A stretch of DNA of 64,000 nucleotides from an uncultured Flavobacteriaceae bacterium (GTDB lineage Bacteria > Bacteroidota > Bacteroidia > Flavobacteriales > Flavobacteriaceae): NCBI GenBank assembly GCA_947503105.1, contig CANNCM010000002.1, positions 391,546 to 455,545 of the forward strand. The letters are read 5' to 3'. Below, piece after piece: positions 1 to 64,000 of this stretch (within the stretch, counting starts at the first letter, position 1; each line of letters begins with the position of its first letter). Under the pieces are notes generated by a model that saw only the letters and a list, made by a program, of their open reading frames with translations, did no database searches and was not told the origin of the DNA. Position numbers and translations under genes: made by a program.

Positions 1-2612
1 CAGAAAGACTGGGGTTTGACAAAGTAATTATGCAGGCCGGAGGGATTGGCTACGGAAAAGCCAATCAAGCTCTTAAGGATACACCCAAAAAAGACAATGC
101 TATTGTGATACTAGGAGGTGATAATTACAGAATTGGTATGGGTGGTGCCGCAGTATCCTCTGCAGATACTGGTGAATTTTCATCTGGTATCGAGCTTAAC
201 GCTGTACAGCGCTCAAATCCCGAAATGCAAAAAAGAGCAGCAAATGCCATTCGTGGTATGGTTGAAAGTGAAAATAATGCTATAGTTTCCATCCACGATC
301 ATGGGGCTGGTGGCCACCTGAATTGTTTGTCAGAACTAGTCGAAGATACTGGAGGACACATCAACTTGGACGCTTTACCGGTTGGCGATCCTACTCTTTC
401 AGATAAAGAATTAATTGGTAACGAATCGCAAGAGCGCATGGGATTGGTTATTTCAAATGAGCATTTGGAGACTCTAAAACAAATTGCCGAGCGTGAGCGT
501 GCACCAATGTACAAGGTTGGAAAAGTGACTGGCGATCATCGTTTTGTATTTCAATCGGCAAAAAACGGCAACACCCCCATGGATTTCAATTTGGAAGACA
601 TGTTTGGGAGTTCGCCAAAAACCATCATGGAAGATCAAAGATGCACGAAGTCTTATGATCCCATAGGCTATGATATCAATTTACTAAAAGAATATCTAGC
701 CGATCTTCTCAAGCTTGAAGCTGTTGCATGTAAAGATTGGCTCACCAACAAAGTGGACCGCTGTGTGGGCGGAAAAGTGGCCAAACAACAATGTGTAGGT
801 CCTCTCCAACTCCCCTTGAATAATGTGGGAGTCATGGCATTGGATTATACTAGTGGACATGGTGTAGCTACCAGTATTGGTCATGCGCCAATTTCAGCAT
901 TAATTGATCCCATAGCCGGGAGTCGTAATGCTATTACTGAAGCTTTAACAAACATTGTTTGGGCGCCTCTGGAAGAAGAACTTAAAAGCATTTCGTTATC
1001 TGCCAATTGGATGTGGCCGTGTAAAAATCCAGGTGAAGATGCGCGATTATATGATGCTGTAAAAGGGATTTCAGAATTTGCGATTGATCTCGGAATTAAT
1101 GTACCAACAGGAAAAGACTCACTCTCAATGAAACAAAAATATCCAGAGGGTGATGTGATTTCTCCTGGAACTGTAGTCATTTCTGCAGCAGCACATTGCA
1201 CAAATATTACTAATGTGATAGAGCCGTTGTTTAAGGCCAATCAAGGACCAATATATTATATCAATGTCTCGCAAGACGATTTCAAATTGGGCGGAAGTTC
1301 ATTTGCACAAACTCAAAATAAAATCGGAAATGATGTACCAAATGTAAAAAGTGCAGCCTACGTCAAAACTGTTTTCGATACGATTCAAAAACTCATCAAA
1401 AATAATAAAATTGTTGCTGGTCATGATGTCGCCTCTGGCGGATTGATTACAACACTATTAGAACTTTGTTTCTCTAATAATAATTTGGGCGCCGACATTG
1501 ACTTGACGAGTCTTGGTGATGCCGATGCTGTAAAAATATTATTTGCTGAAAATTCTGGACTTGTGTTTCAAGCCAAAGACAAAAGTGTAGAAGCTATTTT
1601 CAAAACTGCAGAAATTGACGCTCATTGCATAGGAACGGTAACCACGGAAAGTCAGCTGAACCTAACACATCACGATCAAATTATCAATCTTGATATTCAA
1701 ACTTACAGAGATATTTGGTACGAAACATCTTATCTGTTAGATGAAAAACAAACCGCCAATGGACTTGCAAAAACACGTTTTGAAAATTATAAAAAACAAG
1801 CCCTAAGCTACACCTTTCCAACTCATTTTACAGGGAAATTACCAAAAATTGATGCTTTAAAACCTCGTCCAAAAGCAGCTATCATAAGAGAAAAAGGCAG
1901 CAACTCAGAACGTGAAATGGCCAATGCGATGTATTTGGCAGGATTTGAAGTTAGGGATGTTCATATGACTGATTTGATTTCTGGACGAGAAACCTTGGAA
2001 GATATTCAATTTGTGGGTGCTGTTGGTGGCTTTAGTAATAGTGATGTTTTGGGCTCTGCCAAAGGATGGGCTGGAGCATTTAAATATAATGAAAAAGCCA
2101 AAAATGCATTGCAAAATTTCTTTAAAAGAAAAGACACACTTTCTGTTGGGATTTGTAATGGATGTCAGCTGTGGATGGAACTAGATTTGATAAATCCAGA
2201 CCACGCACAGCATGGAAAAATGACCTACAACGACTCTAAAAAACATGAAAGTGCATTTACTTCTGTAACCATTCAAAAGAACAATTCTGTCATGTTATCT
2301 TCACTGGAGGGCTCTACCCTAGGGGTATGGATTTCGCATGGTGAAGGTAAATTTTCGTTACCCTACGAGGCCTCAAAATATACTATTGTAGGAACATACG
2401 CATATGAGGGATACCCACATAATCCAAACGGCTCAGATTATAACACGGCCATGCTGTGTGATGCCACTGGAAGACATTTGGTTACAATGCCACACATTGA
2501 GCGCTCTACATTTCCATGGAATTGGGCACACTATCCAGATGAAAATACAGATGAAGTCTCGCCATGGCTAGAAGCGTTTGTAAATGCCCGTTTGTGGATT
2601 GAAAATCTGTAA
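1..2612 (+). CDS. purL: Phosphoribosylformylglycinamidine synthase PurL, 5' end cut by window
   Basis: The frame is open from base 3 to the stop at 2610-2612, so the ATG at base 30 is internal and the N-terminal roughly 350-400 residues lie outside the window. The enzyme converts FGAR, glutamine and ATP to FGAM in purine synthesis. About 870 residues are present, against roughly 1200-1300 for the single-chain type. The visible part has the two AIRS-like synthetase halves and a C-terminal class-I glutamine amidotransferase domain. That domain has the nucleophile motif GICNGCQLW (about nt 2149-2175) and the later HGEGKF, which supports the single-chain form. No terminator hairpin follows. Confidence 0.96.
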   Translation, partial: ERLGFDKVIMQAGGIGYGKANQALKDTPKKDNAIVILGGDNYRIGMGGAAVSSADTGEFSSGIELNAVQRSNPEMQKRAANAIRGMVESENNAIVSIHDHGAGGHLNCLSELVEDTGGHINLDALPVGDPTLSDKELIGNESQERMGLVISNEHLETLKQIAERERAPMYKVGKVTGDHRFVFQSAKNGNTPMDFNLEDMFGSSPKTIMEDQRCTKSYDPIGYDINLLKEYLADLLKLEAVACKDWLTNKVDRCVGGKVAKQQCVGPLQLPLNNVGVMALDYTSGHGVATSIGHAPISALIDPIAGSRNAITEALTNIVWAPLEEELKSISLSANWMWPCKNPGEDARLYDAVKGISEFAIDLGINVPTGKDSLSMKQKYPEGDVISPGTVVISAAAHCTNITNVIEPLFKANQGPIYYINVSQDDFKLGGSSFAQTQNKIGNDVPNVKSAAYVKTVFDTIQKLIKNNKIVAGHDVASGGLITTLLELCFSNNNLGADIDLTSLGDADAVKILFAENSGLVFQAKDKSVEAIFKTAEIDAHCIGTVTTESQLNLTHHDQIINLDIQTYRDIWYETSYLLDEKQTANGLAKTRFENYKKQALSYTFPTHFTGKLPKIDALKPRPKAAIIREKGSNSEREMANAMYLAGFEVRDVHMTDLISGRETLEDIQFVGAVGGFSNSDVLGSAKGWAGAFKYNEKAKNALQNFFKRKDTLSVGICNGCQLWMELDLINPDHAQHGKMTYNDSKKHESAFTSVTIQKNNSVMLSSLEGSTLGVWISHGEGKFSLPYEASKYTIVGTYAYEGYPHNPNGSDYNTAMLCDATGRHLVTMPHIERSTFPWNWAHYPDENTDEVSPWLEAFVNARLWIENL

Positions 2613-2667
2613 TATTTATTGAATTGTGATTTTTTACTTTAATAAAATGATAAATTAAAATTTCTTA

Positions 2668-2697
2668 TTTGTTAATTTTTTAAAATTTACTATTTTG
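2668..2697 (+). promoter_or_regulatory. Promoter of the acyl-CoA synthetase gene
   Basis: TTTG at 2668-2671 is followed after 19 bases by TATTTTG at 2691-2697. This resembles the Bacteroidota -33/-7 pair, with a -7 one base shorter than TAnnTTTG. It lies 22 bases before the ATG at 2720. Confidence 0.45.
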
Positions 2698-2719
2698 CAG
2701 AGAATCATACACAAACAAA

Positions 2720-4489
2720 ATGACCAATATCACTCGACTTTTCGATTTTCCTTATTATCAATTAGAAACGCACAATCTTGATGCCGCTCTAGTAAGTAAA
2801 AAAAATGGAGAATGGAAAAAAACTTCAACAAAAGAGTACTTAGATAAAGCCAATGCAGTAAGCCGAGCTTTATTAAAATTAGGTGTAAAAAAGAACGAAA
2901 AAATTGCAGTGATTTCGTCAACAAACCGTACCGAATGGTGTATTGTTGATATTGGCATTTTACAGCTTGGTGCTCAAAATATTCCTATATATCCAACCAT
3001 CTCATCAAGCGATTACGAATATGTACTAAATCACAGTGAAGCTACCTATTGTTTTGTATCTGACAAAGAGGTTTTGGAAAAAGTAATGAAAGTAAAAGCC
3101 AATACAAAGCTCAAAGATGTATTTAGTTTTGATGAAATTGAGGGTTGTAGAAACTACAACGAACTGTTTGACCTTGGAAACGACATCTCTCAAAGCGAAG
3201 TAGAATCAAGAAAAGCAGAAGTCAAAGAAGAAGATTTGGCAACTATTATATACACTTCAGGAACAACAGGAAAACCCAAAGGGGTAATGTTATCACACAA
3301 AAATGTAGTTCAAAATGTATTGGCCAGCATTCCTCGACTTCCACTTATCGAAGGCACTTCTAGAGTTTTGAGTTTTTTGCCCCTATGCCATATATTTGAA
3401 AGAGTCTTGATTTACATATATCAACATGCTGGGGTTACCGTCTATTTTGCAGAAAGCATAGAAACTATTGGTGCAAATGCTCAAGAAATCAAGCCCAATT
3501 TGATGAGCGTCGTTCCACGATTGTTAGAAAAAGTATTCAATAAAATATATGCTAAAGGAACAGAACTAACAGGGATAAAAAAATCTTTATTTTTTTGGGC
3601 TATACAATTGGGAGAACGCTATGAACCTTATGGGGCAAATGGATTTTGGTACGAATTTCAATTGAAAATTGCTCGAAAACTAATTTTTAGTAAATGGCAA
3701 GCAGCGCTTGGAGGTCATCTTCAAACCATGGTTTCGGGAAGTGCAGCACTACACCCTCGCCTGTCAAGAATTTTTTGCGCTTCTGGTATGATGGTCATGG
3801 AGGGCTATGGCCTGACAGAAACATCCCCTGTAGTGAGTGTTGGCATGGAAGCCAACAAACTTTTCAAAATTGGAACAGTAGGAAAACCTATCTCTAATGT
3901 AGAAGTAAAAATTGCAGAAGATGGCGAAATTTTGATCAAAGGTCCAAACGTTATGGAGGGCTACTATAAAGACCCCGAACGTACCGCATCTGTAATGACA
4001 GGAGACTATTTTCATACAGGAGATAAAGGCGAAATTGATACTGATGGATTCTTGAAAATCACAGGAAGAAAGAAAGAAATGTTTAAAACCTCTGGTGGAA
4101 AATATATTATCCCTACCCTTATTGAAAATGAACTCAAAGAATCTAATTTCATTGAACAAGTGATGGTCATTGGTGAAAATCAAAAAATGCCGGCTGCATT
4201 AATTCAGTTGAATTTTGAATTTGTAAACGATTGGATCGATCGAAAAAATCACAACATAGATAAAAACCCAGCAGTGCTTGTAACGTCGCCAGAAATCAAA
4301 AAACGCATTCAAAAAGAAGTGGACAAATGCAACAAACGTTTTGGCAAATGGGAACAGATAAAAACCTTTGAACTCACTCCTGATGTATGGTCAATTGATG
4401 GTGGGCACCTCACCCCTACCATGAAAATGAAACGGAGCGTTATTATGGATATGTACAGCAACTTAGTCCAAAAAATCTATAAAGACTAA
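2720..4489 (+). CDS. Long-chain fatty acid:CoA ligase (AMP-forming)
   Basis: 589 residues, cytoplasmic or membrane-associated. It activates fatty acids to acyl-CoA through an acyl-adenylate, feeding the beta-oxidation genes downstream. The AMP-binding P-loop motif YTSGTTGKPKGVMLSH is at about residues 178-193, GYGLTETSP is in the middle, and the C-terminal hinge region reads HTGDKGEIDTDGFLKITGRKKE. Length and motifs fit the long FadD15-type synthetases common in Bacteroidota and Actinobacteria. It has its own promoter-like sequence and is separated from the MarR gene by 131 bases. Exact chain-length preference cannot be read from sequence. Confidence 0.93.
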   Translation: MTNITRLFDFPYYQLETHNLDAALVSKKNGEWKKTSTKEYLDKANAVSRALLKLGVKKNEKIAVISSTNRTEWCIVDIGILQLGAQNIPIYPTISSSDYEYVLNHSEATYCFVSDKEVLEKVMKVKANTKLKDVFSFDEIEGCRNYNELFDLGNDISQSEVESRKAEVKEEDLATIIYTSGTTGKPKGVMLSHKNVVQNVLASIPRLPLIEGTSRVLSFLPLCHIFERVLIYIYQHAGVTVYFAESIETIGANAQEIKPNLMSVVPRLLEKVFNKIYAKGTELTGIKKSLFFWAIQLGERYEPYGANGFWYEFQLKIARKLIFSKWQAALGGHLQTMVSGSAALHPRLSRIFCASGMMVMEGYGLTETSPVVSVGMEANKLFKIGTVGKPISNVEVKIAEDGEILIKGPNVMEGYYKDPERTASVMTGDYFHTGDKGEIDTDGFLKITGRKKEMFKTSGGKYIIPTLIENELKESNFIEQVMVIGENQKMPAALIQLNFEFVNDWIDRKNHNIDKNPAVLVTSPEIKKRIQKEVDKCNKRFGKWEQIKTFELTPDVWSIDGGHLTPTMKMKRSVIMDMYSNLVQKIYKD

Positions 4490-4538
4490 GACATTTTTTT
4501 TAAATTTTAAACGCCATCTTTCTCTGTAAATATCAATT

Positions 4539-4587
4539 ATTTACTATGCGTGCATAATTTTTTATACATTTACTATGCATGCATAAT
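4539..4587 (+). promoter_or_regulatory. Twin palindromic operator upstream of marR
   Basis: Two 20-base copies of ATTTACTATGCRTGCATAAT lie at 4539-4558 and 4568-4587, differing at one base. The core of the second, TATGCATGCATA, is a perfect palindrome. The copies are 29 bases apart, start to start. The right copy covers the expected -33 region of the promoter at 4597-4604, so binding there should block transcription. This is a probable site for the MarR protein encoded next door. Confidence 0.65.
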
Positions 4588-4596
4588 ATTATTTTA

Positions 4597-4604
4597 TATA
4601 TTTG
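4597..4604 (+). promoter_or_regulatory. -7 promoter element of the marR-fad operon
   Basis: TATATTTG matches TAnnTTTG exactly and lies 16 bases before the ATG at 4621. No TTTG is visible at -33; that position is occupied by the right operator copy, which suggests an intrinsically weak, regulated promoter. Confidence 0.6.
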
Positions 4605-4620
4605 ATGCAACCAATTAAAT

Positions 4621-5052
4621 ATGAAAGAAAAAACAATAGACTATGTATTGCGAACCACATGGTTGGCAGTACAAAAAATGTATAACGAAGAAGCATCAAA
4701 ATTTGAAGCCACAATGGCCACAGCATTTACACTATTGAGTATAGATCCAAAAAGAGGAACACCATCGACAGCACTAGGCCCAAAAATGGGAATGGAATCG
4801 ACAAGTTTGTCGAGAATTTTAAAAACATTGGAAACACGAGAGCTCATAAAACGCAGCCCAAATCCAGACGATGGACGTGGGGTTTTGATTCATCTTACCG
4901 ATCTGGGATTGATAAAACGAGAAGAATCACGACAACGTGTATTTACTTTTAACAATAAAGTGAAAAATGAAATTGATCTAGAAAAATTAAATCATTTTTA
5001 TGATGTTTCAGATACCATTTTGGAACTCATTAACGACAAAAAAATATTTTAA
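4621..5052 (+). CDS. MarR-family transcriptional regulator of the fad operon
   Basis: 143 residues, the usual MarR length. The winged-helix region includes STALGPKMGMESTSLSRIL (recognition helix) and the wing KRSPNPDDGRGVLIHLTD, where the D-x-R-G wing signature is clear. It is followed after 17 bases by the FadN-type gene and is probably co-transcribed with it. Its position suggests it represses the beta-oxidation genes and is released by an acyl-CoA or fatty acid; this is inference from context. Two near-identical palindromic sites sit in its promoter, consistent with autoregulation. Confidence 0.9.
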   Translation: MKEKTIDYVLRTTWLAVQKMYNEEASKFEATMATAFTLLSIDPKRGTPSTALGPKMGMESTSLSRILKTLETRELIKRSPNPDDGRGVLIHLTDLGLIKREESRQRVFTFNNKVKNEIDLEKLNHFYDVSDTILELINDKKIF

Positions 5053-5069
5053 AACCCTACAAACCTAAA

Positions 5070-7460
5070 ATGAAAAGAAGAATTAATAAAATCGCCATTA
5101 TTGGCTCTGGAATTATGGGTAGCGGAATAGCATGCCATTTTGCGAATATCGGTGTAGAGGTTCTCTTGCTTGATATTGTTCCGCGCGAACTCAACGACAA
5201 AGAGAAAAAATTAGGATTGACACTAGACGATAAAGCGGTAAGAAATCGCTTGGTAAATGATGCTCTCAAAACAGCATTAAAATCCAAGCCCTCACCTATT
5301 TATAGTCAAAAATTTGCTCAGCGTATTACCACAGGAAATATTGAAGATGATATTTCAAAAGTAAAAGATGTTGATTGGATTATGGAAGTCGTTGTAGAAC
5401 GCTTAGATATCAAACAGCAAGTGTTTGAAACTCTTGAAAAACACCGCACACCAGGAACACTAATCACATCAAACACATCTGGAATTCCTATAAAATTTAT
5501 GAGCGAAGGCCGAAGTGAAGACTTTCAAAAACACTTTTGTGGAACACACTTCTTCAATCCTGCACGCTATTTGAAATTATTCGAAATTATTCCAGGACCA
5601 AAAACAGACCAAAGTGTTTTGGAGTTTTTGAATGGTTATGGCGAACAATTTTTAGGAAAGACGTCTGTCATTGCAAAAGACACACCAGCATTTATTGGGA
5701 ATAGGATTGGAATTTTTGGCATACAAAGTTTGTTTCATCAAGTTAGAGAACTTGATCTAACAGTAGAGGAAGTTGATAAACTCACGGGGCCTGTTATTGG
5801 ACGGCCGAAATCGGCTACCTTTAGAACCGTCGATGTGGTGGGTCTAGATACACTTGTGCATGTTGCCAATGGAATTTATGAAAATTGTCCAGAGGATGAA
5901 GCGCATGATTTATTCAAATTACCAGATTTCATCACTAAAATGATGGAAAACAACTGGTTGGGAAGCAAAACTGGTCAAGGATTTTATAAAAAAGAAGGAA
6001 AGACCATAACCGTTTTGGACCTCAATACACTTGAATATAGAGAAAAGAAACGCGCAAAATTTGCCACTTTAGAACTTACAAAAACCATTGATAATGTTAT
6101 TGATCGTTTCAAAGTATTGGTTGGAGGAAAAGACAAAGCTGGAGAATTTTACAGAAAAAACTTTGCTGCAATGTTTGCCTATGTTTCTCATAGAATACCC
6201 GAAATTTCTGATGAGCTTTACAAAATAGACGACGCTATGAAAGCTGGTTTTGGATGGGAACACGGCCCTTTTCAAATCTGGGATGCTGTTGGTGTTGAAA
6301 AAGGAATTGAAATCATGAAATCTGAAGGTCTTTCTCCTGCACAATGGGTGTTGGACATGCTAGCTTCTGGAACTTCATCTTTTTATGGTATTCAAAATGG
6401 TGCTACCGAAGCCTATTCAATACATAACAAAGCACAAGAAAAAATACCGGGTCAAGATGCATTTATCATTTTAGATAATATTCGCAAGACTAATGAGGTC
6501 TTTAAAAACTCGGGAGTCGTGATTGAAGATCTTGGTGACGGAATTCTTAATTGTGAATTTAGATCCAAAATGAACACCATTGGTGGTGATGTTTTAGCAG
6601 GATTAAACAAAGCAGTGGATTTGGCGGAGCAAAACTTTGATGGCTTAGTGATTGGTAATCAAGGAGCTAACTTTTCTGTAGGTGCAAATATTGGTATGAT
6701 TTTCATGATGGCTGTTGAGCAAGAATATGATGAATTGAATATGGCTATCAAATATTTTCAAGACACAATGATGCGCATGCGCTACTCCTCTATTCCAACT
6801 ATTGCAGCACCACACGGCATGGCATTGGGTGGGGGTTGTGAGCTTTCTATGCATGCCGATAAAGTGGTGGCTGCCGCAGAGACCTATATTGGTTTGGTTG
6901 AATTTGGCGTAGGGGTTATTCCAGGCGGTGGAGGTTCTAAAGAAATGGCAATGCGGGCTTCAGATTCGTTCCGAAAAAATGATGTCGAACTTAATGTTTT
7001 GCAAGACTATTTCCTCACTATAGGAATGGCAAAAGTGGCCACTTCCGCTTATGAAGCTTTTGATTTGGGGATTCTTCAAAAAGGAAAAGATGTTATTGTT
7101 GTCAACAAAGACCGACAAATTGCAACGGCAAAAGCCTACGCGAAGCTTATGGCAAATCAAGGGTATTCTCAAGCGGTTAAACGCAAGGATATCAAAGTTT
7201 TAGGAAAGCAAGCCTTAGGCATGTTCTTGGTAGGAACAGACGCCATGCAAGCAAGTAATTATATTAGTGAGCACGATCAGAAAATTGCTAATAAATTGGC
7301 CTATGTTATGGCGGGTGGAGATTTGTCCGAACCCACAATGGTTAGTGAACAATACTTATTGGATATTGAACGTGAAGCGTTTTTGAGTTTATGTACAGAA
7401 CGTAAAACCTTGGAGCGCATTCAGCATATGTTAAAAACAGGAAAACCGTTAAGAAATTAG
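5070..7460 (+). CDS. fadN: 3-hydroxyacyl-CoA dehydrogenase / enoyl-CoA hydratase
   Basis: 796 residues. The NAD-binding 3-hydroxyacyl-CoA dehydrogenase domain comes first (GSGIMGSG at about residues 12-19), then its C-terminal helical domain. An enoyl-CoA hydratase (crotonase) domain follows from about residue 495, with GMALGGGCELSMHAD near 575 and VEFGVGVIPGGGGS near 610 carrying the two expected glutamates. This order is the reverse of E. coli FadB and matches B. subtilis FadN. It catalyses hydration of trans-2-enoyl-CoA and NAD-dependent oxidation of the 3-hydroxyacyl-CoA. The downstream order (thiolase, then a roughly 600-residue acyl-CoA dehydrogenase) matches fadN-fadA-fadE, interrupted here by a broken small gene. 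Confidence 0.95.
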   Translation: MKRRINKIAIIGSGIMGSGIACHFANIGVEVLLLDIVPRELNDKEKKLGLTLDDKAVRNRLVNDALKTALKSKPSPIYSQKFAQRITTGNIEDDISKVKDVDWIMEVVVERLDIKQQVFETLEKHRTPGTLITSNTSGIPIKFMSEGRSEDFQKHFCGTHFFNPARYLKLFEIIPGPKTDQSVLEFLNGYGEQFLGKTSVIAKDTPAFIGNRIGIFGIQSLFHQVRELDLTVEEVDKLTGPVIGRPKSATFRTVDVVGLDTLVHVANGIYENCPEDEAHDLFKLPDFITKMMENNWLGSKTGQGFYKKEGKTITVLDLNTLEYREKKRAKFATLELTKTIDNVIDRFKVLVGGKDKAGEFYRKNFAAMFAYVSHRIPEISDELYKIDDAMKAGFGWEHGPFQIWDAVGVEKGIEIMKSEGLSPAQWVLDMLASGTSSFYGIQNGATEAYSIHNKAQEKIPGQDAFIILDNIRKTNEVFKNSGVVIEDLGDGILNCEFRSKMNTIGGDVLAGLNKAVDLAEQNFDGLVIGNQGANFSVGANIGMIFMMAVEQEYDELNMAIKYFQDTMMRMRYSSIPTIAAPHGMALGGGCELSMHADKVVAAAETYIGLVEFGVGVIPGGGGSKEMAMRASDSFRKNDVELNVLQDYFLTIGMAKVATSAYEAFDLGILQKGKDVIVVNKDRQIATAKAYAKLMANQGYSQAVKRKDIKVLGKQALGMFLVGTDAMQASNYISEHDQKIANKLAYVMAGGDLSEPTMVSEQYLLDIEREAFLSLCTERKTLERIQHMLKTGKPLRN

Positions 7461-7517
7461 TGGAGATTAGACCGTGTAAATTGAGTTGTGAAATGTGAAA
7501 GTTTATTAATAAAAAAA

Positions 7518-7857
7518 ATGCACAAATTGGAAAATTTAAAACTATGGAAAAAGTCAATTGAATTGACAAAAGCAATAGACCCTCTTGTTTTTGCATTTCC
7601 TAATGAAGAAAAATTTGGATTAAGATCACAAATCATAAGAAGTGATGATTCAGTGGTGTCCAATAGTGCTGAAGGTGCTGTAAGAAATTTACCAAAAGAA
7701 ATGAATTATTTTTTAAGCATAGCTGATGGTTTACGAACTTCAAACAACTTATTTTATAGAATAAATTAACTTATTATCGAAAGAAATTGTAAAACCTATA
7801 ATTGATATATGTATCGAGATACAAAAAATGAAGTATTCATTTCAGAAAAAACTGTAA
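7518..7857 (+). pseudogene. Four-helix-bundle (23S rRNA intervening-sequence type) protein, frameshifted
   Basis: The start MHKLENLKLWKKSIELTKAI and the central NSAEGAVRN segment are typical of the S23/four-helix-bundle family, usually about 115-120 residues. The frame stops at 7767-7769 after ...LFYRIN. The next frame continues from about 7764 as LLSKEIVKPIIDICIEIQKM and ends at TAA 7855-7857, giving the expected C-terminal helix and full length. One single-base shift near 7760-7768 therefore explains the break. The frame stays open upstream to 7488, but the family start is the ATG at 7518. The gene sits inside the fad operon between fadN and fadA. The molecular function of this family is unknown. 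Confidence 0.8.
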
Positions 7858-7865
7858 GACACTAT

Positions 7866-7920
7866 CTAAATACTAAGATCTCAATACTAAAATCTCAATA
7901 CTAAAATCTCAAAACAAAAA
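7866..7920 (+). repeat. Short tandem repeat, 14-base unit, before fadA
   Basis: ATCTCAATACTAAA occurs at 7878-7891 and 7892-7905. A partial copy (ATCTCAAAAC) follows at 7906 and a degenerate half-copy precedes. The array ends directly at the fadA start codon, so it forms the leader of that gene. Confidence 0.85.
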
Positions 7921-9111
7921 ATGAAACAAGCATATATCGTAAAAGCCTACAGAACAGCAGTCGGAAAAGCACCTAAAGGACTTTTCAGGTTTAAAAGAGC
8001 CGACGAACTAGGCGCAGAAACCATTCAGCATATGATGAAAGAACTTCCAAATTTGGAGGTCTCTCGCATTGATGATGTTATTGTTGGAAATGCCATGCCC
8101 GAAGGATCACAAGGTCTCAACATGGCACGTTTTATATCTCTTATTGGACTCAATAGCGTTGATGTCCCAGGAGTAACAGTCAATCGTTTTTGTTCTTCTG
8201 GATTAGAAACTATCGGATTAGCAGCAGCCAAAATTCAAGCAGGAATGGCCGATTGTATTATTGCTGGTGGAGCAGAAAGTATGAGTGCTGTGCCTATGAC
8301 AGGTTTCAAGCCAGAACTCAATTATGACACCATCAATTCTGGCCATGAAGATTACTATTGGGGTATGGGAAATACCGCAGAAGCTGTAGCTAACGAATTT
8401 AATGTTTCCAGAGAAGATCAGGACGAATTTGCCTATAATTCGCATATGAAAGCTCTAAAAGCACAAGCTGAAAATCGTTTTCAAGATCAAATTGTACCTA
8501 TTGAAGTCGAGCAAACTTATGTTGACGAAGGTGGAAAACGGGCAACAAAAAAATATACAGTAACAAAAGACGAAGGCCCAAGAAAAGGAACGAGTTTGGA
8601 AGCACTTGCAAAATTGCGCGCAGTATTTGCTCAAGGAGGAAGTGTCACCGCTGGAAACTCATCACAAATGAGTGATGGAGCAGCTTTTGTCATGGTTATG
8701 AGTGAGGCGATGGTAAAGGAATTAAATTTAGAACCCATAGCTCGATTGGTCAGCTATGCCGTAGCCGGTGTAGAACCTAGAATCATGGGAATAGGCCCCG
8801 TAAAAGCCATTCCAAAGGCACTGCAGCAAGCAGGGCTGCAACAAACAGACTTGGATCTCATTGAGCTCAATGAAGCTTTTGCTTCGCAGTCTTTGGCGGT
8901 CATTAGAGAGCTCGCATTAAATCCAGATATTATAAACGTCAATGGCGGTGCAATTGCACTTGGACATCCTTTGGGTTGTACTGGCGCAAAACTATCGGTG
9001 CAACTGTTTGATGAAATGCGTAAAAGAGAAATGGCATCAAAATATGGTGCTGTCACAATGTGTGTCGGTACAGGTCAAGGCGCTTGTGGGATTTTTGAAT
9101 TTTTAAAATAA
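7921..9111 (+). CDS. fadA: Acetyl-CoA acyltransferase (3-ketoacyl-CoA thiolase)
   Basis: 396 residues. It performs thiolytic cleavage of 3-ketoacyl-CoA, the last step of each beta-oxidation round. The nucleophilic cysteine is in NRFCSSGLE (about residue 91). The catalytic histidine is in GGAIALGHPLGCTGAK (about 347), and the second cysteine is in CVGTGQGACG (about 380). Thiolase N and C domains are complete. It lies 21 bases upstream of the acyl-CoA dehydrogenase gene. The 460-base gap from fadN, filled by a broken insert, may reduce coupling to the upstream gene. Confidence 0.96.
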   Translation: MKQAYIVKAYRTAVGKAPKGLFRFKRADELGAETIQHMMKELPNLEVSRIDDVIVGNAMPEGSQGLNMARFISLIGLNSVDVPGVTVNRFCSSGLETIGLAAAKIQAGMADCIIAGGAESMSAVPMTGFKPELNYDTINSGHEDYYWGMGNTAEAVANEFNVSREDQDEFAYNSHMKALKAQAENRFQDQIVPIEVEQTYVDEGGKRATKKYTVTKDEGPRKGTSLEALAKLRAVFAQGGSVTAGNSSQMSDGAAFVMVMSEAMVKELNLEPIARLVSYAVAGVEPRIMGIGPVKAIPKALQQAGLQQTDLDLIELNEAFASQSLAVIRELALNPDIINVNGGAIALGHPLGCTGAKLSVQLFDEMRKREMASKYGAVTMCVGTGQGACGIFEFLK

Positions 9112-9132
9112 CAAACTCAAATTTATTAGATA

Positions 9133-10929
9133 ATGGAAGATAAAGAATTATTAAGAGGAGGACAGTTTTTAGTCAAAGAAAGTGATTGTAATAACGTATT
9201 TACTCCAGAAGATTTTTCTGAGGAGCAACTCATGATGAAAGAGGCTGTACAAGAATTTAACGAACGTGAAGTGATTGCACATCGCGATCGATTTGAAGCC
9301 AAAGATTATGCACTAACAGAAGAAGTGATGCGTAAAGCAGGAGAACTCGGTTTTTTGGGGGTTGCTGTCCCTGAAGCCTATGGAGGATTGGATATGGGGT
9401 TTGTTTCTACCATGTTGGTTTGTGACTATATTTCTAGTGGAACAGGGTCATTTAGTACTGCTTTTGGAGCACACACAGGAATTGGAACAATGCCAATCAC
9501 ACTATATGGTACCGATGCACAGAAACAAAAGTATGTTCCAAAACTAGCAACTGGAGAATGGTTTGGGGCTTATTGCTTGACAGAACCAGGTGCAGGAAGT
9601 GATGCCAATTCTGGAAAAACCACAGCAACACTTAGTAAAGATGGAAAACACTACAGTATAACAGGACAAAAGATGTGGATTTCTAATGCTGGTTTTTGCA
9701 ATCTTTTTATTGTATTCGCTCGAATTGAGAACGATAAAAACATCACTGGATTTATTGTTGAAAACGATCCGTCCAACGGCATCACTATGGGCGAAGAAGA
9801 GCACAAATTGGGCATTAGAGCATCTTCAACACGACAAGTATTTTTTAATGACACCAAAGTGCCAGTAGAAAACATGCTTTCAGAACGACAAAATGGTTTT
9901 AAAATTGCGATGAATGCACTCAACGTTGGCCGCATAAAACTTGCTGCAGCCTGCCTAGATTCACAGCGCCGAATTACGACAGATGCTATTGTATATGCCA
10001 ACGCTCGTCAACAATTTAAAACCCCAATTGCAGAATTTGGTGCCATAAAATATAAACTAGCAGAAATGGCTACAAACACATATGTAGGAGAATCTGCGAG
10101 TTACAGAGCAGCAAAAGATATTGAAGACCGCATTGCACTTCGAATAGAAAAAGGAAATACACATCAAGAAGCAGAATTAAAAGGTGTTGAAGAATATGCC
10201 ATTGAATGCTCATTACTCAAAGTGGCCGTTTCTGAAGATGTTCAAAACTGTGCAGATGAAGGTATTCAAATTTTTGGTGGTATGGGCTTTTCAGAAGATA
10301 CACCAATGGAAGCCGCTTGGCGTGATGCTCGGATTTCTAGAATTTACGAAGGAACCAACGAAATCAATCGCATGATATGTATTGGTATGCTGATAAAAAA
10401 AGCAATGAAAGGCCACGTTGATTTATTGGGACCAGCAATGAAAGTTCAAGAAGAACTTATGGGTATTCCTTCTTTTGATACTCCAGATTATAGCGCACCG
10501 CTTTCGCAAGAAAAAGCCATCATAAAAAACTTAAAGAAAGTGTTTTTGATGGTGGCCGGAGCAGGCATTCAAAAGTTTGGACCAAAAATAGAAGAACACC
10601 AACAATTGATGCTCAATGCTGCAGATATATTAATTGAAATTTATATGGCAGAATCTGCAATATTGAGAACAGAAAAAAACATAAAACGATCTGGTGAAGC
10701 GTCTCAAAAACATCAAATTGAAATGTGTCAATTATACCTCTTCAACGCCGTAGATGTCATTACAAATAGTGCAAAAAGTGGTATCATTTCATTTGCTGAA
10801 GGCGATGAACAACGTATGATGCTGATGGGCCTTAAACGTTTTACAAAATACACGAATTATCCTAACATTGCTGCGCTAAGAAACAGCATTGCAGACAGGG
10901 TAAATAAAGAGAATGCGTATTGCTTCTAA
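9133..10929 (+). CDS. fadE: Acyl-CoA dehydrogenase, long form
   Basis: 598 residues, longer than the 380-residue standard acyl-CoA dehydrogenase and equal to the B. subtilis FadE type with an extra C-terminal helical region from about residue 430. It is FAD-dependent and makes the trans-2-enoyl-CoA. Diagnostic segments include YCLTEPGAGSDANSGKTTA (FAD/substrate loop), GQKMWISNAGF, and the C-terminal signature AWRDARISRIYEGTNEINRM. It is the last gene of the fad operon and is followed by a strong hairpin. Confidence 0.96.
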   Translation: MEDKELLRGGQFLVKESDCNNVFTPEDFSEEQLMMKEAVQEFNEREVIAHRDRFEAKDYALTEEVMRKAGELGFLGVAVPEAYGGLDMGFVSTMLVCDYISSGTGSFSTAFGAHTGIGTMPITLYGTDAQKQKYVPKLATGEWFGAYCLTEPGAGSDANSGKTTATLSKDGKHYSITGQKMWISNAGFCNLFIVFARIENDKNITGFIVENDPSNGITMGEEEHKLGIRASSTRQVFFNDTKVPVENMLSERQNGFKIAMNALNVGRIKLAAACLDSQRRITTDAIVYANARQQFKTPIAEFGAIKYKLAEMATNTYVGESASYRAAKDIEDRIALRIEKGNTHQEAELKGVEEYAIECSLLKVAVSEDVQNCADEGIQIFGGMGFSEDTPMEAAWRDARISRIYEGTNEINRMICIGMLIKKAMKGHVDLLGPAMKVQEELMGIPSFDTPDYSAPLSQEKAIIKNLKKVFLMVAGAGIQKFGPKIEEHQQLMLNAADILIEIYMAESAILRTEKNIKRSGEASQKHQIEMCQLYLFNAVDVITNSAKSGIISFAEGDEQRMMLMGLKRFTKYTNYPNIAALRNSIADRVNKENAYCF

Positions 10930-10956
10930 AGCAGACGCAGTTTAGTTGGTTAGTTG

Positions 10957-10986
10957 AAAGCGTCTTCACTCTCGTGAAGGCGTTTT
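10957..10986 (+). terminator. Rho-independent terminator of the fad operon
   Basis: A 13-pair stem (10957-10969 with 10974-10986, two G-T pairs) closes a TCTC loop. The right arm ends in TTTT. It starts 28 bases after the fadE stop codon. Confidence 0.75.
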
Positions 10987-11007
10987 CTGTTTTAAAAAAA
11001 TTAGACT

Positions 11008-11015
11008 TATATTTG
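11008..11015 (+). promoter_or_regulatory. -7 element for the M28 peptidase gene
   Basis: TATATTTG matches TAnnTTTG exactly, 36 bases before the ATG at 11052. No clear -33 TTTG is seen. Confidence 0.4.
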
Positions 11016-11051
11016 ATTTTATTGCATCGTATAACCTTCAATCAAGTTCAT

Positions 11052-12383
11052 ATGAAATTTAAATTTATTTTATTTTTATCTATTTTAACTACTGCTTCAC
11101 TGTGGAGTCAAAACCCAAGAGATAATTATGAAATCATTGAGGCCATAAGTGCAGATCGCATCAAAAGTGATGTTCAAACACTCGTTAATTTTGGAACCCG
11201 TCACACCCTTAGTGATACCGTTTCAAACACAAGAGGAATAGGCGCTGCACGGCGATGGATTAAATCCGAATTTGAAACAATTTCTTCAAATTGTAACAAT
11301 TGTCTCGAAGTCTTCTATCAAAAAGATATCGTAGAAAAAGGAAGAAATAATAGAATTACAAAAGATGTTGAAGTTGTTAATGTTGTGGCCATTCAGCGCG
11401 GTAAAAAATTCCCAAACCGCTACATCATAATGAGTGGAGATATTGACTCTAGAGTTTCAGATCCAAATGATTATATTTCTGATTCCCCTGGGGCCAATGA
11501 TAATGCTTCTGGAATGGCAGGTACCATAGAAGCAGCTCGCGTTTTGAGTACCTATACCTTTGAAAATAGCATTATTTATGTAGGGCTTTCTGGCGAAGAA
11601 CAGGGGCTTTTTGGCGGACAAGGATTAGCAACATACGCCAAAAAAAATAATTGGGAAATTATTGGAATCCTTAACAATGATATGATTGGAAATATCAAAG
11701 GAGTAGATGGCGTTATTGATAACCGTTCATTTAGAATTTTCTCAGAACCCGTTCCTCCAACCGAAACAGAAAAACAACGTAAAGCCAGACGCTACTATGG
11801 TGGCGAAGTTGATGGAATTTCAAGACAATTGGCGCGATACGTTTACACAACCGTTAAAACCTACATGCCAGAGATGAATCCTATGATGATCTATCGCTTG
11901 GATCGTTTTGGACGAGGAGGGCATCACCGTCCGTTTTGTGATGCAGGTTATGCCGGCATTCGAATTATGGAAACCCATGAAAATTACACTCAACAACATC
12001 AAGATATAAGAACCGAAAAAGACATTAAATATGGTGATACTTTTGAGCATGTAAATTTTGAATATGCTAAGAAATTAACCGCTGTTAACGCCATAACGTT
12101 GGCCAACTTGGCTTGGGCGCCACCAGCACCAAAAGAAGTGTCTATTGGAGGCATTGTTGAAGCAAGTGCAAAACTAAAATGGCGTGCTGTTCCAGATGCC
12201 GCCTATTACAAAGTATATTGGCGCGATACCACATCACCAACTTGGGATTACAGTAAAATTGTATCCAAAAACGCTGTTACTTTAGAAGGCATCGTTATAG
12301 ACAATTTCTTTTTTGGCGTTGCCGCTGTTAGTAAAGAGGGGTTTGAAAGTCAGGTGGTGTTTCCAAACAAAATCTTTAGATAA
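11052..12383 (+). CDS. Exported M28-family aminopeptidase with C-terminal Fn3-like domain
   Basis: 443 residues from the ATG at 11052, chosen because it opens a clean signal peptide (MKFKFILFLSILTTASLWSQ). The frame also stays open back into the fadE tail, but a start there would hide the signal peptide. The M28 core shows SPGANDNASG (about residues 144-153), LSGEEQGLFGG with the catalytic and ligand glutamates, LNNDMIGN, and a distal GHHRPF histidine. The first zinc-ligand position reads GDIDS where the family usually has G-H-x-D-S. The last 90 residues look like a fibronectin-III fold. It probably degrades peptides in the periplasm or outside. Confidence 0.88.
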   Translation: MKFKFILFLSILTTASLWSQNPRDNYEIIEAISADRIKSDVQTLVNFGTRHTLSDTVSNTRGIGAARRWIKSEFETISSNCNNCLEVFYQKDIVEKGRNNRITKDVEVVNVVAIQRGKKFPNRYIIMSGDIDSRVSDPNDYISDSPGANDNASGMAGTIEAARVLSTYTFENSIIYVGLSGEEQGLFGGQGLATYAKKNNWEIIGILNNDMIGNIKGVDGVIDNRSFRIFSEPVPPTETEKQRKARRYYGGEVDGISRQLARYVYTTVKTYMPEMNPMMIYRLDRFGRGGHHRPFCDAGYAGIRIMETHENYTQQHQDIRTEKDIKYGDTFEHVNFEYAKKLTAVNAITLANLAWAPPAPKEVSIGGIVEASAKLKWRAVPDAAYYKVYWRDTTSPTWDYSKIVSKNAVTLEGIVIDNFFFGVAAVSKEGFESQVVFPNKIFR

Positions 12384-12384
12384 A

Positions 12385-14031
12385 ATGAATTTAAAACCTA
12401 CACTGATATGTTGCATGATTTTTAGTCTGTTTTGTGATTTTTATGCTCAAAATAGTACAGAAAACATCAAAAACTACACCCAACAAGACACCCTTCGTGG
12501 AAGCATCACTGCAGAGCGAATTTGGTGGGATCTTACCTATTATGATTTGGAAGTCAATGTTGATCCAAAAACAAAAACAATTTTTGGACAAAACACTATT
12601 CATTATAAAGTTTTAGAAGAACACAACAGTTTACAATTGGATTTACAACCTCCGATGAACATTACCAAAGTAACTCAAAATGGAAAAGTTTTAGACGTTA
12701 TACAACATGGAAATGCACATTTTATTCAACTTCAAAGTCCACAACACGTCGCTACACATCAAAATATAATAGTACATTTTGAAGGCGCCCCTAGAGAAGC
12801 CAAAAATGCACCATGGGATGGTGGCTTTTCTTGGAAAAAAGACGAAAACGGAACCGATTTTATTGCAACTTCTTGTCAAGGATTGGGGGCCAGTGTATGG
12901 TGGCCCAACAAAGACCATATGTATGACGAAGTCGATAGTATGAAGATCAAAGCAACGGTTCCAAAACATCTTACAGCAGTAGCCAATGGGCGATTGAAAA
13001 ACGTATCAACTCAAGATAAAACCAGCTCTTTCACTTGGGTTGTTTCAAATCCAATAAATAATTACGGAGTAAATATTAATATTGGAGATTATGTTCATTT
13101 TTCTGAAGTATATCAAGGTGAAAAAGGAGATTTAGACATGGACTATTATGTTTTAAAACATCATTTAGAAAAAGCAAAAAAACAATTTTTGGATGCTCCA
13201 AAAATGATGAAAGCATTCGAACATTGGTTTGGTCCCTACCCGTTTTATGAAGATAGTTTTAAATTGGTTGAAGTGCCCTATTTGGGCATGGAGCATCAGA
13301 GTTCAGTAACCTATGGCAATCAATTTAAAAAAGGGTACTTGGGTCGGGATTTGTCGGGGACTGGCTGGGGATTAAAATTTGATTTTATCATCATTCATGA
13401 AGCAGGACACGAATGGTTTGCCAATAATATCACCAATGCCGATATCGCAGACATGTGGATTCATGAAGGGTTTACGGCCTATTCAGAAAATTTATTTCTA
13501 GATTATTATTATGGCAAAAATGCTGCTGCAGAATATGTTATTGGTACGCGAAAAAGAATTCGAAATGACCGTCCCATCATAGGCGACTATAATGTCAATT
13601 CAGAAGGATCTTCAGATATGTATTACAAAGGTGCAAATATGATTCACATGCTGCGGCAGCTCACAAAAGATGACGAAAAATGGCGTGGAATTCTTCGTAA
13701 AATGAATAGTACTTTTTATCATCAAACCGTAACAACTCAACAGATTGAATTATTTTTATCTAAAGAAATTGGAATCAAACTAAACCCTTTTTTTAATCAA
13801 TATTTACGAGATATTCGTATTCCTGTCTTAGAATATGCCATAGAAAAGGATGTGCTTTTCTATCGCTGGACCAATGTGGTTGATGGCTTTGATATGCCCA
13901 TAGAAATCGAATCAAACAATAACAAACAGTGGCTCTACCCTACTGAAACATGGCAAACTATAAGGGTGAAGACTTCAAACATTACTATTGATAAGGATTA
14001 TTACATTACAACAAAAAAATTGAATAAATAA
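12385..14031 (+). CDS. Exported M1-family metallopeptidase
   Basis: 548 residues. The ATG at 12385 follows the M28 stop codon immediately and begins a signal peptide ending about FYAQ. The zinc motif HEAGHEWFANN is at about residues 338-348, and the third ligand glutamate is in HEGFTAYSE 18 residues later. The substrate-binding GxMEN motif reads GMEHQ (N to H), a variant I recall from other Bacteroidota M1 proteins. It lacks the long C-terminal domains of full aminopeptidase N. It is probably co-expressed with the M28 gene (1 base apart) and the Asp-box gene 3 bases downstream, an exported set. Confidence 0.92.
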   Translation: MNLKPTLICCMIFSLFCDFYAQNSTENIKNYTQQDTLRGSITAERIWWDLTYYDLEVNVDPKTKTIFGQNTIHYKVLEEHNSLQLDLQPPMNITKVTQNGKVLDVIQHGNAHFIQLQSPQHVATHQNIIVHFEGAPREAKNAPWDGGFSWKKDENGTDFIATSCQGLGASVWWPNKDHMYDEVDSMKIKATVPKHLTAVANGRLKNVSTQDKTSSFTWVVSNPINNYGVNINIGDYVHFSEVYQGEKGDLDMDYYVLKHHLEKAKKQFLDAPKMMKAFEHWFGPYPFYEDSFKLVEVPYLGMEHQSSVTYGNQFKKGYLGRDLSGTGWGLKFDFIIIHEAGHEWFANNITNADIADMWIHEGFTAYSENLFLDYYYGKNAAAEYVIGTRKRIRNDRPIIGDYNVNSEGSSDMYYKGANMIHMLRQLTKDDEKWRGILRKMNSTFYHQTVTTQQIELFLSKEIGIKLNPFFNQYLRDIRIPVLEYAIEKDVLFYRWTNVVDGFDMPIEIESNNNKQWLYPTETWQTIRVKTSNITIDKDYYITTKKLNK

Positions 14032-14034
14032 ATT

Positions 14035-17000
14035 ATGAAAACTCTATTAAGATTACTTTTCGTTCTGGTCTCAATTATTGGATATTCTCAAGAATTTTCG
14101 ATGGATTTGGTTAAAAATATGACCCCTCGTAACATTGGTCCTGGAGGAATGTCTGGGCGAGTCACTGCAATTGATGTCGTTATTTCCAATCCAGATATCA
14201 TCTATGCAGGCACGGCATCTGGTGGCCTTTGGAAATCTGAATCTGGTGGCATTACATGGAAGCCTATTTTTGATAATGAAGTTACTGCCTCTATTGGAGC
14301 TGTTGCCGTACAACAATCAAACCCTGATGTGATTTGGGTAGGTACTGGAGAAGGAAACCCACGAAACAGTCTCAATGGTGGTTTTGGTGTTTACAAAAGC
14401 TTGAATGGCGGAAAAACTTGGACTGCTGTGGGGTTAGAGCAAACACGACACATTCATCGTGTAATTATAGACCCCACCAACCCGAATACAGTTTATGTTG
14501 GAGCTATTGGTTCGCCATGGGGAGAGCACTCAGAACGTGGTGTTTACAAGACTACCGACGGTGGAAAAAGTTGGAATAAAATTTTATTTGCCAATACTAA
14601 AACTGGTGTTGCCGATTTGGTAATGGATCCAAAAAACCCAAACAAACTTATTGCAGCACTGTGGGAACACAAAAGAGAGCCTTGGTTTTTTAACTCTGGA
14701 GGTGAGGGTTCTGGAATTCATATTACATACGACGGTGGAGAGCATTGGAAAAAAATCACAGCGGAAGATGGCCTACCAGATGGAAATTTAGGACGAATAG
14801 GATTGGCTATAGCCCCCAACAAAACCAACGTTATTTATGCCTTAGTGGAGGCCAAAAAAAATGGCTTGTACAAAAGCACCGATGGAGGATCAAAATGGAA
14901 AAAAGTCAATGAAGACATGAATGAAATTGGTAACCGCCCATTTTATTATGCAGACTTATATGTTGATCCACAAAACGAAAATCGTTTATATTCCATATTT
15001 ACTTATGTGAATGTAAGTGAAGATGGTGGTAAGAGTTTCGAACAACTGATGCCAGCGTATGGGGTTTCCAATGGTATTCACCCCGATCATCATGCGTGGT
15101 GGATTCATCCTAGTAATGGAAATTTTATGATTGATGGCAACGACGGTGGGTTGAATATCACAAAAGACGGCGGAAATTCTTGGCGTTTTATTGGAAATCT
15201 TCCTGTTGCTCAATTTTATCACATCAGTGTCGATAATGAAATTCCATATAATGTTTATGGAGGCATGCAAGACAATGGGTCTTGGCGCGGCCCGGCTTAT
15301 GTTTGGCGTGATCAAGGGATTCGAAATTCCTATTGGCAAGAAATTAGTTTTGGTGATGGTTTTGATGTTGTACCAGATCGCGATGATTCACGTTACGGAT
15401 GGTCGATGAGTCAACAAGGCTATGTCAGTCGTTATGATTGGCAAACAGGAAATAATTATACTGTTCGACCAACACACCCAGATCCAAATGTGGCATTGCG
15501 TTTCAATTGGAATGCGGCCATTAATATCGATCCAAAAAATAATAGTACCCTTTATTTTGGAAGTCAGTTTGTTCATAAATCCACAGACAAAGGCGATACA
15601 TGGCGTATCATCTCACCAGATTTAACAACAAATGATCCTGAAAAATTAAAACAACATGAAAGTGGCGGACTTACTATGGATGCGACTGGAGCGGAAAATC
15701 ATTGCACGATTTTAGTAATAGAGCCATCGGAAGTAGAACAAAATATGCTTTGGGTAGGTACCGACGACGGTCGCGTGCACTATACCACAAATGGAGGTCA
15801 AGAGTGGATTGAAGTCAGCAAAAACATTAAAGGCCTACCAAAAGGCAGCTGGATTACACAGATCAAAGCTTCTAAAAACAATAAAGGGGAAGCGCTGCTT
15901 GTGGCAAATGATTACAGACGCTATAACTATACACCTTACGCTTATAGAACAACAAACTACGGAAGAACTTGGAAAAGAATTGTAGATGAAACTGATGTTG
16001 AAAGCTATGCCCTTTGTATTGTAGAGGATGCTGTAGAACCCAATTTGATGTTTTTAGGAACAGATGACGGCCTGTATATTTCCATAGATGCAGGAACTAA
16101 ATGGACCAAATGGACCAACGGTTTTCCTACAGTTTCCGTAAAAGATGTCGTGATTCACCCTAGAGAGCACGACTTAGTTATTGGAACGTTTGGACGAGCC
16201 GCTTGGGTATTGGATGATATCAGTCCGCTAAGAGCCATGGCTAATAGACCTTCAATAATCAATGAAAATATCACCCTTTTTGAACCTCCAACGGCATACT
16301 TGGCGGCTTATCAACAGCCCACTGGAAGCCGTTTTGGTGGTGATGCGATGTATCATGGTACCAATAGAAAGTCGGGGACGAAATTTAGTTACAGTTTCCA
16401 ACCAAAAACTAAAAGTGAAAGAGATTCACTTTCAAATTGGGACAGTTTGAAGATTGAAATATTTGATGGTGAGCGTTTGATCAGAACTCTAAAACGAAAA
16501 GCACCTAAAGACAAGGGAATATATCATTGGAGATGGTCCATGAACGAAAAAGGAGTACAGAGACCATCAAAATCCATCAAAACATCAAAACGAGAACCTT
16601 CTGGAGTGCGTGTACTGCCTGGGCAGTACAAGGCCGTTTTGAAATATGGAAACATGAGCACACAAACAACCCTTGAAGTCAAAAACGATCCAAGACTGAA
16701 AATTGACGATGGAGCTCAAAAAGAAATATATAATGCATCAAAGCAATTGGAGTCCTATCGAAGTGCAGCTGCAAAAGCAACCAGACAACTAGCCGAAAGT
16801 AAAGACATTGCAGAGGATTATTTGAAAGCTTTAAAAAAGAAAGATAAAAAAGTCTACAGCGAAACTATTGAGCAAACAGAAACGATTGTTAAAACGATTG
16901 AAGAACATTTTGAATTGTTTTTTGGAAAAGTTGACAAACGACAAGGCATCACTTCCGACCCCAATGTTTCAATTTTGGAGCGTCTTGGTACTGCGAGTTA

Positions 17001-17196
17001 TTATGTAAGTACACGCCAAAATGGCCTGACCTCAACAGAGAATATACTGATCAAAAATGCCAAAGAAGCTTTGGAGAAAGCACTTGAAACTATAAATTCA
17101 TTTTTTGAAAATGAGTGGAACGAATTTCAATCTAGAATAGAAACAATTGATCTGACCCCATTTAAAGAAATTGAAACTATACGCATTGAAAATTAA
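14035..17196 (+). CDS. Giant exported Asp-box / sortilin-like (VPS10-type) beta-propeller protein
   Basis: 1053 residues with a signal peptide ending about GYSQE. At least ten Asp-box motifs (S/T-x-D/N-x-G-x-x-W) are visible, for example SLNGGKTW, TTDGGKSW, TYDGGEHW, STDGGSKW, TKDGGNSW, STDKGDTW, TTNGGQEW and TTNYGRTW. They imply a ten-bladed or double beta-propeller like VPS10/sortilin and BNR proteins. The last 250 residues are charged and helical, with possible coiled coil near 900-960. Such proteins are often labelled glycosyl hydrolase, but I see no catalytic residues that would prove that. Tight linkage to M28 and M1 peptidases suggests a role in handling exported proteins or peptides (inference). 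Confidence 0.85.
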   Translation: MKTLLRLLFVLVSIIGYSQEFSMDLVKNMTPRNIGPGGMSGRVTAIDVVISNPDIIYAGTASGGLWKSESGGITWKPIFDNEVTASIGAVAVQQSNPDVIWVGTGEGNPRNSLNGGFGVYKSLNGGKTWTAVGLEQTRHIHRVIIDPTNPNTVYVGAIGSPWGEHSERGVYKTTDGGKSWNKILFANTKTGVADLVMDPKNPNKLIAALWEHKREPWFFNSGGEGSGIHITYDGGEHWKKITAEDGLPDGNLGRIGLAIAPNKTNVIYALVEAKKNGLYKSTDGGSKWKKVNEDMNEIGNRPFYYADLYVDPQNENRLYSIFTYVNVSEDGGKSFEQLMPAYGVSNGIHPDHHAWWIHPSNGNFMIDGNDGGLNITKDGGNSWRFIGNLPVAQFYHISVDNEIPYNVYGGMQDNGSWRGPAYVWRDQGIRNSYWQEISFGDGFDVVPDRDDSRYGWSMSQQGYVSRYDWQTGNNYTVRPTHPDPNVALRFNWNAAINIDPKNNSTLYFGSQFVHKSTDKGDTWRIISPDLTTNDPEKLKQHESGGLTMDATGAENHCTILVIEPSEVEQNMLWVGTDDGRVHYTTNGGQEWIEVSKNIKGLPKGSWITQIKASKNNKGEALLVANDYRRYNYTPYAYRTTNYGRTWKRIVDETDVESYALCIVEDAVEPNLMFLGTDDGLYISIDAGTKWTKWTNGFPTVSVKDVVIHPREHDLVIGTFGRAAWVLDDISPLRAMANRPSIINENITLFEPPTAYLAAYQQPTGSRFGGDAMYHGTNRKSGTKFSYSFQPKTKSERDSLSNWDSLKIEIFDGERLIRTLKRKAPKDKGIYHWRWSMNEKGVQRPSKSIKTSKREPSGVRVLPGQYKAVLKYGNMSTQTTLEVKNDPRLKIDDGAQKEIYNASKQLESYRSAAAKATRQLAESKDIAEDYLKALKKKDKKVYSETIEQTETIVKTIEEHFELFFGKVDKRQGITSDPNVSILERLGTASYYVSTRQNGLTSTENILIKNAKEALEKALETINSFFENEWNEFQSRIETIDLTPFKEIETIRIEN

Positions 17197-17247
17197 TTTT
17201 TGGTGCGATTATTGAAGCGGAGTGATTTAAATACTAAATAAAAACAA

Positions 17248-18000
17248 ATGAAATTAAAACTTAATCTACTAATTGCACTATTGTGTGTTCTAAACTTTTC
17301 TAATTTAAATGCACAAAACGATCTTTTGGATAGCTTGACAAAAGCGAGTATGGAAGAATTGGATCCGTCAAAAGAAATTATGATTGACGGCATTACAATT
17401 CCAATATTTTCATTAGACGGAAAACAACTCTCTCAAGATGAAATTATGCAACAATTTAGTAAAGGAGATGTTGCTCCAGATTTTTATATTGATGACAACA
17501 AAGACATCAAAGCCATTGTGTTGCGTAAAGCTACAAAAGAAGAAATGGAAATGATGATGATGAGTCTTCCAAAAGAAAGCATAGAAACGGGATCCATTGG
17601 AATACCCTTTTCTGCAACTGACTTGGAAGGGAATGTCTTTTCTTTAGATGAACTTAAAGGCAAAGTTGTGGTCATCAACTTTTGGTTTGTAGCTTGTAAA
17701 CCTTGTGTAGAGGAAATTCCAGAACTCAATAAATTGGTTGAAACCTATAAAAATAAAGACATTGTGTTTCTAGGTTTTGCATTAGATAATAAGAAAAGAC
17801 TCAATAGCTTTTTGAAAGACACCCCTTTTGAGTATCATATTTTTCCAGAAAGTAAAGAAATTGTAGCGAATTATGGCATAAACGCCTACCCTACCCATAT
17901 CATCATAGACAAAGAATCAAATGTTGTATTTCAAACGTCCGGACTAAGTCCTGTAACGATTAAGTCTATCGAAGAGACTATCGAAAGTTTGATGGAGTAA
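17248..18000 (+). CDS. Exported TlpA/ResA-like thioredoxin-fold protein
   Basis: 250 residues with signal peptide MKLKLNLLIALLCVLNFSNLNAQ. An N-terminal region of about 90 residues has no recognised fold. A TlpA-like redoxin domain follows from about residue 115, with active site ACKPCVEE (Cys about 150 and 153) and the cis-proline strand AYPTHIIID. It probably reduces or oxidises disulfides in the periplasm. It follows the Asp-box gene by 51 bases and ends in front of a perfect 12-pair terminator. Confidence 0.9.
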   Translation: MKLKLNLLIALLCVLNFSNLNAQNDLLDSLTKASMEELDPSKEIMIDGITIPIFSLDGKQLSQDEIMQQFSKGDVAPDFYIDDNKDIKAIVLRKATKEEMEMMMMSLPKESIETGSIGIPFSATDLEGNVFSLDELKGKVVVINFWFVACKPCVEEIPELNKLVETYKNKDIVFLGFALDNKKRLNSFLKDTPFEYHIFPESKEIVANYGINAYPTHIIIDKESNVVFQTSGLSPVTIKSIEETIESLME

Positions 18001-18017
18001 AATTCTTTAATTATAAT

Positions 18018-18067
18018 CTAAAACCACGTCTGCATTAGCTCAACTGCTTAAGCGCACGTGGTTTTAG
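18018..18067. terminator. Bidirectional terminator between converging genes
   Basis: The arms 18018-18029 (CTAAAACCACGT) and 18056-18067 are perfect reverse complements of 12 bases around a 26-base loop. The right arm overlaps the stop codon of the truncated leftward universal stress gene at 18064-18066. Confidence 0.7.
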
Positions 18068-18312
18068 AATTTTAATTTGCTTTCCAGATAGGGTTGATCT
18101 AAAAAATTATCAAACTTTTTTTCTGCTAGTTTTAAATAAAATGTAACTTCTTCATATTGATCATTTACAGATGAAGAATACATCATATTAGAAAGTTCCA
18201 ACATGTGTAATATAAAAAGCTCTGAATTAAATTTTTTTTCTAAAAGCGCTGCAGATTCAAGTGCAAATTCTGAATGTTTAGAAAAATCAACGGGGATAAT
18301 TATTTTTTTCAT
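18064..18312 (-). pseudogene. Universal stress protein, truncated after about 80 residues
   Basis: 82 residues beginning MKKIIIPVDFSKHSEFALES, a textbook UspA start, and continuing to YLKLAEKKFDNFLDQPYLES. Flavobacterial relatives normally go on for about 140 (one domain) or 280 residues (two domains). The ATP-binding G-x2-G-x9-G-S/T segment is absent. The frame stops inside the stem of the terminator at 18018-18067, so sequence loss probably joined the gene to that hairpin. It could be a pseudogene or a short domain that is still expressed; I favour a remnant. Confidence 0.7.
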
Positions 18313-18451
18313 GATGTTTGGGATTTTCGTGTCATTGTTCTAGCTAAATAAATAGATCTTGAGATAAATATGATAATAATCATGTTTTTGAAAACCTTGT
18401 AAAAATTGAATTGGAAGATGTTTTATTTTAATTAACTTTATAAAAAAATTT

Positions 18452-19030
18452 ATGATGAGAATTTTATTGATATTTACTTGTGTTTGTTTAAGCACATTGG
18501 CCTGTAAGTCCAAATCTGAAAAAAACACTGAAACACAAACAACACCAACTGAAATTACACCTCTAAAAGAAACCTCTGAAACCTACGTCAACATTGTGCT
18601 CAATCCAAAAAATGAGAGTAATGTTCAAGGAAAAGTTCGTTTTGTTCAGTCTGGAGATGTTGTGAAAATGACTGCGAAAGTATCTGGCCTCTCCAAAGGG
18701 GTGCATGCGATACATATTCATGAAAACAGTGATTGTTCCTCTCCAGATGGAAAATCTGCTGGCGGGCATTGGAATCCTACCGCGCAACCACATGGCAAAT
18801 GGGGTAACGAAACTGGTTATCACAAAGGAGATATTGGAAATTTCAACGTAGAAAATGAAGACATTGTGACCATTAAATTTTCCACAAACGAATGGTGTAT
18901 AGGTTGTGGAGATGAAACCAAAGATATTTTGGGTAAAGGAGTCATTATACATCAAGGTGCAGACGATTTTGTGTCTCAACCCTCTGGTGCAGCTGGAAGT
19001 CGTGTAAGTTGCGCTGGCATCATTAAGTAG
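18452..19030 (+). CDS. sodC: Lipoprotein Cu/Zn superoxide dismutase
   Basis: 192 residues. The N-terminus ends in a lipobox (LSTLAC, Cys about 18), so the enzyme is likely anchored in an envelope membrane. It dismutates superoxide outside the cytoplasm. Metal ligands are all visible: HIHENSDC (copper His pair), GGHWNP, QPHGKWG, YHKGDIGN (zinc His and Asp) and VIIHQGADD. The disulfide cysteines are in NSDC and VSCAG, and the active-site arginine is in GSRVSC. An additional CIGC pair before the last ligand is not part of the standard fold. Confidence 0.95.
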   Translation: MMRILLIFTCVCLSTLACKSKSEKNTETQTTPTEITPLKETSETYVNIVLNPKNESNVQGKVRFVQSGDVVKMTAKVSGLSKGVHAIHIHENSDCSSPDGKSAGGHWNPTAQPHGKWGNETGYHKGDIGNFNVENEDIVTIKFSTNEWCIGCGDETKDILGKGVIIHQGADDFVSQPSGAAGSRVSCAGIIK

Positions 19031-19053
19031 TTTATGCGTTAGACCCCCCCAAT

Positions 19054-20217
19054 ATGAATCCATCGTCAAAAGGTTGGCTAAAAAAACTTCTCAAAACACT
19101 TGATAAGGATGCCGTTGATTGTATCGCTCTAAAGGATTTTTATCCAAAATTAAAAGGCGTTGGATTTGTTTATGGCAGTAACATTGCTGTTGCAAATAAG
19201 GGTCTTGTCAATCGTGATTTTACGCAAGAAGAACGCTGCAAAATAAACCTTATACTCGCGCTACTTTGTGTCTATAAAGACACTGGGGATTCTATTGATA
19301 ATTTTGTGCCCACAATAAAAACATTTTATAAAAATATAGGGTTTTATAAGAAAAGTTTTATCGAAGAAATTTTAGGCGAAGATGTGGAGCTCATCATCCA
19401 CAAACGCATTCAAATTGACAATAACATCATCACTAGAAATTTCAACTATTTTGTCACCAATGCTCTATTGTTTATGGATGTTTTGGCTTTTACAGTGTTT
19501 CTCCAAAATTCTAAGCAAACACTAAGCTATTTAAAAGGCCTAGAAAACACCATTAGAGCTGTTGTTTCTATGGCTTTAAATTCAAAATCCAAAAAAAATA
19601 AATATGACAAAAGTTTAATTCGTTTGCTGGAATCTTCTTTGCGTTTGTCGGAATCAAAAAATATATCTTTTGATGCCCTACAACCGACGGCCTACTCTGA
19701 ATTGGAACGTTGGTATTTTTTAGACTTAGCATGCATGGCAACTTGGAGTGATTTAAAAATAGATAAGGGAGAACAAGCGTTTTTTCAAAAATTTAAAGTA
19801 AAATTTGATTTTTCAAATCATCAAATTGAGGAGGCAATTTCTTCGGTAGATCACTTTTACAGAGAAAATAAAAATCATGTTGAGTTATTGAGTACCAAAA
19901 ATTTAGCAGAACGCTTTTATGATAATTCTGGAAAATTGGTCAAAAAACTCATCACAAGAAATAGCAAGAAACTATATCAAGAACTTAAGGAAAGTAAAGA
20001 ACTTTTGGTTTTATTATCCCAATCTACAGTACGGGATTTAACAGATGAGGAAGTCGATAAAATGCAAGAACAACTGCTTGATGTTCTGAAATCGATTCCT
20101 AGTTTGGCTATTTTTATGTTGCCTGGCGGGGCTGTTTTATTACCGCTTTTTATAAAATTTATACCAAAATTATTACCTTCTGCTTTTGACGACAATAGAA
20201 TCGATGATAAATCATAA
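19054..20217 (+). CDS. LETM1-related protein
   Basis: 387 residues, no signal peptide. The C-terminus carries a LETM1-like segment: LKSIPSLAIFMLPGG, then ALLPLFIKF-type hydrophobic sequence and IPKLLPSAFDDNRID. The middle (about 210-260) resembles a TerB-like acidic helical domain (ACMATWSDLKIDKGEQAFF). Bacteroidota homologues are annotated as LETM1-related biofilm-associated proteins; the molecular role is unknown. In mitochondria LETM1 acts in cation/proton exchange, but one hydrophobic helix here is not enough to claim transport. It is followed after 9 bases by the DUF1456 gene. Confidence 0.75.
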   Translation: MNPSSKGWLKKLLKTLDKDAVDCIALKDFYPKLKGVGFVYGSNIAVANKGLVNRDFTQEERCKINLILALLCVYKDTGDSIDNFVPTIKTFYKNIGFYKKSFIEEILGEDVELIIHKRIQIDNNIITRNFNYFVTNALLFMDVLAFTVFLQNSKQTLSYLKGLENTIRAVVSMALNSKSKKNKYDKSLIRLLESSLRLSESKNISFDALQPTAYSELERWYFLDLACMATWSDLKIDKGEQAFFQKFKVKFDFSNHQIEEAISSVDHFYRENKNHVELLSTKNLAERFYDNSGKLVKKLITRNSKKLYQELKESKELLVLLSQSTVRDLTDEEVDKMQEQLLDVLKSIPSLAIFMLPGGAVLLPLFIKFIPKLLPSAFDDNRIDDKS

Positions 20218-20226
20218 TAACAAAAA

Positions 20227-20472
20227 ATGGGATTGACCAATAACGATGTTTTTAAAAAACTAAGAGTAGCACACAAATTGAGAGATGAAGATATCATCAA
20301 AATTTGTGCGCTTAAAGATTTTAAAGTTACAAAAGGGGAAATTAACGCTCTTTTTAGAAATGAAAATCACCCAAAATTTATGCCTTGCGGCGATCAGTTT
20401 TTACGCAATTTTTTAGATGGATTAATTATTCATCTTAGAGGGCCAATGCCACAAAAACAAACCAAAAAATAA
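20227..20472 (+). CDS. DUF1456 (YehS-like) small protein
   Basis: 81 residues, one copy of the repeat that occurs twice in E. coli YehS: MGLTNNDVFKKLRVAHKLRD, then KDFKVTKGEINALFRNENHP and FLRNFLDGLI. The function of the family is unknown. Its TAA overlaps by one base the ATG of the DUF1684 gene, implying translational coupling. Confidence 0.85.
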   Translation: MGLTNNDVFKKLRVAHKLRDEDIIKICALKDFKVTKGEINALFRNENHPKFMPCGDQFLRNFLDGLIIHLRGPMPQKQTKK

Positions 20473-21356
20473 TGAAAAAAATTTTTTTTTATTGTTTCAT
20501 TCTATCGCTTTTTTTACACTGTAAAAATGAAACAAAAACATTTCCTATTGACCAAACATATCTAAACACTTTAGAGCAAGACAGAAGCGAACGCGATGAA
20601 AGACGAGTAAGGTATTTAGAATTGTGTGGTTTATTCAAATTGGACACCACCGAAACTATTTTTGGCATAGACAACAACAAAAATATCAGCACCACATCTG
20701 ACGAAATTAATCAAGTCATTGGTAAATTCTCTTGGGATGGTAAAGCATTCAATTTTGAAGCAAATAACGACATCAAAATCAATGATACTAATGGTGAGGG
20801 CGTTCAAACTAAATCCTTAATTTTAAACGCTACAGGAGATTCCGAAACACTATTCTTTAATAACTTCAGCTGGCGTGTCATAACCCGCTCTGGAGCGCTT
20901 TATCTACGCGTTTGGGATAAAAAAAATCCTGCCATTGAAGCCTTTAAAGGATTTGAAAATTTTAAAGCTAATTCTGATTTTATTTTTGAAGCAGACTTTA
21001 AGTACTTTTCAACATCTAAATCACAATCCGTTGCTTCAAAACTGGGCTTAAATGAGACAACAAAATTTATAGGAAACGTACAATTTAATTATAATGGAGA
21101 GCTTTATACTCTAGATGTAGGCGAGCACGGCTGGATCATGGTTGGCGATCTAACGTCTGGAGACACTACCTATGGCGGCGGACGCTATATGTATATTGAT
21201 GTACCAAAAACCAATGGGAAAGTAATATTGGATTTTAATTATTTATACAATCCCCCATGCCGTTATTCAGAGTTTACGACTTGCCTTTTTCCTCCAAGAC
21301 AAAATAGTCTTTCAATCGCTATTGAAGCAGGTGAACTTTTGACTTTCAAAAAATAA
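20472..21356 (+). CDS. DUF1684 lipoprotein
   Basis: 294 residues with a lipoprotein signal (MKKIFFYCFILSLFLHCKNE, Cys about 17). DUF1684 signatures are clear: TSGDTTYGGGRYMYIDVP, VILDFNYLYNPPC, and the C-terminal CLFPPRQNSLSIAIEAGE. The start of the mature protein has the typical ERDERRVRYL helix. The family has no proven function; it is widespread in Bacteroidota and Actinobacteria as an envelope protein. It is last of the three-gene run with the LETM1-related gene. Confidence 0.88.
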   Translation: MKKIFFYCFILSLFLHCKNETKTFPIDQTYLNTLEQDRSERDERRVRYLELCGLFKLDTTETIFGIDNNKNISTTSDEINQVIGKFSWDGKAFNFEANNDIKINDTNGEGVQTKSLILNATGDSETLFFNNFSWRVITRSGALYLRVWDKKNPAIEAFKGFENFKANSDFIFEADFKYFSTSKSQSVASKLGLNETTKFIGNVQFNYNGELYTLDVGEHGWIMVGDLTSGDTTYGGGRYMYIDVPKTNGKVILDFNYLYNPPCRYSEFTTCLFPPRQNSLSIAIEAGELLTFKK

Positions 21357-21417
21357 ATGTAAAAAATGGTAACATTTTCTTTAAATACCGTCTTACCAAT
21401 AACCAATTTAAACCTCT

Positions 21418-21915
21418 TTGAAGACAACTAACGAAAATGAATTTGTAACACTTGTACAAAAGCATCAGAATTTAATTCATAAAATCTGTCGTTTGTACAC
21501 AAGAAGTGATGCAGAACATAAAGATTTGTTTCAAGAAATCACCATACAACTCTGGAAGGCGTACCCGAAATTTCGCGGTGATTCAAAATTTAGTACATGG
21601 ATGTATAGAGTTGGATTGAATACTGCCATTACGCTGTATCGAAAATCTAAGCGAAGAATCCAAAGTCAAAATATAGATGATTTTTCCTATAAAATTCCTC
21701 AAGCAGAACCCTACGATGACACCGAAGATCAGCAACTTGAATTAATTTATCAGGCCATAAAAAAACTTAACGATATTGAAAAGGCCTTGATTTTCTTGTA
21801 TTTAGAAAATAAAAATTACAAAGAAATTAGCGAAACTGTTGGTATTAGTGAAGTGAATGCACGTGTGAAAATGAACCGTGTTAAGAAGAAATTGAAAAAA
21901 CAATTAAATCCCTAA
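21418..21915 (+). CDS. ECF-type RNA polymerase sigma factor
   Basis: 165 residues starting at TTG (21418); there is no ATG before the conserved region 2, so TTG is needed. Region 2 shows HKDLFQEITIQLWKAYPKF and FSTWMYRVGLNTAI. Region 4 shows KALIFLYLENKNYKEISETV followed by the helix-turn-helix. The partner gene starts 4 bases downstream and encodes a membrane protein, the classical arrangement of a sigma factor with a membrane anti-sigma. Confidence 0.92.
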   Translation: MKTTNENEFVTLVQKHQNLIHKICRLYTRSDAEHKDLFQEITIQLWKAYPKFRGDSKFSTWMYRVGLNTAITLYRKSKRRIQSQNIDDFSYKIPQAEPYDDTEDQQLELIYQAIKKLNDIEKALIFLYLENKNYKEISETVGISEVNARVKMNRVKKKLKKQLNP

Positions 21916-21919
21916 TTTT

Positions 21920-22561
21920 ATGAAAGAATTAGAACGATTAAAAAAAGATTGGAAAACAAATAATAACTTTCCAGAACTGTCAAAGGAAGAAATTTACACC
22001 TTTCTACACAAAAAATCTTCATCAATTGTCAAATGGATTTTTATCATTAGTCTGTTAGAATTTGGATTTTGGTCGCTCATTGGCTTAATCACAAAAAACA
22101 GTGAAGCCCAACAGCGCTTTGATTCGTATAATGTCGATGCTATCATGATGCCGTTGATGGTTATTGGATATATCATTTTGATTTACTTTTTTGTGATGTT
22201 TTATAAAAACTACAAAGAAATATCCAATACAGATTCTACAAAATCATTAATGCAAAAGATTCTAAAAACCCGAAAAACAGTAAAGCATTATGTGATTTTT
22301 AATCTTGTGTTTTTATTTATTTCATCAATAATTGGAGCAGTTATTGAGTTTTCCAATAATTCAGATTTAAAACTTACCATTTCACAATTTGAAAACACCA
22401 ACGACCTTTACATCTTTTATGCCATTATTGGAGGTATTACCCTGATTGCAATTGTCGTATTGTTGGCAATTTTAATCGGGTTTTATTATCTCGTTTATGG
22501 GATATTATTGAAGCGTTTAAAAGAAAATTATAAAGAATTAGAGGTAATTGAAGTGGAATAA
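21920..22561 (+). CDS. Membrane protein paired with the sigma factor, candidate anti-sigma
   Basis: 213 residues. The cytoplasmic N-terminus of about 35 residues (MKELERLKKDWKTNNNFPEL) is followed by four likely transmembrane segments near 36-58, 75-98, 120-140 and 165-195. Homologues are often mislabelled beta-carotene monooxygenase; nothing here supports that. Position directly behind an ECF sigma gene and the acidic N-terminal helix suggest it holds the sigma factor at the membrane. The stop codon abuts base-to-base the stop codon of the converging acyltransferase gene. Confidence 0.75.
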   Translation: MKELERLKKDWKTNNNFPELSKEEIYTFLHKKSSSIVKWIFIISLLEFGFWSLIGLITKNSEAQQRFDSYNVDAIMMPLMVIGYIILIYFFVMFYKNYKEISNTDSTKSLMQKILKTRKTVKHYVIFNLVFLFISSIIGAVIEFSNNSDLKLTISQFENTNDLYIFYAIIGGITLIAIVVLLAILIGFYYLVYGILLKRLKENYKELEVIEVE

Positions 22562-23359
22562 TTACCAATTTCGTTTTTGATTCAGAGTTTCATTTTCTGT
22601 AAGTTCCTCTTGAGAAATGACTTTTAGAAACGAAGGATGCTGCTCTATAGCATACTCAATTTTTTCAACAATTTGCTCAATAGTTTCATTTTCATAATCA
22701 ATATCAAGAGGAGCTTTTATTTCCATGGATTGCAGAATATTTTTCTTTTTGATGCGAATCCCTTTTTTGTCAAAAGCACGTCTAAAACCATCAATAACAA
22801 TTGGCACAACAATAGGTTTGTAGTGCTTAATGATATGGGCCGTCCCTTTACGAATGGGCTTGAAAGGCGTTGTTGTTCCTTGAGGAAAAGTAATCACCCA
22901 ACCATCATCAAGCGCTTTTTTGATATTAGAAATATCGCTCATTTTCACTTGTCGATTAACGTCTTTTCCAGAAGCGCGCCAGGTTCTTTCTATACTTATA
23001 GATCCTGCATAAGCAAATAGTTTTGGAAGGAATCCCGCTTTCATGGTTTCTTTGGCTGCCACATAATATAAATTCAATTTTGGGTTCCACAAATACCCCA
23101 CATTTTTGATTGAATCATCGCGTCCGCTAAGCGCAGCATTGAATACATGAAACATCGCTACAACATCGGCAAAATAGGTTTGATGATTTGATATGAATAA
23201 TATATTGGTTTCTGGAAGTGATCGTAAAATATCTGAACCCTCTATTTGAAGTTCATTAAAGCCATGGTACCGCTGGTGGCTAACCACTCCCAATACACGA
23301 ATGATCCATTTTTTTAGGATTAAATATTGACCAAAAATGTTTTTCTTAAATAAACCCAT
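22562..23359 (-). CDS. Lysophospholipid acyltransferase (PlsC-like)
   Basis: 265 residues. The acceptor motif reads SNHQTYFADV, with five residues between His and Asp where PlsC has four (N-H-x4-D). The phosphate-binding motif reads FPQGTTTPF in place of FPEGTRS. The later VPIVIDGFRRAF fits PlsC. The protein acts on the cytoplasmic membrane face, probably esterifying a lysophospholipid or other lyso-lipid. It lies 29 bases behind the Nudix gene on the same strand. Confidence 0.85.
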   Translation of the reverse strand: MGLFKKNIFGQYLILKKWIIRVLGVVSHQRYHGFNELQIEGSDILRSLPETNILFISNHQTYFADVVAMFHVFNAALSGRDDSIKNVGYLWNPKLNLYYVAAKETMKAGFLPKLFAYAGSISIERTWRASGKDVNRQVKMSDISNIKKALDDGWVITFPQGTTTPFKPIRKGTAHIIKHYKPIVVPIVIDGFRRAFDKKGIRIKKKNILQSMEIKAPLDIDYENETIEQIVEKIEYAIEQHPSFLKVISQEELTENETLNQKRNW

Positions 23360-23388
23360 AGAACTAAAAAATCGAATACAAACCTAAG

Positions 23389-24036
23389 CTAATTTTTTAG
23401 AATTTCTTTAATCATATCAACAATTTCTATGAGAATCATTGCGGTTGCACCCCAAATAATATGACCCTCAAAATTAAAGGCAGGGACTTGAACCGTTGGG
23501 CCATAAGACGTTGAAACTTTTGTGTGTATTTGAAAAGAATCCTCTAAAAGCTTGTACACTGGAATTTCTATAATTGACTCCACCTCAGAGGGTTGCAATT
23601 TAAAAATTGGAGTGCTTTTGGAAAAACCAATATAAGGGTACACGATAAAATTACTCGGTGGAATGTACAAATTAGTTAATGCACATACCGTTTTGATGGC
23701 TGTTAGCTGTACACCTATTTCTTCCCAAGTTTCACGCAGTGCAGTTTGCTCGAAATTTGCATCTTCAATTTCAGGTTTACCCCCTGGAAAACCTATTTGC
23801 CCAGAATGCACCCCGTCATAAGATTTTCTAACAATAAACACCAAAGTGGCCTCCTTATTTTTATTGGGGTAAAATAAAGCCATGACCGCTGCAGTTTTTG
23901 CATCTGGGATCAAGGCTTTATTGCATTCCAACACTTCTTTTCGAAATGGCGGTGCCATTTTCAATTGAGAAGAAACGCCTTTGAGTTCCAAATGTTTTAT
24001 TTCTAATAATATTTTTTCAAATGCTTCAAATCTCAT
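23389..24036 (-). CDS. Nudix hydrolase, CoA pyrophosphatase type
   Basis: 215 residues. The Nudix box runs from GFPGGKPEIEDANF to LRETWEEIGV (about residues 82-109). Just upstream is the CoA-specific motif VRKSYDGVHSGQIGFPGG, which marks the NudL/CoAse group cleaving coenzyme A and acyl-CoA to 4'-phosphopantetheine derivatives. It probably controls CoA pools. It is divergent from the PPIase gene with a 34-base spacer and is first of a two-gene operon with the acyltransferase. Confidence 0.9.
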   Translation of the reverse strand: MRFEAFEKILLEIKHLELKGVSSQLKMAPPFRKEVLECNKALIPDAKTAAVMALFYPNKNKEATLVFIVRKSYDGVHSGQIGFPGGKPEIEDANFEQTALRETWEEIGVQLTAIKTVCALTNLYIPPSNFIVYPYIGFSKSTPIFKLQPSEVESIIEIPVYKLLEDSFQIHTKVSTSYGPTVQVPAFNFEGHIIWGATAMILIEIVDMIKEILKN

Positions 24037-24070
24037 ATATTTCTGAACTAAACCAAACGCCTTTTATTGT

Positions 24071-24763
24071 ATGCGCTATTTCGTATTGCTTTTTATCTTT
24101 TTGTTGAATTGTCAAGATACTAAATCTGAAAAGAACAATAGAGCTCCAAAAAGTGAATCTGCAATTCCTGAACGAAACACTCAAAAAATAAAGACTACAA
24201 CAGAAGCACCTTTTCTTTTGTCCGACAAAAATGTGATGGAATTTTTTCTAGAATATGATAGTATTCATAAGGAAGATAAAGTCCGTATCACAACCGATTT
24301 TGGCAACATTGATATCAAACTGTTTGAAGCCACAAAGTTTCATCGCTCGAACTTTATTTATTTGACCAAGAAAAAATACTTTGATAATACTCAGTTCTAT
24401 CGAGTTATAAATAATTATATCATTCAAGGCGGTAATAGCGACGACCAAAAAACATTGAATAAACGCAAAAAAATTGGACGTTATTTGCTGCCCAATGATC
24501 ACAAAAAAGGATTTAAGCACGATCGTGGGATGGTGAGTATGCCAAGTAGTGCAGTGGCAAATCCCTACAAAATGGCCTCACCTTTTGAGTTTTTTATTGT
24601 ACAACAACGTGGTGGAGCACACCATTTGGATGGCGACTATGCGGTTTTTGGAAAAGTAATTCGAGGGATGGATGTTGTCGATAAAATTGCAGCTGTTCCG
24701 ACAGACAAAGGCGACTGGCCTCAAACTAATGTTTACATCAGAAAAATTGAAATCATCGATTAA
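24071..24763 (+). CDS. Lipoprotein cyclophilin-type peptidylprolyl isomerase
   Basis: 230 residues. The short lipoprotein signal ends LLNCQD (Cys 14), followed by a polar linker to about residue 70. The cyclophilin domain shows FGNIDIKLFEATKFHRSNF, FDNTQFYRVINNYIIQGG and FEFFIVQQ...LDGDYAVFGKV. It catalyses proline cis/trans isomerisation in the envelope, probably helping outer-membrane protein folding. There is an insertion of basic residues after the active-site strand (about 135-160). Confidence 0.92.
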   Translation: MRYFVLLFIFLLNCQDTKSEKNNRAPKSESAIPERNTQKIKTTTEAPFLLSDKNVMEFFLEYDSIHKEDKVRITTDFGNIDIKLFEATKFHRSNFIYLTKKKYFDNTQFYRVINNYIIQGGNSDDQKTLNKRKKIGRYLLPNDHKKGFKHDRGMVSMPSSAVANPYKMASPFEFFIVQQRGGAHHLDGDYAVFGKVIRGMDVVDKIAAVPTDKGDWPQTNVYIRKIEIID

Positions 24764-24831
24764 ATTTACACATGGATGTTTCATTAGTTTTTTATACATT
24801 GTACTCCTTAAATTAGTTTAAATCAATCATT

Positions 24832-26961
24832 ATGAACAAACAAAAACACACAACCAACATTGTACTTCTCTATTTATGTATCTTCTCAATTATTCTGAGT
24901 TGCAAAAATTCCGAAAACACTAGCAACGTACTGCTACAAGAATGGACAGGTCCCTATGGTGGTGTTCCTGCTTTTGACAAAATGCAAGTTGCTGATATTG
25001 AGTCTGCTGTAGAACAAGGCATGACAGAAAATTTAGAAGAAATTGATGCTATTGCCAATTCTACCGAAGCTCCAACCTTTGAAAATACCATTGAAGCTAT
25101 GGAACGCTCGGGCTCAACTTTGGATAACGTTTTTACGTATTATGGAATTTTGAGTAGCAATATGTCTTCGCCAGAATTCAGAGAAGTTCAGGCCAGACTA
25201 GCCCCAAAATTATCTGGGTTTTCGTCAAAAATCAGTCAAAATGAAAAATTATTTGAACGCATCAAAACGGTGTATGACAATGCACAAAAAACTCCTTTAG
25301 ATGACGACCAACAGCGTGTTGTAGAACTAATTTATACAGGATTTGCTATGCGTGGTGCTGCTCTTGATGCTGAGAAAAAAGCACGTTATGCAGCAATAGA
25401 TAAAGAACTCTCTACTTTGTATAACACCTTCTCAGACAATGTTTTACATGACGAAGAAAACTATGTCACTTTCCTTGATGAAAATCAACTTGGTGGACTT
25501 TCTGATGGATTTATAAAATCGGCAGCAGCCATTGCCAAAAGCAAAGGACAAGACGGTAAATATGCCATCACAAATACACGATCATCAATGGATCCATTTT
25601 TGACTTACTCTACAGAAAGAGATTTACGTAAGAAAGTTTGGACTAATTATTATTCCAGAGGCGATAATAATGATGAGTACGACAACAAATCTTTGATTGC
25701 TGAAATTCTCAAACTAAGAAGAGAACGTGTAGAGCTTTTGGGTCATAAAAATTATGCCGAGTGGCGTTTGCAAGACCGAATGGCCAAAACACCAGAAAAT
25801 GCAATGCAGCTGATGGAAGCCGTATGGCCCTCTGCCATTGCAAGGGTCGCCGAAGAAGTGGCAGACATGCAAGCCATCGCCGATGCCAATGGCGATAAGA
25901 TCACCATTGAACCTTGGGATTACCGCTTTTATGCCGAAAAAGTGCGTGTTGCAAAATATGATTTGAACAGCGATGAAGTAAAACAATATTTACAACTAGA
26001 CAAACTTCGCGAAGCCATGTTTTATGTTGCTGGACGCTTGTTTAATTACAAATTTGAACCTGTACCTGAAGGAAGCGTAGCTGTTTTTCATGAAGATGTT
26101 AAGGTGTGGGAAGTTACCGATTTAGATTCTGGTGAGCACATTGGACTTTGGTATTTAGATCCTTTTGCACGAGAAGGAAAACGTTCTGGAGCATGGGCTA
26201 CGACCTATAGAAGTCACACTACATTTGATGGCAAAAAAACTGTTTTGGCTTCCAATAATTCTAACTTTATCAAAGCTGCACCTGGCGATGCTGTTCTTGT
26301 ATCTTGGGACGACGCCGAAACCTTTTTCCATGAATTTGGCCATGCCCTACACTTTTTCTCTTCCAATGTGAAATACCCAACCCTTAATGGTGGTGTACGA
26401 GATTACACCGAATTTCAATCGCAGTTATTGGAGCGCTGGTTATCTACAGATGAAGTCATCTCAAAATATTTGGTGCATTACAAAACTGGAGAAGTGATCC
26501 CCGATGCTCTAGTCGCAAAAATTAAAAAAGCAGCAACCTTCAATCAAGGATTTGGAACTACAGAATATTTGGCTTCTGCTCTGATGGATATGAAATTACA
26601 CCTTGCAGATCCTGAGGGTATAGATGTAGGCGCCTTTGAAAAAGAAACTTTGGACGCCCTCAAAATGCCAAAAGAACTCCCTATGCGCCACCGTACGCCA
26701 CACTTTAGCCATGTGTTTTCTGGAGAGGGCTATGCTACAGCCTATTACGGCTACATGTGGGCCGATGTCCTTACAGCCGATGCCGCAGAAGCATTTACAC
26801 AAAGTCCAGGTGGATTTTATGATAAAGACATGGCCAATAAACTCGTAAAATACTTATTCGCACCACGGAATTCTATGGATCCTGCAAAAGCTTACCGCCT
26901 CTTTAGAGGCAGAGATGCACAAATTGAAGCCCTAATGCGAGACCGTGGGTTTGTGGAATAA
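24832..26961 (+). CDS. M3-family oligopeptidase, lipoprotein (Dcp/OpdA type)
   Basis: 709 residues. The lipobox ILSCKN (Cys 24) indicates an envelope location. The zinc motif HEFGHALH is at about residues 500-507, and the third ligand glutamate is in GVRDYTEFQSQLLERW. C-terminal motifs FSHVFSGEGYATAYYGYMWAD and LFRGRDAQIEALMRDRG are typical of peptidyl-dipeptidase Dcp. It probably trims peptides entering the periplasm. Confidence 0.94.
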   Translation: MNKQKHTTNIVLLYLCIFSIILSCKNSENTSNVLLQEWTGPYGGVPAFDKMQVADIESAVEQGMTENLEEIDAIANSTEAPTFENTIEAMERSGSTLDNVFTYYGILSSNMSSPEFREVQARLAPKLSGFSSKISQNEKLFERIKTVYDNAQKTPLDDDQQRVVELIYTGFAMRGAALDAEKKARYAAIDKELSTLYNTFSDNVLHDEENYVTFLDENQLGGLSDGFIKSAAAIAKSKGQDGKYAITNTRSSMDPFLTYSTERDLRKKVWTNYYSRGDNNDEYDNKSLIAEILKLRRERVELLGHKNYAEWRLQDRMAKTPENAMQLMEAVWPSAIARVAEEVADMQAIADANGDKITIEPWDYRFYAEKVRVAKYDLNSDEVKQYLQLDKLREAMFYVAGRLFNYKFEPVPEGSVAVFHEDVKVWEVTDLDSGEHIGLWYLDPFAREGKRSGAWATTYRSHTTFDGKKTVLASNNSNFIKAAPGDAVLVSWDDAETFFHEFGHALHFFSSNVKYPTLNGGVRDYTEFQSQLLERWLSTDEVISKYLVHYKTGEVIPDALVAKIKKAATFNQGFGTTEYLASALMDMKLHLADPEGIDVGAFEKETLDALKMPKELPMRHRTPHFSHVFSGEGYATAYYGYMWADVLTADAAEAFTQSPGGFYDKDMANKLVKYLFAPRNSMDPAKAYRLFRGRDAQIEALMRDRGFVE

Positions 26962-26981
26962 CATCTTCGCTAAAACACTTT

Positions 26982-27011
26982 AAAAACCACTTTTTAAAAG
27001 GTGGTTTTTTT
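26982..27011 (+). terminator. Terminator of the M3 peptidase gene
   Basis: AAAAACCAC at 26982-26990 pairs with GTGGTTTTT at 27001-27009, followed by further T. It begins 21 bases after the stop codon. Confidence 0.75.
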
Positions 27012-27031
27012 ATGCCCCCCTGGTGCACGAA

Positions 27032-27112
27032 TTATTCGCGTTCCAAATAAGCGGTATCCACTTCAGAGGGGTAAACCACACGATAGGAATCGTCCGGTAG
27101 CGAGAATTTTAT
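27032..27112 (-). pseudogene. Orphan coding-like C-terminal fragment
   Basis: The leftward frame from 27112 to the TAA at 27034-27032 reads 26 residues with protein-like composition, ending DTAYLERE. It includes LPDDSYRVVYPSEV. It has no start codon, and two stop codons sit directly upstream at 27113-27118. The stretch is visibly less AT-rich than the DNA around it. It looks like the tail of a lost gene; I do not recognise the family. Chance cannot be excluded at this length. Confidence 0.35.
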
Positions 27113-27154
27113 TTATTAACCTATTAAAACACAAAAAGTGATAGATAAAATTTA

Positions 27155-27162
27155 TACTTTTG
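27155..27162 (+). promoter_or_regulatory. -7 element of oxyR
   Basis: TACTTTTG matches TAnnTTTG exactly, 15 bases before the ATG at 27178. It overlaps the alternative TTG at 27160, which argues that the ATG is the true start. No clear -33 element. Confidence 0.5.
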
Positions 27163-27177
27163 TATAAAAACTACCTT

Positions 27178-28116
27178 ATGACTATCACTCAGTTGCATTA
27201 TGTTTTGGCCGTGGCCGAGCATCAAAATTTCACTAAAGCTGCAGAATATTGCTTCGTAACACAGCCCACGCTTAGCATGCAAATTCAAAAGTTAGAGGAG
27301 GAATTAGACGTTCAAATTTTTGACCGCAGCAAAAAACCTATTAAACTCACCCAAGTGGGGCGTAAAATTGTCAATCAAGCGAAAAATATTGTTGCAGAAG
27401 CAGACCGCATCAATGATATTGTAGATCAAGACAAGGGCTTTATTGGAGGGGAATTTAAACTGGGGATCATTCCAACAGTGATGCCAACGCTTTTGCCGAT
27501 GTTTCTCAAAACCTTTATCAAACGCTATCCAAAAATTAAACTTAAAATTGAGGAGCTCAATACAGAGGAATTAATTCAGCGTATTCATGATGGCCATATA
27601 GATGCAGCCATTGCCGCTACCCCACTCAAAATTGAAACCATTAAGGAACGAGTGTTGTATTATGAACCATTTGTTGGATATATTCCATCGAGCCATCGCT
27701 TGGCGCATAAAAACACCATTGCTCCCGAAGATTTAGACATCAATGACATGCTGCTTTTGGAAGATGGACATTGTTTTAGAGATGGGGTTTTGAATTTGTG
27801 TAAAACCCTAAGTGTACCCGAAGAAAAAGCGGTTCAATTGGAAAGTGGGAGTATAGAAATGTTGGTTAAACTCGCCAATGAAAATATGGGTATGACGCTT
27901 CTTCCGTTTTTGAATACATTGGATTTAAAACAAAAAGAGCAGCAAAATTTACGCTATTTTAGTGAGCCCTCTCCTGCTCGTGAAGTGAGTTTGATTTATA
28001 ACCGTAATGAATTGAAAATCCAAATTATTGACGCGCTTCACAACAGTATTTCTGGAATTATACGAGGGGCTATTGCCTTTCAAAATGTAGACATTATTAG
28101 TCCTACAAAAAAATAA
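27178..28116 (+). CDS. oxyR: Peroxide-sensing LysR-type regulator OxyR
   Basis: 312 residues from the ATG at 27178. The N-terminal LysR winged helix (FTKAAEYCFVTQPTLSMQIQ) is followed by the periplasmic-binding-like effector domain. The redox pair is exactly in place: LLEDGHCFRDGVLNLC gives Cys199 and Cys208, the E. coli OxyR numbering and spacing. It should activate peroxide defence genes after disulfide formation. A TTG at 27160 is in frame but overlaps the -7 element. Confidence 0.95.
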   Translation: MTITQLHYVLAVAEHQNFTKAAEYCFVTQPTLSMQIQKLEEELDVQIFDRSKKPIKLTQVGRKIVNQAKNIVAEADRINDIVDQDKGFIGGEFKLGIIPTVMPTLLPMFLKTFIKRYPKIKLKIEELNTEELIQRIHDGHIDAAIAATPLKIETIKERVLYYEPFVGYIPSSHRLAHKNTIAPEDLDINDMLLLEDGHCFRDGVLNLCKTLSVPEEKAVQLESGSIEMLVKLANENMGMTLLPFLNTLDLKQKEQQNLRYFSEPSPAREVSLIYNRNELKIQIIDALHNSISGIIRGAIAFQNVDIISPTKK

Positions 28117-28117
28117 A

Positions 28118-28312
28118 TCAACTTAAGTAAATCGCACAACGCTTTAAATCGGGATTTGTTTGAATCAAAGAGTCAATAAAAACCTTCAATTCTTCAATTT
28201 CATAGGGCAATAAGCGTTCCATTGCTTTTTTGACTTCTGTACAAAATAGATTGGTATCAAAACTAACTTTCTTAAGCACCAATTTGGTGTACTCATACAT
28301 TGCTCTGGCCAT
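28118..28312 (-). CDS. Small conserved flavobacterial protein of unknown function
   Basis: 64 residues, predicted soluble and helical, starting MARAMYEYTKLVLKKVSFD. I recall near-identical starts in small hypothetical proteins of other Flavobacteriaceae, so it is probably real. No domain is recognised. It converges on oxyR with the stop codons 1 base apart. Confidence 0.7.
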   Translation of the reverse strand: MARAMYEYTKLVLKKVSFDTNLFCTEVKKAMERLLPYEIEELKVFIDSLIQTNPDLKRCAIYLS

Positions 28313-28416
28313 TGTTACAAGATTTAGAAATTAAAAGTAGTTTTAGACTATAAGCAGATATTTTTGATTGATTTAAAATTAGTCAAAAAAAATGAAACTA
28401 TCAAAAAATTTAACAT

Positions 28417-28866
28417 TTAGGATTTACATTTGATACTCCACATAAAATTGAATGTTGAGACCACATCATTGGCCTCATCTCGGCCTTCTGCAGTAAGAGT
28501 AAAACTATACCCTTCTCCTGTTTCTATGGCGTTTTGGAGGATACTGTCTATCGCTTTTCCTTGTGTGCATTGGAAAGTGATTCGGCCTTTGGCTTTTTTG
28601 AAAAACTGAGCCTCATTTTTAACGACAAGCATGGATACTTTTTTATTTGATTGTTTGATTTTCATGATGATAAGTGCACCGGTGGCCAGCTCGGCTGCCA
28701 TTCCCTGAACAGCCCAAAACATGGATTTAAATGGATTTTTGTTGATCCATTTGTGGCGCACACCAACATGACACTGCTCGTCGTTGATGCGTTTCACCCG
28801 AACCCCACATAAAAACGCAGAGGGAAGATTATACACTAGAAAAAGATTGAGTTTACTTGCTGTCAA
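28417..28866 (-). CDS. DUF4442 (hotdog-fold, thioesterase-like) protein
   Basis: 149 residues. The segment SAFLCGVRVKRINDEQCHVG and the core NPFKSMFWAVQGMAAELATG match the DUF4442 family, which has a hotdog fold related to acyl-CoA thioesterases. The start must be the TTG at 28866 (or a nearby ATT), because no ATG lies before the conserved region and the frame upstream is AT-rich. Substrate unknown. It diverges from the PadR gene across 141 bases. Confidence 0.82.
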   Translation of the reverse strand: MTASKLNLFLVYNLPSAFLCGVRVKRINDEQCHVGVRHKWINKNPFKSMFWAVQGMAAELATGALIIMKIKQSNKKVSMLVVKNEAQFFKKAKGRITFQCTQGKAIDSILQNAIETGEGYSFTLTAEGRDEANDVVSTFNFMWSIKCKS

Positions 28867-28945
28867 AATTGTAAAAAATAAATGATACTCTGCTAATATA
28901 GTTATTATTAATGAAGAATTAAATATGTTAAAAATATGTTAAAAT

Positions 28946-28955
28946 ATAGTACTAT
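28946..28955 (+). promoter_or_regulatory. Possible PadR operator region
   Basis: A perfect 10-base palindrome ATAGTACTAT (28946-28955) lies 25 bases before the -7 element at 28981. It is preceded by two adjacent copies of AATATGTTAAA (28922-28943). Position fits autorepression by the PadR gene; the identity of the operator is a guess. Confidence 0.35.
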
Positions 28956-28980
28956 GCAATACAAAATACCTTTTAATGGA

Positions 28981-28988
28981 TACATTTG
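28981..28988 (+). promoter_or_regulatory. -7 element of padR-pspC
   Basis: TACATTTG matches TAnnTTTG exactly, 19 bases before the PadR ATG at 29008. Confidence 0.5.
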
Positions 28989-29007
28989 TAAAAAATAACT
29001 ATAAAGT

Positions 29008-29346
29008 ATGAAGATAGAAAACACCAAAGCGCAGATGCGAAAAGGGGTTTTGGAATTCTGTATCCTTTCTGTTTTAGAACCCAAAGATGCCTATGTGGCT
29101 GAAATTCTAGAAACTTTAAAAGATGCCAAAATGTTGGTGGTAGAGGGAACAATTTACCCCCTGCTCACTCGCCTTAAAAACTCTGGTCTTCTGGAATACC
29201 GATGGGAAGAATCGCCCACAGGACCACCGCGAAAGTATTATGGATTAACAACATCTGGAAAACTATTTTTAAAAGAATTAAACACCACATGGGATGCACT
29301 TCAAAGTGCAGTTTCTGTGGTGACCCAAAATCAAACTAAAAAATGA
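29008..29346 (+). CDS. PadR-family transcriptional regulator
   Basis: 112 residues, typical of the short PadR-s2 class: RKGVLEFCILSVLEP, then GTIYPLLTRLKNSGLLEYRW (winged helix with the conserved YPLL) and PRKYYGLTTSGK. It probably represses its own operon. The last four bases overlap the start of the PspC-domain gene (ATGA), so the two are co-translated. Confidence 0.94.
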   Translation: MKIENTKAQMRKGVLEFCILSVLEPKDAYVAEILETLKDAKMLVVEGTIYPLLTRLKNSGLLEYRWEESPTGPPRKYYGLTTSGKLFLKELNTTWDALQSAVSVVTQNQTKK

Positions 29347-30926
29347 AAAAAACAATAAGTATAAATTTGGCAGGGCTCTTTTTTCACATCGATGAAGATG
29401 CCTATAAAGAATTACAAAACTATTTGGCAGCCGTCAAACGTTCTATGCAAAATGAGCAAGGTACGTCAGAAATTATAGCTGATATTGAAGCGCGAATTGC
29501 AGAATTATTTTCGGAGCGAATCAGTTCTAGTCAGCAAGTCATCACATCAGAAATTGTTGAAGATATTATCGATATCATGGGACAACCCGAAGATTATAAT
29601 ATTGATGATGATAACAATGACTCTAATACTAGGACGGATTCTACTCAGACCACTAAGCGTTTATTTCGCGACAAAGAAAATGCTTTTGTAGGTGGTGTTT
29701 CTGCAGGACTAGGACACTATTTGGGAATAGATCCTCTCTGGATGCGATTGATATGGATCCTATTAGTTTTTGGCCTTGGTACGGGTGTATTGCTTTACCT
29801 CATTATGTGGATTTTAATTCCTGCTGCCAACACAACTGCCGAAAAACTGTCAATGATGGGAAAGCCCATTAACATTACCAATATAGAAGAACAAGTCAAA
29901 GAAGGGTTTGGTAATGTGAAAGAGCACTTGGACAAAGTGACTGAAAAAGTGAAACAACAAGATTTTAATGCGTTGCAAACAAAATCGCGTTCCTTTTTTG
30001 AAGCCCTTAGCTCTATTCTATCAATTTGCTTTAAATTTTTTATAAAGGGTATTGGAATTTTACTAATTATATCTGGAATTTTTGCAATTATTACAACCTC
30101 CATAAGTTTTTTTACGTTAGGTATTTTTGGAGTTACAATTCCAGGAATTGAAATAAACAGCTTATTGAGCACTCCTATTATTCCGCTTTGGTTGATTACA
30201 ATTATTTTGCTAATTGTGGTGATTGTACCCCCATTGTTTGTTGTTTTTCTTGGACTAAGATTGTTGGAAACAAAGAGTACATTTCTCAACAAAACTGCTC
30301 GAATTTCTTTATTTATTTTATGGGGTGTTGCACTTTCATGCCTGATTGCATTGAGCCTTCAACAACTGGTTGATTTTAATGAAGAAGCCTATATAACAAA
30401 AGTAAATGAACTTAAAATATCAAAAAATGACACCTTGTATCTTGAAATGTCTAAAAATTCTAAATACACAAAATTAACCTACAGAGATTTATTTAAAAGT
30501 GATACGTATAAAGTTTTTAGAGACAGTGATCAAAACCAGTTGATTTACGGCTCTAATATTCGACTAATTGTTCGATCAACCAATGATTCTTTAGGGACTA
30601 TTTCTATTGAAAAATCTTCACTAGGAAAAACCTACGAGCTTGCAAAAGAACGTGCAGAAAATGTGCAATACGGGTATCGTTTTGAAAATCATACCCTAAA
30701 ATTAGACCCCTATTTTACGACAGATATTTCTCATAAGATTAGAGGTCAAGGCATCGAAGTTATTGTCACACTTCCAAAAGAAGCGGTTCTTTATGCAGAC
30801 AAAAACACATATTCGTTTCACCGAAATTACGACAAACACCAAGATCTTCTAAAAAACGGAGATGAAGAGCACTTTTTGAAAGTAAAATCCAACGAATTAG
30901 AATGTTTGGATTGTAATAAAAATTAA
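29343..30926 (+). CDS. PspC-domain membrane protein with extended C-terminus
   Basis: 527 residues. A helical N-terminus of about 100 residues (DEDAYKELQNYLAAVKRSM) precedes the PspC domain near 105-160 (FVGGVSAGLGHYLGIDPLWM, then a transmembrane helix ending LIMWILIPA). Three further hydrophobic segments lie near 225-255, 275-305 and 320-340. A long beta-rich, probably extracytoplasmic C-terminus from about 345 ends with LECLDCNKN. PadR plus PspC is a recurrent envelope-stress pair in Bacteroidota. What it senses is unknown. Confidence 0.88.
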   Translation: MKKTISINLAGLFFHIDEDAYKELQNYLAAVKRSMQNEQGTSEIIADIEARIAELFSERISSSQQVITSEIVEDIIDIMGQPEDYNIDDDNNDSNTRTDSTQTTKRLFRDKENAFVGGVSAGLGHYLGIDPLWMRLIWILLVFGLGTGVLLYLIMWILIPAANTTAEKLSMMGKPINITNIEEQVKEGFGNVKEHLDKVTEKVKQQDFNALQTKSRSFFEALSSILSICFKFFIKGIGILLIISGIFAIITTSISFFTLGIFGVTIPGIEINSLLSTPIIPLWLITIILLIVVIVPPLFVVFLGLRLLETKSTFLNKTARISLFILWGVALSCLIALSLQQLVDFNEEAYITKVNELKISKNDTLYLEMSKNSKYTKLTYRDLFKSDTYKVFRDSDQNQLIYGSNIRLIVRSTNDSLGTISIEKSSLGKTYELAKERAENVQYGYRFENHTLKLDPYFTTDISHKIRGQGIEVIVTLPKEAVLYADKNTYSFHRNYDKHQDLLKNGDEEHFLKVKSNELECLDCNKN

Positions 30927-30928
30927 TC

Positions 30929-30994
30929 ATGTTTCAACTATCTAAATATATTATCAATATCATTGTAGATCTGGTATTAATTTTGATGCCATAA
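30929..30994 (+). CDS. Possible 21-residue hydrophobic peptide
   Basis: The ATG at 30929, two bases after the PspC stop, opens MFQLSKYIINIIVDLVLILM and ends at TAA 30992. It would form one short membrane helix. It may be a genuine mini-protein of the PspC operon or the stub of a lost gene; no family is recognised. Confidence 0.3.
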   Translation: MFQLSKYIINIIVDLVLILMP

Positions 30995-31009
30995 TTTAAA
31001 ACATAAAAA

Positions 31010-31237
31010 ATGGCATATCATAAAATCTATGGCGGAAGTTTTATAGTTGTTGAATTGATTAGAAAACATCTAGAAGATCAAGGAATTACAGCAATAATAA
31101 AAGATGAAACTGAGTCTGGTCGTTTGGCAGGTTTTGGCCCTACTACCTATGGATATCAAGACATTTTTGTTCATGAAAGCGAGCAAGAAAAGGCGCAACA
31201 AATCATGGCTATAGCAATTGCTAATTTGGAACTTTAA
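31010..31237 (+). CDS. DUF2007 protein
   Basis: 75 residues: KIYGGSFIVVELIRKHLEDQ followed by GITAIIKDETESG and a C-terminal EQEKAQQIM helix, the typical putative-prokaryotic-signal-transducing DUF2007 fold. Function unknown. It follows the PspC gene on the same strand and may belong to its operon. Confidence 0.85.
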   Translation: MAYHKIYGGSFIVVELIRKHLEDQGITAIIKDETESGRLAGFGPTTYGYQDIFVHESEQEKAQQIMAIAIANLEL

Positions 31238-31276
31238 TACTTGTCGTAAAATAGCAAGCTCAACATTCAAATCATT

Positions 31277-31305
31277 GTTGTATTTTAGTTGTATCAAAAT
31301 ACAAC
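31277..31305 (+). other. Hairpin in the leader of the S10 peptidase gene
   Basis: GTTGTATTTT (31277-31286) and AAAATACAAC (31296-31305) are perfect reverse complements around a 9-base loop. The structure ends five bases before the ATG at 31311 and lacks a T-run, so it is not a standard terminator. It could occlude the ribosome site or bind a regulator. Confidence 0.5.
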
Positions 31306-31310
31306 TCGTC

Positions 31311-32798
31311 ATGCAAAAAAGTATCATTATTTTATTATGTCTTTGTTTTCATCTAAGTTTTTCTCAAAACTTAAAAGTACCAACAGACACTACAGTATCA
31401 ACTCAGCACAAAACAATCATCAAAGGAGTACCTATTAATTATACTGCTGAAACAGGTATGCAGCCCGTTTGGGACAAAAACGGTACTGTTGTTGCTAGTC
31501 TCTTTTACACTTATTATACGCGAAATAACGTCAAAAATCGAGCTGAACGCCCCCTTATTATTTCGTTCAATGGTGGACCAGGTTCGGCCTCCGTATGGAT
31601 GCATATGGCCTATACCGGACCACGAATTCTAAACGTTGATGAAGAAGGATATCCTGTTCAACCCTATGGATTTAAAAGCAATCCAAATTCTATTTTGGAC
31701 GTTGCCGATATTGTTTTTGTAAACCCTGTTAATACTGGTTATTCTCGAATGATTCCAAACAAAGAAGGCGAAATGCCAGACCGCAGTCAGTTTTTTGGTA
31801 TCAATGAAGATATTGCATATTTGTCGGGATGGATAAATACTTTTGTAAGCCGAAAAAACCGATGGGAATCTCCAAAATATATTATTGGAGAGAGCTATGG
31901 CGGTACTCGTGTTATGGGGCTTTCTTTGGCATTACAACAAAATCAATGGATGTATCTCAATGGTGTGATTTTAGTTTCACCTGCAGATTATAAAACCTTG
32001 CGCGTTGGCGGTCCTGTATCCTCGGCACTCAATCTCCCCTACTATGCAGCAACAGCATGGCATCACAAAATGCTTCCTGAAGCCCTACAATCAAAAGACC
32101 TTTTGGAGGTTTTACCAGAAGTTGAAGCTTATACTATTAATTCCCTTATTCCAGCTTTGGCCAAAGGTGGATTTATTTCGGAAAAAGAAAAATTGAGCGT
32201 CAGCGAAAAAATGGCCTACTACTCTGGAATTAGTCAAAAAGCAATACTTCAACACAATTTGGATGTCCCGAATAGCTTTTTTTGGAAAGAATTATTGAGA
32301 GATAAAACAGGGCAAACCATTGGACGACTTGATTCTAGGTATTTGGGTATTGATAAAAAAGAAGCGGGCTCTAGCCCCGATTATAATGCCGAACTTACGT
32401 CTTGGCTGCATTCTTTTACGCCCGCAATTAATCATTACATCAAAACTGAATTGAAATTTGAAACCGACTTAAAGTACAATATGTTTGGATCTGTTCGACC
32501 ATGGAATAATGACAATGACAATACACGAGATGATCTGCGCCTGGCGATGGCTCAAAATCCTTATCTAAAAGTACTCAATCAATCGGGGTATTATGATGGC
32601 GCAACAACCTATTTTAGTGCAAAATATACGCTTTCACAAATTGATCCTAGTGGAAAAATGAAAGATCGTTTTACATTTAAAGGGTACAGAAGTGGACATA
32701 TGATGTATTTGCGTAACGAAGATTTAATTCAATCTAACGAAGATTTAAGAGCATTCATCAAAGCGTCGTCTGCCAATGGAAAAGCAGCAAAATATTAA
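31311..32798 (+). CDS. Exported S10-family serine carboxypeptidase-like protein
   Basis: 495 residues from the ATG at 31311, which opens a signal peptide (MQKSIIILLCLCFHLSFSQ). An in-frame extension to 31218 would put the signal inside. The oxyanion segment SFNGGPGSASVW is near residues 85-96, the nucleophile GESYGGTR is near Ser195, and the distal SGHMMYLR provides the catalytic histidine. It acts in the periplasm or outside on peptide C-termini or esters. The stop overlaps by one base the start of the glycosyltransferase gene. Confidence 0.9.
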   Translation: MQKSIIILLCLCFHLSFSQNLKVPTDTTVSTQHKTIIKGVPINYTAETGMQPVWDKNGTVVASLFYTYYTRNNVKNRAERPLIISFNGGPGSASVWMHMAYTGPRILNVDEEGYPVQPYGFKSNPNSILDVADIVFVNPVNTGYSRMIPNKEGEMPDRSQFFGINEDIAYLSGWINTFVSRKNRWESPKYIIGESYGGTRVMGLSLALQQNQWMYLNGVILVSPADYKTLRVGGPVSSALNLPYYAATAWHHKMLPEALQSKDLLEVLPEVEAYTINSLIPALAKGGFISEKEKLSVSEKMAYYSGISQKAILQHNLDVPNSFFWKELLRDKTGQTIGRLDSRYLGIDKKEAGSSPDYNAELTSWLHSFTPAINHYIKTELKFETDLKYNMFGSVRPWNNDNDNTRDDLRLAMAQNPYLKVLNQSGYYDGATTYFSAKYTLSQIDPSGKMKDRFTFKGYRSGHMMYLRNEDLIQSNEDLRAFIKASSANGKAAKY

Positions 32799-33805
32799 TG
32801 CCCGAATTAAAAGTCAGCATTGTAATTCCTGCAAAAAACACTGCAGAATTTCTTCCAGAATGTTTGGAATCTATTCTAACACAAAGCTATTCCAATTGGG
32901 AAGCTATAATTGTTGACGATGGTTCAACGGATGGCAGTGCACAAATTATTGCAGACTACGCCGCAAAAGACCATCGAATTTGTGTGTTGTCAAATTCAGG
33001 AATAGGGATTATCGATGCACTAAGAACAGCCTATGCCGTTGCGACTGGAGAGCTGATTACTCGAATGGATAGCGATGATATCATGAGCAGTGATAAATTA
33101 CTAAAAATGAGCGCAATGCTCAAAAAATATGGTCAGGGATACATTGCATTGGGATGTGTAAAATACTTTTCAAAAGAAGGCATAAAAGACGGCTATCGGC
33201 GCTACGAAAAATGGCTCAACGGACTGACAAAAAACGGAGAAAATTTTTCTGAAATCTATAAAGAATGTGTGATTCCCTCGCCTTGTTGGATGGTCTATGT
33301 AACTGATTTTGAGCGTTGTGGAGGGTTTTCACCAGATACGTATCCTGAAGATTATGACCTCGCATTTCGTTTTTATAAATATGGATTAAAGTGTATTCCT
33401 TCTAACGATCTATTTCATTATTGGAGAGATTATGCCATTAGAACTTCGAGAACTAGCGACCACTATGCCGAAAATTCTTTTTTGGAATTAAAGCTCAATT
33501 ACTTTATGGAATTATCATATAATGCCTCAAAAACTTTAATTATTTGGGGGGCTGGAACAAAAGGTAAAAAAATGGCCAGATTACTCTCGGAAGCCCATAT
33601 GGCTTTCGAATGGATTTGTGATAATCCCAAAAAAATAGGTAAAACCATTTATGGAAAAACGCTTAAACCTTTCGAATTTTTATCAGAAATTGATAATTAT
33701 CAAAGCATCATTACTGTTGCAAACCGTGAGGCACAAGAAGTCATTAAAACCTATTTCGAGACCCATCAAAAAAAGCCAATGAAAGATTACTTTTTCTTTT
33801 GCTAA
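32798..33805 (+). CDS. Family 2 glycosyltransferase with a C-terminal Rossmann-like domain
   Basis: 335 residues. The GT-A domain (VSIVIPAKNTAEFLPECLES, VDDGSTDGS, then RMDSDDIMS carrying the DxD) fills about 230 residues. From about 245 a second domain begins with LIIWGAGTKGKKMARLLSEA, a nucleotide-binding G-x-G-x-x-G turn, then WICDNPKKIGKTIYG. That resembles the N-terminal part of PglD-type sugar acyltransferases. Donor and acceptor are unknown. Translationally coupled to the S10 peptidase gene. Confidence 0.85.
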   Translation: MPELKVSIVIPAKNTAEFLPECLESILTQSYSNWEAIIVDDGSTDGSAQIIADYAAKDHRICVLSNSGIGIIDALRTAYAVATGELITRMDSDDIMSSDKLLKMSAMLKKYGQGYIALGCVKYFSKEGIKDGYRRYEKWLNGLTKNGENFSEIYKECVIPSPCWMVYVTDFERCGGFSPDTYPEDYDLAFRFYKYGLKCIPSNDLFHYWRDYAIRTSRTSDHYAENSFLELKLNYFMELSYNASKTLIIWGAGTKGKKMARLLSEAHMAFEWICDNPKKIGKTIYGKTLKPFEFLSEIDNYQSIITVANREAQEVIKTYFETHQKKPMKDYFFFC

Positions 33806-33830
33806 GTCTTCTTTTTATAAATTATATTTG
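33798..33830 (+). promoter_or_regulatory. Promoter of the BatA-like operon
   Basis: TTTG at 33798-33801, 21 bases, then TATATTTG at 33823-33830. The -7 ends only four bases before the ATG at 33835, so the transcript would have almost no leader. Confidence 0.5.
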
Positions 33831-33834
33831 AACT

Positions 33835-35769
33835 ATGTTTTTTAAAATTCAGTTTGTTCATCCAGAAGTTTTATACGCGCTTTTTGCGCTTATAATTCCC
33901 ATACTGGCACATCTCTTTCATTGGCGTCGTTTTAAGAAACAAGAGATTACAACAATTGCATTCCTTCAAAAAATTGAACTCCAAACGCGTCAAAGTGCAA
34001 TCCTAAAGAAATGGCTGATTTTAATTTTGAGATTACTTGCACTTGGTTGTATCATTTTGGCATTTGCACAGCCGTATTTCTCCAATCAAAAAATAAAAAA
34101 CACCACGCCCGAAGTTGTGATTTATATCGACAATTCATTCAGTATGCAAGCCCTCGGGCCAAAGGGTGCACTTTTGGAACGATCAGTACAAGAAGTGCTG
34201 AATCATTTGGAGCCCACGCACAGTGTAAATGTCTTTACCAATACAAATACATATCGAAATAGCTCACTAAAATCGCTTCAAAATGAACTTCTTGATGTTC
34301 AGTATGTCTCCTATCAAATGGATTTAAAAACCGTTATTTCTAAAGGCAAAATGTTGTTTTCTGAAAACACATCAAATCCTAAGTTTTTTATTATTATTTC
34401 TGATTTTCAACATACAAACAACACTGTTGAAATCCCAAAAACAGAGGATGACATTCGCCTGTTTTATATCCACCAAAAACCCATAAGTACAGAAAATGAT
34501 TTTATTGAAAATATTAAAATCACATCGAATACTGATAGTTACGAAATTGAAGTTAACGCAAAAGGTACAACCCATTCTAAAGACAGTCTTACTGTAAGTT
34601 TATATAACAATCGAAAACTCTTGGGAAAGTCAGTTTTATTGAAAAACCAGAACTTCAAAAATGTATTTTCTGTTCCAAAAAATAGTCTATTGAACAAAGG
34701 AAAAATTGTTTTGGATAATGCAAATGGACTTGTTTTTGATGACACCTATTACTTCAATATTCCAGCACAAAAAAAGATCAGTGTTATGGTCATTGGTGAA
34801 AAGCAAAACACCTATTTGTCGCGCATTTTCACACAGGATGAATTTTTACTTTCAGAGCAAAATATAAATGCTATAAATTACAGTTCACTACAAAAGCAAG
34901 ATGTGCTTATTTTAGATGGTCTAAAGGAAATTTCAGAAGCTCTGAAAATGAATATCAAAAACGTTTTGAGTGAAGGCAGGACAGTTGTTTTAATTCCTCA
35001 TTTGGATGGAAATATTGATGATTATAATGGCCTATTTGATTTGCCTATTTTACAAAAAAATGCGGTTATATCTGAACAAAAAATAACTACAATTAATTTT
35101 GAACATCCAATATATAAAACCGTTTTTGAAACAAGCATCAATAATTTTCAGTTTCCAAAAGTGAAATCCTATTTGCCTTTAAAAACAACATCAAACACCC
35201 TTTTGAAACTACAAAACGAAGTTCCCTTTTTGGCGCAATATGCTAACGCTTTTGTCTTTTCATCAAATATAAGTTCTGGAGATTCAAATTTTATCAATTC
35301 CCCTTTGGTGGTACCAACTTTTTATAGTATTGCTAAATCAAGTTATCAATTACCAAAAACACAATATACCATTGGCAAAAAAAATTCCATTGAATTGAAT
35401 TACAACATCAATAAAGATGAAGTTTTACAGCTTACAAATAATGAAACGAGTTTCATTCCACTGCAAAATAAACAGCATTCAAAACTTCAAATCATAACCG
35501 ACGATTTACCAGAAAGAGCTGGACATTATGCGCTTCATTATAAAACCGATACGCTGCAGGTTTTGAGTTATAATTATGATAGAAATGAAAGTATTTTGAA
35601 ATATCTAAATATTGAAGATTTAAGCACTGATTTTAATACAGAATCCGTCGAAAGTAGTTTGAACTCTATAAAAAGTAGTGTAAAAATTAAGTCCATATGG
35701 AAATGGTTTGTTATTTTTGCTCTAGTATTTTTGGCTTTAGAAATGCTCATCTTAAAATTTTTTAAATGA
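33835..35769 (+). CDS. BatA-like membrane protein with VWA domain
   Basis: 644 residues. The N-terminal BatA-type segment has two membrane helices (about residues 5-24 and 59-80, ILILRLLALGCIILAFAQPY). A von Willebrand A domain with an intact MIDAS start (YIDNSFSMQAL, D-x-S-x-S) follows. A long beta-rich extracytoplasmic part leads to a final membrane helix at 622-642. Proteins of this kind in Bacteroidota are linked with aerotolerance (Bat) operons; this one stands beside a dihydroorotase homologue instead. The last four bases overlap the next start (ATGA). Confidence 0.88.
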   Translation: MFFKIQFVHPEVLYALFALIIPILAHLFHWRRFKKQEITTIAFLQKIELQTRQSAILKKWLILILRLLALGCIILAFAQPYFSNQKIKNTTPEVVIYIDNSFSMQALGPKGALLERSVQEVLNHLEPTHSVNVFTNTNTYRNSSLKSLQNELLDVQYVSYQMDLKTVISKGKMLFSENTSNPKFFIIISDFQHTNNTVEIPKTEDDIRLFYIHQKPISTENDFIENIKITSNTDSYEIEVNAKGTTHSKDSLTVSLYNNRKLLGKSVLLKNQNFKNVFSVPKNSLLNKGKIVLDNANGLVFDDTYYFNIPAQKKISVMVIGEKQNTYLSRIFTQDEFLLSEQNINAINYSSLQKQDVLILDGLKEISEALKMNIKNVLSEGRTVVLIPHLDGNIDDYNGLFDLPILQKNAVISEQKITTINFEHPIYKTVFETSINNFQFPKVKSYLPLKTTSNTLLKLQNEVPFLAQYANAFVFSSNISSGDSNFINSPLVVPTFYSIAKSSYQLPKTQYTIGKKNSIELNYNINKDEVLQLTNNETSFIPLQNKQHSKLQIITDDLPERAGHYALHYKTDTLQVLSYNYDRNESILKYLNIEDLSTDFNTESVESSLNSIKSSVKIKSIWKWFVIFALVFLALEMLILKFFK

Positions 35770-37022
35770 ACGTACTCATAAAATCAGCTACAATTCTTGA
35801 TGCAAAAAGTGATTTTCACGACAAAACACAAGATATTTTAGTTGAAAATGGACGCATCACAGCCATAGCCAAATCCATAAAAAATTCAAATAATTACCCT
35901 GAAATTTCTTTAGAAAATCTTCATGTTTCTCAAGGTTGGTTTGATAGTAGTGTGTCTTTTGGTGAACCAGGTTTTGAGGACAGAGAAACGATTGATAATG
36001 GTCTTTCGGTAGCAGCGCGCTCTGGATTTACAAATGTCGCACTCAATCCAAATACATCACCAATAATAGATAGCCATTCGGAGGTAGCATTTGTTCAAAA
36101 TAAATCGAAAAATACTGCGGTACAACTCCATGCTATTGGTGCCCTCACTCAAGGAGCAAAAGGATCACATCTTGCAGAACTTTATGATATGCATACCGCT
36201 GGAAGTGTTGCTTTTGGAGATTATAAAAATCCGATTTCAAATCCAAATATTTTAAAAATCGCACTTCAATATGCCGCCAATTTTGGTGGATTGGTACAGT
36301 CTTTTCCACAAGAAAAAGATATTGCCAGATCTGGAGTTGTCAATGAAAACGTCACCAGCACCCGACTAGGACTAAAAGGAAGTCCAAATCTTGCAGAAGA
36401 ACTACAAGTTGCCCGAGATATTTCAATTTTAGAATATACAGGTGGAGCATTACACATTCCTACGATTTCTACACAAAAATCTGTTGCACTTATTCGTGAA
36501 GCGAAAGCAAAAAAATTGGACATCAGTTGTAGCGTTGCCATTCATAATCTAATTTTTACAGACAACTGCATAGAAAGCTACAATACAAACTACAAAGTAA
36601 ATCCTCCTCTAAGAACTCAAAACGATATTGAAGCACTTTTTGAAGGTCTGAAAGACGGTACGGTGGACATGGTTACTTCCGATCATAATCCTATTGCGAT
36701 TGAACATAAAAAAGTAGAGTTTGATTTTGCGGCTTTTGGAACTATAGGTTTGGAAAGTGCATTTGGCGCACTCAATACTATATTTACCACAAAACAGTCT
36801 GTGGAATTATTGACAAAAGGTAAAAAACGTTTCGGTATTCCTGAAAACAGTATTGCTGTTGGCAATCCGTGTTGCTTAACGCTTTTCAATCCAAATGAGA
36901 CTTATAGTTTTGAGTCCAATCACATCCATTCAAAGTCCAAAAATTCAATGTTTTTGGGGCAACACATAAAAGGCAGTATTTATGGCATTATTGCCAATAA
37001 TAAATGTACTGTCGATTTATAA
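35766..37022 (+). CDS. Dihydroorotase homologue lacking metal ligands (pseudo-enzyme)
   Basis: 418 residues with the overall PyrC/amidohydrolase layout. The metal motif D-x-H-x-H reads DSSVS (residues 60-64); both histidines are serine, although the following EPGFED is kept. The next ligand region, normally H-x-E-D, reads QSFPQEKD (about 178-185). The H-V-S-T ligand reads TIST in PTISTQKSVALIREAK. Only TSDHNP (catalytic Asp about 304) survives. It therefore should not bind zinc or make dihydroorotate. Known inactive dihydroorotase-like proteins assemble with aspartate transcarbamoylase; a similar structural role is possible. Co-translated with the BatA-like gene. Confidence 0.88.
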   Translation: MNVLIKSATILDAKSDFHDKTQDILVENGRITAIAKSIKNSNNYPEISLENLHVSQGWFDSSVSFGEPGFEDRETIDNGLSVAARSGFTNVALNPNTSPIIDSHSEVAFVQNKSKNTAVQLHAIGALTQGAKGSHLAELYDMHTAGSVAFGDYKNPISNPNILKIALQYAANFGGLVQSFPQEKDIARSGVVNENVTSTRLGLKGSPNLAEELQVARDISILEYTGGALHIPTISTQKSVALIREAKAKKLDISCSVAIHNLIFTDNCIESYNTNYKVNPPLRTQNDIEALFEGLKDGTVDMVTSDHNPIAIEHKKVEFDFAAFGTIGLESAFGALNTIFTTKQSVELLTKGKKRFGIPENSIAVGNPCCLTLFNPNETYSFESNHIHSKSKNSMFLGQHIKGSIYGIIANNKCTVDL

Positions 37023-37039
37023 ATCATTTGAAATCCATC

Positions 37040-37351
37040 ATGAAATCTGAAAAAACAATGGCGTTTGTAAGTTATCTTACCCTATTAGGACTCCTAATTG
37101 CCTATCTCAAAAATAAACCAAAAAACACCTTTGTAAGTTTTCATATTCGTCAGTCGTTGGGCCTATGGCTTACCTTTTTTCTGTTAGGAAATACAGTTGG
37201 AAATTTTGATAGTTGGTGGATTACTTTATCATTTTGGGGCAGCATAATGGTGCTTATGTTTTATGGAATTTCATCAGCTCTAACAGGCAAAACAACGGCA
37301 GTTCCACTCGTGGGAAAATTTTATCAAAGTATCTTTAAAAATATAAGCTAA
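37040..37351 (+). CDS. Small membrane protein
   Basis: 103 residues from the ATG at 37040, three likely membrane helices (about 6-22, 40-52, 60-80), resembling the DUF4870-type or chloroplast Tic20-like small membrane proteins of Bacteroidota (FVSFHIRQSLGLWLTFFLL). An earlier in-frame ATG at 37004 lies inside the dihydroorotase homologue and would spoil the helix pattern. Function unknown. Immediately followed, with no gap, by the esterase gene. Confidence 0.75.
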   Translation: MKSEKTMAFVSYLTLLGLLIAYLKNKPKNTFVSFHIRQSLGLWLTFFLLGNTVGNFDSWWITLSFWGSIMVLMFYGISSALTGKTTAVPLVGKFYQSIFKNIS

Positions 37352-38005
37352 ATGGCTGGCACCCTCCCTCTTTTTTATATCAAGAGACCATCAAAACGCG
37401 TAAAAAATGCGCCACTTCTTGTGCTTTTACACGGCTATGGGAGCGATGAAAATGATCTATTTTCATTCTCAAACGAACTTCCCGAAGAACTGTTTATAAT
37501 TTCACTGCGAGCGCCTCACCCATTGCAACCCTATGGTCATGCATGGTATGCTATAAATTTTGATGCACAACAAAATAAATGGAATGATGTAAATCAGGCC
37601 AAAGCTTCTATGGAAATCATTATTAAAAGTATTGATTTAGCTTGTGAAACATATGATTTAAATTCAAAAAATGTAAGTTTACTGGGCTTTAGTCAAGGGT
37701 GTATTTTGAGTATGGCTCTCGCCATCAATCATCCAGATAAATTTAAAAATATCGTTGGACTAAGTGGATATATATGTCCAGAATTTTTAGAGAAAACAAA
37801 TGAACAAAAAGACTACAATCACCTCGATTTTTATTGTTCTCATGGAAGTTCAGATCAAGTAATACCAGTAGAATGGGCTCGAAAAACACCAGAGATCCTC
37901 AATAATTTGGGCATAAAACACATCTACAGCGAATTTCCAGTTGGACATGGTGTTGCACCACAAAACTTTTTTGAATTTAAGGAGTGGTTACAAAAAAGAA
38001 TTTAA
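37352..38005 (+). CDS. Alpha/beta hydrolase, phospholipase/carboxylesterase family
   Basis: 217 residues, no signal peptide. LVLLHGYGSDENDL gives the oxyanion region. The nucleophile elbow is GFSQG (Ser114), the acid is in GSSDQV (Asp178) and the histidine is in VGHGV (His199). It belongs to the YpfH/acyl-protein-thioesterase-like group acting on short esters. Start codon ATG at 37352 abuts the stop of the previous gene. Confidence 0.92.
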   Translation: MAGTLPLFYIKRPSKRVKNAPLLVLLHGYGSDENDLFSFSNELPEELFIISLRAPHPLQPYGHAWYAINFDAQQNKWNDVNQAKASMEIIIKSIDLACETYDLNSKNVSLLGFSQGCILSMALAINHPDKFKNIVGLSGYICPEFLEKTNEQKDYNHLDFYCSHGSSDQVIPVEWARKTPEILNNLGIKHIYSEFPVGHGVAPQNFFEFKEWLQKRI

Positions 38006-38011
38006 GCGCAA

Positions 38012-38191
38012 TTAAAGTTCTTTAACTTTGGACTCTAGCTCCAAATTTTGTGCTTCTAATTGTTCAATTTTAGATTGATAAATTTTAATATCTTTTTCAT
38101 ACTTATCAATAATTCTCTTCGAGTTGGCATATTGAAAAACAATGACTAAAAGTGCAAAAAGTAAAGCGTATGTAAGGAATTTTGATTTCAT
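38012..38191 (-). CDS. 59-residue membrane-anchored coiled-coil protein
   Basis: Read from the ATG at 38191-38189 to TAA 38014-38012. One N-terminal membrane helix (LTYALLFALLVIVFQY, about residues 6-21) is followed by a charged heptad-patterned coiled coil of about 35 residues ending ESKVKEL. The layout recalls FtsL/DivIC-like or phage-spanin-like small proteins, but no family is proven. The ATG follows the stop codon of the MBL hydrolase gene directly, so the two form an operon. Confidence 0.75.
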   Translation of the reverse strand: MKSKFLTYALLFALLVIVFQYANSKRIIDKYEKDIKIYQSKIEQLEAQNLELESKVKEL

Positions 38192-38953
38192 TTATAATGT
38201 AATTTCTAATTGATCATAGGCCAGAAAAATTGATTCTGGCAATGTGGCTTGAACTTCATCATGAAAGCCCATATGATGACTGATATGCGTTAGATATGCC
38301 TTTTTCGGACGTATTTGTTGGATTACTGCAATAGCTTCTTCCAAATTAAGATGCGACAAATGGGGCTCTATTCTAAGCGCATTGATTATTAATACATCGA
38401 GATTTTTGAGTTTATCTAATTCTTCTTTTGCAATGGTTTTTGCATCTGTGATGTACGCAAAATTTCCGATTCTAAAACCAAAAACTGGAAGTTTATGGTG
38501 GTAAACCTCTACTGGTATGATTTTTTTGTTATTAATAAAAAATGATTGATTTTCAATAGTATGGGTATCAAGAGTTAGAACACCTGGATATTTATTTTTA
38601 GTTTCAAAAATATATTCAAAGCGCTTTTTTAAAGCATCAAGAACTCGCTTGTGGGCATAAACCGCTAAATTACCCTGACGAAAATAAAATGGCCGCAAAT
38701 CGTCTAGTCCTGCCGTATGATCGCTATGCTCATGAGTAAAAAGTACAGCATCAATTTTGGTGCAATTTGTCCTCAATAGTTGTTGACGAAAATCTGGGCC
38801 GCAATCAATCAAAATCGTAAAATCCTCCCATTCCAAAAGTACAGAAACTCGCAAACGCTTATCTTTCGGGTTGGGACTTAAACATACGGGATGGTTGCTT
38901 CCAATAATGGGAATACCCTGTGATGTTCCTGTCCCTAAGAAAGTAACTTTCAA
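38192..38953 (-). CDS. MBL-fold metallo-hydrolase (PhnP/RNase Z-like)
   Basis: 253 residues. It starts VTFLGTGTSQGIPIIG, the PhnP-like opening. Metal ligands are in FTHEHSDHTAGLDD, then YITDAK and LTHISHHMG. There is no C-terminal exosite, so a PhnP-type phosphodiesterase acting on a small cyclic phosphate or similar ester is likelier than tRNA processing. Divergent from the 483-residue unknown gene. Confidence 0.9.
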   Translation of the reverse strand: MKVTFLGTGTSQGIPIIGSNHPVCLSPNPKDKRLRVSVLLEWEDFTILIDCGPDFRQQLLRTNCTKIDAVLFTHEHSDHTAGLDDLRPFYFRQGNLAVYAHKRVLDALKKRFEYIFETKNKYPGVLTLDTHTIENQSFFINNKKIIPVEVYHHKLPVFGFRIGNFAYITDAKTIAKEELDKLKNLDVLIINALRIEPHLSHLNLEEAIAVIQQIRPKKAYLTHISHHMGFHDEVQATLPESIFLAYDQLEITL

Positions 38954-38991
38954 ATCTCTTTCAGTTTTTTACAAAAATAGAGTATTTTTTT

Positions 38992-39021
38992 TTGTCACTC
39001 TGACTAAAACCCTACCTTTGT
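38992..39021 (+). promoter_or_regulatory. Canonical Bacteroidota promoter
   Basis: TTTG at 38992-38995, an 18-base spacer, then TACCTTTG at 39014-39021, 26 bases before the ATG at 39048. Both boxes match the consensus. Confidence 0.7.
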
Positions 39022-39047
39022 TATACTCATAACTACATAATGTAAAG

Positions 39048-40499
39048 ATGGAAATAACTTTAAAAGGTGATGCAAAAATTGAAAGCGTACCGTCTCTGAA
39101 AGATAAAGCTTTACGAATTAACCTCAATGAAAACATTTATGGAACTTTTGCAGAAATTGGCGCTGGTCAAGAAACTGTTCGGCATTTTTTCCGCGCAGGT
39201 GGTGCCTCTGGAACCATAGCCAAAGCCATGTCGGCATACGACAAATCTTTTAGTGATGCCATCTACGGCATCGAAGATGACCGCAGATATGTTACCGAAA
39301 ATAGGTTGCGAAAAATGCTCGCCCATGAAGTACGACTCATCGAGGAACGAATTTCTAGAGACGACAATCCAAATAGGATGTTTTTTAGCTATGCTAATAC
39401 GGTAACAACCATTGATTTTGCAAAACGCTACAAAGGACACGGCTGGGTCGGTATAAAGTATCAAATTGATCCAGATGAAGACTACAACGAAATTATTTTG
39501 CATGTCCGTTTCAGAGAAAATGACGCACGATTGCAACAAGAAACATTAGGAAAATTAGGTACAAACCTTATTTATGGTGCATTTTATAAGCACAATCAGC
39601 CCAAAAAATTATTACGTTATTTATACGATCACCTAGACAAAGACCAAATTGAAATAGATACCATCAATTTTTCGGGTCCCGTTTTCAAAAACGTTGATAA
39701 TCGATTGATGAGTTTGCAGTTGGTAAAAAATGGAATGACAGACGCCGTTATGTTTGCACCAGATGGCAACAATGTATTGCCTGCACGTGTATTGTATAAG
39801 AAAAATATTTTGGCATTTAGAGGGAGTTTCAGACCTGTAACACGTGTTAATGTTGACATGTATGAAAATTCTTTTGAAATGTTTACAAAAGAAAATAAAG
39901 TGGATCCCGAAAAAACTCAAGTCGTTTTTGAAATTACTTTGTCCAACTTAAGAGCGTCTGGAGGAGAGATTGATGAACAAGATTTTATGGATCGAGCCAG
40001 ACTGCTTTGCTCTTTAGGGCAAACGGTTTTGATTTCAAATTTTCAAGAATATTATAAACTTGTTGAATATTTTAGTCAATATTCTAAAAAACGAATGGTA
40101 CTTTCAATGGGGGTCAATAATCTTGTGGATATTTTTGATGAAAAATATTATCGTCACCTCAGTGGTGGAATTTTGGAAGCTTTTGGCAAACTTTTTCACA
40201 AAGATCTTAAAGTCTATCTCTATCCAATGCTCAAAGAAGATGGTACACTTGTTACCAGTGACAATCTGAAAGTACATCCAAGAATGAAAGAGCTGTATAA
40301 GTTCTTTAAATACACAGGGAAACTAGTGGATATTGAAAATTACAAACCAGAAGTTTTAAATATTTTCTCTAGAAAAGTACTTAAAATGATTGCATCTGGA
40401 GAAGAGGGCTGGCAACCTCTACTCCCCACTGTTGTGTCCAATATGATAAAAGAGCAAAAGTTGTTTGGCTATTCTGAAAAAGAAGTAGAAACCAAATAA
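39048..40499 (+). CDS. Conserved cytoplasmic protein of unknown function
   Basis: 483 residues, soluble by eye (no signal or membrane segment), starting MEITLKGDAKIESVPSLKDK. Highly charged, with regular conserved-looking blocks: NENIYGTFAEIGAGQETVRH (about 27-46), RAGGASGTIAKAMSAYDKSF, and EITLSNLRASGGEIDEQDF. I recall nearly the same start in many Bacteroidota genomes under inconsistent names, but I cannot assign a fold or reaction. A well-formed promoter and tight ordering suggest steady expression. It converges on bcp with a 9-base gap. Confidence 0.85.
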   Translation: MEITLKGDAKIESVPSLKDKALRINLNENIYGTFAEIGAGQETVRHFFRAGGASGTIAKAMSAYDKSFSDAIYGIEDDRRYVTENRLRKMLAHEVRLIEERISRDDNPNRMFFSYANTVTTIDFAKRYKGHGWVGIKYQIDPDEDYNEIILHVRFRENDARLQQETLGKLGTNLIYGAFYKHNQPKKLLRYLYDHLDKDQIEIDTINFSGPVFKNVDNRLMSLQLVKNGMTDAVMFAPDGNNVLPARVLYKKNILAFRGSFRPVTRVNVDMYENSFEMFTKENKVDPEKTQVVFEITLSNLRASGGEIDEQDFMDRARLLCSLGQTVLISNFQEYYKLVEYFSQYSKKRMVLSMGVNNLVDIFDEKYYRHLSGGILEAFGKLFHKDLKVYLYPMLKEDGTLVTSDNLKVHPRMKELYKFFKYTGKLVDIENYKPEVLNIFSRKVLKMIASGEEGWQPLLPTVVSNMIKEQKLFGYSEKEVETK

Positions 40500-40508
40500 A
40501 CTTAAATA

Positions 40509-40961
40509 CTACTTCAAGATTTGAGAGGTATGTTCTTTTGTTTTTACTTTTGTAATAACCTCTTCTATTGATCCATTTTCGTCAATGACAAAAGTAGTAC
40601 GATGGATACCATCATATTCGCGACCCATAAATTTCTTTGGCCCCCAAACTCCGTAGGCATTAATCACAGATTGATCTTCATCTGCCAATAAATCATAAGG
40701 AAATTCATATTTATTTTTGAAATTCTGTTGACGCTTTGGACTATCGGCACTGACTCCCAACACATCATATCCTTGGGCTACAAAACGGCTATAATTATCA
40801 CTTAAATTACAAGCTTCCAAAGTACAACCTGGCGTACTCGCTTTTGGATAGAAAAAAAGTACCAGTTTTTTGCCTTTAAAATCGGACAAACTAACAGGGT
40901 TGCCATCTTGGTTAATACTTTGAAAATCAGGGGCTTTATCGCCTATTTGTAATGTAGTCAT
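40509..40961 (-). CDS. bcp: Thioredoxin-dependent thiol peroxidase (BCP/PrxQ)
   Basis: 150 residues from the ATG at 40961 (an upstream in-frame start at 40982 overlaps the promoter). The active site STPGCTLEAC gives peroxidatic Cys46 and resolving Cys51, the C-x4-C pattern of E. coli Bcp. It reduces hydrogen peroxide and organic hydroperoxides in the cytoplasm. It diverges from nth over 33 bases with overlapping, opposite -7 elements. Confidence 0.95.
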   Translation of the reverse strand: MTTLQIGDKAPDFQSINQDGNPVSLSDFKGKKLVLFFYPKASTPGCTLEACNLSDNYSRFVAQGYDVLGVSADSPKRQQNFKNKYEFPYDLLADEDQSVINAYGVWGPKKFMGREYDGIHRTTFVIDENGSIEEVITKVKTKEHTSQILK

Positions 40962-40975
40962 ATTTAGTATCTTTG
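40946..40975 (+). promoter_or_regulatory. Promoter of nth
   Basis: TTTG at 40946-40949 (inside the bcp coding start), 18 bases, then TATCTTTG at 40968-40975, 19 bases before the nth ATG at 40995. Confidence 0.65.
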
Positions 40976-40981
40976 ATAGCA

Positions 40982-40989
40982 CAAAGATA
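40982..40989 (-). promoter_or_regulatory. -7 element of bcp, mirror image of the nth -7
   Basis: Leftward TATCTTTG at 40989-40982 forms a perfect 8-base inverted repeat with 40968-40975, separated by ATAGCA. No leftward -33 TTTG at the right distance is seen. Confidence 0.55.
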
Positions 40990-40994
40990 ATCGA

Positions 40995-41648
40995 ATGACA
41001 AAAAAAGAAAAGGTAAATTTTGTTATAAAAACCTTAAATAATTTATACCCAGAAATCCCAGTGCCTCTGGATCATAAAGACCCTTACACTTTGCTTATAG
41101 CGGTCTTGCTCTCAGCACAATGCACCGATGTGCGGGTCAATCAAATTACACCACTCCTTTTTGCTAAAGCCGATAATCCCTATGATATGGTTCAACTCCG
41201 AGTAGAAGAGATTAAAAGTATCATTCGACCATGCGGATTATCGCCTATGAAAAGTAAGGGTATTTATGGATTATCTAAAATATTGATTGACAAACACAAC
41301 GGTGAAGTACCACAAAGTTTTGAAGCTTTAGAAGCGTTGCCCGCTGTGGGCCACAAAACTGCTAGTGTGGTCATGGCTCAGGCCTTTGGTGTGCCTGCAT
41401 TTCCTGTGGATACACATATTCACCGCCTGATGTACCGCTGGAATTTATCTAATGGAAAAAGTGTAGCACAAACCGAAAAAGATGCCAAGCGCTTGTTCCC
41501 AAAAGAACTATGGAACGACTTGCATTTACAAATCATTTGGTATGGCCGTGAGTACTCCCCTGCTCGTGGGTGGAATTTAGAAAATGATTTGATTACAAAA
41601 ACGATTGGAAGAAAATCGGTGCTTAAAGCCAAAACCAAAAAATCCTGA
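40995..41648 (+). CDS. nth: Endonuclease III-like DNA glycosylase/AP lyase without Fe-S cysteines
   Basis: 217 residues. The helix-hairpin-helix and active site are intact: LPAVGHKTASVVM with Lys121 and PVDTHIHRL with Asp139, one residue off E. coli Lys120/Asp138. It removes oxidised pyrimidines. The C-terminal [4Fe-4S] loop, normally C-x6-C-x2-C-x5-C, is replaced by YSPARGWNLENDLITKTIG with no cysteine at all; the only cysteines are at 43 and 80. The fold is otherwise full length. It shares a promoter region with the peroxidase bcp. Confidence 0.93.
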   Translation: MTKKEKVNFVIKTLNNLYPEIPVPLDHKDPYTLLIAVLLSAQCTDVRVNQITPLLFAKADNPYDMVQLRVEEIKSIIRPCGLSPMKSKGIYGLSKILIDKHNGEVPQSFEALEALPAVGHKTASVVMAQAFGVPAFPVDTHIHRLMYRWNLSNGKSVAQTEKDAKRLFPKELWNDLHLQIIWYGREYSPARGWNLENDLITKTIGRKSVLKAKTKKS

Positions 41649-41667
41649 AATATGTTTCAGGATTTTT
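41638..41667. terminator. Terminator overlapping the nth stop codon
   Basis: AAAAATCCTGAAA (41638-41650) and TTTCAGGATTTTT (41655-41667) are perfect 13-base arms around TATG. The left arm contains the nth TGA. A and T tracts on either side allow use in both directions. Confidence 0.8.
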
Positions 41668-41678
41668 AACTTCAAAGT

Positions 41679-41822
41679 TTAGTTGATAAAGGTTTCAAAA
41701 TTTTTGGTCCCAATAGGAATAATTTTGAGCGCTTTAGAATAATTCAGAAGAAAATTAACCGTTTCTTCTCGCGGTTTTAGTTGTTCAGAATTTGAGGGAT
41801 TTTCAGTGTAAAGTTTTGCCAT
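41679..41822 (-). CDS. 47-residue small protein next to the sigma factor gene
   Basis: ATG at 41822-41820, TAA at 41681-41679. The sequence MAKLYTENPSNSEQLKPREE continues TVNFLLNYSKALKII, with a polar start and one amphipathic helix. I have the impression of similar small proteins beside flavobacterial sigma genes, but cannot verify it. It lies 64 bases behind the sigma gene on the same strand. Confidence 0.6.
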   Translation of the reverse strand: MAKLYTENPSNSEQLKPREETVNFLLNYSKALKIIPIGTKNFETFIN

Positions 41823-41886
41823 TCGCGTTAATTTGTTGATGATATAATATCACAACGCAAAACTTTTTTATTTATTATGCCTGCCT

Positions 41887-42471
41887 CTAATTTGTTAGAC
41901 TAATATTATGTTTTTCAATCATTTTACGAAGATTGATCAATCCATAGCGCATGCGTCCCAGTGCTGTATTGATGCTTACTCCTGTGTTTTCTGAAATCTC
42001 TTTAAAACTCATATCCTGGTACATACGCATCTTTATAACTGCTTTTTGATCTTCTGGCAATTCGTCAAGCAATAGACGTACATGATTGGCAATTTGTTGA
42101 TCTACGATATTGTGTTCAGCATTGGCTGCGCCATCTGATAAAACCGAAAAAACATCAAAATCTCCATTATTTTTAAATTTTGGCATACGATTATTTTTTC
42201 TAAAATAATCAATCACCAAATTATGTGCAATACGCATCACCCAAGGTAAAAATTTTCCTTGTTCGTTATAGTTCCCTTTTTTAAGGGTTTTGATTACCTT
42301 GACAAAAGTATCTTGAAAGACATCTTCTGTAACATCACGGTCGTAAACTTTAGAAAATATAAAACCATACAAGCGTTGTTGGTGTCTATTGATGAGTACA
42401 GAAAGTGCAGCTTCCTGACCTGAAATGTAATTTTTTACGAGCTGGGCATCGCTTAAAGATTTGATATTCAT
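41887..42471 (-). CDS. RNA polymerase sigma-70 (ECF) factor
   Basis: 194 residues. Region 2: DRDVTEDVFQDTFVKVIKTL and FLPWVMRIAHNLVIDYFRK. Region 4: DELPEDQKAVIKMRMYQDMS followed by FKEISENTGVSINTALGRMR. No membrane anti-sigma follows; the next gene is the 47-residue protein. This orphan type is common in Flavobacteriaceae and I recall it described as a growth-related ECF, but its regulon cannot be read here. Confidence 0.92.
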   Translation of the reverse strand: MNIKSLSDAQLVKNYISGQEAALSVLINRHQQRLYGFIFSKVYDRDVTEDVFQDTFVKVIKTLKKGNYNEQGKFLPWVMRIAHNLVIDYFRKNNRMPKFKNNGDFDVFSVLSDGAANAEHNIVDQQIANHVRLLLDELPEDQKAVIKMRMYQDMSFKEISENTGVSINTALGRMRYGLINLRKMIEKHNISLTN

Positions 42472-42689
42472 AACATTACTAATTTATGCAGTACGAGCTA
42501 TGTACTATGTTTAAAATTATTTAAAGTAATGTTATTGTATAGGCGATTTCTTTTTTGAATTGAAATCAAATATAAAGCGTTTAAAATTAGAAATCCAAAT
42601 TTTTTTGAGTTTATTTATTCTTAATAAGACGTTAATCTCTTTTATTTCTAGGGTCAATAATAGTATCTTTACGCCTTATTTTTTCGTCA

Positions 42690-45482
42690 ATGTCCAAAGC
42701 GTTTTCAACACTTCATCCAAAAGATTATATCCTAATAAAGGGGGCAAAACTGCATAACCTCAAGAATATTGACGTCGCTATCCCACGCAACAAACTTGTG
42801 GTACTAACTGGACTTTCTGGCTCAGGAAAATCAAGCTTGGCCTTTGATACGCTTTATGCCGAAGGCCAACGTCGATATGTTGAAAGTTTATCGAGTTATG
42901 CACGCCAATTTTTGGGTCGTTTACATAAACCAAATGTAGATTTTATCAAAGGAATTGCACCGGCCATTGCCATAGAACAAAAAGTCAATTCTACAAATCC
43001 GCGCTCTACTGTTGGGACGTCAACCGAAATTTATGATTACTTAAAACTACTCTTTGCTCGCATCGGTACGACCTACTCTCCTGTTTCAAATAGAATTGTA
43101 AAAAAAGACAATACTACAGATGTTGTAAACTACGTTCAATCTTTTGATGAAAATCAAAAATTACTTTTACTCGCTCCTATTCAACTAGAAAAAGGACGAC
43201 AAATGGACGAAAAGCTAAAAACGCTACAAAATCAGGGGTATGCACGAATTAAAATTAATGACAAAGTAGAACGTATAGAGCATTGTATTGGCATTTGTGC
43301 TAAGGCCGCTAATCTAAAACTAGTTGTCGATCGTGTTATTGTGCGCCATGAAGACGATTTTTTCAACCGTCTGGCAGATGCTATTGAAATGGCGTTTTAC
43401 GAAGGAAAAGGACATTGTGAAATTGAAAATTTAGATCAAAATACAATACAACTATTTAGCAATAAATTTGCCTTAGACGGACAAATTTTCCTTGAACCAA
43501 CAACGCATCTTTTTAGTTTCAATAATCCTTATGGTGCTTGCCCAAAATGTGAAGGCTATGGCGATGTTGTTGGTATAGACGAAAGTTTAGTGATTCCAAA
43601 TACAACACTATCCGTTTATGAAAATGCTATTTTTCCTTGGCGTGGCGATAGCATGTCATATTTTAGAAATGAGCTGGTCAATAATGGTCATAAATTTGAT
43701 TTTCCTATTCATAAGCCCTACTTTGAATTAAGTGCAAAACAAAAAAAATTACTGTGGACAGGAAATTCCTATTTTACAGGGCTTAATGCATTTTTTGAGG
43801 AATTAGAATCAAAATCTTATAAGGTTCAGAACAGAGTGATGCTGTCTCGCTACCGCGGAAAAACCAAATGTAGCACTTGCGAAGGGAAGCGGCTTCGAGA
43901 AGAAGCCAATTACGTAAAAATTGGAGGGTGTTCCATCACAGATTTGGTGGAATTACCTATCAAAGAGCTTAAAATATTTTTTGAAGAACTGACATTGTCA
44001 GAGCATGAAAACGAAATTGCCAAAAGACTTTTAGTTGAAATCCGAAATCGCTTACGCTTTCTATCCAATGTTGGGCTCGATTATTTGACTTTAAATAGAA
44101 AATCAAACACACTTTCGGGGGGCGAAAGCCAGCGGATTAATTTAGCAACTTCTTTGGGAAGTAGCCTTGTTGGGTCTATGTATATTTTGGATGAGCCCAG
44201 TATTGGATTGCACCCCAAAGATACAGAACAACTTGTAGATGTGTTGAAGTCATTAAGAGATTTGGGCAATACAGTTATTGTTGTAGAACATGATGAAGTC
44301 ATTATGAAAGCCGCAGATTATATAATTGATATTGGTCCAGAAGCAGGTAGTCTTGGTGGAGAAATTAGAGCCGCTGGGGATTACGATTCAATTTTAAAAA
44401 GTACGACACTTACTGCAAAATATCTCAATGGGACAATGGCCATTGAACTCCCAAAAAAACGCCGATCATCAAAATATTCTGTGAAAATTGAAGGTGCTCG
44501 TGCCAACAATTTAAAAAATATAGATGTGGAGTTTCCATTAAATATGCTTACGGTAGTTACAGGGGTTTCGGGAAGTGGAAAAAGTACGCTTGTTAAAAAT
44601 ATCTTATATCCAGCGCTCAACAAAGCACTGATCGGATATGGAGACAAACCAGGTGAATTTTCAAAAATTTCTGGAAATTTCAGTCCTGTAAAATTCATTG
44701 AATTTGTAGACCAAAACCCTATTGGACGTTCTTCGCGCTCCAATCCTGTAACCTATATCAAGGCATACGACGATATTCGACTGTTATTTTCTAAACAAAA
44801 ACTCAGTACCCTTAGAAGTTATCAACCCAAACATTTCTCTTTTAATGTTGATGGTGGGCGGTGTCCAAGTTGTAAAGGCGAAGGTGTTGTTACCATCGAA
44901 ATGCAATTTATGGCCGATGTGAAACTCAAATGTGAAACATGCTACGGAAAACGTTTCAAAAAAGAAGTATTGGAAGTCAAATTCAATGAAAAAACAATTG
45001 ATGATATCTTGAATATGACAATTGACGATGCTCTATCGTTTTTTGAAACTCACAAGTGTACAAAAATTAAAAACAAACTACAACCGCTACAGGATGTTGG
45101 ACTGGGCTATGTTACCCTTGGGCAAAGCTCCTCTACCCTTTCAGGTGGAGAGGCACAACGGATCAAACTGGCGTCCTTTTTAGGCAAAGGAAGTGGTAGT
45201 GAATCGGGTTTATTTATTTTTGATGAACCTACAACAGGTTTACATTTTCATGATATTAAAAAGTTATTGCAGTCGTTCAATGCTCTTATAAATCACGGCC
45301 ATTCCATTATTGTAATTGAACACAATTTGGAACTCATTAAGTCTGCAGATTACATAATTGATTTGGGTCCAGAAGGCGGAAAAAATGGAGGACATCTATT
45401 GGCCAAAGGCACACCTGAAACTGTTGTTAAATCCAAAAAATCCATTACAGCTCACTATCTTAAAGAGGTTTTAAATAACTGA
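42690..45482 (+). CDS. uvrA: Excinuclease ABC subunit A
   Basis: 930 residues. The two ABC ATPase modules show Walker A motifs GLSGSGKSS (about residues 40-48) and GVSGSGKST (about 626-634), and signatures [11 protein letters not shown] and [11 protein letters not shown]. Zinc fingers are in [16 protein letters not shown] and [16 protein letters not shown]. It detects bulky DNA lesions and loads UvrB. The start at 42690 gives the normal N-terminus ([17 protein letters not shown]). The region between it and the sigma gene (218 bases) shows only an imperfect -7 (TATCTTTA). Confidence 0.96.
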
Positions 45483-45563
45483 TAATCAATAGATTAAATT
45501 GTAATATAAAATATGGCACATTGTTTGGTCTAAACCTAACAAGAATCTATAAAAATTTATATT

Positions 45564-46517
45564 ATGAAAAAGTTACTGATTATTTTAAGTGCCGCCATGT
45601 ATTCCAGTCTTGCCTTTGCAAATGGACCTCTAAACGTCCGCAATTACAGTAATGCTTTCATTTTTGATGAACAAGGAATTGAGTTTGCTGTATTTCCAGA
45701 CGGACAATTCGATTTTAATATTTTAAATCATATCAATGGGGTTTATGGCTCCAATGCAGGGGTTTTGAATGTCGGGTTTTATGGTGATGTTCATGTGAGT
45801 TTCAATACGGGATACCGCTATGATCCATATATACAGTATGATGATTTCGGTGCTATTGTCCAAATTCAAAGTGTTCCTATTTTTTATGATTTTTATGGAC
45901 GTGTACAACAAATTGGGAATATCCGTATTCATTACAACCACAGAGGATATGTGCGTCAAGTGGGCAGACTGTATGTTAAATATCGTCCAAACTTGAGTTT
46001 TTATTGCCACGGTTATATCAACAATACAAACCGCTATTACAGACAACGCCCATGGCATGTACAATACAGAAGGCCTAGCATGCATAATGCTGTTGTGTAC
46101 GATCTCCCATACAGAGGAAATTACACACCTAATCGTCGCCATTATAATGGTCCGTACCGCAATAATCGCAGACCAGAAGTAAATCATGGGAACACACGCA
46201 ATAGAACTAGAAGTGGCCATACCATGGGGTATTCTAATAGCAACCGCAATACACGTTCCAATACAAGATCGACAACACGACAATCTGTAGAACGAACGAG
46301 CAATACACGCCGCCAATCTCCACAGCGAACCATAACTCGTACGCGAAGTACAGCAGAACGCACAACACAAAGGCGCCCACAGGCCACTCATAGAATTGCT
46401 AATTCTCGGCGTCAAAGTGTGTCGCAAAATAGAAAAGCGACAACACCTCGAACGTCTCGAAGCAACGCTCGTTCGCAACAAAAACGCAGCCCAAGTCGCT
46501 CAAGAAAAAACAACTAA
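45564..46517 (+). CDS. Secreted protein with a long arginine-rich tail
   Basis: 317 residues. Signal peptide MKKLLIILSAAMYSSLAFA, then about 130 residues rich in Tyr, Gly, Asn and Val (IYFDFYGRVQQIG-like strands, probable beta domain). From about 165 to the end it is almost only Arg, Asn, Ser, Thr, Gln and Pro, with more than a quarter Arg and few acidic residues, ending KRSPSRSRKNN. No family recognised. The tail should bind polyanions such as nucleic acid, LPS or exopolysaccharide (inference from charge). Confidence 0.85.
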   Translation: MKKLLIILSAAMYSSLAFANGPLNVRNYSNAFIFDEQGIEFAVFPDGQFDFNILNHINGVYGSNAGVLNVGFYGDVHVSFNTGYRYDPYIQYDDFGAIVQIQSVPIFYDFYGRVQQIGNIRIHYNHRGYVRQVGRLYVKYRPNLSFYCHGYINNTNRYYRQRPWHVQYRRPSMHNAVVYDLPYRGNYTPNRRHYNGPYRNNRRPEVNHGNTRNRTRSGHTMGYSNSNRNTRSNTRSTTRQSVERTSNTRRQSPQRTITRTRSTAERTTQRRPQATHRIANSRRQSVSQNRKATTPRTSRSNARSQQKRSPSRSRKNN

Positions 46518-46555
46518 ACAATATTATTATTTGATTTTTGTTTGATTATAAGAAG

Positions 46556-46589
46556 AACCATTCTGAAACATGTTCAGGATGGTTTTTTT
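46556..46589. terminator. Bidirectional terminator
   Basis: AACCATTCTGAA (46556-46567) pairs with TTCAGGATGGTT (46573-46584, one G-T pair) around ACATG, followed by a T-run to 46589. It serves the Arg-rich gene rightward. Its T-run touches the stop codon of the leftward glycosyltransferase gene at 46588. Confidence 0.75.
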
Positions 46590-47874
46590 ATGATGAAGAT
46601 TTTAAAAGCTCAGCCAATTGTTGAGTGCAATATTTTCGAGAAAAACGTTCAGTTTGTTTTGAATCAACCGATAGAGTGTTGTTTTTATAGCGCTTATACA
46701 GGGTTAAAATATGAGATTTTAAAGCGCTTTTGTTTTCATAATCAAAATAAAACCCTGTATTCGTATCCTCCAAAATAGTGGGTATATCCGATTGCTTTGG
46801 TCCAAGGGCTACAATTGGGCGATTAGCATTTAAGTATTCAAATAATTTCCCAGGAATAATGTATGATGCTTCCCTAGTATTGGCTTCAATAAGCAACAAG
46901 ACTTGAGTTTTGCTTTGATACGTAACGGCCTCATTATGAGCAACTGAACCTACTAAATTTAAATAAGACTTTAATCCTGCCGATTCGATTGTGGCTCGAA
47001 TTTCTGCACTTACATTTCCTACAAGAACCAATTGAAATTGGGATTTAAAATCTGGTAACTCTTCCGTGAGCTCCGAAAGCACTTCCCACAATAGCATTGG
47101 ATTTCTTTGATCCAAAAGCGAACCGATATGTGTTAATGAAAATTCTGAATCTAATGGAACTGGAGATCTATTTTCATTATCAAATCCATTGGTGATTACG
47201 CTAATGGGATGTTTCGTAATTTTAGAAAACAACTTTTTTGTTTGTGACGAGGTTACAATAATATGATCTGATGTGTTCAACACTTGACGCTCCAACTCTA
47301 AATGTTTTTGTTTTGCGCTATGGGTTAAATTTAAATTTTTATGATAACTGATATCCGTCCAAGGATCTCTAAAATCGGCATACCATTGAAGGTGATGTTG
47401 GGTTTTTAATTGCATTCCAATAAGATGGACGCTATGCGGTGGCCCTGTTGTAATAATGGTATCGATTTGATGTTTTGAAATGTAAGATGACAGAAATTTT
47501 ATTGAAGGTTTTACCCAAAAAATACGCGCATCCGGAACAAAAAAATTACCTCGAACAAAAAGAAGAAAACGTTCAAAAAAACCCTGCTTTTTTGAATCAG
47601 GAATCCCTCCTTTTGACAAGGTGTTGGTTTTTGTTTTAAACAACATTTTTAAAAAACGAAGTGGCTCTTTTATAGGGTGTTTGAGAACTGTTATTTTGGA
47701 ATCAACCTCTTTTGAAAGCGTATGGTCTAGCGTTGGATAGGATGGATTTTTTGGACAATATACAATGGGTTGTATGTGGTGTTCTGGAAGGTATTTGACA
47801 AACTTTAGCCAACGTTGAACTCCAGGGCCGCCAGCAGGTGGCCAATAATATGTGATTATAAGCACCTTTTTCAT
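46588..47874 (-). CDS. GT4-like glycosyltransferase
   Basis: 428 residues. The start KVLIITYYWPPAGGPGVQRW is typical of Bacteroidota GT-B enzymes (glycine-rich loop). The C-terminal half has GKLFEYLNANRPIVALGP with the E-x7-E-like nucleotide-sugar site, and VLLLIEANTREASYIIPG. Cytoplasmic. It probably adds a sugar during polysaccharide or glycoconjugate synthesis. Its first four bases overlap the end of the YfhO gene. Confidence 0.9.
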   Translation of the reverse strand: MKKVLIITYYWPPAGGPGVQRWLKFVKYLPEHHIQPIVYCPKNPSYPTLDHTLSKEVDSKITVLKHPIKEPLRFLKMLFKTKTNTLSKGGIPDSKKQGFFERFLLFVRGNFFVPDARIFWVKPSIKFLSSYISKHQIDTIITTGPPHSVHLIGMQLKTQHHLQWYADFRDPWTDISYHKNLNLTHSAKQKHLELERQVLNTSDHIIVTSSQTKKLFSKITKHPISVITNGFDNENRSPVPLDSEFSLTHIGSLLDQRNPMLLWEVLSELTEELPDFKSQFQLVLVGNVSAEIRATIESAGLKSYLNLVGSVAHNEAVTYQSKTQVLLLIEANTREASYIIPGKLFEYLNANRPIVALGPKQSDIPTILEDTNTGFYFDYENKSALKSHILTLYKRYKNNTLSVDSKQTERFSRKYCTQQLAELLKSSS

Positions 47875-50282
47875 TTAGTTTTCCTCATTAAAATGAAAGC
47901 AGTTAATGATAAAATCAAAAAGATTATCGAACTTATAAGTGAAAATTTAGCGCCTGTTTGCACAACTTCAGGTTTGAATTCGAATGTTATGGTATGCTCT
48001 CCTTTTGGAATTTCCATTCCTCTCAACACATAATTGACATTGTAGTGGGAAACCTCTTGACCATCAATACTAACATGCCAACCATTGGCATAATAATTTT
48101 CAGAAAAAACAGCAAATCCATCGTTGTTGTTTTTGGAATTATAAACGAGTTTGTTTGGCGCATAATCAATTAATTCAATGGACGCTACGGAATCTAACTT
48201 ATAGGTCTGTGAAGTATGATCCTTCTCATTAATAACAGCAGAAGTTTTGGTATTTATGGAATCCAAAGCTCGAATTTCTGCATCGGCATTGGAAACGGCT
48301 GTTAGAGAATTTATAAACCATGCATTGCCGTTAATTTGATCATTTTCAACGACTTGCAACTGATTTTCATCATCTCTATATATGATGTATTTGGTGTTGA
48401 GCATATTGAACACCTCTGGATTTCCTTTTTCTATATGAAATGATATCAACTCATTGAAACGACGTAGTTTGGCCGCATGATATCCACTGATTGAGTTGTG
48501 AAAATATGAAGCACGAGTGCTGCCATCGGAAGTATCGTAAACCCGAAAAATATCTTTATCCTTTAATATCTCTTTATCGATTGAAGTGGCAGTGTAAGGT
48601 TTATCAACCTTCAAAGCAGATACAAAATTAGCGTTATTCACATAGCGTCTATCAACAGCAACTAAATCCAAAACAATCAAAATACCAAGAGCAACAAACG
48701 TTATATTTTTAGTAATTTTTTTATGAAGATACAACCACAATGCAACTGCCGAAGTGGCTACGAATAAAAAGGTTCTGAGAGCATCATTAGTAAAAAGTTG
48801 TATCCGATCTTTGCGTAATGCTTTTACAAAATCGACGCCATAAAAATTTTGATATTGACCATCACGTAATCCTACAAAATCAAATAAGGTCGTCTTAAAT
48901 AATAAGAAAAATGCGGTTAATCCAAGGAGAGAAAATGTGGCGTATTTGAGGGCTTTATGTTTTTGTGATTCTGAAGTTTCACCTGCAAAAAATTGACTCA
49001 GTCCCAGCATTGCAAAAAGAGGAATACAAAGTTCTAAAATCACTTGAATAGAACTCACTGCTCTAAATTTATTGTAGAGTGGAACAATATCGATAAACAA
49101 GTCGGTGAGAATGGAAAAGTTTTTTCCAAAAGAAAGAAGTAAGGACAAAATTAGTGCTGAGACCAGCCACCATTTGTGCTGTTCTCTATATAAAATAAGT
49201 GCGATTAAAAACAAAAAAATCGGAACGGCACCCACATATGCTGGAGCCTCAACAATAGGTTGTTCGCCCCAGTACATAGGAGCACGTTTGATTTCATTTT
49301 TAGCTTGTAAAGAAGTGGCTCCCATAGCTTTATAGGCTTTATAGGTTTCTGAATCTGTATCCAATTCTTCAAAAGAACCACCACCCATAAAACGGGGTAT
49401 TACTAAATTAAAACTTTCTAAAATACCATAACTGTATTCTGTAATATAATCTGTATCCAAACCTGTTGTTTGTGGTCTTGGCGTACCATCGGGGAGAACA
49501 GACAATTCACTTTGACTTCGCGTACTTTCTTTAGCATATTCACTTGTTGCAAGCAAGTTGGTTGCATTCATTCCTACTGCCAAAACAGCAGCACAAAAGA
49601 GTACAGCAATGGACTTCAAAAATGTTGGTAATTCTTTCTCTCGAAATGCTTTAATCAAATATGAAAGTCCTAAAAATAAAATGACAAACAACAAATAGTA
49701 GGTCATTTGTGGGTGATTAGTTACAATTTCCAAACCAGAAGCAATTGTAGTAAGAACAAACCCTATGAGATAGCGTTTTTGAAAAACTAAAATTATTCCT
49801 GATAAAACAAAAGGCATATAGCCAATGGCATGCGCTTTGGCGTTGTGCCCCACACCTAGGATTATAATGAAGTAAGTGGAAAAGCCAAATGCGAGTGCAC
49901 CAAGTGTCGCAATGCGAAAATCTTGACCCAAAACCAAGAGGAGTATATAAAACCCTACAAAGTAAAGCAACAAATAATCAGCTGGACGTGGTAAAAAGCG
50001 AAGTATTAAATCTAGTTTTTTGATATAATTATGGGGATATTTTGCCCCAAGCTGATAGGTTGGCATTCCACCAAAAGCACTGTTAGTCCAATAGGTTTCT
50101 GAGGCATTTGATGCCCTAAAATCGATATGTTGTTTTGCCATGCCAGTGTATTGAACAATATCACTTTGCATTATTTTTTTGCCCTGTAAAATGGGACTAA
50201 AATAGCCCACAGAAAGGAGTACAAATCCAATAAAAACTAATAGATGCTTGGCGTATTTTTTGAGTAATTTATTCATATTCAT
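47871..50282 (-). CDS. YfhO-family polytopic membrane protein
   Basis: 803 residues with about 12-13 membrane helices and a large C-terminal extracytoplasmic beta-rich domain followed by a last helix (FSLISSIIFLILSLTAFIL). The first external loop after helix 1 has the conserved SDIVQYTGMAKQHIDFR and YWTNSAFGGMPTYQLG. In Firmicutes YfhO-type proteins glycosylate teichoic acids from a lipid-linked sugar; a GT-C-like role is plausible here. Flanked by DUF4834 and a glycosyltransferase in one operon. Confidence 0.92.
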   Translation of the reverse strand: MNMNKLLKKYAKHLLVFIGFVLLSVGYFSPILQGKKIMQSDIVQYTGMAKQHIDFRASNASETYWTNSAFGGMPTYQLGAKYPHNYIKKLDLILRFLPRPADYLLLYFVGFYILLLVLGQDFRIATLGALAFGFSTYFIIILGVGHNAKAHAIGYMPFVLSGIILVFQKRYLIGFVLTTIASGLEIVTNHPQMTYYLLFVILFLGLSYLIKAFREKELPTFLKSIAVLFCAAVLAVGMNATNLLATSEYAKESTRSQSELSVLPDGTPRPQTTGLDTDYITEYSYGILESFNLVIPRFMGGGSFEELDTDSETYKAYKAMGATSLQAKNEIKRAPMYWGEQPIVEAPAYVGAVPIFLFLIALILYREQHKWWLVSALILSLLLSFGKNFSILTDLFIDIVPLYNKFRAVSSIQVILELCIPLFAMLGLSQFFAGETSESQKHKALKYATFSLLGLTAFFLLFKTTLFDFVGLRDGQYQNFYGVDFVKALRKDRIQLFTNDALRTFLFVATSAVALWLYLHKKITKNITFVALGILIVLDLVAVDRRYVNNANFVSALKVDKPYTATSIDKEILKDKDIFRVYDTSDGSTRASYFHNSISGYHAAKLRRFNELISFHIEKGNPEVFNMLNTKYIIYRDDENQLQVVENDQINGNAWFINSLTAVSNADAEIRALDSINTKTSAVINEKDHTSQTYKLDSVASIELIDYAPNKLVYNSKNNNDGFAVFSENYYANGWHVSIDGQEVSHYNVNYVLRGMEIPKGEHTITFEFKPEVVQTGAKFSLISSIIFLILSLTAFILMRKTK

Positions 50283-50286
50283 GGCC

Positions 50287-50550
50287 TTAATCTACCTCTT
50301 CATAATCAACGTATTCTCCAACATCTTTATTGGAGGATTGTTTTTTGGGAGATTTATCAATAGAAATTTCACCCTCTTTTTGGGGTTGAGATGTTGGCGC
50401 ATTTTGATGAAATTGGCGTTCCATTTTTCGTGCAATAGAACGCAAAAAAAGGGGAGCCAAAAGACGCATGACGTATTTGAAAATAGTATATCCCAAAACA
50501 ATGATAAGAATCGTTTTGGCCAAGCCAACAATAGATGCCGTTTGAATCAT
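50287..50550 (-). CDS. DUF4834 small membrane protein
   Basis: 87 residues: one membrane helix (about 5-28, GLAKTILIIVLGYTIFKYVM), then a basic segment and a polar tail with NKDVGEYVDYEEVD, as in the DUF4834 family found only in Bacteroidota. It precedes the YfhO gene by 4 bases and is probably the first gene of the operon. Confidence 0.85.
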   Translation of the reverse strand: MIQTASIVGLAKTILIIVLGYTIFKYVMRLLAPLFLRSIARKMERQFHQNAPTSQPQKEGEISIDKSPKKQSSNKDVGEYVDYEEVD

Positions 50551-50670
50551 AAGTGATAAGTTTATTCAAAAATACAATTCTTTAATTTATTTTTAGTGCT
50601 TAATACTCTAATGAATACCAAAAAACTATAAAATGCGTTAGGATTACGATATGATTTATATAAAAATATG

Positions 50671-50678
50671 TAGATTTG
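50671..50678 (+). promoter_or_regulatory. -7 element of the outer-membrane transporter gene
   Basis: TAGATTTG matches TAnnTTTG exactly, 18 bases before the ATG at 50697. The alternative TTG at 50676 lies inside this box. Confidence 0.45.
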
Positions 50679-50696
50679 ATAAAAGCAAAAATAACG

Positions 50697-51671
50697 ATGA
50701 CCTCGATCTTTAAAACCACTTTTATTTTTTCATTGTGTTGTACAGCATTTGTGCATGCACAATATACCGATGTAATTAATTCTAACCGCCCTGGTGCATC
50801 ACAAACAGCATTTTCGGTAGGTATAAATGTATTACAGTTTGAAGTGGGCCCTTTTTTGATGAATGAAAAAAGAACGCCTTATCCCTCCTATGAAGTGAAA
50901 GGTTTTGGGGTAGACTTTGCAGCACATTATGGGTTTTTTAAAGAAGCATTAGAGTTCAATTTTCAGGGTACTTACCAAAGGGACACAAAAACGTACAACG
51001 TTGCTGTGCCTGTTGAAAATGAAAGAGCAAACTTCAAAAACTTAAATTTTGGAGCAAAATACTTGGTTTATGACCCCAATAAAAACAGAGAAGAAAAAAT
51101 AAATGTATATAGTTATCACGCAAATCGTGGGTTCAAATGGAGACAACTTATTCCTGCGGTAGCCGTTTCGGCTGGTGTAAATTATGATACAAAAGATAAT
51201 CCCTATACTGCAAATGGTGTGGAGGGGCTAAGTTATCGCGCTGCGCTAATCACTCAAAATAATTTTTATGGGGGATGGGTTTTTGTAACCAACCTGATGA
51301 TGGATCGCATCAGTTCAGATCAGCAGGATCTACACTACATTCTTACCCTCACACATTCCTTCAATCCAAAATGGGCTATTTTTGCAGAAAAACATGGTAT
51401 AAAAAGTGATTTTTATGCTGATAATCTTGTGCGTTTTGGTGGTGGGTATCTCTTCAATAAAGACCTTCAACTTGACACTGCAGTCACATTAAATTTCAAA
51501 GACACACCTTCTGTATTTAGTGTCAATTTTGGAGTCTCCTATAGAATAGATCGTCATGTGGATAAACCAAAAATTAACAATAATAGTTCTGCAAAAGATC
51601 AGAAAAAAAGAAAATCACGCTCCAAAAAGAAATCGAAAAAGAAAAAAGTTGAAAATTTTGACGAAGGTTAA
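50697..51671 (+). CDS. Outer-membrane beta-barrel protein, phenol-degradation MetA-like transporter family
   Basis: 324 residues from the ATG at 50697, with a signal peptide ending FVHAQ. The mature start DVINSNRPGASQTAFSVG and alternating strands throughout fit the MetA-pathway-of-phenol-degradation barrel group. A basic lysine/serine-rich tail of about 35 residues follows the last strand, which is unusual for a barrel whose end should insert in the membrane. Substrate unknown. The GNAT-like gene follows after 5 bases. Confidence 0.78.
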   Translation: MTSIFKTTFIFSLCCTAFVHAQYTDVINSNRPGASQTAFSVGINVLQFEVGPFLMNEKRTPYPSYEVKGFGVDFAAHYGFFKEALEFNFQGTYQRDTKTYNVAVPVENERANFKNLNFGAKYLVYDPNKNREEKINVYSYHANRGFKWRQLIPAVAVSAGVNYDTKDNPYTANGVEGLSYRAALITQNNFYGGWVFVTNLMMDRISSDQQDLHYILTLTHSFNPKWAIFAEKHGIKSDFYADNLVRFGGGYLFNKDLQLDTAVTLNFKDTPSVFSVNFGVSYRIDRHVDKPKINNNSSAKDQKKRKSRSKKKSKKKKVENFDEG

Positions 51672-51676
51672 ATTTT

Positions 51677-52792
51677 ATGATTGAAATAAAAGAAGTTATT
51701 TCTGAAAAGGAAAAGAAATCATTTGTAAAATTTCCTTTCAAGTTATACAAAAATTCTCCATACTGGGTTCCTCCTATTATAAGTGAAGAACTCAAAATTT
51801 TTGATAAATCTAAAAATCCTATACTTCAAGATGCCGAGGTACAACTTTTTTTAGCGTATAGAGGCAATCGTGTTGTTGGACGTGTAGCAGCTATCGTCAA
51901 TTGGATTGAAATTAATGAACAAAATGTGAAAAAAATGCGCTTTGGTTGGTTCGATTTTATTGACGACCTCAGCGTTAGTCGTGCTTTGCTTGAAAAAATT
52001 TCGGAAATTGGAATTGCCCATAACCTAAACTATATGGAAGGCCCAGTGGGGTTTTCAAATTTGGATAAAGTTGGTGTTCTCACTCATGGTCATGATGTTA
52101 TTGGCACCATGATTTCATGGTACAATCATCCTTATTATGCCTCACATTTAGAAGCACACAAGTTTGTTATAGAAAAGGAATATTTGGAATACAAACATGC
52201 TTTTTCGGATATAAAAATTGAGAAATTCAAGCGCTTAAGTGAAGTTATCGAGAGGCGATACAAGCTAAAATCATTAAATTTTACTTCTACAAAAGAAGTG
52301 ATGGTATATGCGGATCAAATGTTTGATCTATTCAACTTAAGTTACTCCAAATTATCTTCATTTGTAAAAATTACCGAACTTCAAAAAGCCTACATGAAAA
52401 AGAAATTTTTAAATTTCATCAATCCAGAGTACATCAAGTTTGTGGTTGATGCAAATGACGAGCTTGTTGCATTTGCTGTAGTGATGCCTTCTTTTGCAAA
52501 AGCACTTCAAAAGATAAATGGAAAGTTGTTTCCCTTTGGATTTTTAAAAATATTAAAAGCTAAAAAAGCAAAATCTGTAAATTTTTTATTGATTGGGGTG
52601 CACCCAGAGTATCAAAATAAAGGAGTTCATGCGCTTATCTTTAGTGCCTATCACAAAACATTTGAATCTAAAGGAATAACAGAATGCCGAAGAACCCCCG
52701 AACTTTCAGATAATCTTGAAATCCACAAACTGTGGCGCGATTTTAACCCTCAGTTGATTAAAAAACGCTGTACGTACAGAAAAAATTTATAA
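51677..52792 (+). CDS. GNAT-like acyltransferase domain protein
   Basis: 371 residues, cytoplasmic. The N-terminal half has SPYWVPPIISEELKIFDKSK and a GNAT-like VVGRVAAIVN strand. The C-terminal half has LLIGVHPEYQNKGVHALIFS, the acetyl-CoA pyrophosphate-binding Q/R-x-x-G-x-G/A-type motif. It has the look of a double-GNAT or Fem-like fold. Homologues are often misnamed GTP cyclohydrolase. Acceptor unknown; the convergent neighbour three bases away is the PLP acyltransferase. Confidence 0.75.
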   Translation: MIEIKEVISEKEKKSFVKFPFKLYKNSPYWVPPIISEELKIFDKSKNPILQDAEVQLFLAYRGNRVVGRVAAIVNWIEINEQNVKKMRFGWFDFIDDLSVSRALLEKISEIGIAHNLNYMEGPVGFSNLDKVGVLTHGHDVIGTMISWYNHPYYASHLEAHKFVIEKEYLEYKHAFSDIKIEKFKRLSEVIERRYKLKSLNFTSTKEVMVYADQMFDLFNLSYSKLSSFVKITELQKAYMKKKFLNFINPEYIKFVVDANDELVAFAVVMPSFAKALQKINGKLFPFGFLKILKAKKAKSVNFLLIGVHPEYQNKGVHALIFSAYHKTFESKGITECRRTPELSDNLEIHKLWRDFNPQLIKKRCTYRKNL

Positions 52793-52795
52793 AAA

Positions 52796-54055
52796 CTACT
52801 CGCCCATAGCTGCAGATACCGCAGCGGAAAGTCTTTTGTAAAGACCAGAATTTAAGCGTTCTCTAATGCTAGAAAATGCTTGAAGTGTTTCTTCTACGTC
52901 TTCTAAAGTATGCATAGCAGTTGGTATCATTCGTAAGAGAATCAATCCTTTTGGAATAACAGGATACACAACAATAGAGCAGAAAATTCCGTGGTTTTCG
53001 CGCAGATCTTTTACCAATGCCATCGCCTCAGGAATACTACCTTTCAAATATACAGGAGTTACACAACTTTGTGTTGTACCAATATCAAAACCTCTTTCCT
53101 TGAGTCCAGATTGTAACGCATTGACAATTTTCCAAAGATTTTGTTTGAGCTCAGGCATGGTACGGATCATGTCTAAACGCTTTAAAGCGCCTTTGACCAA
53201 TTGCATTTGCAATGATTTTGCAAACATCTGTGAGCGTAAATTATATTTTAAATAATCTATAATTTCTTTATCGGCTGCAATAAAGGCTCCTGTACTTGCC
53301 ATAGATTTTGCAAAAGTTGCAAAATAAACATCTATATCGTCTTGAATACCTTGCTCCTCGCCTGCTCCTGCTCCCGTTGCTCCAAGGGTTCCAAAACCAT
53401 GGGCATCATCTACAAGAAAACGGAAATTAAATTTTTTCTTTAGAGCTGCAATTTCTTTTAGACGACCTTGCTCTCCGCGCATTCCAAAAACACCCTCAGA
53501 GATGACAAGAATACCACCTCCTGTTTGCTCTGCCATTTTTGTGGCACGCTCCAAGTTTTTTTCTAAACTTTCAATGTCGTTGTGCTTGTATGTAAAACGT
53601 TTTCCCATGTGCAACCGCACTCCGTCAATGATACATGCATGAGAATCAACATCATAAACAATAATATCATCCTTACCAACTAGGGCATCAATTGTAGACA
53701 TAATGCCTTGATATCCAAAGTTTAAGACATATGCAGCCTCCTTATTTACAAACGCAGCAAGCTCTTGCTGCAACTGTTCGTGAAGTTCTGTATGGCCAGA
53801 CATCATTCTAGCGCCCATCGGATAGGCAGAACCGTATTCGCTAGAAGCGGCAGCATCAACCTCTCGTACTTGTGGATGGTTAGCAAGCCCCAAGTAGTCA
53901 TTTATACTCCAAGTGATGACGTCTTTGCCTTGAAATTTCATGCGGTTAGATATCTGACCTTCTAACTTTGGAAATACAAAATAGCCTTCCGCTTGGCTTG
54001 CCCACTTTCCTAGTGGTCCTTTATCTTTATAAATCTTCTCAAATAAATCTCTCAT
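52796..54055 (-). CDS. PLP-dependent alpha-oxoamine synthase, candidate cysteate fatty acyltransferase
   Basis: 419 residues, fold type I. The PLP lysine is in FATFAKSMASTGAF (Lys250). DDAHGFGTLG gives the ring-nitrogen Asp, and DVDSHACI the stacking His139. Alpha-oxoamine synthases condense an amino acid with an acyl thioester and lose CO2 (serine palmitoyltransferase, KBL, BioF). The N-terminal 30 residues (GKWASQAEGYFVFPKL) and length differ from the roughly 395-residue Bacteroides serine palmitoyltransferase. They agree with what I remember of the flavobacterial capnine enzyme, which joins cysteate to a fatty acyl group. A cysteine-synthase-like gene lies just upstream. Confidence 0.8.
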   Translation of the reverse strand: MRDLFEKIYKDKGPLGKWASQAEGYFVFPKLEGQISNRMKFQGKDVITWSINDYLGLANHPQVREVDAAASSEYGSAYPMGARMMSGHTELHEQLQQELAAFVNKEAAYVLNFGYQGIMSTIDALVGKDDIIVYDVDSHACIIDGVRLHMGKRFTYKHNDIESLEKNLERATKMAEQTGGGILVISEGVFGMRGEQGRLKEIAALKKKFNFRFLVDDAHGFGTLGATGAGAGEEQGIQDDIDVYFATFAKSMASTGAFIAADKEIIDYLKYNLRSQMFAKSLQMQLVKGALKRLDMIRTMPELKQNLWKIVNALQSGLKERGFDIGTTQSCVTPVYLKGSIPEAMALVKDLRENHGIFCSIVVYPVIPKGLILLRMIPTAMHTLEDVEETLQAFSSIRERLNSGLYKRLSAAVSAAMGE

Positions 54056-54080
54056 CTAAGTATTTTGTTGGTTCAGTTGT

Positions 54081-54088
54081 CAAAATTA
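54081..54088 (-). promoter_or_regulatory. -7 element of the alpha-oxoamine synthase gene
   Basis: Leftward TAATTTTG (54088-54081) matches TAnnTTTG, 25 bases before the ATG at 54055. A TTTTG lies upstream but at a 14-base spacing, which is short. Confidence 0.45.
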
Positions 54089-54170
54089 TGCAATAATATA
54101 CTCAAAACATAATGATTTTTAAAATTATAAAGTTCAGTAGAAAATAAGTTGGGGGTTGTAATTGATTTGA

Positions 54171-55217
54171 TTATTTGACGTACTCAATAGATTTAGTATT
54201 GGGCTTTAGTGTTTCGTCCATAAACCCTTGATCTTCCATCCATTTGTCATTGAACACCTTACTCATATAGCGAGAACCGTGGTCAGGAAAAATCATGACA
54301 ACAACATCATCATCAGAAAATATTGATTGTTCTTGTAATTGTTTTACAGCCTGTACAACTGCTCCAGAAGTGTACCCTCCAAAGATGCCTTCGGTATGCG
54401 CCAATTCGCGAGCTGTATGGGCACTGTCTTCATCTGTAACTTTTATAAATGTGTCAATGGCATCAAAATCTGTAGCGGTTGGAATTAAATTTTTTCCAAG
54501 TCCCTCAATGCGGTAAGGATATATTTCATTAGCATCAAATTCTCGGGTTTCATGGTATTTTTTTAATACTGAGCCATAGGCATCAACACCAATTATTTTT
54601 ACCTCTGGATTTTGCGATTTGAGATACTGAGCCGTTCCAGAAATCGTACCCCCAGTTCCACTACAAGCCACCAAATGCGTGATTTTTCCGTGCGTTTGTT
54701 GCCAGATTTCAGGTCCAGTACTCTTATAATGAGCTTCAGTATTCAATTCATTAAAATATTGATTGATGTAAACTGAACCCTCAATTTCTTTGTGTAAGCG
54801 CTTTGCTACCTCGTAATATGATCGTGGATCGTCTGCTTTTACATTTGCAGGACAGACATATACCTTAGCGCCCATGCTTTTGAGCATATCAATCTTGTCG
54901 GGCGATGATTTGGAACTTACTGCCAAAATACACTCATAACCCTTAATAATACTAACCATGGCAATACTAAAACCTGTATTCCCAGAGGTGGTTTCAATTA
55001 TGGTATCCCCATGTTTTAGGATGCCTTTTCTTTCGGCCTCTTCAATAATATGCAATGCAATCCGATCTTTTGAAGATTGGCCAGGATTAAATGCTTCTAG
55101 TTTTGCAATATAAGTTCCTGGAAAATTTTTTGTAACATGATTAAGCTTTACAAGCGGAGTATTTCCCACAAGCTCTAAAACGTTATTGAAAATCTTAGAT
55201 TGTCGATCTAATGGCAT
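54171..55217 (-). CDS. Cysteine-synthase-like PLP enzyme, candidate cysteate synthase
   Basis: 348 residues, fold type II. The PLP lysine is in [11 protein letters not shown] (Lys50). The substrate loop reads ETTSGNTG (residues 75-82, where cysteine synthases usually have EGTSGNTG or EPTSGNTG), and the phosphate-binding loop is GTGGTISG (187-194). The C-terminus extends about 25-30 residues beyond CysK. A standard O-acetylserine sulfhydrylase is possible. However, its place 115 bases upstream of the alpha-oxoamine synthase suggests it makes L-cysteate (from a phosphoserine- or serine-derived aminoacrylate and sulfite) for a sulfonolipid. Confidence 0.75.
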
Positions 55218-55234
55218 ATAATTGGTTTAGATCA

Positions 55235-55242
55235 CAAAAATA
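55235..55242 (-). promoter_or_regulatory. -7 element of the cysteine-synthase-like gene
   Basis: Leftward TATTTTTG (55242-55235) matches TAnnTTTG, 17 bases before the ATG at 55217. Confidence 0.45.
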
Positions 55243-55260
55243 AGCAATTTTTTTAAACTT

Positions 55261-57396
55261 TTATTTTGATATGGATTCCAAATCAAGCAAGAATGAATAT
55301 TCGGAGGCTATCTCTTTTATAGCTTCAAAACGCCCCGAAGCTCCTCCATGGCCTGCTTCCATATTGGTTTTTAAATACAAATTTGATGTATTTTCAGATT
55401 GAAGACGCAACCTTGCAATCCACTTTGCAGGCTCCCAATACTGCACTTGAGAGTCATGTAGGCCTGCCGTAATAAGCATATTTGGGTAGTGTTGATTAGT
55501 TACATTATCGTATGGTGAATAGGACTTCATGTAGTCATAATATGTTTTGTCATTAGGATTTCCCCATTCGTCATACTCGCCAGTCGTAAGCGGAATACTA
55601 TCGTCTAACATCGTAGTAACAACATCGACAAAAGGAACTGCAGCAACAACACCATTGTAGAGATTTGGTGCCATATTAACAACAGCACCCATTAATAAAC
55701 CACCAGCACTCCCACCCATGGCATAATGGTGTTTTGCAGAAGTATAACCTTCTTTAATGAGATGCTTTGAGCAGTCAATAAAATCGGTAAATGTGTTTTT
55801 CTTTTTCAATAATTTTCCATCTTCATACCATTGACGTCCAAGGTATTGCCCCCCTCTAATGTGTGCAATAGCATAGATAAATCCGCGATCCAACAAACTC
55901 AAACGTACTGTTGAAAAATAGGGATCCATCGTAGCTCCATAAGACCCATAGGCGTATAAAAGTAGTGGGGTTTCAGCACTTTTTGGAGTGTCCTTATGTC
56001 GTACCAGCGAAATAGGAATTTTTGTACCATCTGATGCTGTAGCCCAAAGGCGCTCAGAAACATAATGTTCTTTTTTAAATTTTCCGCCCAGGACTTCTTG
56101 TTCTTTTTTGATGGTTTTTTCTTTGGTAACCATATTAAAATCAATCACTGAAGAAGGGGTTGTCATGGACTGATAGCCATAACGCAAAAGAGCAGTATCA
56201 AAGTCCACATTTGTACTTGTATAGGCCGTATAGGTTTCACTTTCAAATGGCAGATAATAACTATCAGAACCATCCCAACGGTCAATTTTAATTTGATTCA
56301 AACCATTTTTTCGCTCAGAGACAACTAAAAAGTCTTTAAAAATATCTATTCCTTCTAACATGACGTCCTCTCGATGAGAAATGACATCTTTCCAATATTT
56401 CTTTTCAGTATTTTTTTCAGAGGTTTTAGATAATTTAAAATTTTGAGCGCCATCGGCATTAGATAAGACATAAAACGAATCACCATAATGCGAAATTGAA
56501 TATTCTAACCCTCTTGTTCGAGGTTGAAATACCTTAAACCTATCGTCGGGAGTATTGGCATTCAAAATTTGATATTCAGTGGTTAGTGTACTGTAGCTAG
56601 AAATTACCAAATATTTTTTTGATTTTGTTTTATAAACTCCAACTCCAAAAGTGTCATCTTTTTCTTCAAAAACCAATTGATCATCTTTAGAATCTGCACC
56701 AAGTTTGTGCTTGTATATGGCTTCCGATCGCAGTGTGGTTTTGTTTTTTAAAGTGTAGAATAAGGTTTTGTTGTCATTGGCCCAAGTACTGCTTCCTGTA
56801 CAATTATCAACTTTATCTTCTAAAATTGTATTGGTGCTCAAATCCTTGATATGTAAGCTATATTGTCTTCGACCAATGGTATCAAGAGCAAAAGCAACTA
56901 ATCTATTGTTGGGGCTCACATTTATACTTCTTAAATTAAAAAACGAATGCCCTTTGGCCATTTCATTACAATCGAAAAGCAACTCTTCTTTTGCATCCAA
57001 AGATTCTTTTTTTCGAGTATAAATAGGGTAATCTTTTCCTTTTTCGTAGCGTGTAACATACCAATAGCCATTGTATTTATAGGGCACAGAGCTGTCATCT
57101 TCCTTGATTCTCGATTTCATTTCTTCAAACAAATCATTTTGAAAATCTTTGGTATGCGCTGTTTTCGTATTGTAATAGTTGTTTTCTTTGTTTAGATACT
57201 CAATGACTTCTGGGTTTTCTCTGTCATTTAACCAATAAAACTCATCAATCCTTACGTCATCGTGTTTGGATAATTCTTTTTGAATTTGTTTTGCCTTTGG
57301 TGTTTCAATAGAGTTTGACATAGTGGAGTTACTTGTGTTTTGTTTACAAGATAGAATTAGAAAAAAAATTGAAAGTGAATAATAAGTAGTATTCAT
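55261..57396 (-). CDS. S9-family prolyl oligopeptidase / oligopeptidase B, lipoprotein
   Basis: 711 residues from the ATG at 57396, which opens a lipoprotein signal (IFFLILSCKQ, Cys about 17). A TTG at 57417 is a poorer alternative. A beta-propeller occupies about residues 80-400, followed by the hydrolase domain with nucleophile GGSAGGLLMG (near 563). The acid is in the LHDSQVQYWEPAKW region and the histidine in EAGHGGASGRFE. RGGQYLGRQWYEDGKLLKKK is characteristic of oligopeptidase B, which cuts after basic residues. Confidence 0.93.
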   Translation of the reverse strand: MNTTYYSLSIFFLILSCKQNTSNSTMSNSIETPKAKQIQKELSKHDDVRIDEFYWLNDRENPEVIEYLNKENNYYNTKTAHTKDFQNDLFEEMKSRIKEDDSSVPYKYNGYWYVTRYEKGKDYPIYTRKKESLDAKEELLFDCNEMAKGHSFFNLRSINVSPNNRLVAFALDTIGRRQYSLHIKDLSTNTILEDKVDNCTGSSTWANDNKTLFYTLKNKTTLRSEAIYKHKLGADSKDDQLVFEEKDDTFGVGVYKTKSKKYLVISSYSTLTTEYQILNANTPDDRFKVFQPRTRGLEYSISHYGDSFYVLSNADGAQNFKLSKTSEKNTEKKYWKDVISHREDVMLEGIDIFKDFLVVSERKNGLNQIKIDRWDGSDSYYLPFESETYTAYTSTNVDFDTALLRYGYQSMTTPSSVIDFNMVTKEKTIKKEQEVLGGKFKKEHYVSERLWATASDGTKIPISLVRHKDTPKSAETPLLLYAYGSYGATMDPYFSTVRLSLLDRGFIYAIAHIRGGQYLGRQWYEDGKLLKKKNTFTDFIDCSKHLIKEGYTSAKHHYAMGGSAGGLLMGAVVNMAPNLYNGVVAAVPFVDVVTTMLDDSIPLTTGEYDEWGNPNDKTYYDYMKSYSPYDNVTNQHYPNMLITAGLHDSQVQYWEPAKWIARLRLQSENTSNLYLKTNMEAGHGGASGRFEAIKEIASEYSFLLDLESISK

Positions 57397-57474
57397 GATA
57401 TATAAATTTAAGGTCAATCCACAAACTTATCACAAATTGTTCAACAAACAAATTTTTTGTTGCTTTAATAACGC

Positions 57475-58497
57475 CTATGAAATACCCCCTAAGGTTTCAA
57501 GAAGTTTTTCGTGCATATCATCAGTATAATCGAGGTGCGTAACCATACGCAACTTTCCACCACCCATATTACTGATCAATATATTCTTGGATTTAAGGGT
57601 TTCAATAAATGCATCAGAATCTACATGAGATGCCAATTCAAAAATCACAATATTGGTTTCAATTGGCTGAACCTCGGCAACATAATTTGCATTTTGAAGC
57701 CATTGACCTATGGCTTTTGCTTTTGCATGATCTTCCGATAAACGACTTCTGTGGTGATCCAAAGCATACAATCCAGCAGCTGCCAAAACGCCAACTTGTC
57801 GCATTCCTCCGCCCAACATTTTTCGAACCCGCAGTGCTTTTTCCATAATGGCCTCATTGCCAATCAAAACCGATCCAATGGGGCACCCCAAACCTTTACT
57901 CAAGCACACCGAAATCGTATCGAAAATAGCACCATACTGTTGGGGCGTTTCGCTTTTGGTTTCCAAAGCATTCCAGAGTCGTGCACCATCAAGATGCAGG
58001 CCTAAATTATGCGTTTCGCAAACGGATTTAATCTTTTCTATATCTTCAAAATCCCAACATGCTCCGCCACCTTTGTTTGTTGTATTTTCCAAAGCCACCA
58101 AGGTCGTCAGTGGACTGTGGTAAAAATCTGGTGGATTAATGGCGGGGATTACTTGTTCTGCGGTCATCATTCCGCGGTGACCATCCACCAATTTACAAGA
58201 CACTCCACTATTGAAAGAGGCACCGCCCCCTTCATAATTATAAATATGGGCGTATTTATCACAAATGACTTGCTCTCCAGGTTGTGTATGTAATTTTATA
58301 GCTGCCTGGTTGGCCATTGTTCCGGTAGGAAAAAATAGCGCTTTTTCTTTGCCAAACATTTTAGCCAAACGCGTCTGTAAAGCATTCACCGTGGGATCCT
58401 CGCCATAAACGTCATCACCCAATTTTGCGTTGTGCATCGCTTCTAGCATGCCTTGAGTAGGATTGGTTACCGTGTCACTTCTTAAATCAATATGCAT
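57475..58497 (-). CDS. ltaE: Low-specificity L-threonine aldolase
   Basis: 340 residues. It begins [18 protein letters not shown], the family start. PLP lysine is in [14 protein letters not shown], with [10 protein letters not shown] supplying the pyridine-N Asp and neighbouring Arg, and the [12 protein letters not shown] loop intact. It cleaves L-threonine and L-allo-threonine to glycine and acetaldehyde. It diverges from prfB. Confidence 0.95.
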
Positions 58498-58554
58498 GAT
58501 GAAAAAAATTTAAATGTAAAGCTACATATTATTTTCTTTCTGTGCTATAAATTC

Positions 58555-58562
58555 TATTTTTG
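58555..58562 (+). promoter_or_regulatory. -7 element of prfB
   Basis: TATTTTTG matches TAnnTTTG, 17 bases before the ATG at 58580. No TTTG at -33. Confidence 0.5.
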
Positions 58563-58579
58563 TACTTCAAAATAGGATT

Positions 58580-59690
58580 ATGATAACACACGATCAAATA
58601 AAAGATCTTTTGGAACGCCTTGGCGCGTTAAGGAGGTATCTTTGACTTAGATGCCAAACGCATCACACTTCAAAATGATGAAGAAAAAACATATGCTCCA
58701 GATTTCTGGAACGATCCAAAAGCCGCTGAAAGGCTGATGAAATCCATTCGTGTGAATAAAAAATGGATTAAAGACTACGAAAAAGCACAAGAACAAATTG
58801 AGGACTTAGACGTATTATTTGACTTTTTTAGAGAAGGCGAAGCCGATGCTGCAGAAGTAGAAAATCTATTTCAAAAAACAGCACAACAAATTGAAGATTT
58901 GGAGTTCAAAAATATGCTTTCTCAAGAAGGTGATGGACTAAGTGCAGTGCTCCAAATCACAGCAGGTGCCGGTGGCACAGAGAGTTGCGACTGGGCCAGT
59001 ATGCTGATGCGTATGTATATTATGTATGCCGAAAAAAATCGATTTAAAATAAAAGAACTCAACTTGCAGGATGGCGATGTTGCTGGCATAAAAACCGTAA
59101 CACTACAAATTGAAGGCGATTTTGCTTTTGGTTGGCTCAAAGGAGAAAATGGAGTTCATCGATTGGTGCGTATTTCTCCTTTTGACAGCAATGCCAAACG
59201 CCATACAAGTTTTGCTTCTGTTTATGTATATCCATTAGTTGATGATACGATCGAAATTGAAATAAATCCTGCCGATATAGAAATCACAACCGCAAGATCG
59301 AGTGGCGCTGGAGGACAAAATGTCAATAAAGTTGAAACCAAAGTACAATTGACACATCGACCAACAGGAATTCAAATTTCATGCTCCGAAACCCGATCAC
59401 AGCACGATAACCGTGCAAGAGCACTACAAATGTTGAAATCGCAGTTGTACGAAATTGAACTCAAAAAACAAATGGCTCAACGCGATGATATCGAAGCTGG
59501 AAAAATGAAAATTGAATGGGGCAGTCAAATTCGAAATTATGTGATGCATCCCTATAAACTCGTCAAAGACGTGCGAACCGCTCACGAAACTGGCAATGTT
59601 GATGCTGTGATGAATGGCGATTTGATGCCATTTTTAAAATCCTATCTTATGATGATGGGACAAAATAACGAAACACCACAAACACTATGA
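58580..59690 (+). CDS. prfB: Peptide chain release factor 2, with programmed +1 frameshift
   Basis: The ATG at 58580 starts 21 codons that end in TAT CTT TGA (stop at 58643-58645). An internal Shine-Dalgarno-like AGGAGG lies at 58631-58636, three bases before the CTT slippery codon. Slipping one base at CTT resumes with GAC at 58644 and gives an open frame to 59690, about 369 residues in all, the normal RF2 length. The anticodon motif region [11 protein letters not shown] and the catalytic GGQ ([11 protein letters not shown], nt about 59302-59334) are present. It recognises UGA and UAA; low RF2 leads to frameshifting and more RF2. The last four bases overlap the ArsC-like gene. Confidence 0.97.
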
Positions 59691-60028
59691 TTACAATTTA
59701 CCACAATCCAAGATGCAGCAAATCTCGACTGGGTGTAAAAGCCCTCGAAGAGTCTGGAAAAGAGTTTGAAATTATCAACTACTTAGACGGCTCTCTAACA
59801 TTTGATGAACTCAAAACCTTAATTGATAAATTAGGGATTATACCGCTAGAACTTGTGCGACAAAACGAAGCCATTTGGAAAACAAATTTTAAAGGAAAAA
59901 CACTTTCTGATGCAGAACTTGTCCACGCGATGATAGATCATCCCAAACTCATAGAACGTCCCATTGTAGTTCATGGCAATAAAGCCGTGATTGGACGCCC
60001 AACAGAACGGATTCTAGATTTGATTTAA
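59687..60028 (+). CDS. arsC: ArsC/Spx-type arsenate reductase-like protein
   Basis: 113 residues: [20 protein letters not shown] with the nucleophilic Cys10, then the C-terminal [20 protein letters not shown] with the arginines that bind arsenate. It fits the glutaredoxin-dependent ArsC family. Many chromosomal copies without an ars operon have unproven substrates. Translationally coupled to prfB by the ATGA overlap. Confidence 0.9.
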
Positions 60029-60075
60029 CGTTTATATTTAACAGCTCATTAACCAAAAACACACACTTTGGTACC

Positions 60076-60083
60076 TATCTTTG
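60076..60083 (+). promoter_or_regulatory. -7 element of the outer-membrane receptor gene
   Basis: TATCTTTG matches TAnnTTTG, 21 bases before the ATG at 60105. It contains the alternative TTG (60081), which is thus unlikely to be the start. Confidence 0.5.
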
Positions 60084-60104
60084 CACCCAGATTTAAAACC
60101 TCAT

Positions 60105-62546
60105 ATGAAAAAATTAACGCTCTTTTTCTTATTCAATGTAATATTATGTTTTGGTCAAAACAGCAAACCAGAATATAGTGTCAGTGGAAAACTCATTGAA
60201 ACTGAAACTCGATATCCACTTGAATATGCTACCATATTTGCAACTTCAGTGAACTCAAAAGAAATTATTAGCGGAGCGATAAGTGATGAAAATGGCGTAT
60301 TTAATTTCTCCCTTCCAGAAGGAACTTATGATATTACTTTCGAATATCTATCTTTCAAAAAGGTTAAAAAAGAGCATATACTGGTTAAAAAAAATATAGA
60401 ATTAGGCACTATTGAACTTGAAGAAGATATAGAAGCTCTTGACGGTGTAGAAATTATCACAGAGAAAACGACAGTCGAAATCAAATTGGATAAAAAGATC
60501 TACAATGTTGGTAAAGATCTTACACTTAGAGGCGGAAATGTAAGCGATGTTCTTGATAATGTTCCGTCAGTGTCTGTTGATATCGAAGGAAACGTTGCAT
60601 TACGAGGCAATCAAAGTGTACGGATTTTGATCAATGGCAAACCCTCTGGTCTTGTAGGCCTAAATTCTACCGATGCCCTTCGGCAACTCCCAGCCGAAGC
60701 TATAGAAAAAGTTGAAGTAATCACCTCTCCCTCTGCTCGCTACGATGCCGAGGGTACCGCAGGTATTATCAATATTATTTTAAGACGAAGTAAACTTTTA
60801 GGGCTCAATGGTGCCATCATTGCTAATACGGGCTACCCAGAACGTATTGGTGGATCAGGAAATCTAAATTACAGAACTGGAGATTTTAATTTTTTTTCGA
60901 ATGCAGGATACAACAGCAGACGTTCTCCAGGAAATGCTGCAACAAAAACAGAATATTTTAATACCACATTTGATGAAAATGGAACGCTTATCCAAGATGA
61001 TCCAAATACTTTTCGAGATGAATACAGAGACTTTGAGCGAAAGCGAAAAGGGTATAATCTAAACACCGGTGTCGAATGGTATATGAATCCAACAACGTCC
61101 TTAACGGCATCCTATCTTACGCGATCTAGTGATAATAAAAATAATACCACAAATAATGCCTTTAGATTAGACAACACTGGAGCCATCCTTAGTCAATCGG
61201 TCAGAGAGGCTCCCGAAACTGAAACGGATGATAACACACAGTTTTCTATTAATTTTGACAAACAGTTTCATGGTAATTCTGAGCATCGTTTAACCTTTGA
61301 CTTTCAAACCGAACAAAGCAGTGAAGACGAAAAATCTATCATATACAATGATGGCCTTATTGCTGAACGCGTACAAACTATTGAACAACAAAAGCGGACA
61401 CAGCTTATTTCGGATTTTACCCTTCCAATGAAAAACGAAGGTCGCTTTGAAGCAGGATACAACGGACGATTCAATCGTAATATTACAGATTACACCCTTG
61501 AATTTTATGAAAATAATGCCTTTGTTTTAGATCCCAATGTTAGTAATGTTTTGGAGTACAAAGAATATGTCAATGCTTTGTATTCACAATATGGTGGACA
61601 GCTTAGCTCTAAATTCACTTTTTTATTGGGTTTACGCATGGAAACGACGGCAATTGAAATTTATCAAAAAAACACAAACGACCGTCAATATAAAAACTAT
61701 ACAGGTCTATTTCCAACATTGAATCTTGGTTACAAAATTTCTGAATCACAAAGTCTTACCTTTGGATATAATCGCCGTATTCGAAGACCACGATCGCGGT
61801 TTTTAAATCCTTTTCCCTCAAGATCAAGTGCTACAAGTTTGTTTCAAGGCAATCCAGATATCGATCCAAGCTATTCGCATGGCGTTGATTTAGGGTATCT
61901 GAATCGATTGGATAAAATAACCCTAAATTCGTCTATTTATTTCAATCGCGCCTCCGATGTATTTACTTACGTTAGTGAAGATACAGGAGAGGAAGTGACT
62001 ATAGATGGAGAAACAGTTCCTGTCATCCGACGTGGCCCCATCAATTTGGCTGAAGAAGACCGTTTTGGTTTTGAGCTGACAACGACATATAGCCCATCAA
62101 AAAAGTGGAATTTGAATTTGAATTTTAATCTTTTTCAAGCGGTCGTTCGTGGCAGTTACAAAGGGTTAAGCTACGACTCCGAAAACCTAAGCTGGTTTGT
62201 GCGTCTCAATAATAAATTGACACTTCCTTGGAACATTCAATGGCAAACGCGACTATTTTACAACGGTCCAACACAAGATGCCATTAACAAACGTAGAGGA
62301 ATTTTTAGTAGTAATATGGGCTTTAGCAAAGATCTTTTTGATGAGAAAGCTTCTGTTACAATTTCAATTAATGACCTATTGAATACCCAACGTAGGTACT
62401 TAGAATCAACAACGCCCACCTTCTTTACAGATGCATTCTACAGACGCCGAGTTCGCTCCATTACAGCTTCTTTCACCTACCGCTTTAATCAAAAAAAACA
62501 AAAGAAGAATAATCGTTCTTCTTCTGGTGATGATAATGATTTCTAA
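60105..62546 (+). CDS. TonB-dependent-receptor-like outer-membrane protein
   Basis: 813 residues from the ATG at 60105 with a signal peptide ending LCFGQ. There is a carboxypeptidase-regulatory-like (CarboxypepD_reg) domain at about 22-105. A plug domain follows (VSDVLDNVPSVSVDIEGNVA, then VEVITSPSARYDAEGTAGII) and a large beta-barrel of the OMP_b-brl_3 type, ending FTYRFNQKKQKKNNRSSS. The terminal polar tail extends past the last aromatic strand. No SusD partner is adjacent, so it is not a typical glycan-uptake pair; ligand unknown. Confidence 0.9.
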   Translation: MKKLTLFFLFNVILCFGQNSKPEYSVSGKLIETETRYPLEYATIFATSVNSKEIISGAISDENGVFNFSLPEGTYDITFEYLSFKKVKKEHILVKKNIELGTIELEEDIEALDGVEIITEKTTVEIKLDKKIYNVGKDLTLRGGNVSDVLDNVPSVSVDIEGNVALRGNQSVRILINGKPSGLVGLNSTDALRQLPAEAIEKVEVITSPSARYDAEGTAGIINIILRRSKLLGLNGAIIANTGYPERIGGSGNLNYRTGDFNFFSNAGYNSRRSPGNAATKTEYFNTTFDENGTLIQDDPNTFRDEYRDFERKRKGYNLNTGVEWYMNPTTSLTASYLTRSSDNKNNTTNNAFRLDNTGAILSQSVREAPETETDDNTQFSINFDKQFHGNSEHRLTFDFQTEQSSEDEKSIIYNDGLIAERVQTIEQQKRTQLISDFTLPMKNEGRFEAGYNGRFNRNITDYTLEFYENNAFVLDPNVSNVLEYKEYVNALYSQYGGQLSSKFTFLLGLRMETTAIEIYQKNTNDRQYKNYTGLFPTLNLGYKISESQSLTFGYNRRIRRPRSRFLNPFPSRSSATSLFQGNPDIDPSYSHGVDLGYLNRLDKITLNSSIYFNRASDVFTYVSEDTGEEVTIDGETVPVIRRGPINLAEEDRFGFELTTTYSPSKKWNLNLNFNLFQAVVRGSYKGLSYDSENLSWFVRLNNKLTLPWNIQWQTRLFYNGPTQDAINKRRGIFSSNMGFSKDLFDEKASVTISINDLLNTQRRYLESTTPTFFTDAFYRRRVRSITASFTYRFNQKKQKKNNRSSSGDDNDF

Positions 62547-62551
62547 CAAAA

Positions 62552-62579
62552 AAAATCCAAACCTTGCGGTTTGGATTTT
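62552..62579. terminator. Bidirectional terminator after the receptor gene
   Basis: AAAATCCAAACC (62552-62563) and GGTTTGGATTTT (62568-62579) are perfect 12-base arms around TTGC, six bases after the stop codon. The A tract on the left lets it serve the leftward 57-residue gene too. Confidence 0.85.
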
Positions 62580-62598
62580 GTATATCAAAGGGAATTAA

Positions 62599-62772
62599 TT
62601 ACTGTTCGAGTTTTGCTTTTTTGGCAGCACGCTTTTCTTTAAAGCTTTCAATAGCAGATCCAAAAAGCCAATATGGAATGGCAAAAGTCAATAAAAATAT
62701 CATCAACCAAAAGCCAATTGTTAGTATGGTCATAAATGCTAAAAAACCTAAGTACTGATCAAATTCGAACAT
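62599..62772 (-). CDS. 57-residue membrane protein
   Basis: ATG at 62772-62770, TAA at 62601-62599. A hydrophobic core of two likely membrane helices (about residues 8-24 and 25-39, IFLLTFAIPYWLFG) is followed by a basic helical tail (FKEKRAAKKAKLEQ). Small flavobacterial membrane proteins of this shape are common but unnamed. It is bounded by the bidirectional terminator and has its own open reading frame free of overlaps. Confidence 0.65.
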   Translation of the reverse strand: MFEFDQYLGFLAFMTILTIGFWLMIFLLTFAIPYWLFGSAIESFKEKRAAKKAKLEQ

Positions 62773-62860
62773 AATTTGTGTTGTTTCAAATAAATATACT
62801 GCAAATATACAGCAACATTTGGTGTTTTACAACGGAAATAATTAAAATTATTAACAGTTT

Positions 62861-64000
62861 TTAATGGCAATCCGCGGCCCTGTAAAACAGGCCTGTTGCA
62901 AAATTAATCTCTTTTTTTCGATCTATTCTATACACCCCATTATCCTCATAAAGTTCGCCACGCCCTTGAAGATAACCTTGTTGAATTTTCTTAAATACCA
63001 CCTCTTGCACCATGTCCTCACCCTCTGTAATGTAATGGTATTCGGCCCATAACAGCTTATCATCTATGGTTCCTTTGATAAGTGTACCATAAAAGGCATC
63101 TGTTTCGCCATCGTCCCAACCAAAAAGACCTTCAAATTGATGGTCAGAAATTCGAAGTTCTAGATGCGAAACAACTTTATTTTGACTTTTATCGAAATAC
63201 TCAAAACACTGTCGGTTTAAGGTTTCAAACGATGATGCCTTTTGCGCCGTATCAGTAAAGCCACTGTCCCAGTATGATCCTGGTTTTTCAACCAAAAAAT
63301 AGATATTGTTTTCTTTTTCTAAAGTGTAAGTCATTATCCAACGCCCTGCTGTGGGTTGTTGTTCAGAATCGTCGTCATTATACAACGGAAATTCTCGCTG
63401 AATATAGTTTGGATATACGATAAATCTATCAAAACCTCGATAGCCCTTTTTCTTGGTTTCTGTTTTAAATTTTATTGGAATTGCTTTTGTTTTATTTTCA
63501 AAGCTATAGGCCCATAATTTCGAGGATAATAATGCTTCATTGGAATTATAAAAACAATAGAGCTCTAAAACACCATCATTATTTAAATCTGCTGTTTTAA
63601 TTTCATGAAGTGTTCCATTTGATTGGTGTTGATACGATAAATCACAGTTTAATACATTAATTTTTGTGTATTGTTTTTGGTTGTAATTATACGCTGAAAT
63701 ATGAATGGCATCGGATGATAATATAAAAGTATCTTCAAAGAAATCCGTTAATTTATGATTGCAATCATTTTTATTATGTAAAGTCTCAACCTTGTAAATG
63801 GAATCAATAGTCACCAAGCCGTCATAGCTGTGGGCAAAACCATCACGAACCGTTGTAGTGTCTATTGATCCAGAAAACGACAATAGGACTTCTGAGTAGG
63901 GTTCTGGATGTCGATGTTTATTGTACAAAGAATCGAGTTCATATGAAATAGAACTGCCCAACACCCAATAGCTATTAATGGAATCATTACAAGGGGTAAA
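62861..64000 (-). CDS. Protein of unknown function, N-terminus outside window
   Basis: The leftward frame is open from the right edge (64000) to the stop at 62861, about 379 residues visible. Upstream of a GTG at 63964 it still reads 12 codons including TPCNDSINSYW, so the true start is beyond the edge. The cysteine there could be a lipobox Cys, in which case only a short signal peptide is missing. Segments such as TADLNNDGVLELYCFYN resemble an FG-GAP/VCBS-like calcium loop. The rest is beta-rich, ending RKKEINFATGLFYRAADCH. No family is recognised. Confidence 0.7.
   Translation of the reverse strand, partial: FTPCNDSINSYWVLGSSISYELDSLYNKHRHPEPYSEVLLSFSGSIDTTTVRDGFAHSYDGLVTIDSIYKVETLHNKNDCNHKLTDFFEDTFILSSDAIHISAYNYNQKQYTKINVLNCDLSYQHQSNGTLHEIKTADLNNDGVLELYCFYNSNEALLSSKLWAYSFENKTKAIPIKFKTETKKKGYRGFDRFIVYPNYIQREFPLYNDDDSEQQPTAGRWIMTYTLEKENNIYFLVEKPGSYWDSGFTDTAQKASSFETLNRQCFEYFDKSQNKVVSHLELRISDHQFEGLFGWDDGETDAFYGTLIKGTIDDKLLWAEYHYITEGEDMVQEVVFKKIQQGYLQGRGELYEDNGVYRIDRKKEINFATGLFYRAADCH

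Follow-up and report, generated by a model that had tools for sequence, protein, structure and literature searches.

The published route to the sulfonolipid base runs from phosphoserine to cysteate (CapA), from cysteate to 3-ketocapnine (CapB/SulA) and from 3-ketocapnine to capnine (CapC/KCR) (PMC11211663, PMC12927429, PMC10191378). The three enzymes are described in PMC12927429 and PMC10191378, the second of which spells out their roles, and the reductase genes are, according to PMC11211663, not located beside the other two pathway genes. The Alistipes enzyme takes its acyl group from acyl-ACP. In SulA the PLP is carried by Lys251, and the residue that sets the enzyme apart is Lys281, which is an alanine in serine palmitoyltransferase (SPT) (PMC9304779). 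Loss of Fjoh_2419 in Flavobacterium johnsoniae abolished the sulfonolipids (Vences-Guzman et al. 2021, as cited in PMC9304779). Gliding has been linked to these lipids in the literature, as has signalling towards mice and choanoflagellates (PMC11211663 and PMC10191378).

The locus described here lies in a Flavobacteriaceae genome of 2.16 Mb (G000, 99.5% complete), within a window of 64,000 nucleotides (contig C2:391546-455545), which is the whole stretch of DNA that was analysed. Two open reading frames of 419 and 348 residues, both starting with ATG and ending with TAG and TAA, occupy positions 52796-54055 and 54171-55217 of the reverse strand. A first-pass annotation of the bare sequence had reported two leftward genes at exactly these coordinates; the enzyme families it named also hold, with Aminotran_1_2 found in the 419-residue protein and PALP in the 348-residue protein. 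The upstream gene (54171-55217) is assigned as capA, a cysteate synthase of the PLP-dependent fold type II, and the downstream gene (52796-54055) as capB/sulA, a PLP-dependent cysteate fatty acyltransferase of the alpha-oxoamine synthase type. Judged from sequence, the pair is predicted, with a probability of about 95%, to make cysteate and then 3-ketocapnine, that is, to carry out sulfonolipid base synthesis. Family membership was established here for both proteins; the reactions ascribed to them are carried over, by analogy, from characterised family members. CapA would exchange the phosphate of O-phospho-L-serine for sulfite in a PLP-dependent reaction, giving L-cysteate. In the PLP-dependent step of CapB, cysteate and a fatty acyl thioester would be condensed to 3-ketocapnine with release of CO2. 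In the host, a reductase encoded elsewhere would then convert 3-ketocapnine to capnine, and N-acylation of capnine would yield sulfobacin-type lipids. Since the pathway to the base has already been published, the window pair is a further instance of a known system; it means that a small Flavobacteriaceae genome retains the committed steps of sulfonolipid synthesis.

The assignment of CapB comes from structures, curated models and phylogeny. It is 91% identical to the CapB proteins of a Kordia sp. (L005) and of an uncultured Flavobacteriaceae MAG (L006). It aligns to PDB 28eh, a Cysteate-C-fatty acyltransferase, with 703 bits and 71% identity, and to 7u7h, the SulA of Alistipes finegoldii, with 569 bits and 59% identity; the 245 bits obtained with the SPT structure 3a2b are far below both. 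It scores 301.8 bits on the SPT model NF047600 (cut-off 640) and 239.9 and 279.8 bits on the KBL models TIGR01822 and NF005394 (cut-offs 493 and 460), passing none of them, and falls far below the cut-off of the BioF model. In the CapB tree, 24 of the 38 rows form a CapB/SulA group on one side of a branch with 100/100 support, and the window protein is inside this group; the program warns of long branches, that of the KBL row above all, and the bit scores are independent of the tree. An identity of the 419-residue protein as KBL, SPT or BioF is rejected on the cut-offs, the PDB scores and the tree.

The host has a true KBL in a separate gene (L096; 680.5 and 659.5 bits on TIGR01822 and NF005394, both passed), and nothing over the SPT model cut-off was found in its genome, so a placement of CapB with KBL or SPT fails. 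Such a placement had been named beforehand as a result that would count against the pair; it was looked for and does not occur, and the phylogeny proposed as a check puts the 419-residue protein in the CapB/SulA group with 100/100 support, apart from SPT and from the host KBL.

The hallmark residues are also in place. Lys280 (codon 53216-53218, reverse strand), in the motif RSQMFAKS, is the equivalent of SulA Lys281, and Lys250 (codon 53306-53308, reverse strand) is the equivalent of the PLP lysine Lys251. The SulA-hallmark lysine, within its AKS motif, is present in all CapB relatives from the best 80 loci (80/80); in the CapB tree it was read directly in L109 and L128, and both have it. Around the PLP lysine, 79 of the 80 relatives show FAKSMA or FAKSLA.

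CapA scores 638.9 bits on the NCBIfam model NF053679 (CysteaSynCapA) and thereby passes its curated cut-off of 600. It is the single CapA over the cut-off in the host genome, and the listed CBS, CysK, CysM and SbnA models score it below their own cut-offs. The best PDB match is chain 9k2p (64% identity), whose entry names it simply as a PLP-dependent beta subunit. The CapA tree, a small one of 16 rows with one very long outgroup row, supports a CapA-type group of 14 rows at 98/97, apart from a CBS/CysK-like paralogue of the host. On the model cut-offs and the tree, a plain cysteine synthase is rejected. The pair reading put forward in the first-pass annotation, a capnine-type sulfonolipid pair, is thus borne out by a CapA over its NCBIfam cut-off and by a CapB that groups with solved cysteate acyltransferases and has the Lys281 equivalent.

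The substrate loop of CapA, as read from the translation, is ETTSGNTG at residues 75-82 (54972-54995, reverse strand). TT precedes SGNTG in 79 of 79 CapA relatives from the best 80 loci; in the wider CapA group this letter pair varies, 9k2p having ETS and L117 EAT. The contrast with EGTSGNTG that had been drawn at first sight recurs within the host, where the paralogue (L002) has EGTSGNTG against the ETTSGNTG of the window CapA. This paralogue (G000 C4:131314-132282) obtains 462.7 bits on the CapA model, under the cut-off, and is also below the cut-offs of the other models listed.

The arrangement of the pair is conserved among close relatives. The best 80 of at least 591 CapB relatives were kept as loci, and in 79 of the 80 capA comes immediately before capB in the same orientation, the match ends being separated by 17-309 bp; the adjacency that was to be checked across relatives therefore holds. 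The one exception, L052, has CapB without CapA. Across 148 Bacteroidota genomes CapB (E <= 1e-100) occurs in 54 and an over-cut-off CapA in 15. When coordinates were compared by eye, the two genes were adjacent in 8 of these 15 genomes, and apart or on different contigs in 7. Three further genomes (G012, G037, G095) have a CapA that is below the cut-off yet adjacent to CapB. In one genus (g2) of the host's family, capA and capB are far apart or on different contigs in all six sampled genomes.

A Bacteroidota -7-like element precedes each gene: TAATTTTG at 54081-54088 before capB and TATTTTTG at 55235-55242 before capA, both on the reverse strand. The TAnnTTTG motif had been noted before both genes at the outset, and it is conserved in the relatives: 59 of 80 CapB regions (shuffled mean 6.2) and 74 of 79 CapA regions (shuffled mean 7.5) carry it in the 100 nt before the gene. 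A -33 box has a usual spacing from the -7 element. TTG was sought 15-25 nt upstream of either element and none was found, so the -33 box at the usual distance is missing. With a separate element for each gene there would be two promoters, and capA and capB probably each have their own predicted promoter.

The reductase step had been described as absent from the window, and the host's best candidate does sit elsewhere. Eleven matches to short-chain dehydrogenases (SDRs) were found in the host, of which seven were scanned against NCBIfam; the best 3-ketocapnine reductase candidate among the seven is L087 (G000 C2:202175-202714), about 190 kb from the window. Its top NCBIfam match is 3-ketodihydrosphingosine reductase with 256 bits, which does not pass since the cut-off is 400.

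The gene that faces the pair belongs to a lipid N-acyltransferase family, which the first-pass annotation missed. It occupies positions 51677-52792 of the forward strand, runs towards capB and ends 3 bp from it, and encodes a 371-residue YghO/bCerS-like tandem-GNAT protein, a candidate long-chain-base (capnine) N-acyltransferase. It has no NCBIfam match at E <= 1e-5 and its Pfam matches are to GNAT only, all under cut-off. E. coli K-12 YghO aligns to it over the full length, with 23% identity across 376 columns (E 2e-34, BLASTP of one sequence against the other). In one E. coli isolate yghO is clustered with spt, ACP, epimerase and acyl-AMP ligase genes. The CC_1154/yghO-type gene is presumably the gene that other papers call bCerS. 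In PMC9386255, yghO is listed with Caulobacter CC_1154 as an acyl-CoA N-acyltransferase for dihydroceramide, and CC_1154 is proposed as CerS in PMC11324152. The predicted structure of the window protein (pLDDT 90.9) is a tandem GNAT over its whole length. It matches 7q3a with Z 22.6 (rmsd 3.4, 303 aligned) and N-myristoyltransferases near Z 15 (rmsd about 5), a likeness of fold that shows no substrate. By sequence, PDB chains gave no good match to the protein, the best having E 0.11.

The facing gene is tentatively proposed, at somewhat less than even odds, to be the missing sulfonolipid N-acyltransferase, a YghO/bCerS-type tandem GNAT that would acylate capnine or 3-ketocapnine; this proposal relies on the family to which the protein belongs and on the occurrence of its relatives beside SPT-like genes. 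The titles in the literature searched contained no named sulfonolipid N-acyltransferase, and the literature beyond may say more. In PMC10865984 a CerS of B. fragilis is put to use for sphingolipids.

The pairing of relatives is frequent. SPT-like genes gave 113 matches, and at least 58 of them have a GNAT relative within 500 bp, in every case read in the same direction and separated by 23-180 bp; this count, like that for CapB, is a lower bound, made among the 150 matches listed. Only four of the 113 pass the SPT cut-off, and all four are among the paired genes. Nine SPT-like genes were checked and the SPT model scored highest among NCBIfam families, so that they are SPT-like by score only. 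An epimerase-family gene lies beside the SPT/GNAT pair, as in the E. coli cluster, in L162, L171 and L172, the three that were scanned of six SPT stretches. A search of the host for a CerR-type epimerase, with the L171 protein as query, came back empty, a result that shows little. In sphingolipid-making Bacteroidota Spt, bCerS and CerR are said not to be close together (PMC11334938); the frequent adjacency of SPT-like and GNAT genes (at least 58 of 113) partly contrasts with that remark. The GNAT family tree has two sides, divided by a 100/100 split. One holds YghO, for which the program warns of a long branch, and nine of the ten SPT-beside members sampled; the other holds the window protein together with the loners, the remaining CapB-beside members and a single SPT-beside member (L171). 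The window gene thus falls outside the SPT-linked subfamily.

The rival account, to which about an even chance is given, is that the pair makes cysteate and 3-ketocapnine and the GNAT gene is an unrelated syntenic neighbour, the host either stopping at free capnine or N-acylating it with another enzyme. Among the 80 loci a GNAT relative is convergent to capB at less than 1 kb in 47 and further off in 7; one contig was too short and 25 loci are without. These 54 of 80 are matched by a PF13557 protein in 56, an 803-residue membrane protein in 54 and a glycosyltransferase in 52. Since unrelated neighbours are equally conserved, adjacency was dropped as proof of a functional link, and general synteny accounts for the adjacency as well as function would. 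In the phylum sample a GNAT relative lies within 1 kb of the CapB gene in 9 of 54, among the matches listed, which is also on the side of an unrelated neighbour.

The distribution of the family bears on both accounts. With E <= 1e-10 it is found in 139 of the 148 genomes, and for this reason its presence was dropped as a CapB marker. Of the 25 CapB genomes with no GNAT relative at the locus, 16 have a family member elsewhere and 9 show none at E <= 1e-10, as the rival account would have it; the nine are Gramella, Mesonia, Gillisia (a MAG), Christiangramia, Salegentibacter, Psychroflexus and three further MAGs, which may be incomplete. The subfamily on the window side of the split, delimited at 230 bits by hand, occurs in 23 of 54 CapB genomes and also in 11 of 94 others, which again suits an unrelated neighbour. 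Against it stand the membership of the gene in the YghO N-acyltransferase family and a host that has nothing over the SPT cut-off for the GNAT protein to serve. In addition, a family member is kept in 30 of 33 genomes that have CapB and no SPT-like gene, versus 2 of 7 that have neither gene. The family is present in 137 and absent from 4 of the genomes with an SPT-like gene or CapB, and present in 2 and absent from 5 of those with neither (Fisher 4.6e-6, not corrected for kinship). Relatedness helps this contrast, as four of these last five genomes come from a single family.

Two observations concern the surroundings of GNAT relatives. A PF13557 (Phenol_MetA_deg) protein is encoded at 50676-51671 on the forward strand, 5 bp before the GNAT gene and in the same direction; their relatives are also found together in two genomes of the host's family (G029 and G084; L180, L181) that have capB elsewhere. 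In G077 (L178:6869-10603) an SDR reductase, a FabA-like dehydratase and a ketoacyl synthase are encoded in a row with the GNAT relative, and this row is about 7 kb away from the CapB of that genome.

If the facing gene is the N-acyltransferase, one bacterial family of long-chain-base acylases would act with SPT where sphingolipids are made and with CapB in Flavobacteriaceae. The bacteria whose genomes showed no family member (Gramella, Mesonia, Gillisia, Christiangramia, Salegentibacter and Psychroflexus) would then either contain capnine in its free form alone or rely on an acylase of unrelated origin. For the N-acylation of capnine, the neighbour provides a specific gene, the family it belongs to and a prediction drawn from genomes.

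That the pair is ordinary metabolism, a cysteine or cystathionine synthase beside a glycine C-acetyltransferase or serine palmitoyltransferase, is very improbable: the two proteins do share superfamilies with those enzymes and hit their models at strong E-values, but they are far below the cut-offs of these equivalog models, the host has a separate KBL over the cut-off and a separate CBS/CysK-like paralogue with EGTSGNTG, and the CapB tree separates CapB from SPT and KBL.

Read as a sulfonolipid base pair, the locus can be set beside the known systems. The facing gene is homologous over its whole length to YghO, from the bacterial ceramide synthase family (CC_1154, YghO), but lies across the 100/100 split from it. 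CapC is known from Ornithobacterium rhinotracheale (Liu et al. 2022, as cited in PMC12927429 and PMC10191378), whereas no capC is beside the window pair. The SulA of Alistipes finegoldii (7u7h) has the same active-site lysine as the window CapB, and the same PLP chemistry is expected; in Alistipes, however, cysteate is reported to be made by an archaeal-type synthase instead of CapA (PMC10191378), and the window has CapA. Fjoh_2419 of Flavobacterium johnsoniae is of the same enzyme class as the window CapB. In Capnocytophaga ochracea, as in the window, a cysteate synthase and a cysteate acyltransferase occur together as CapA and CapB (C7M8J5, C7M8J6), whose accessions, as given in PMC12927429, are consecutive.
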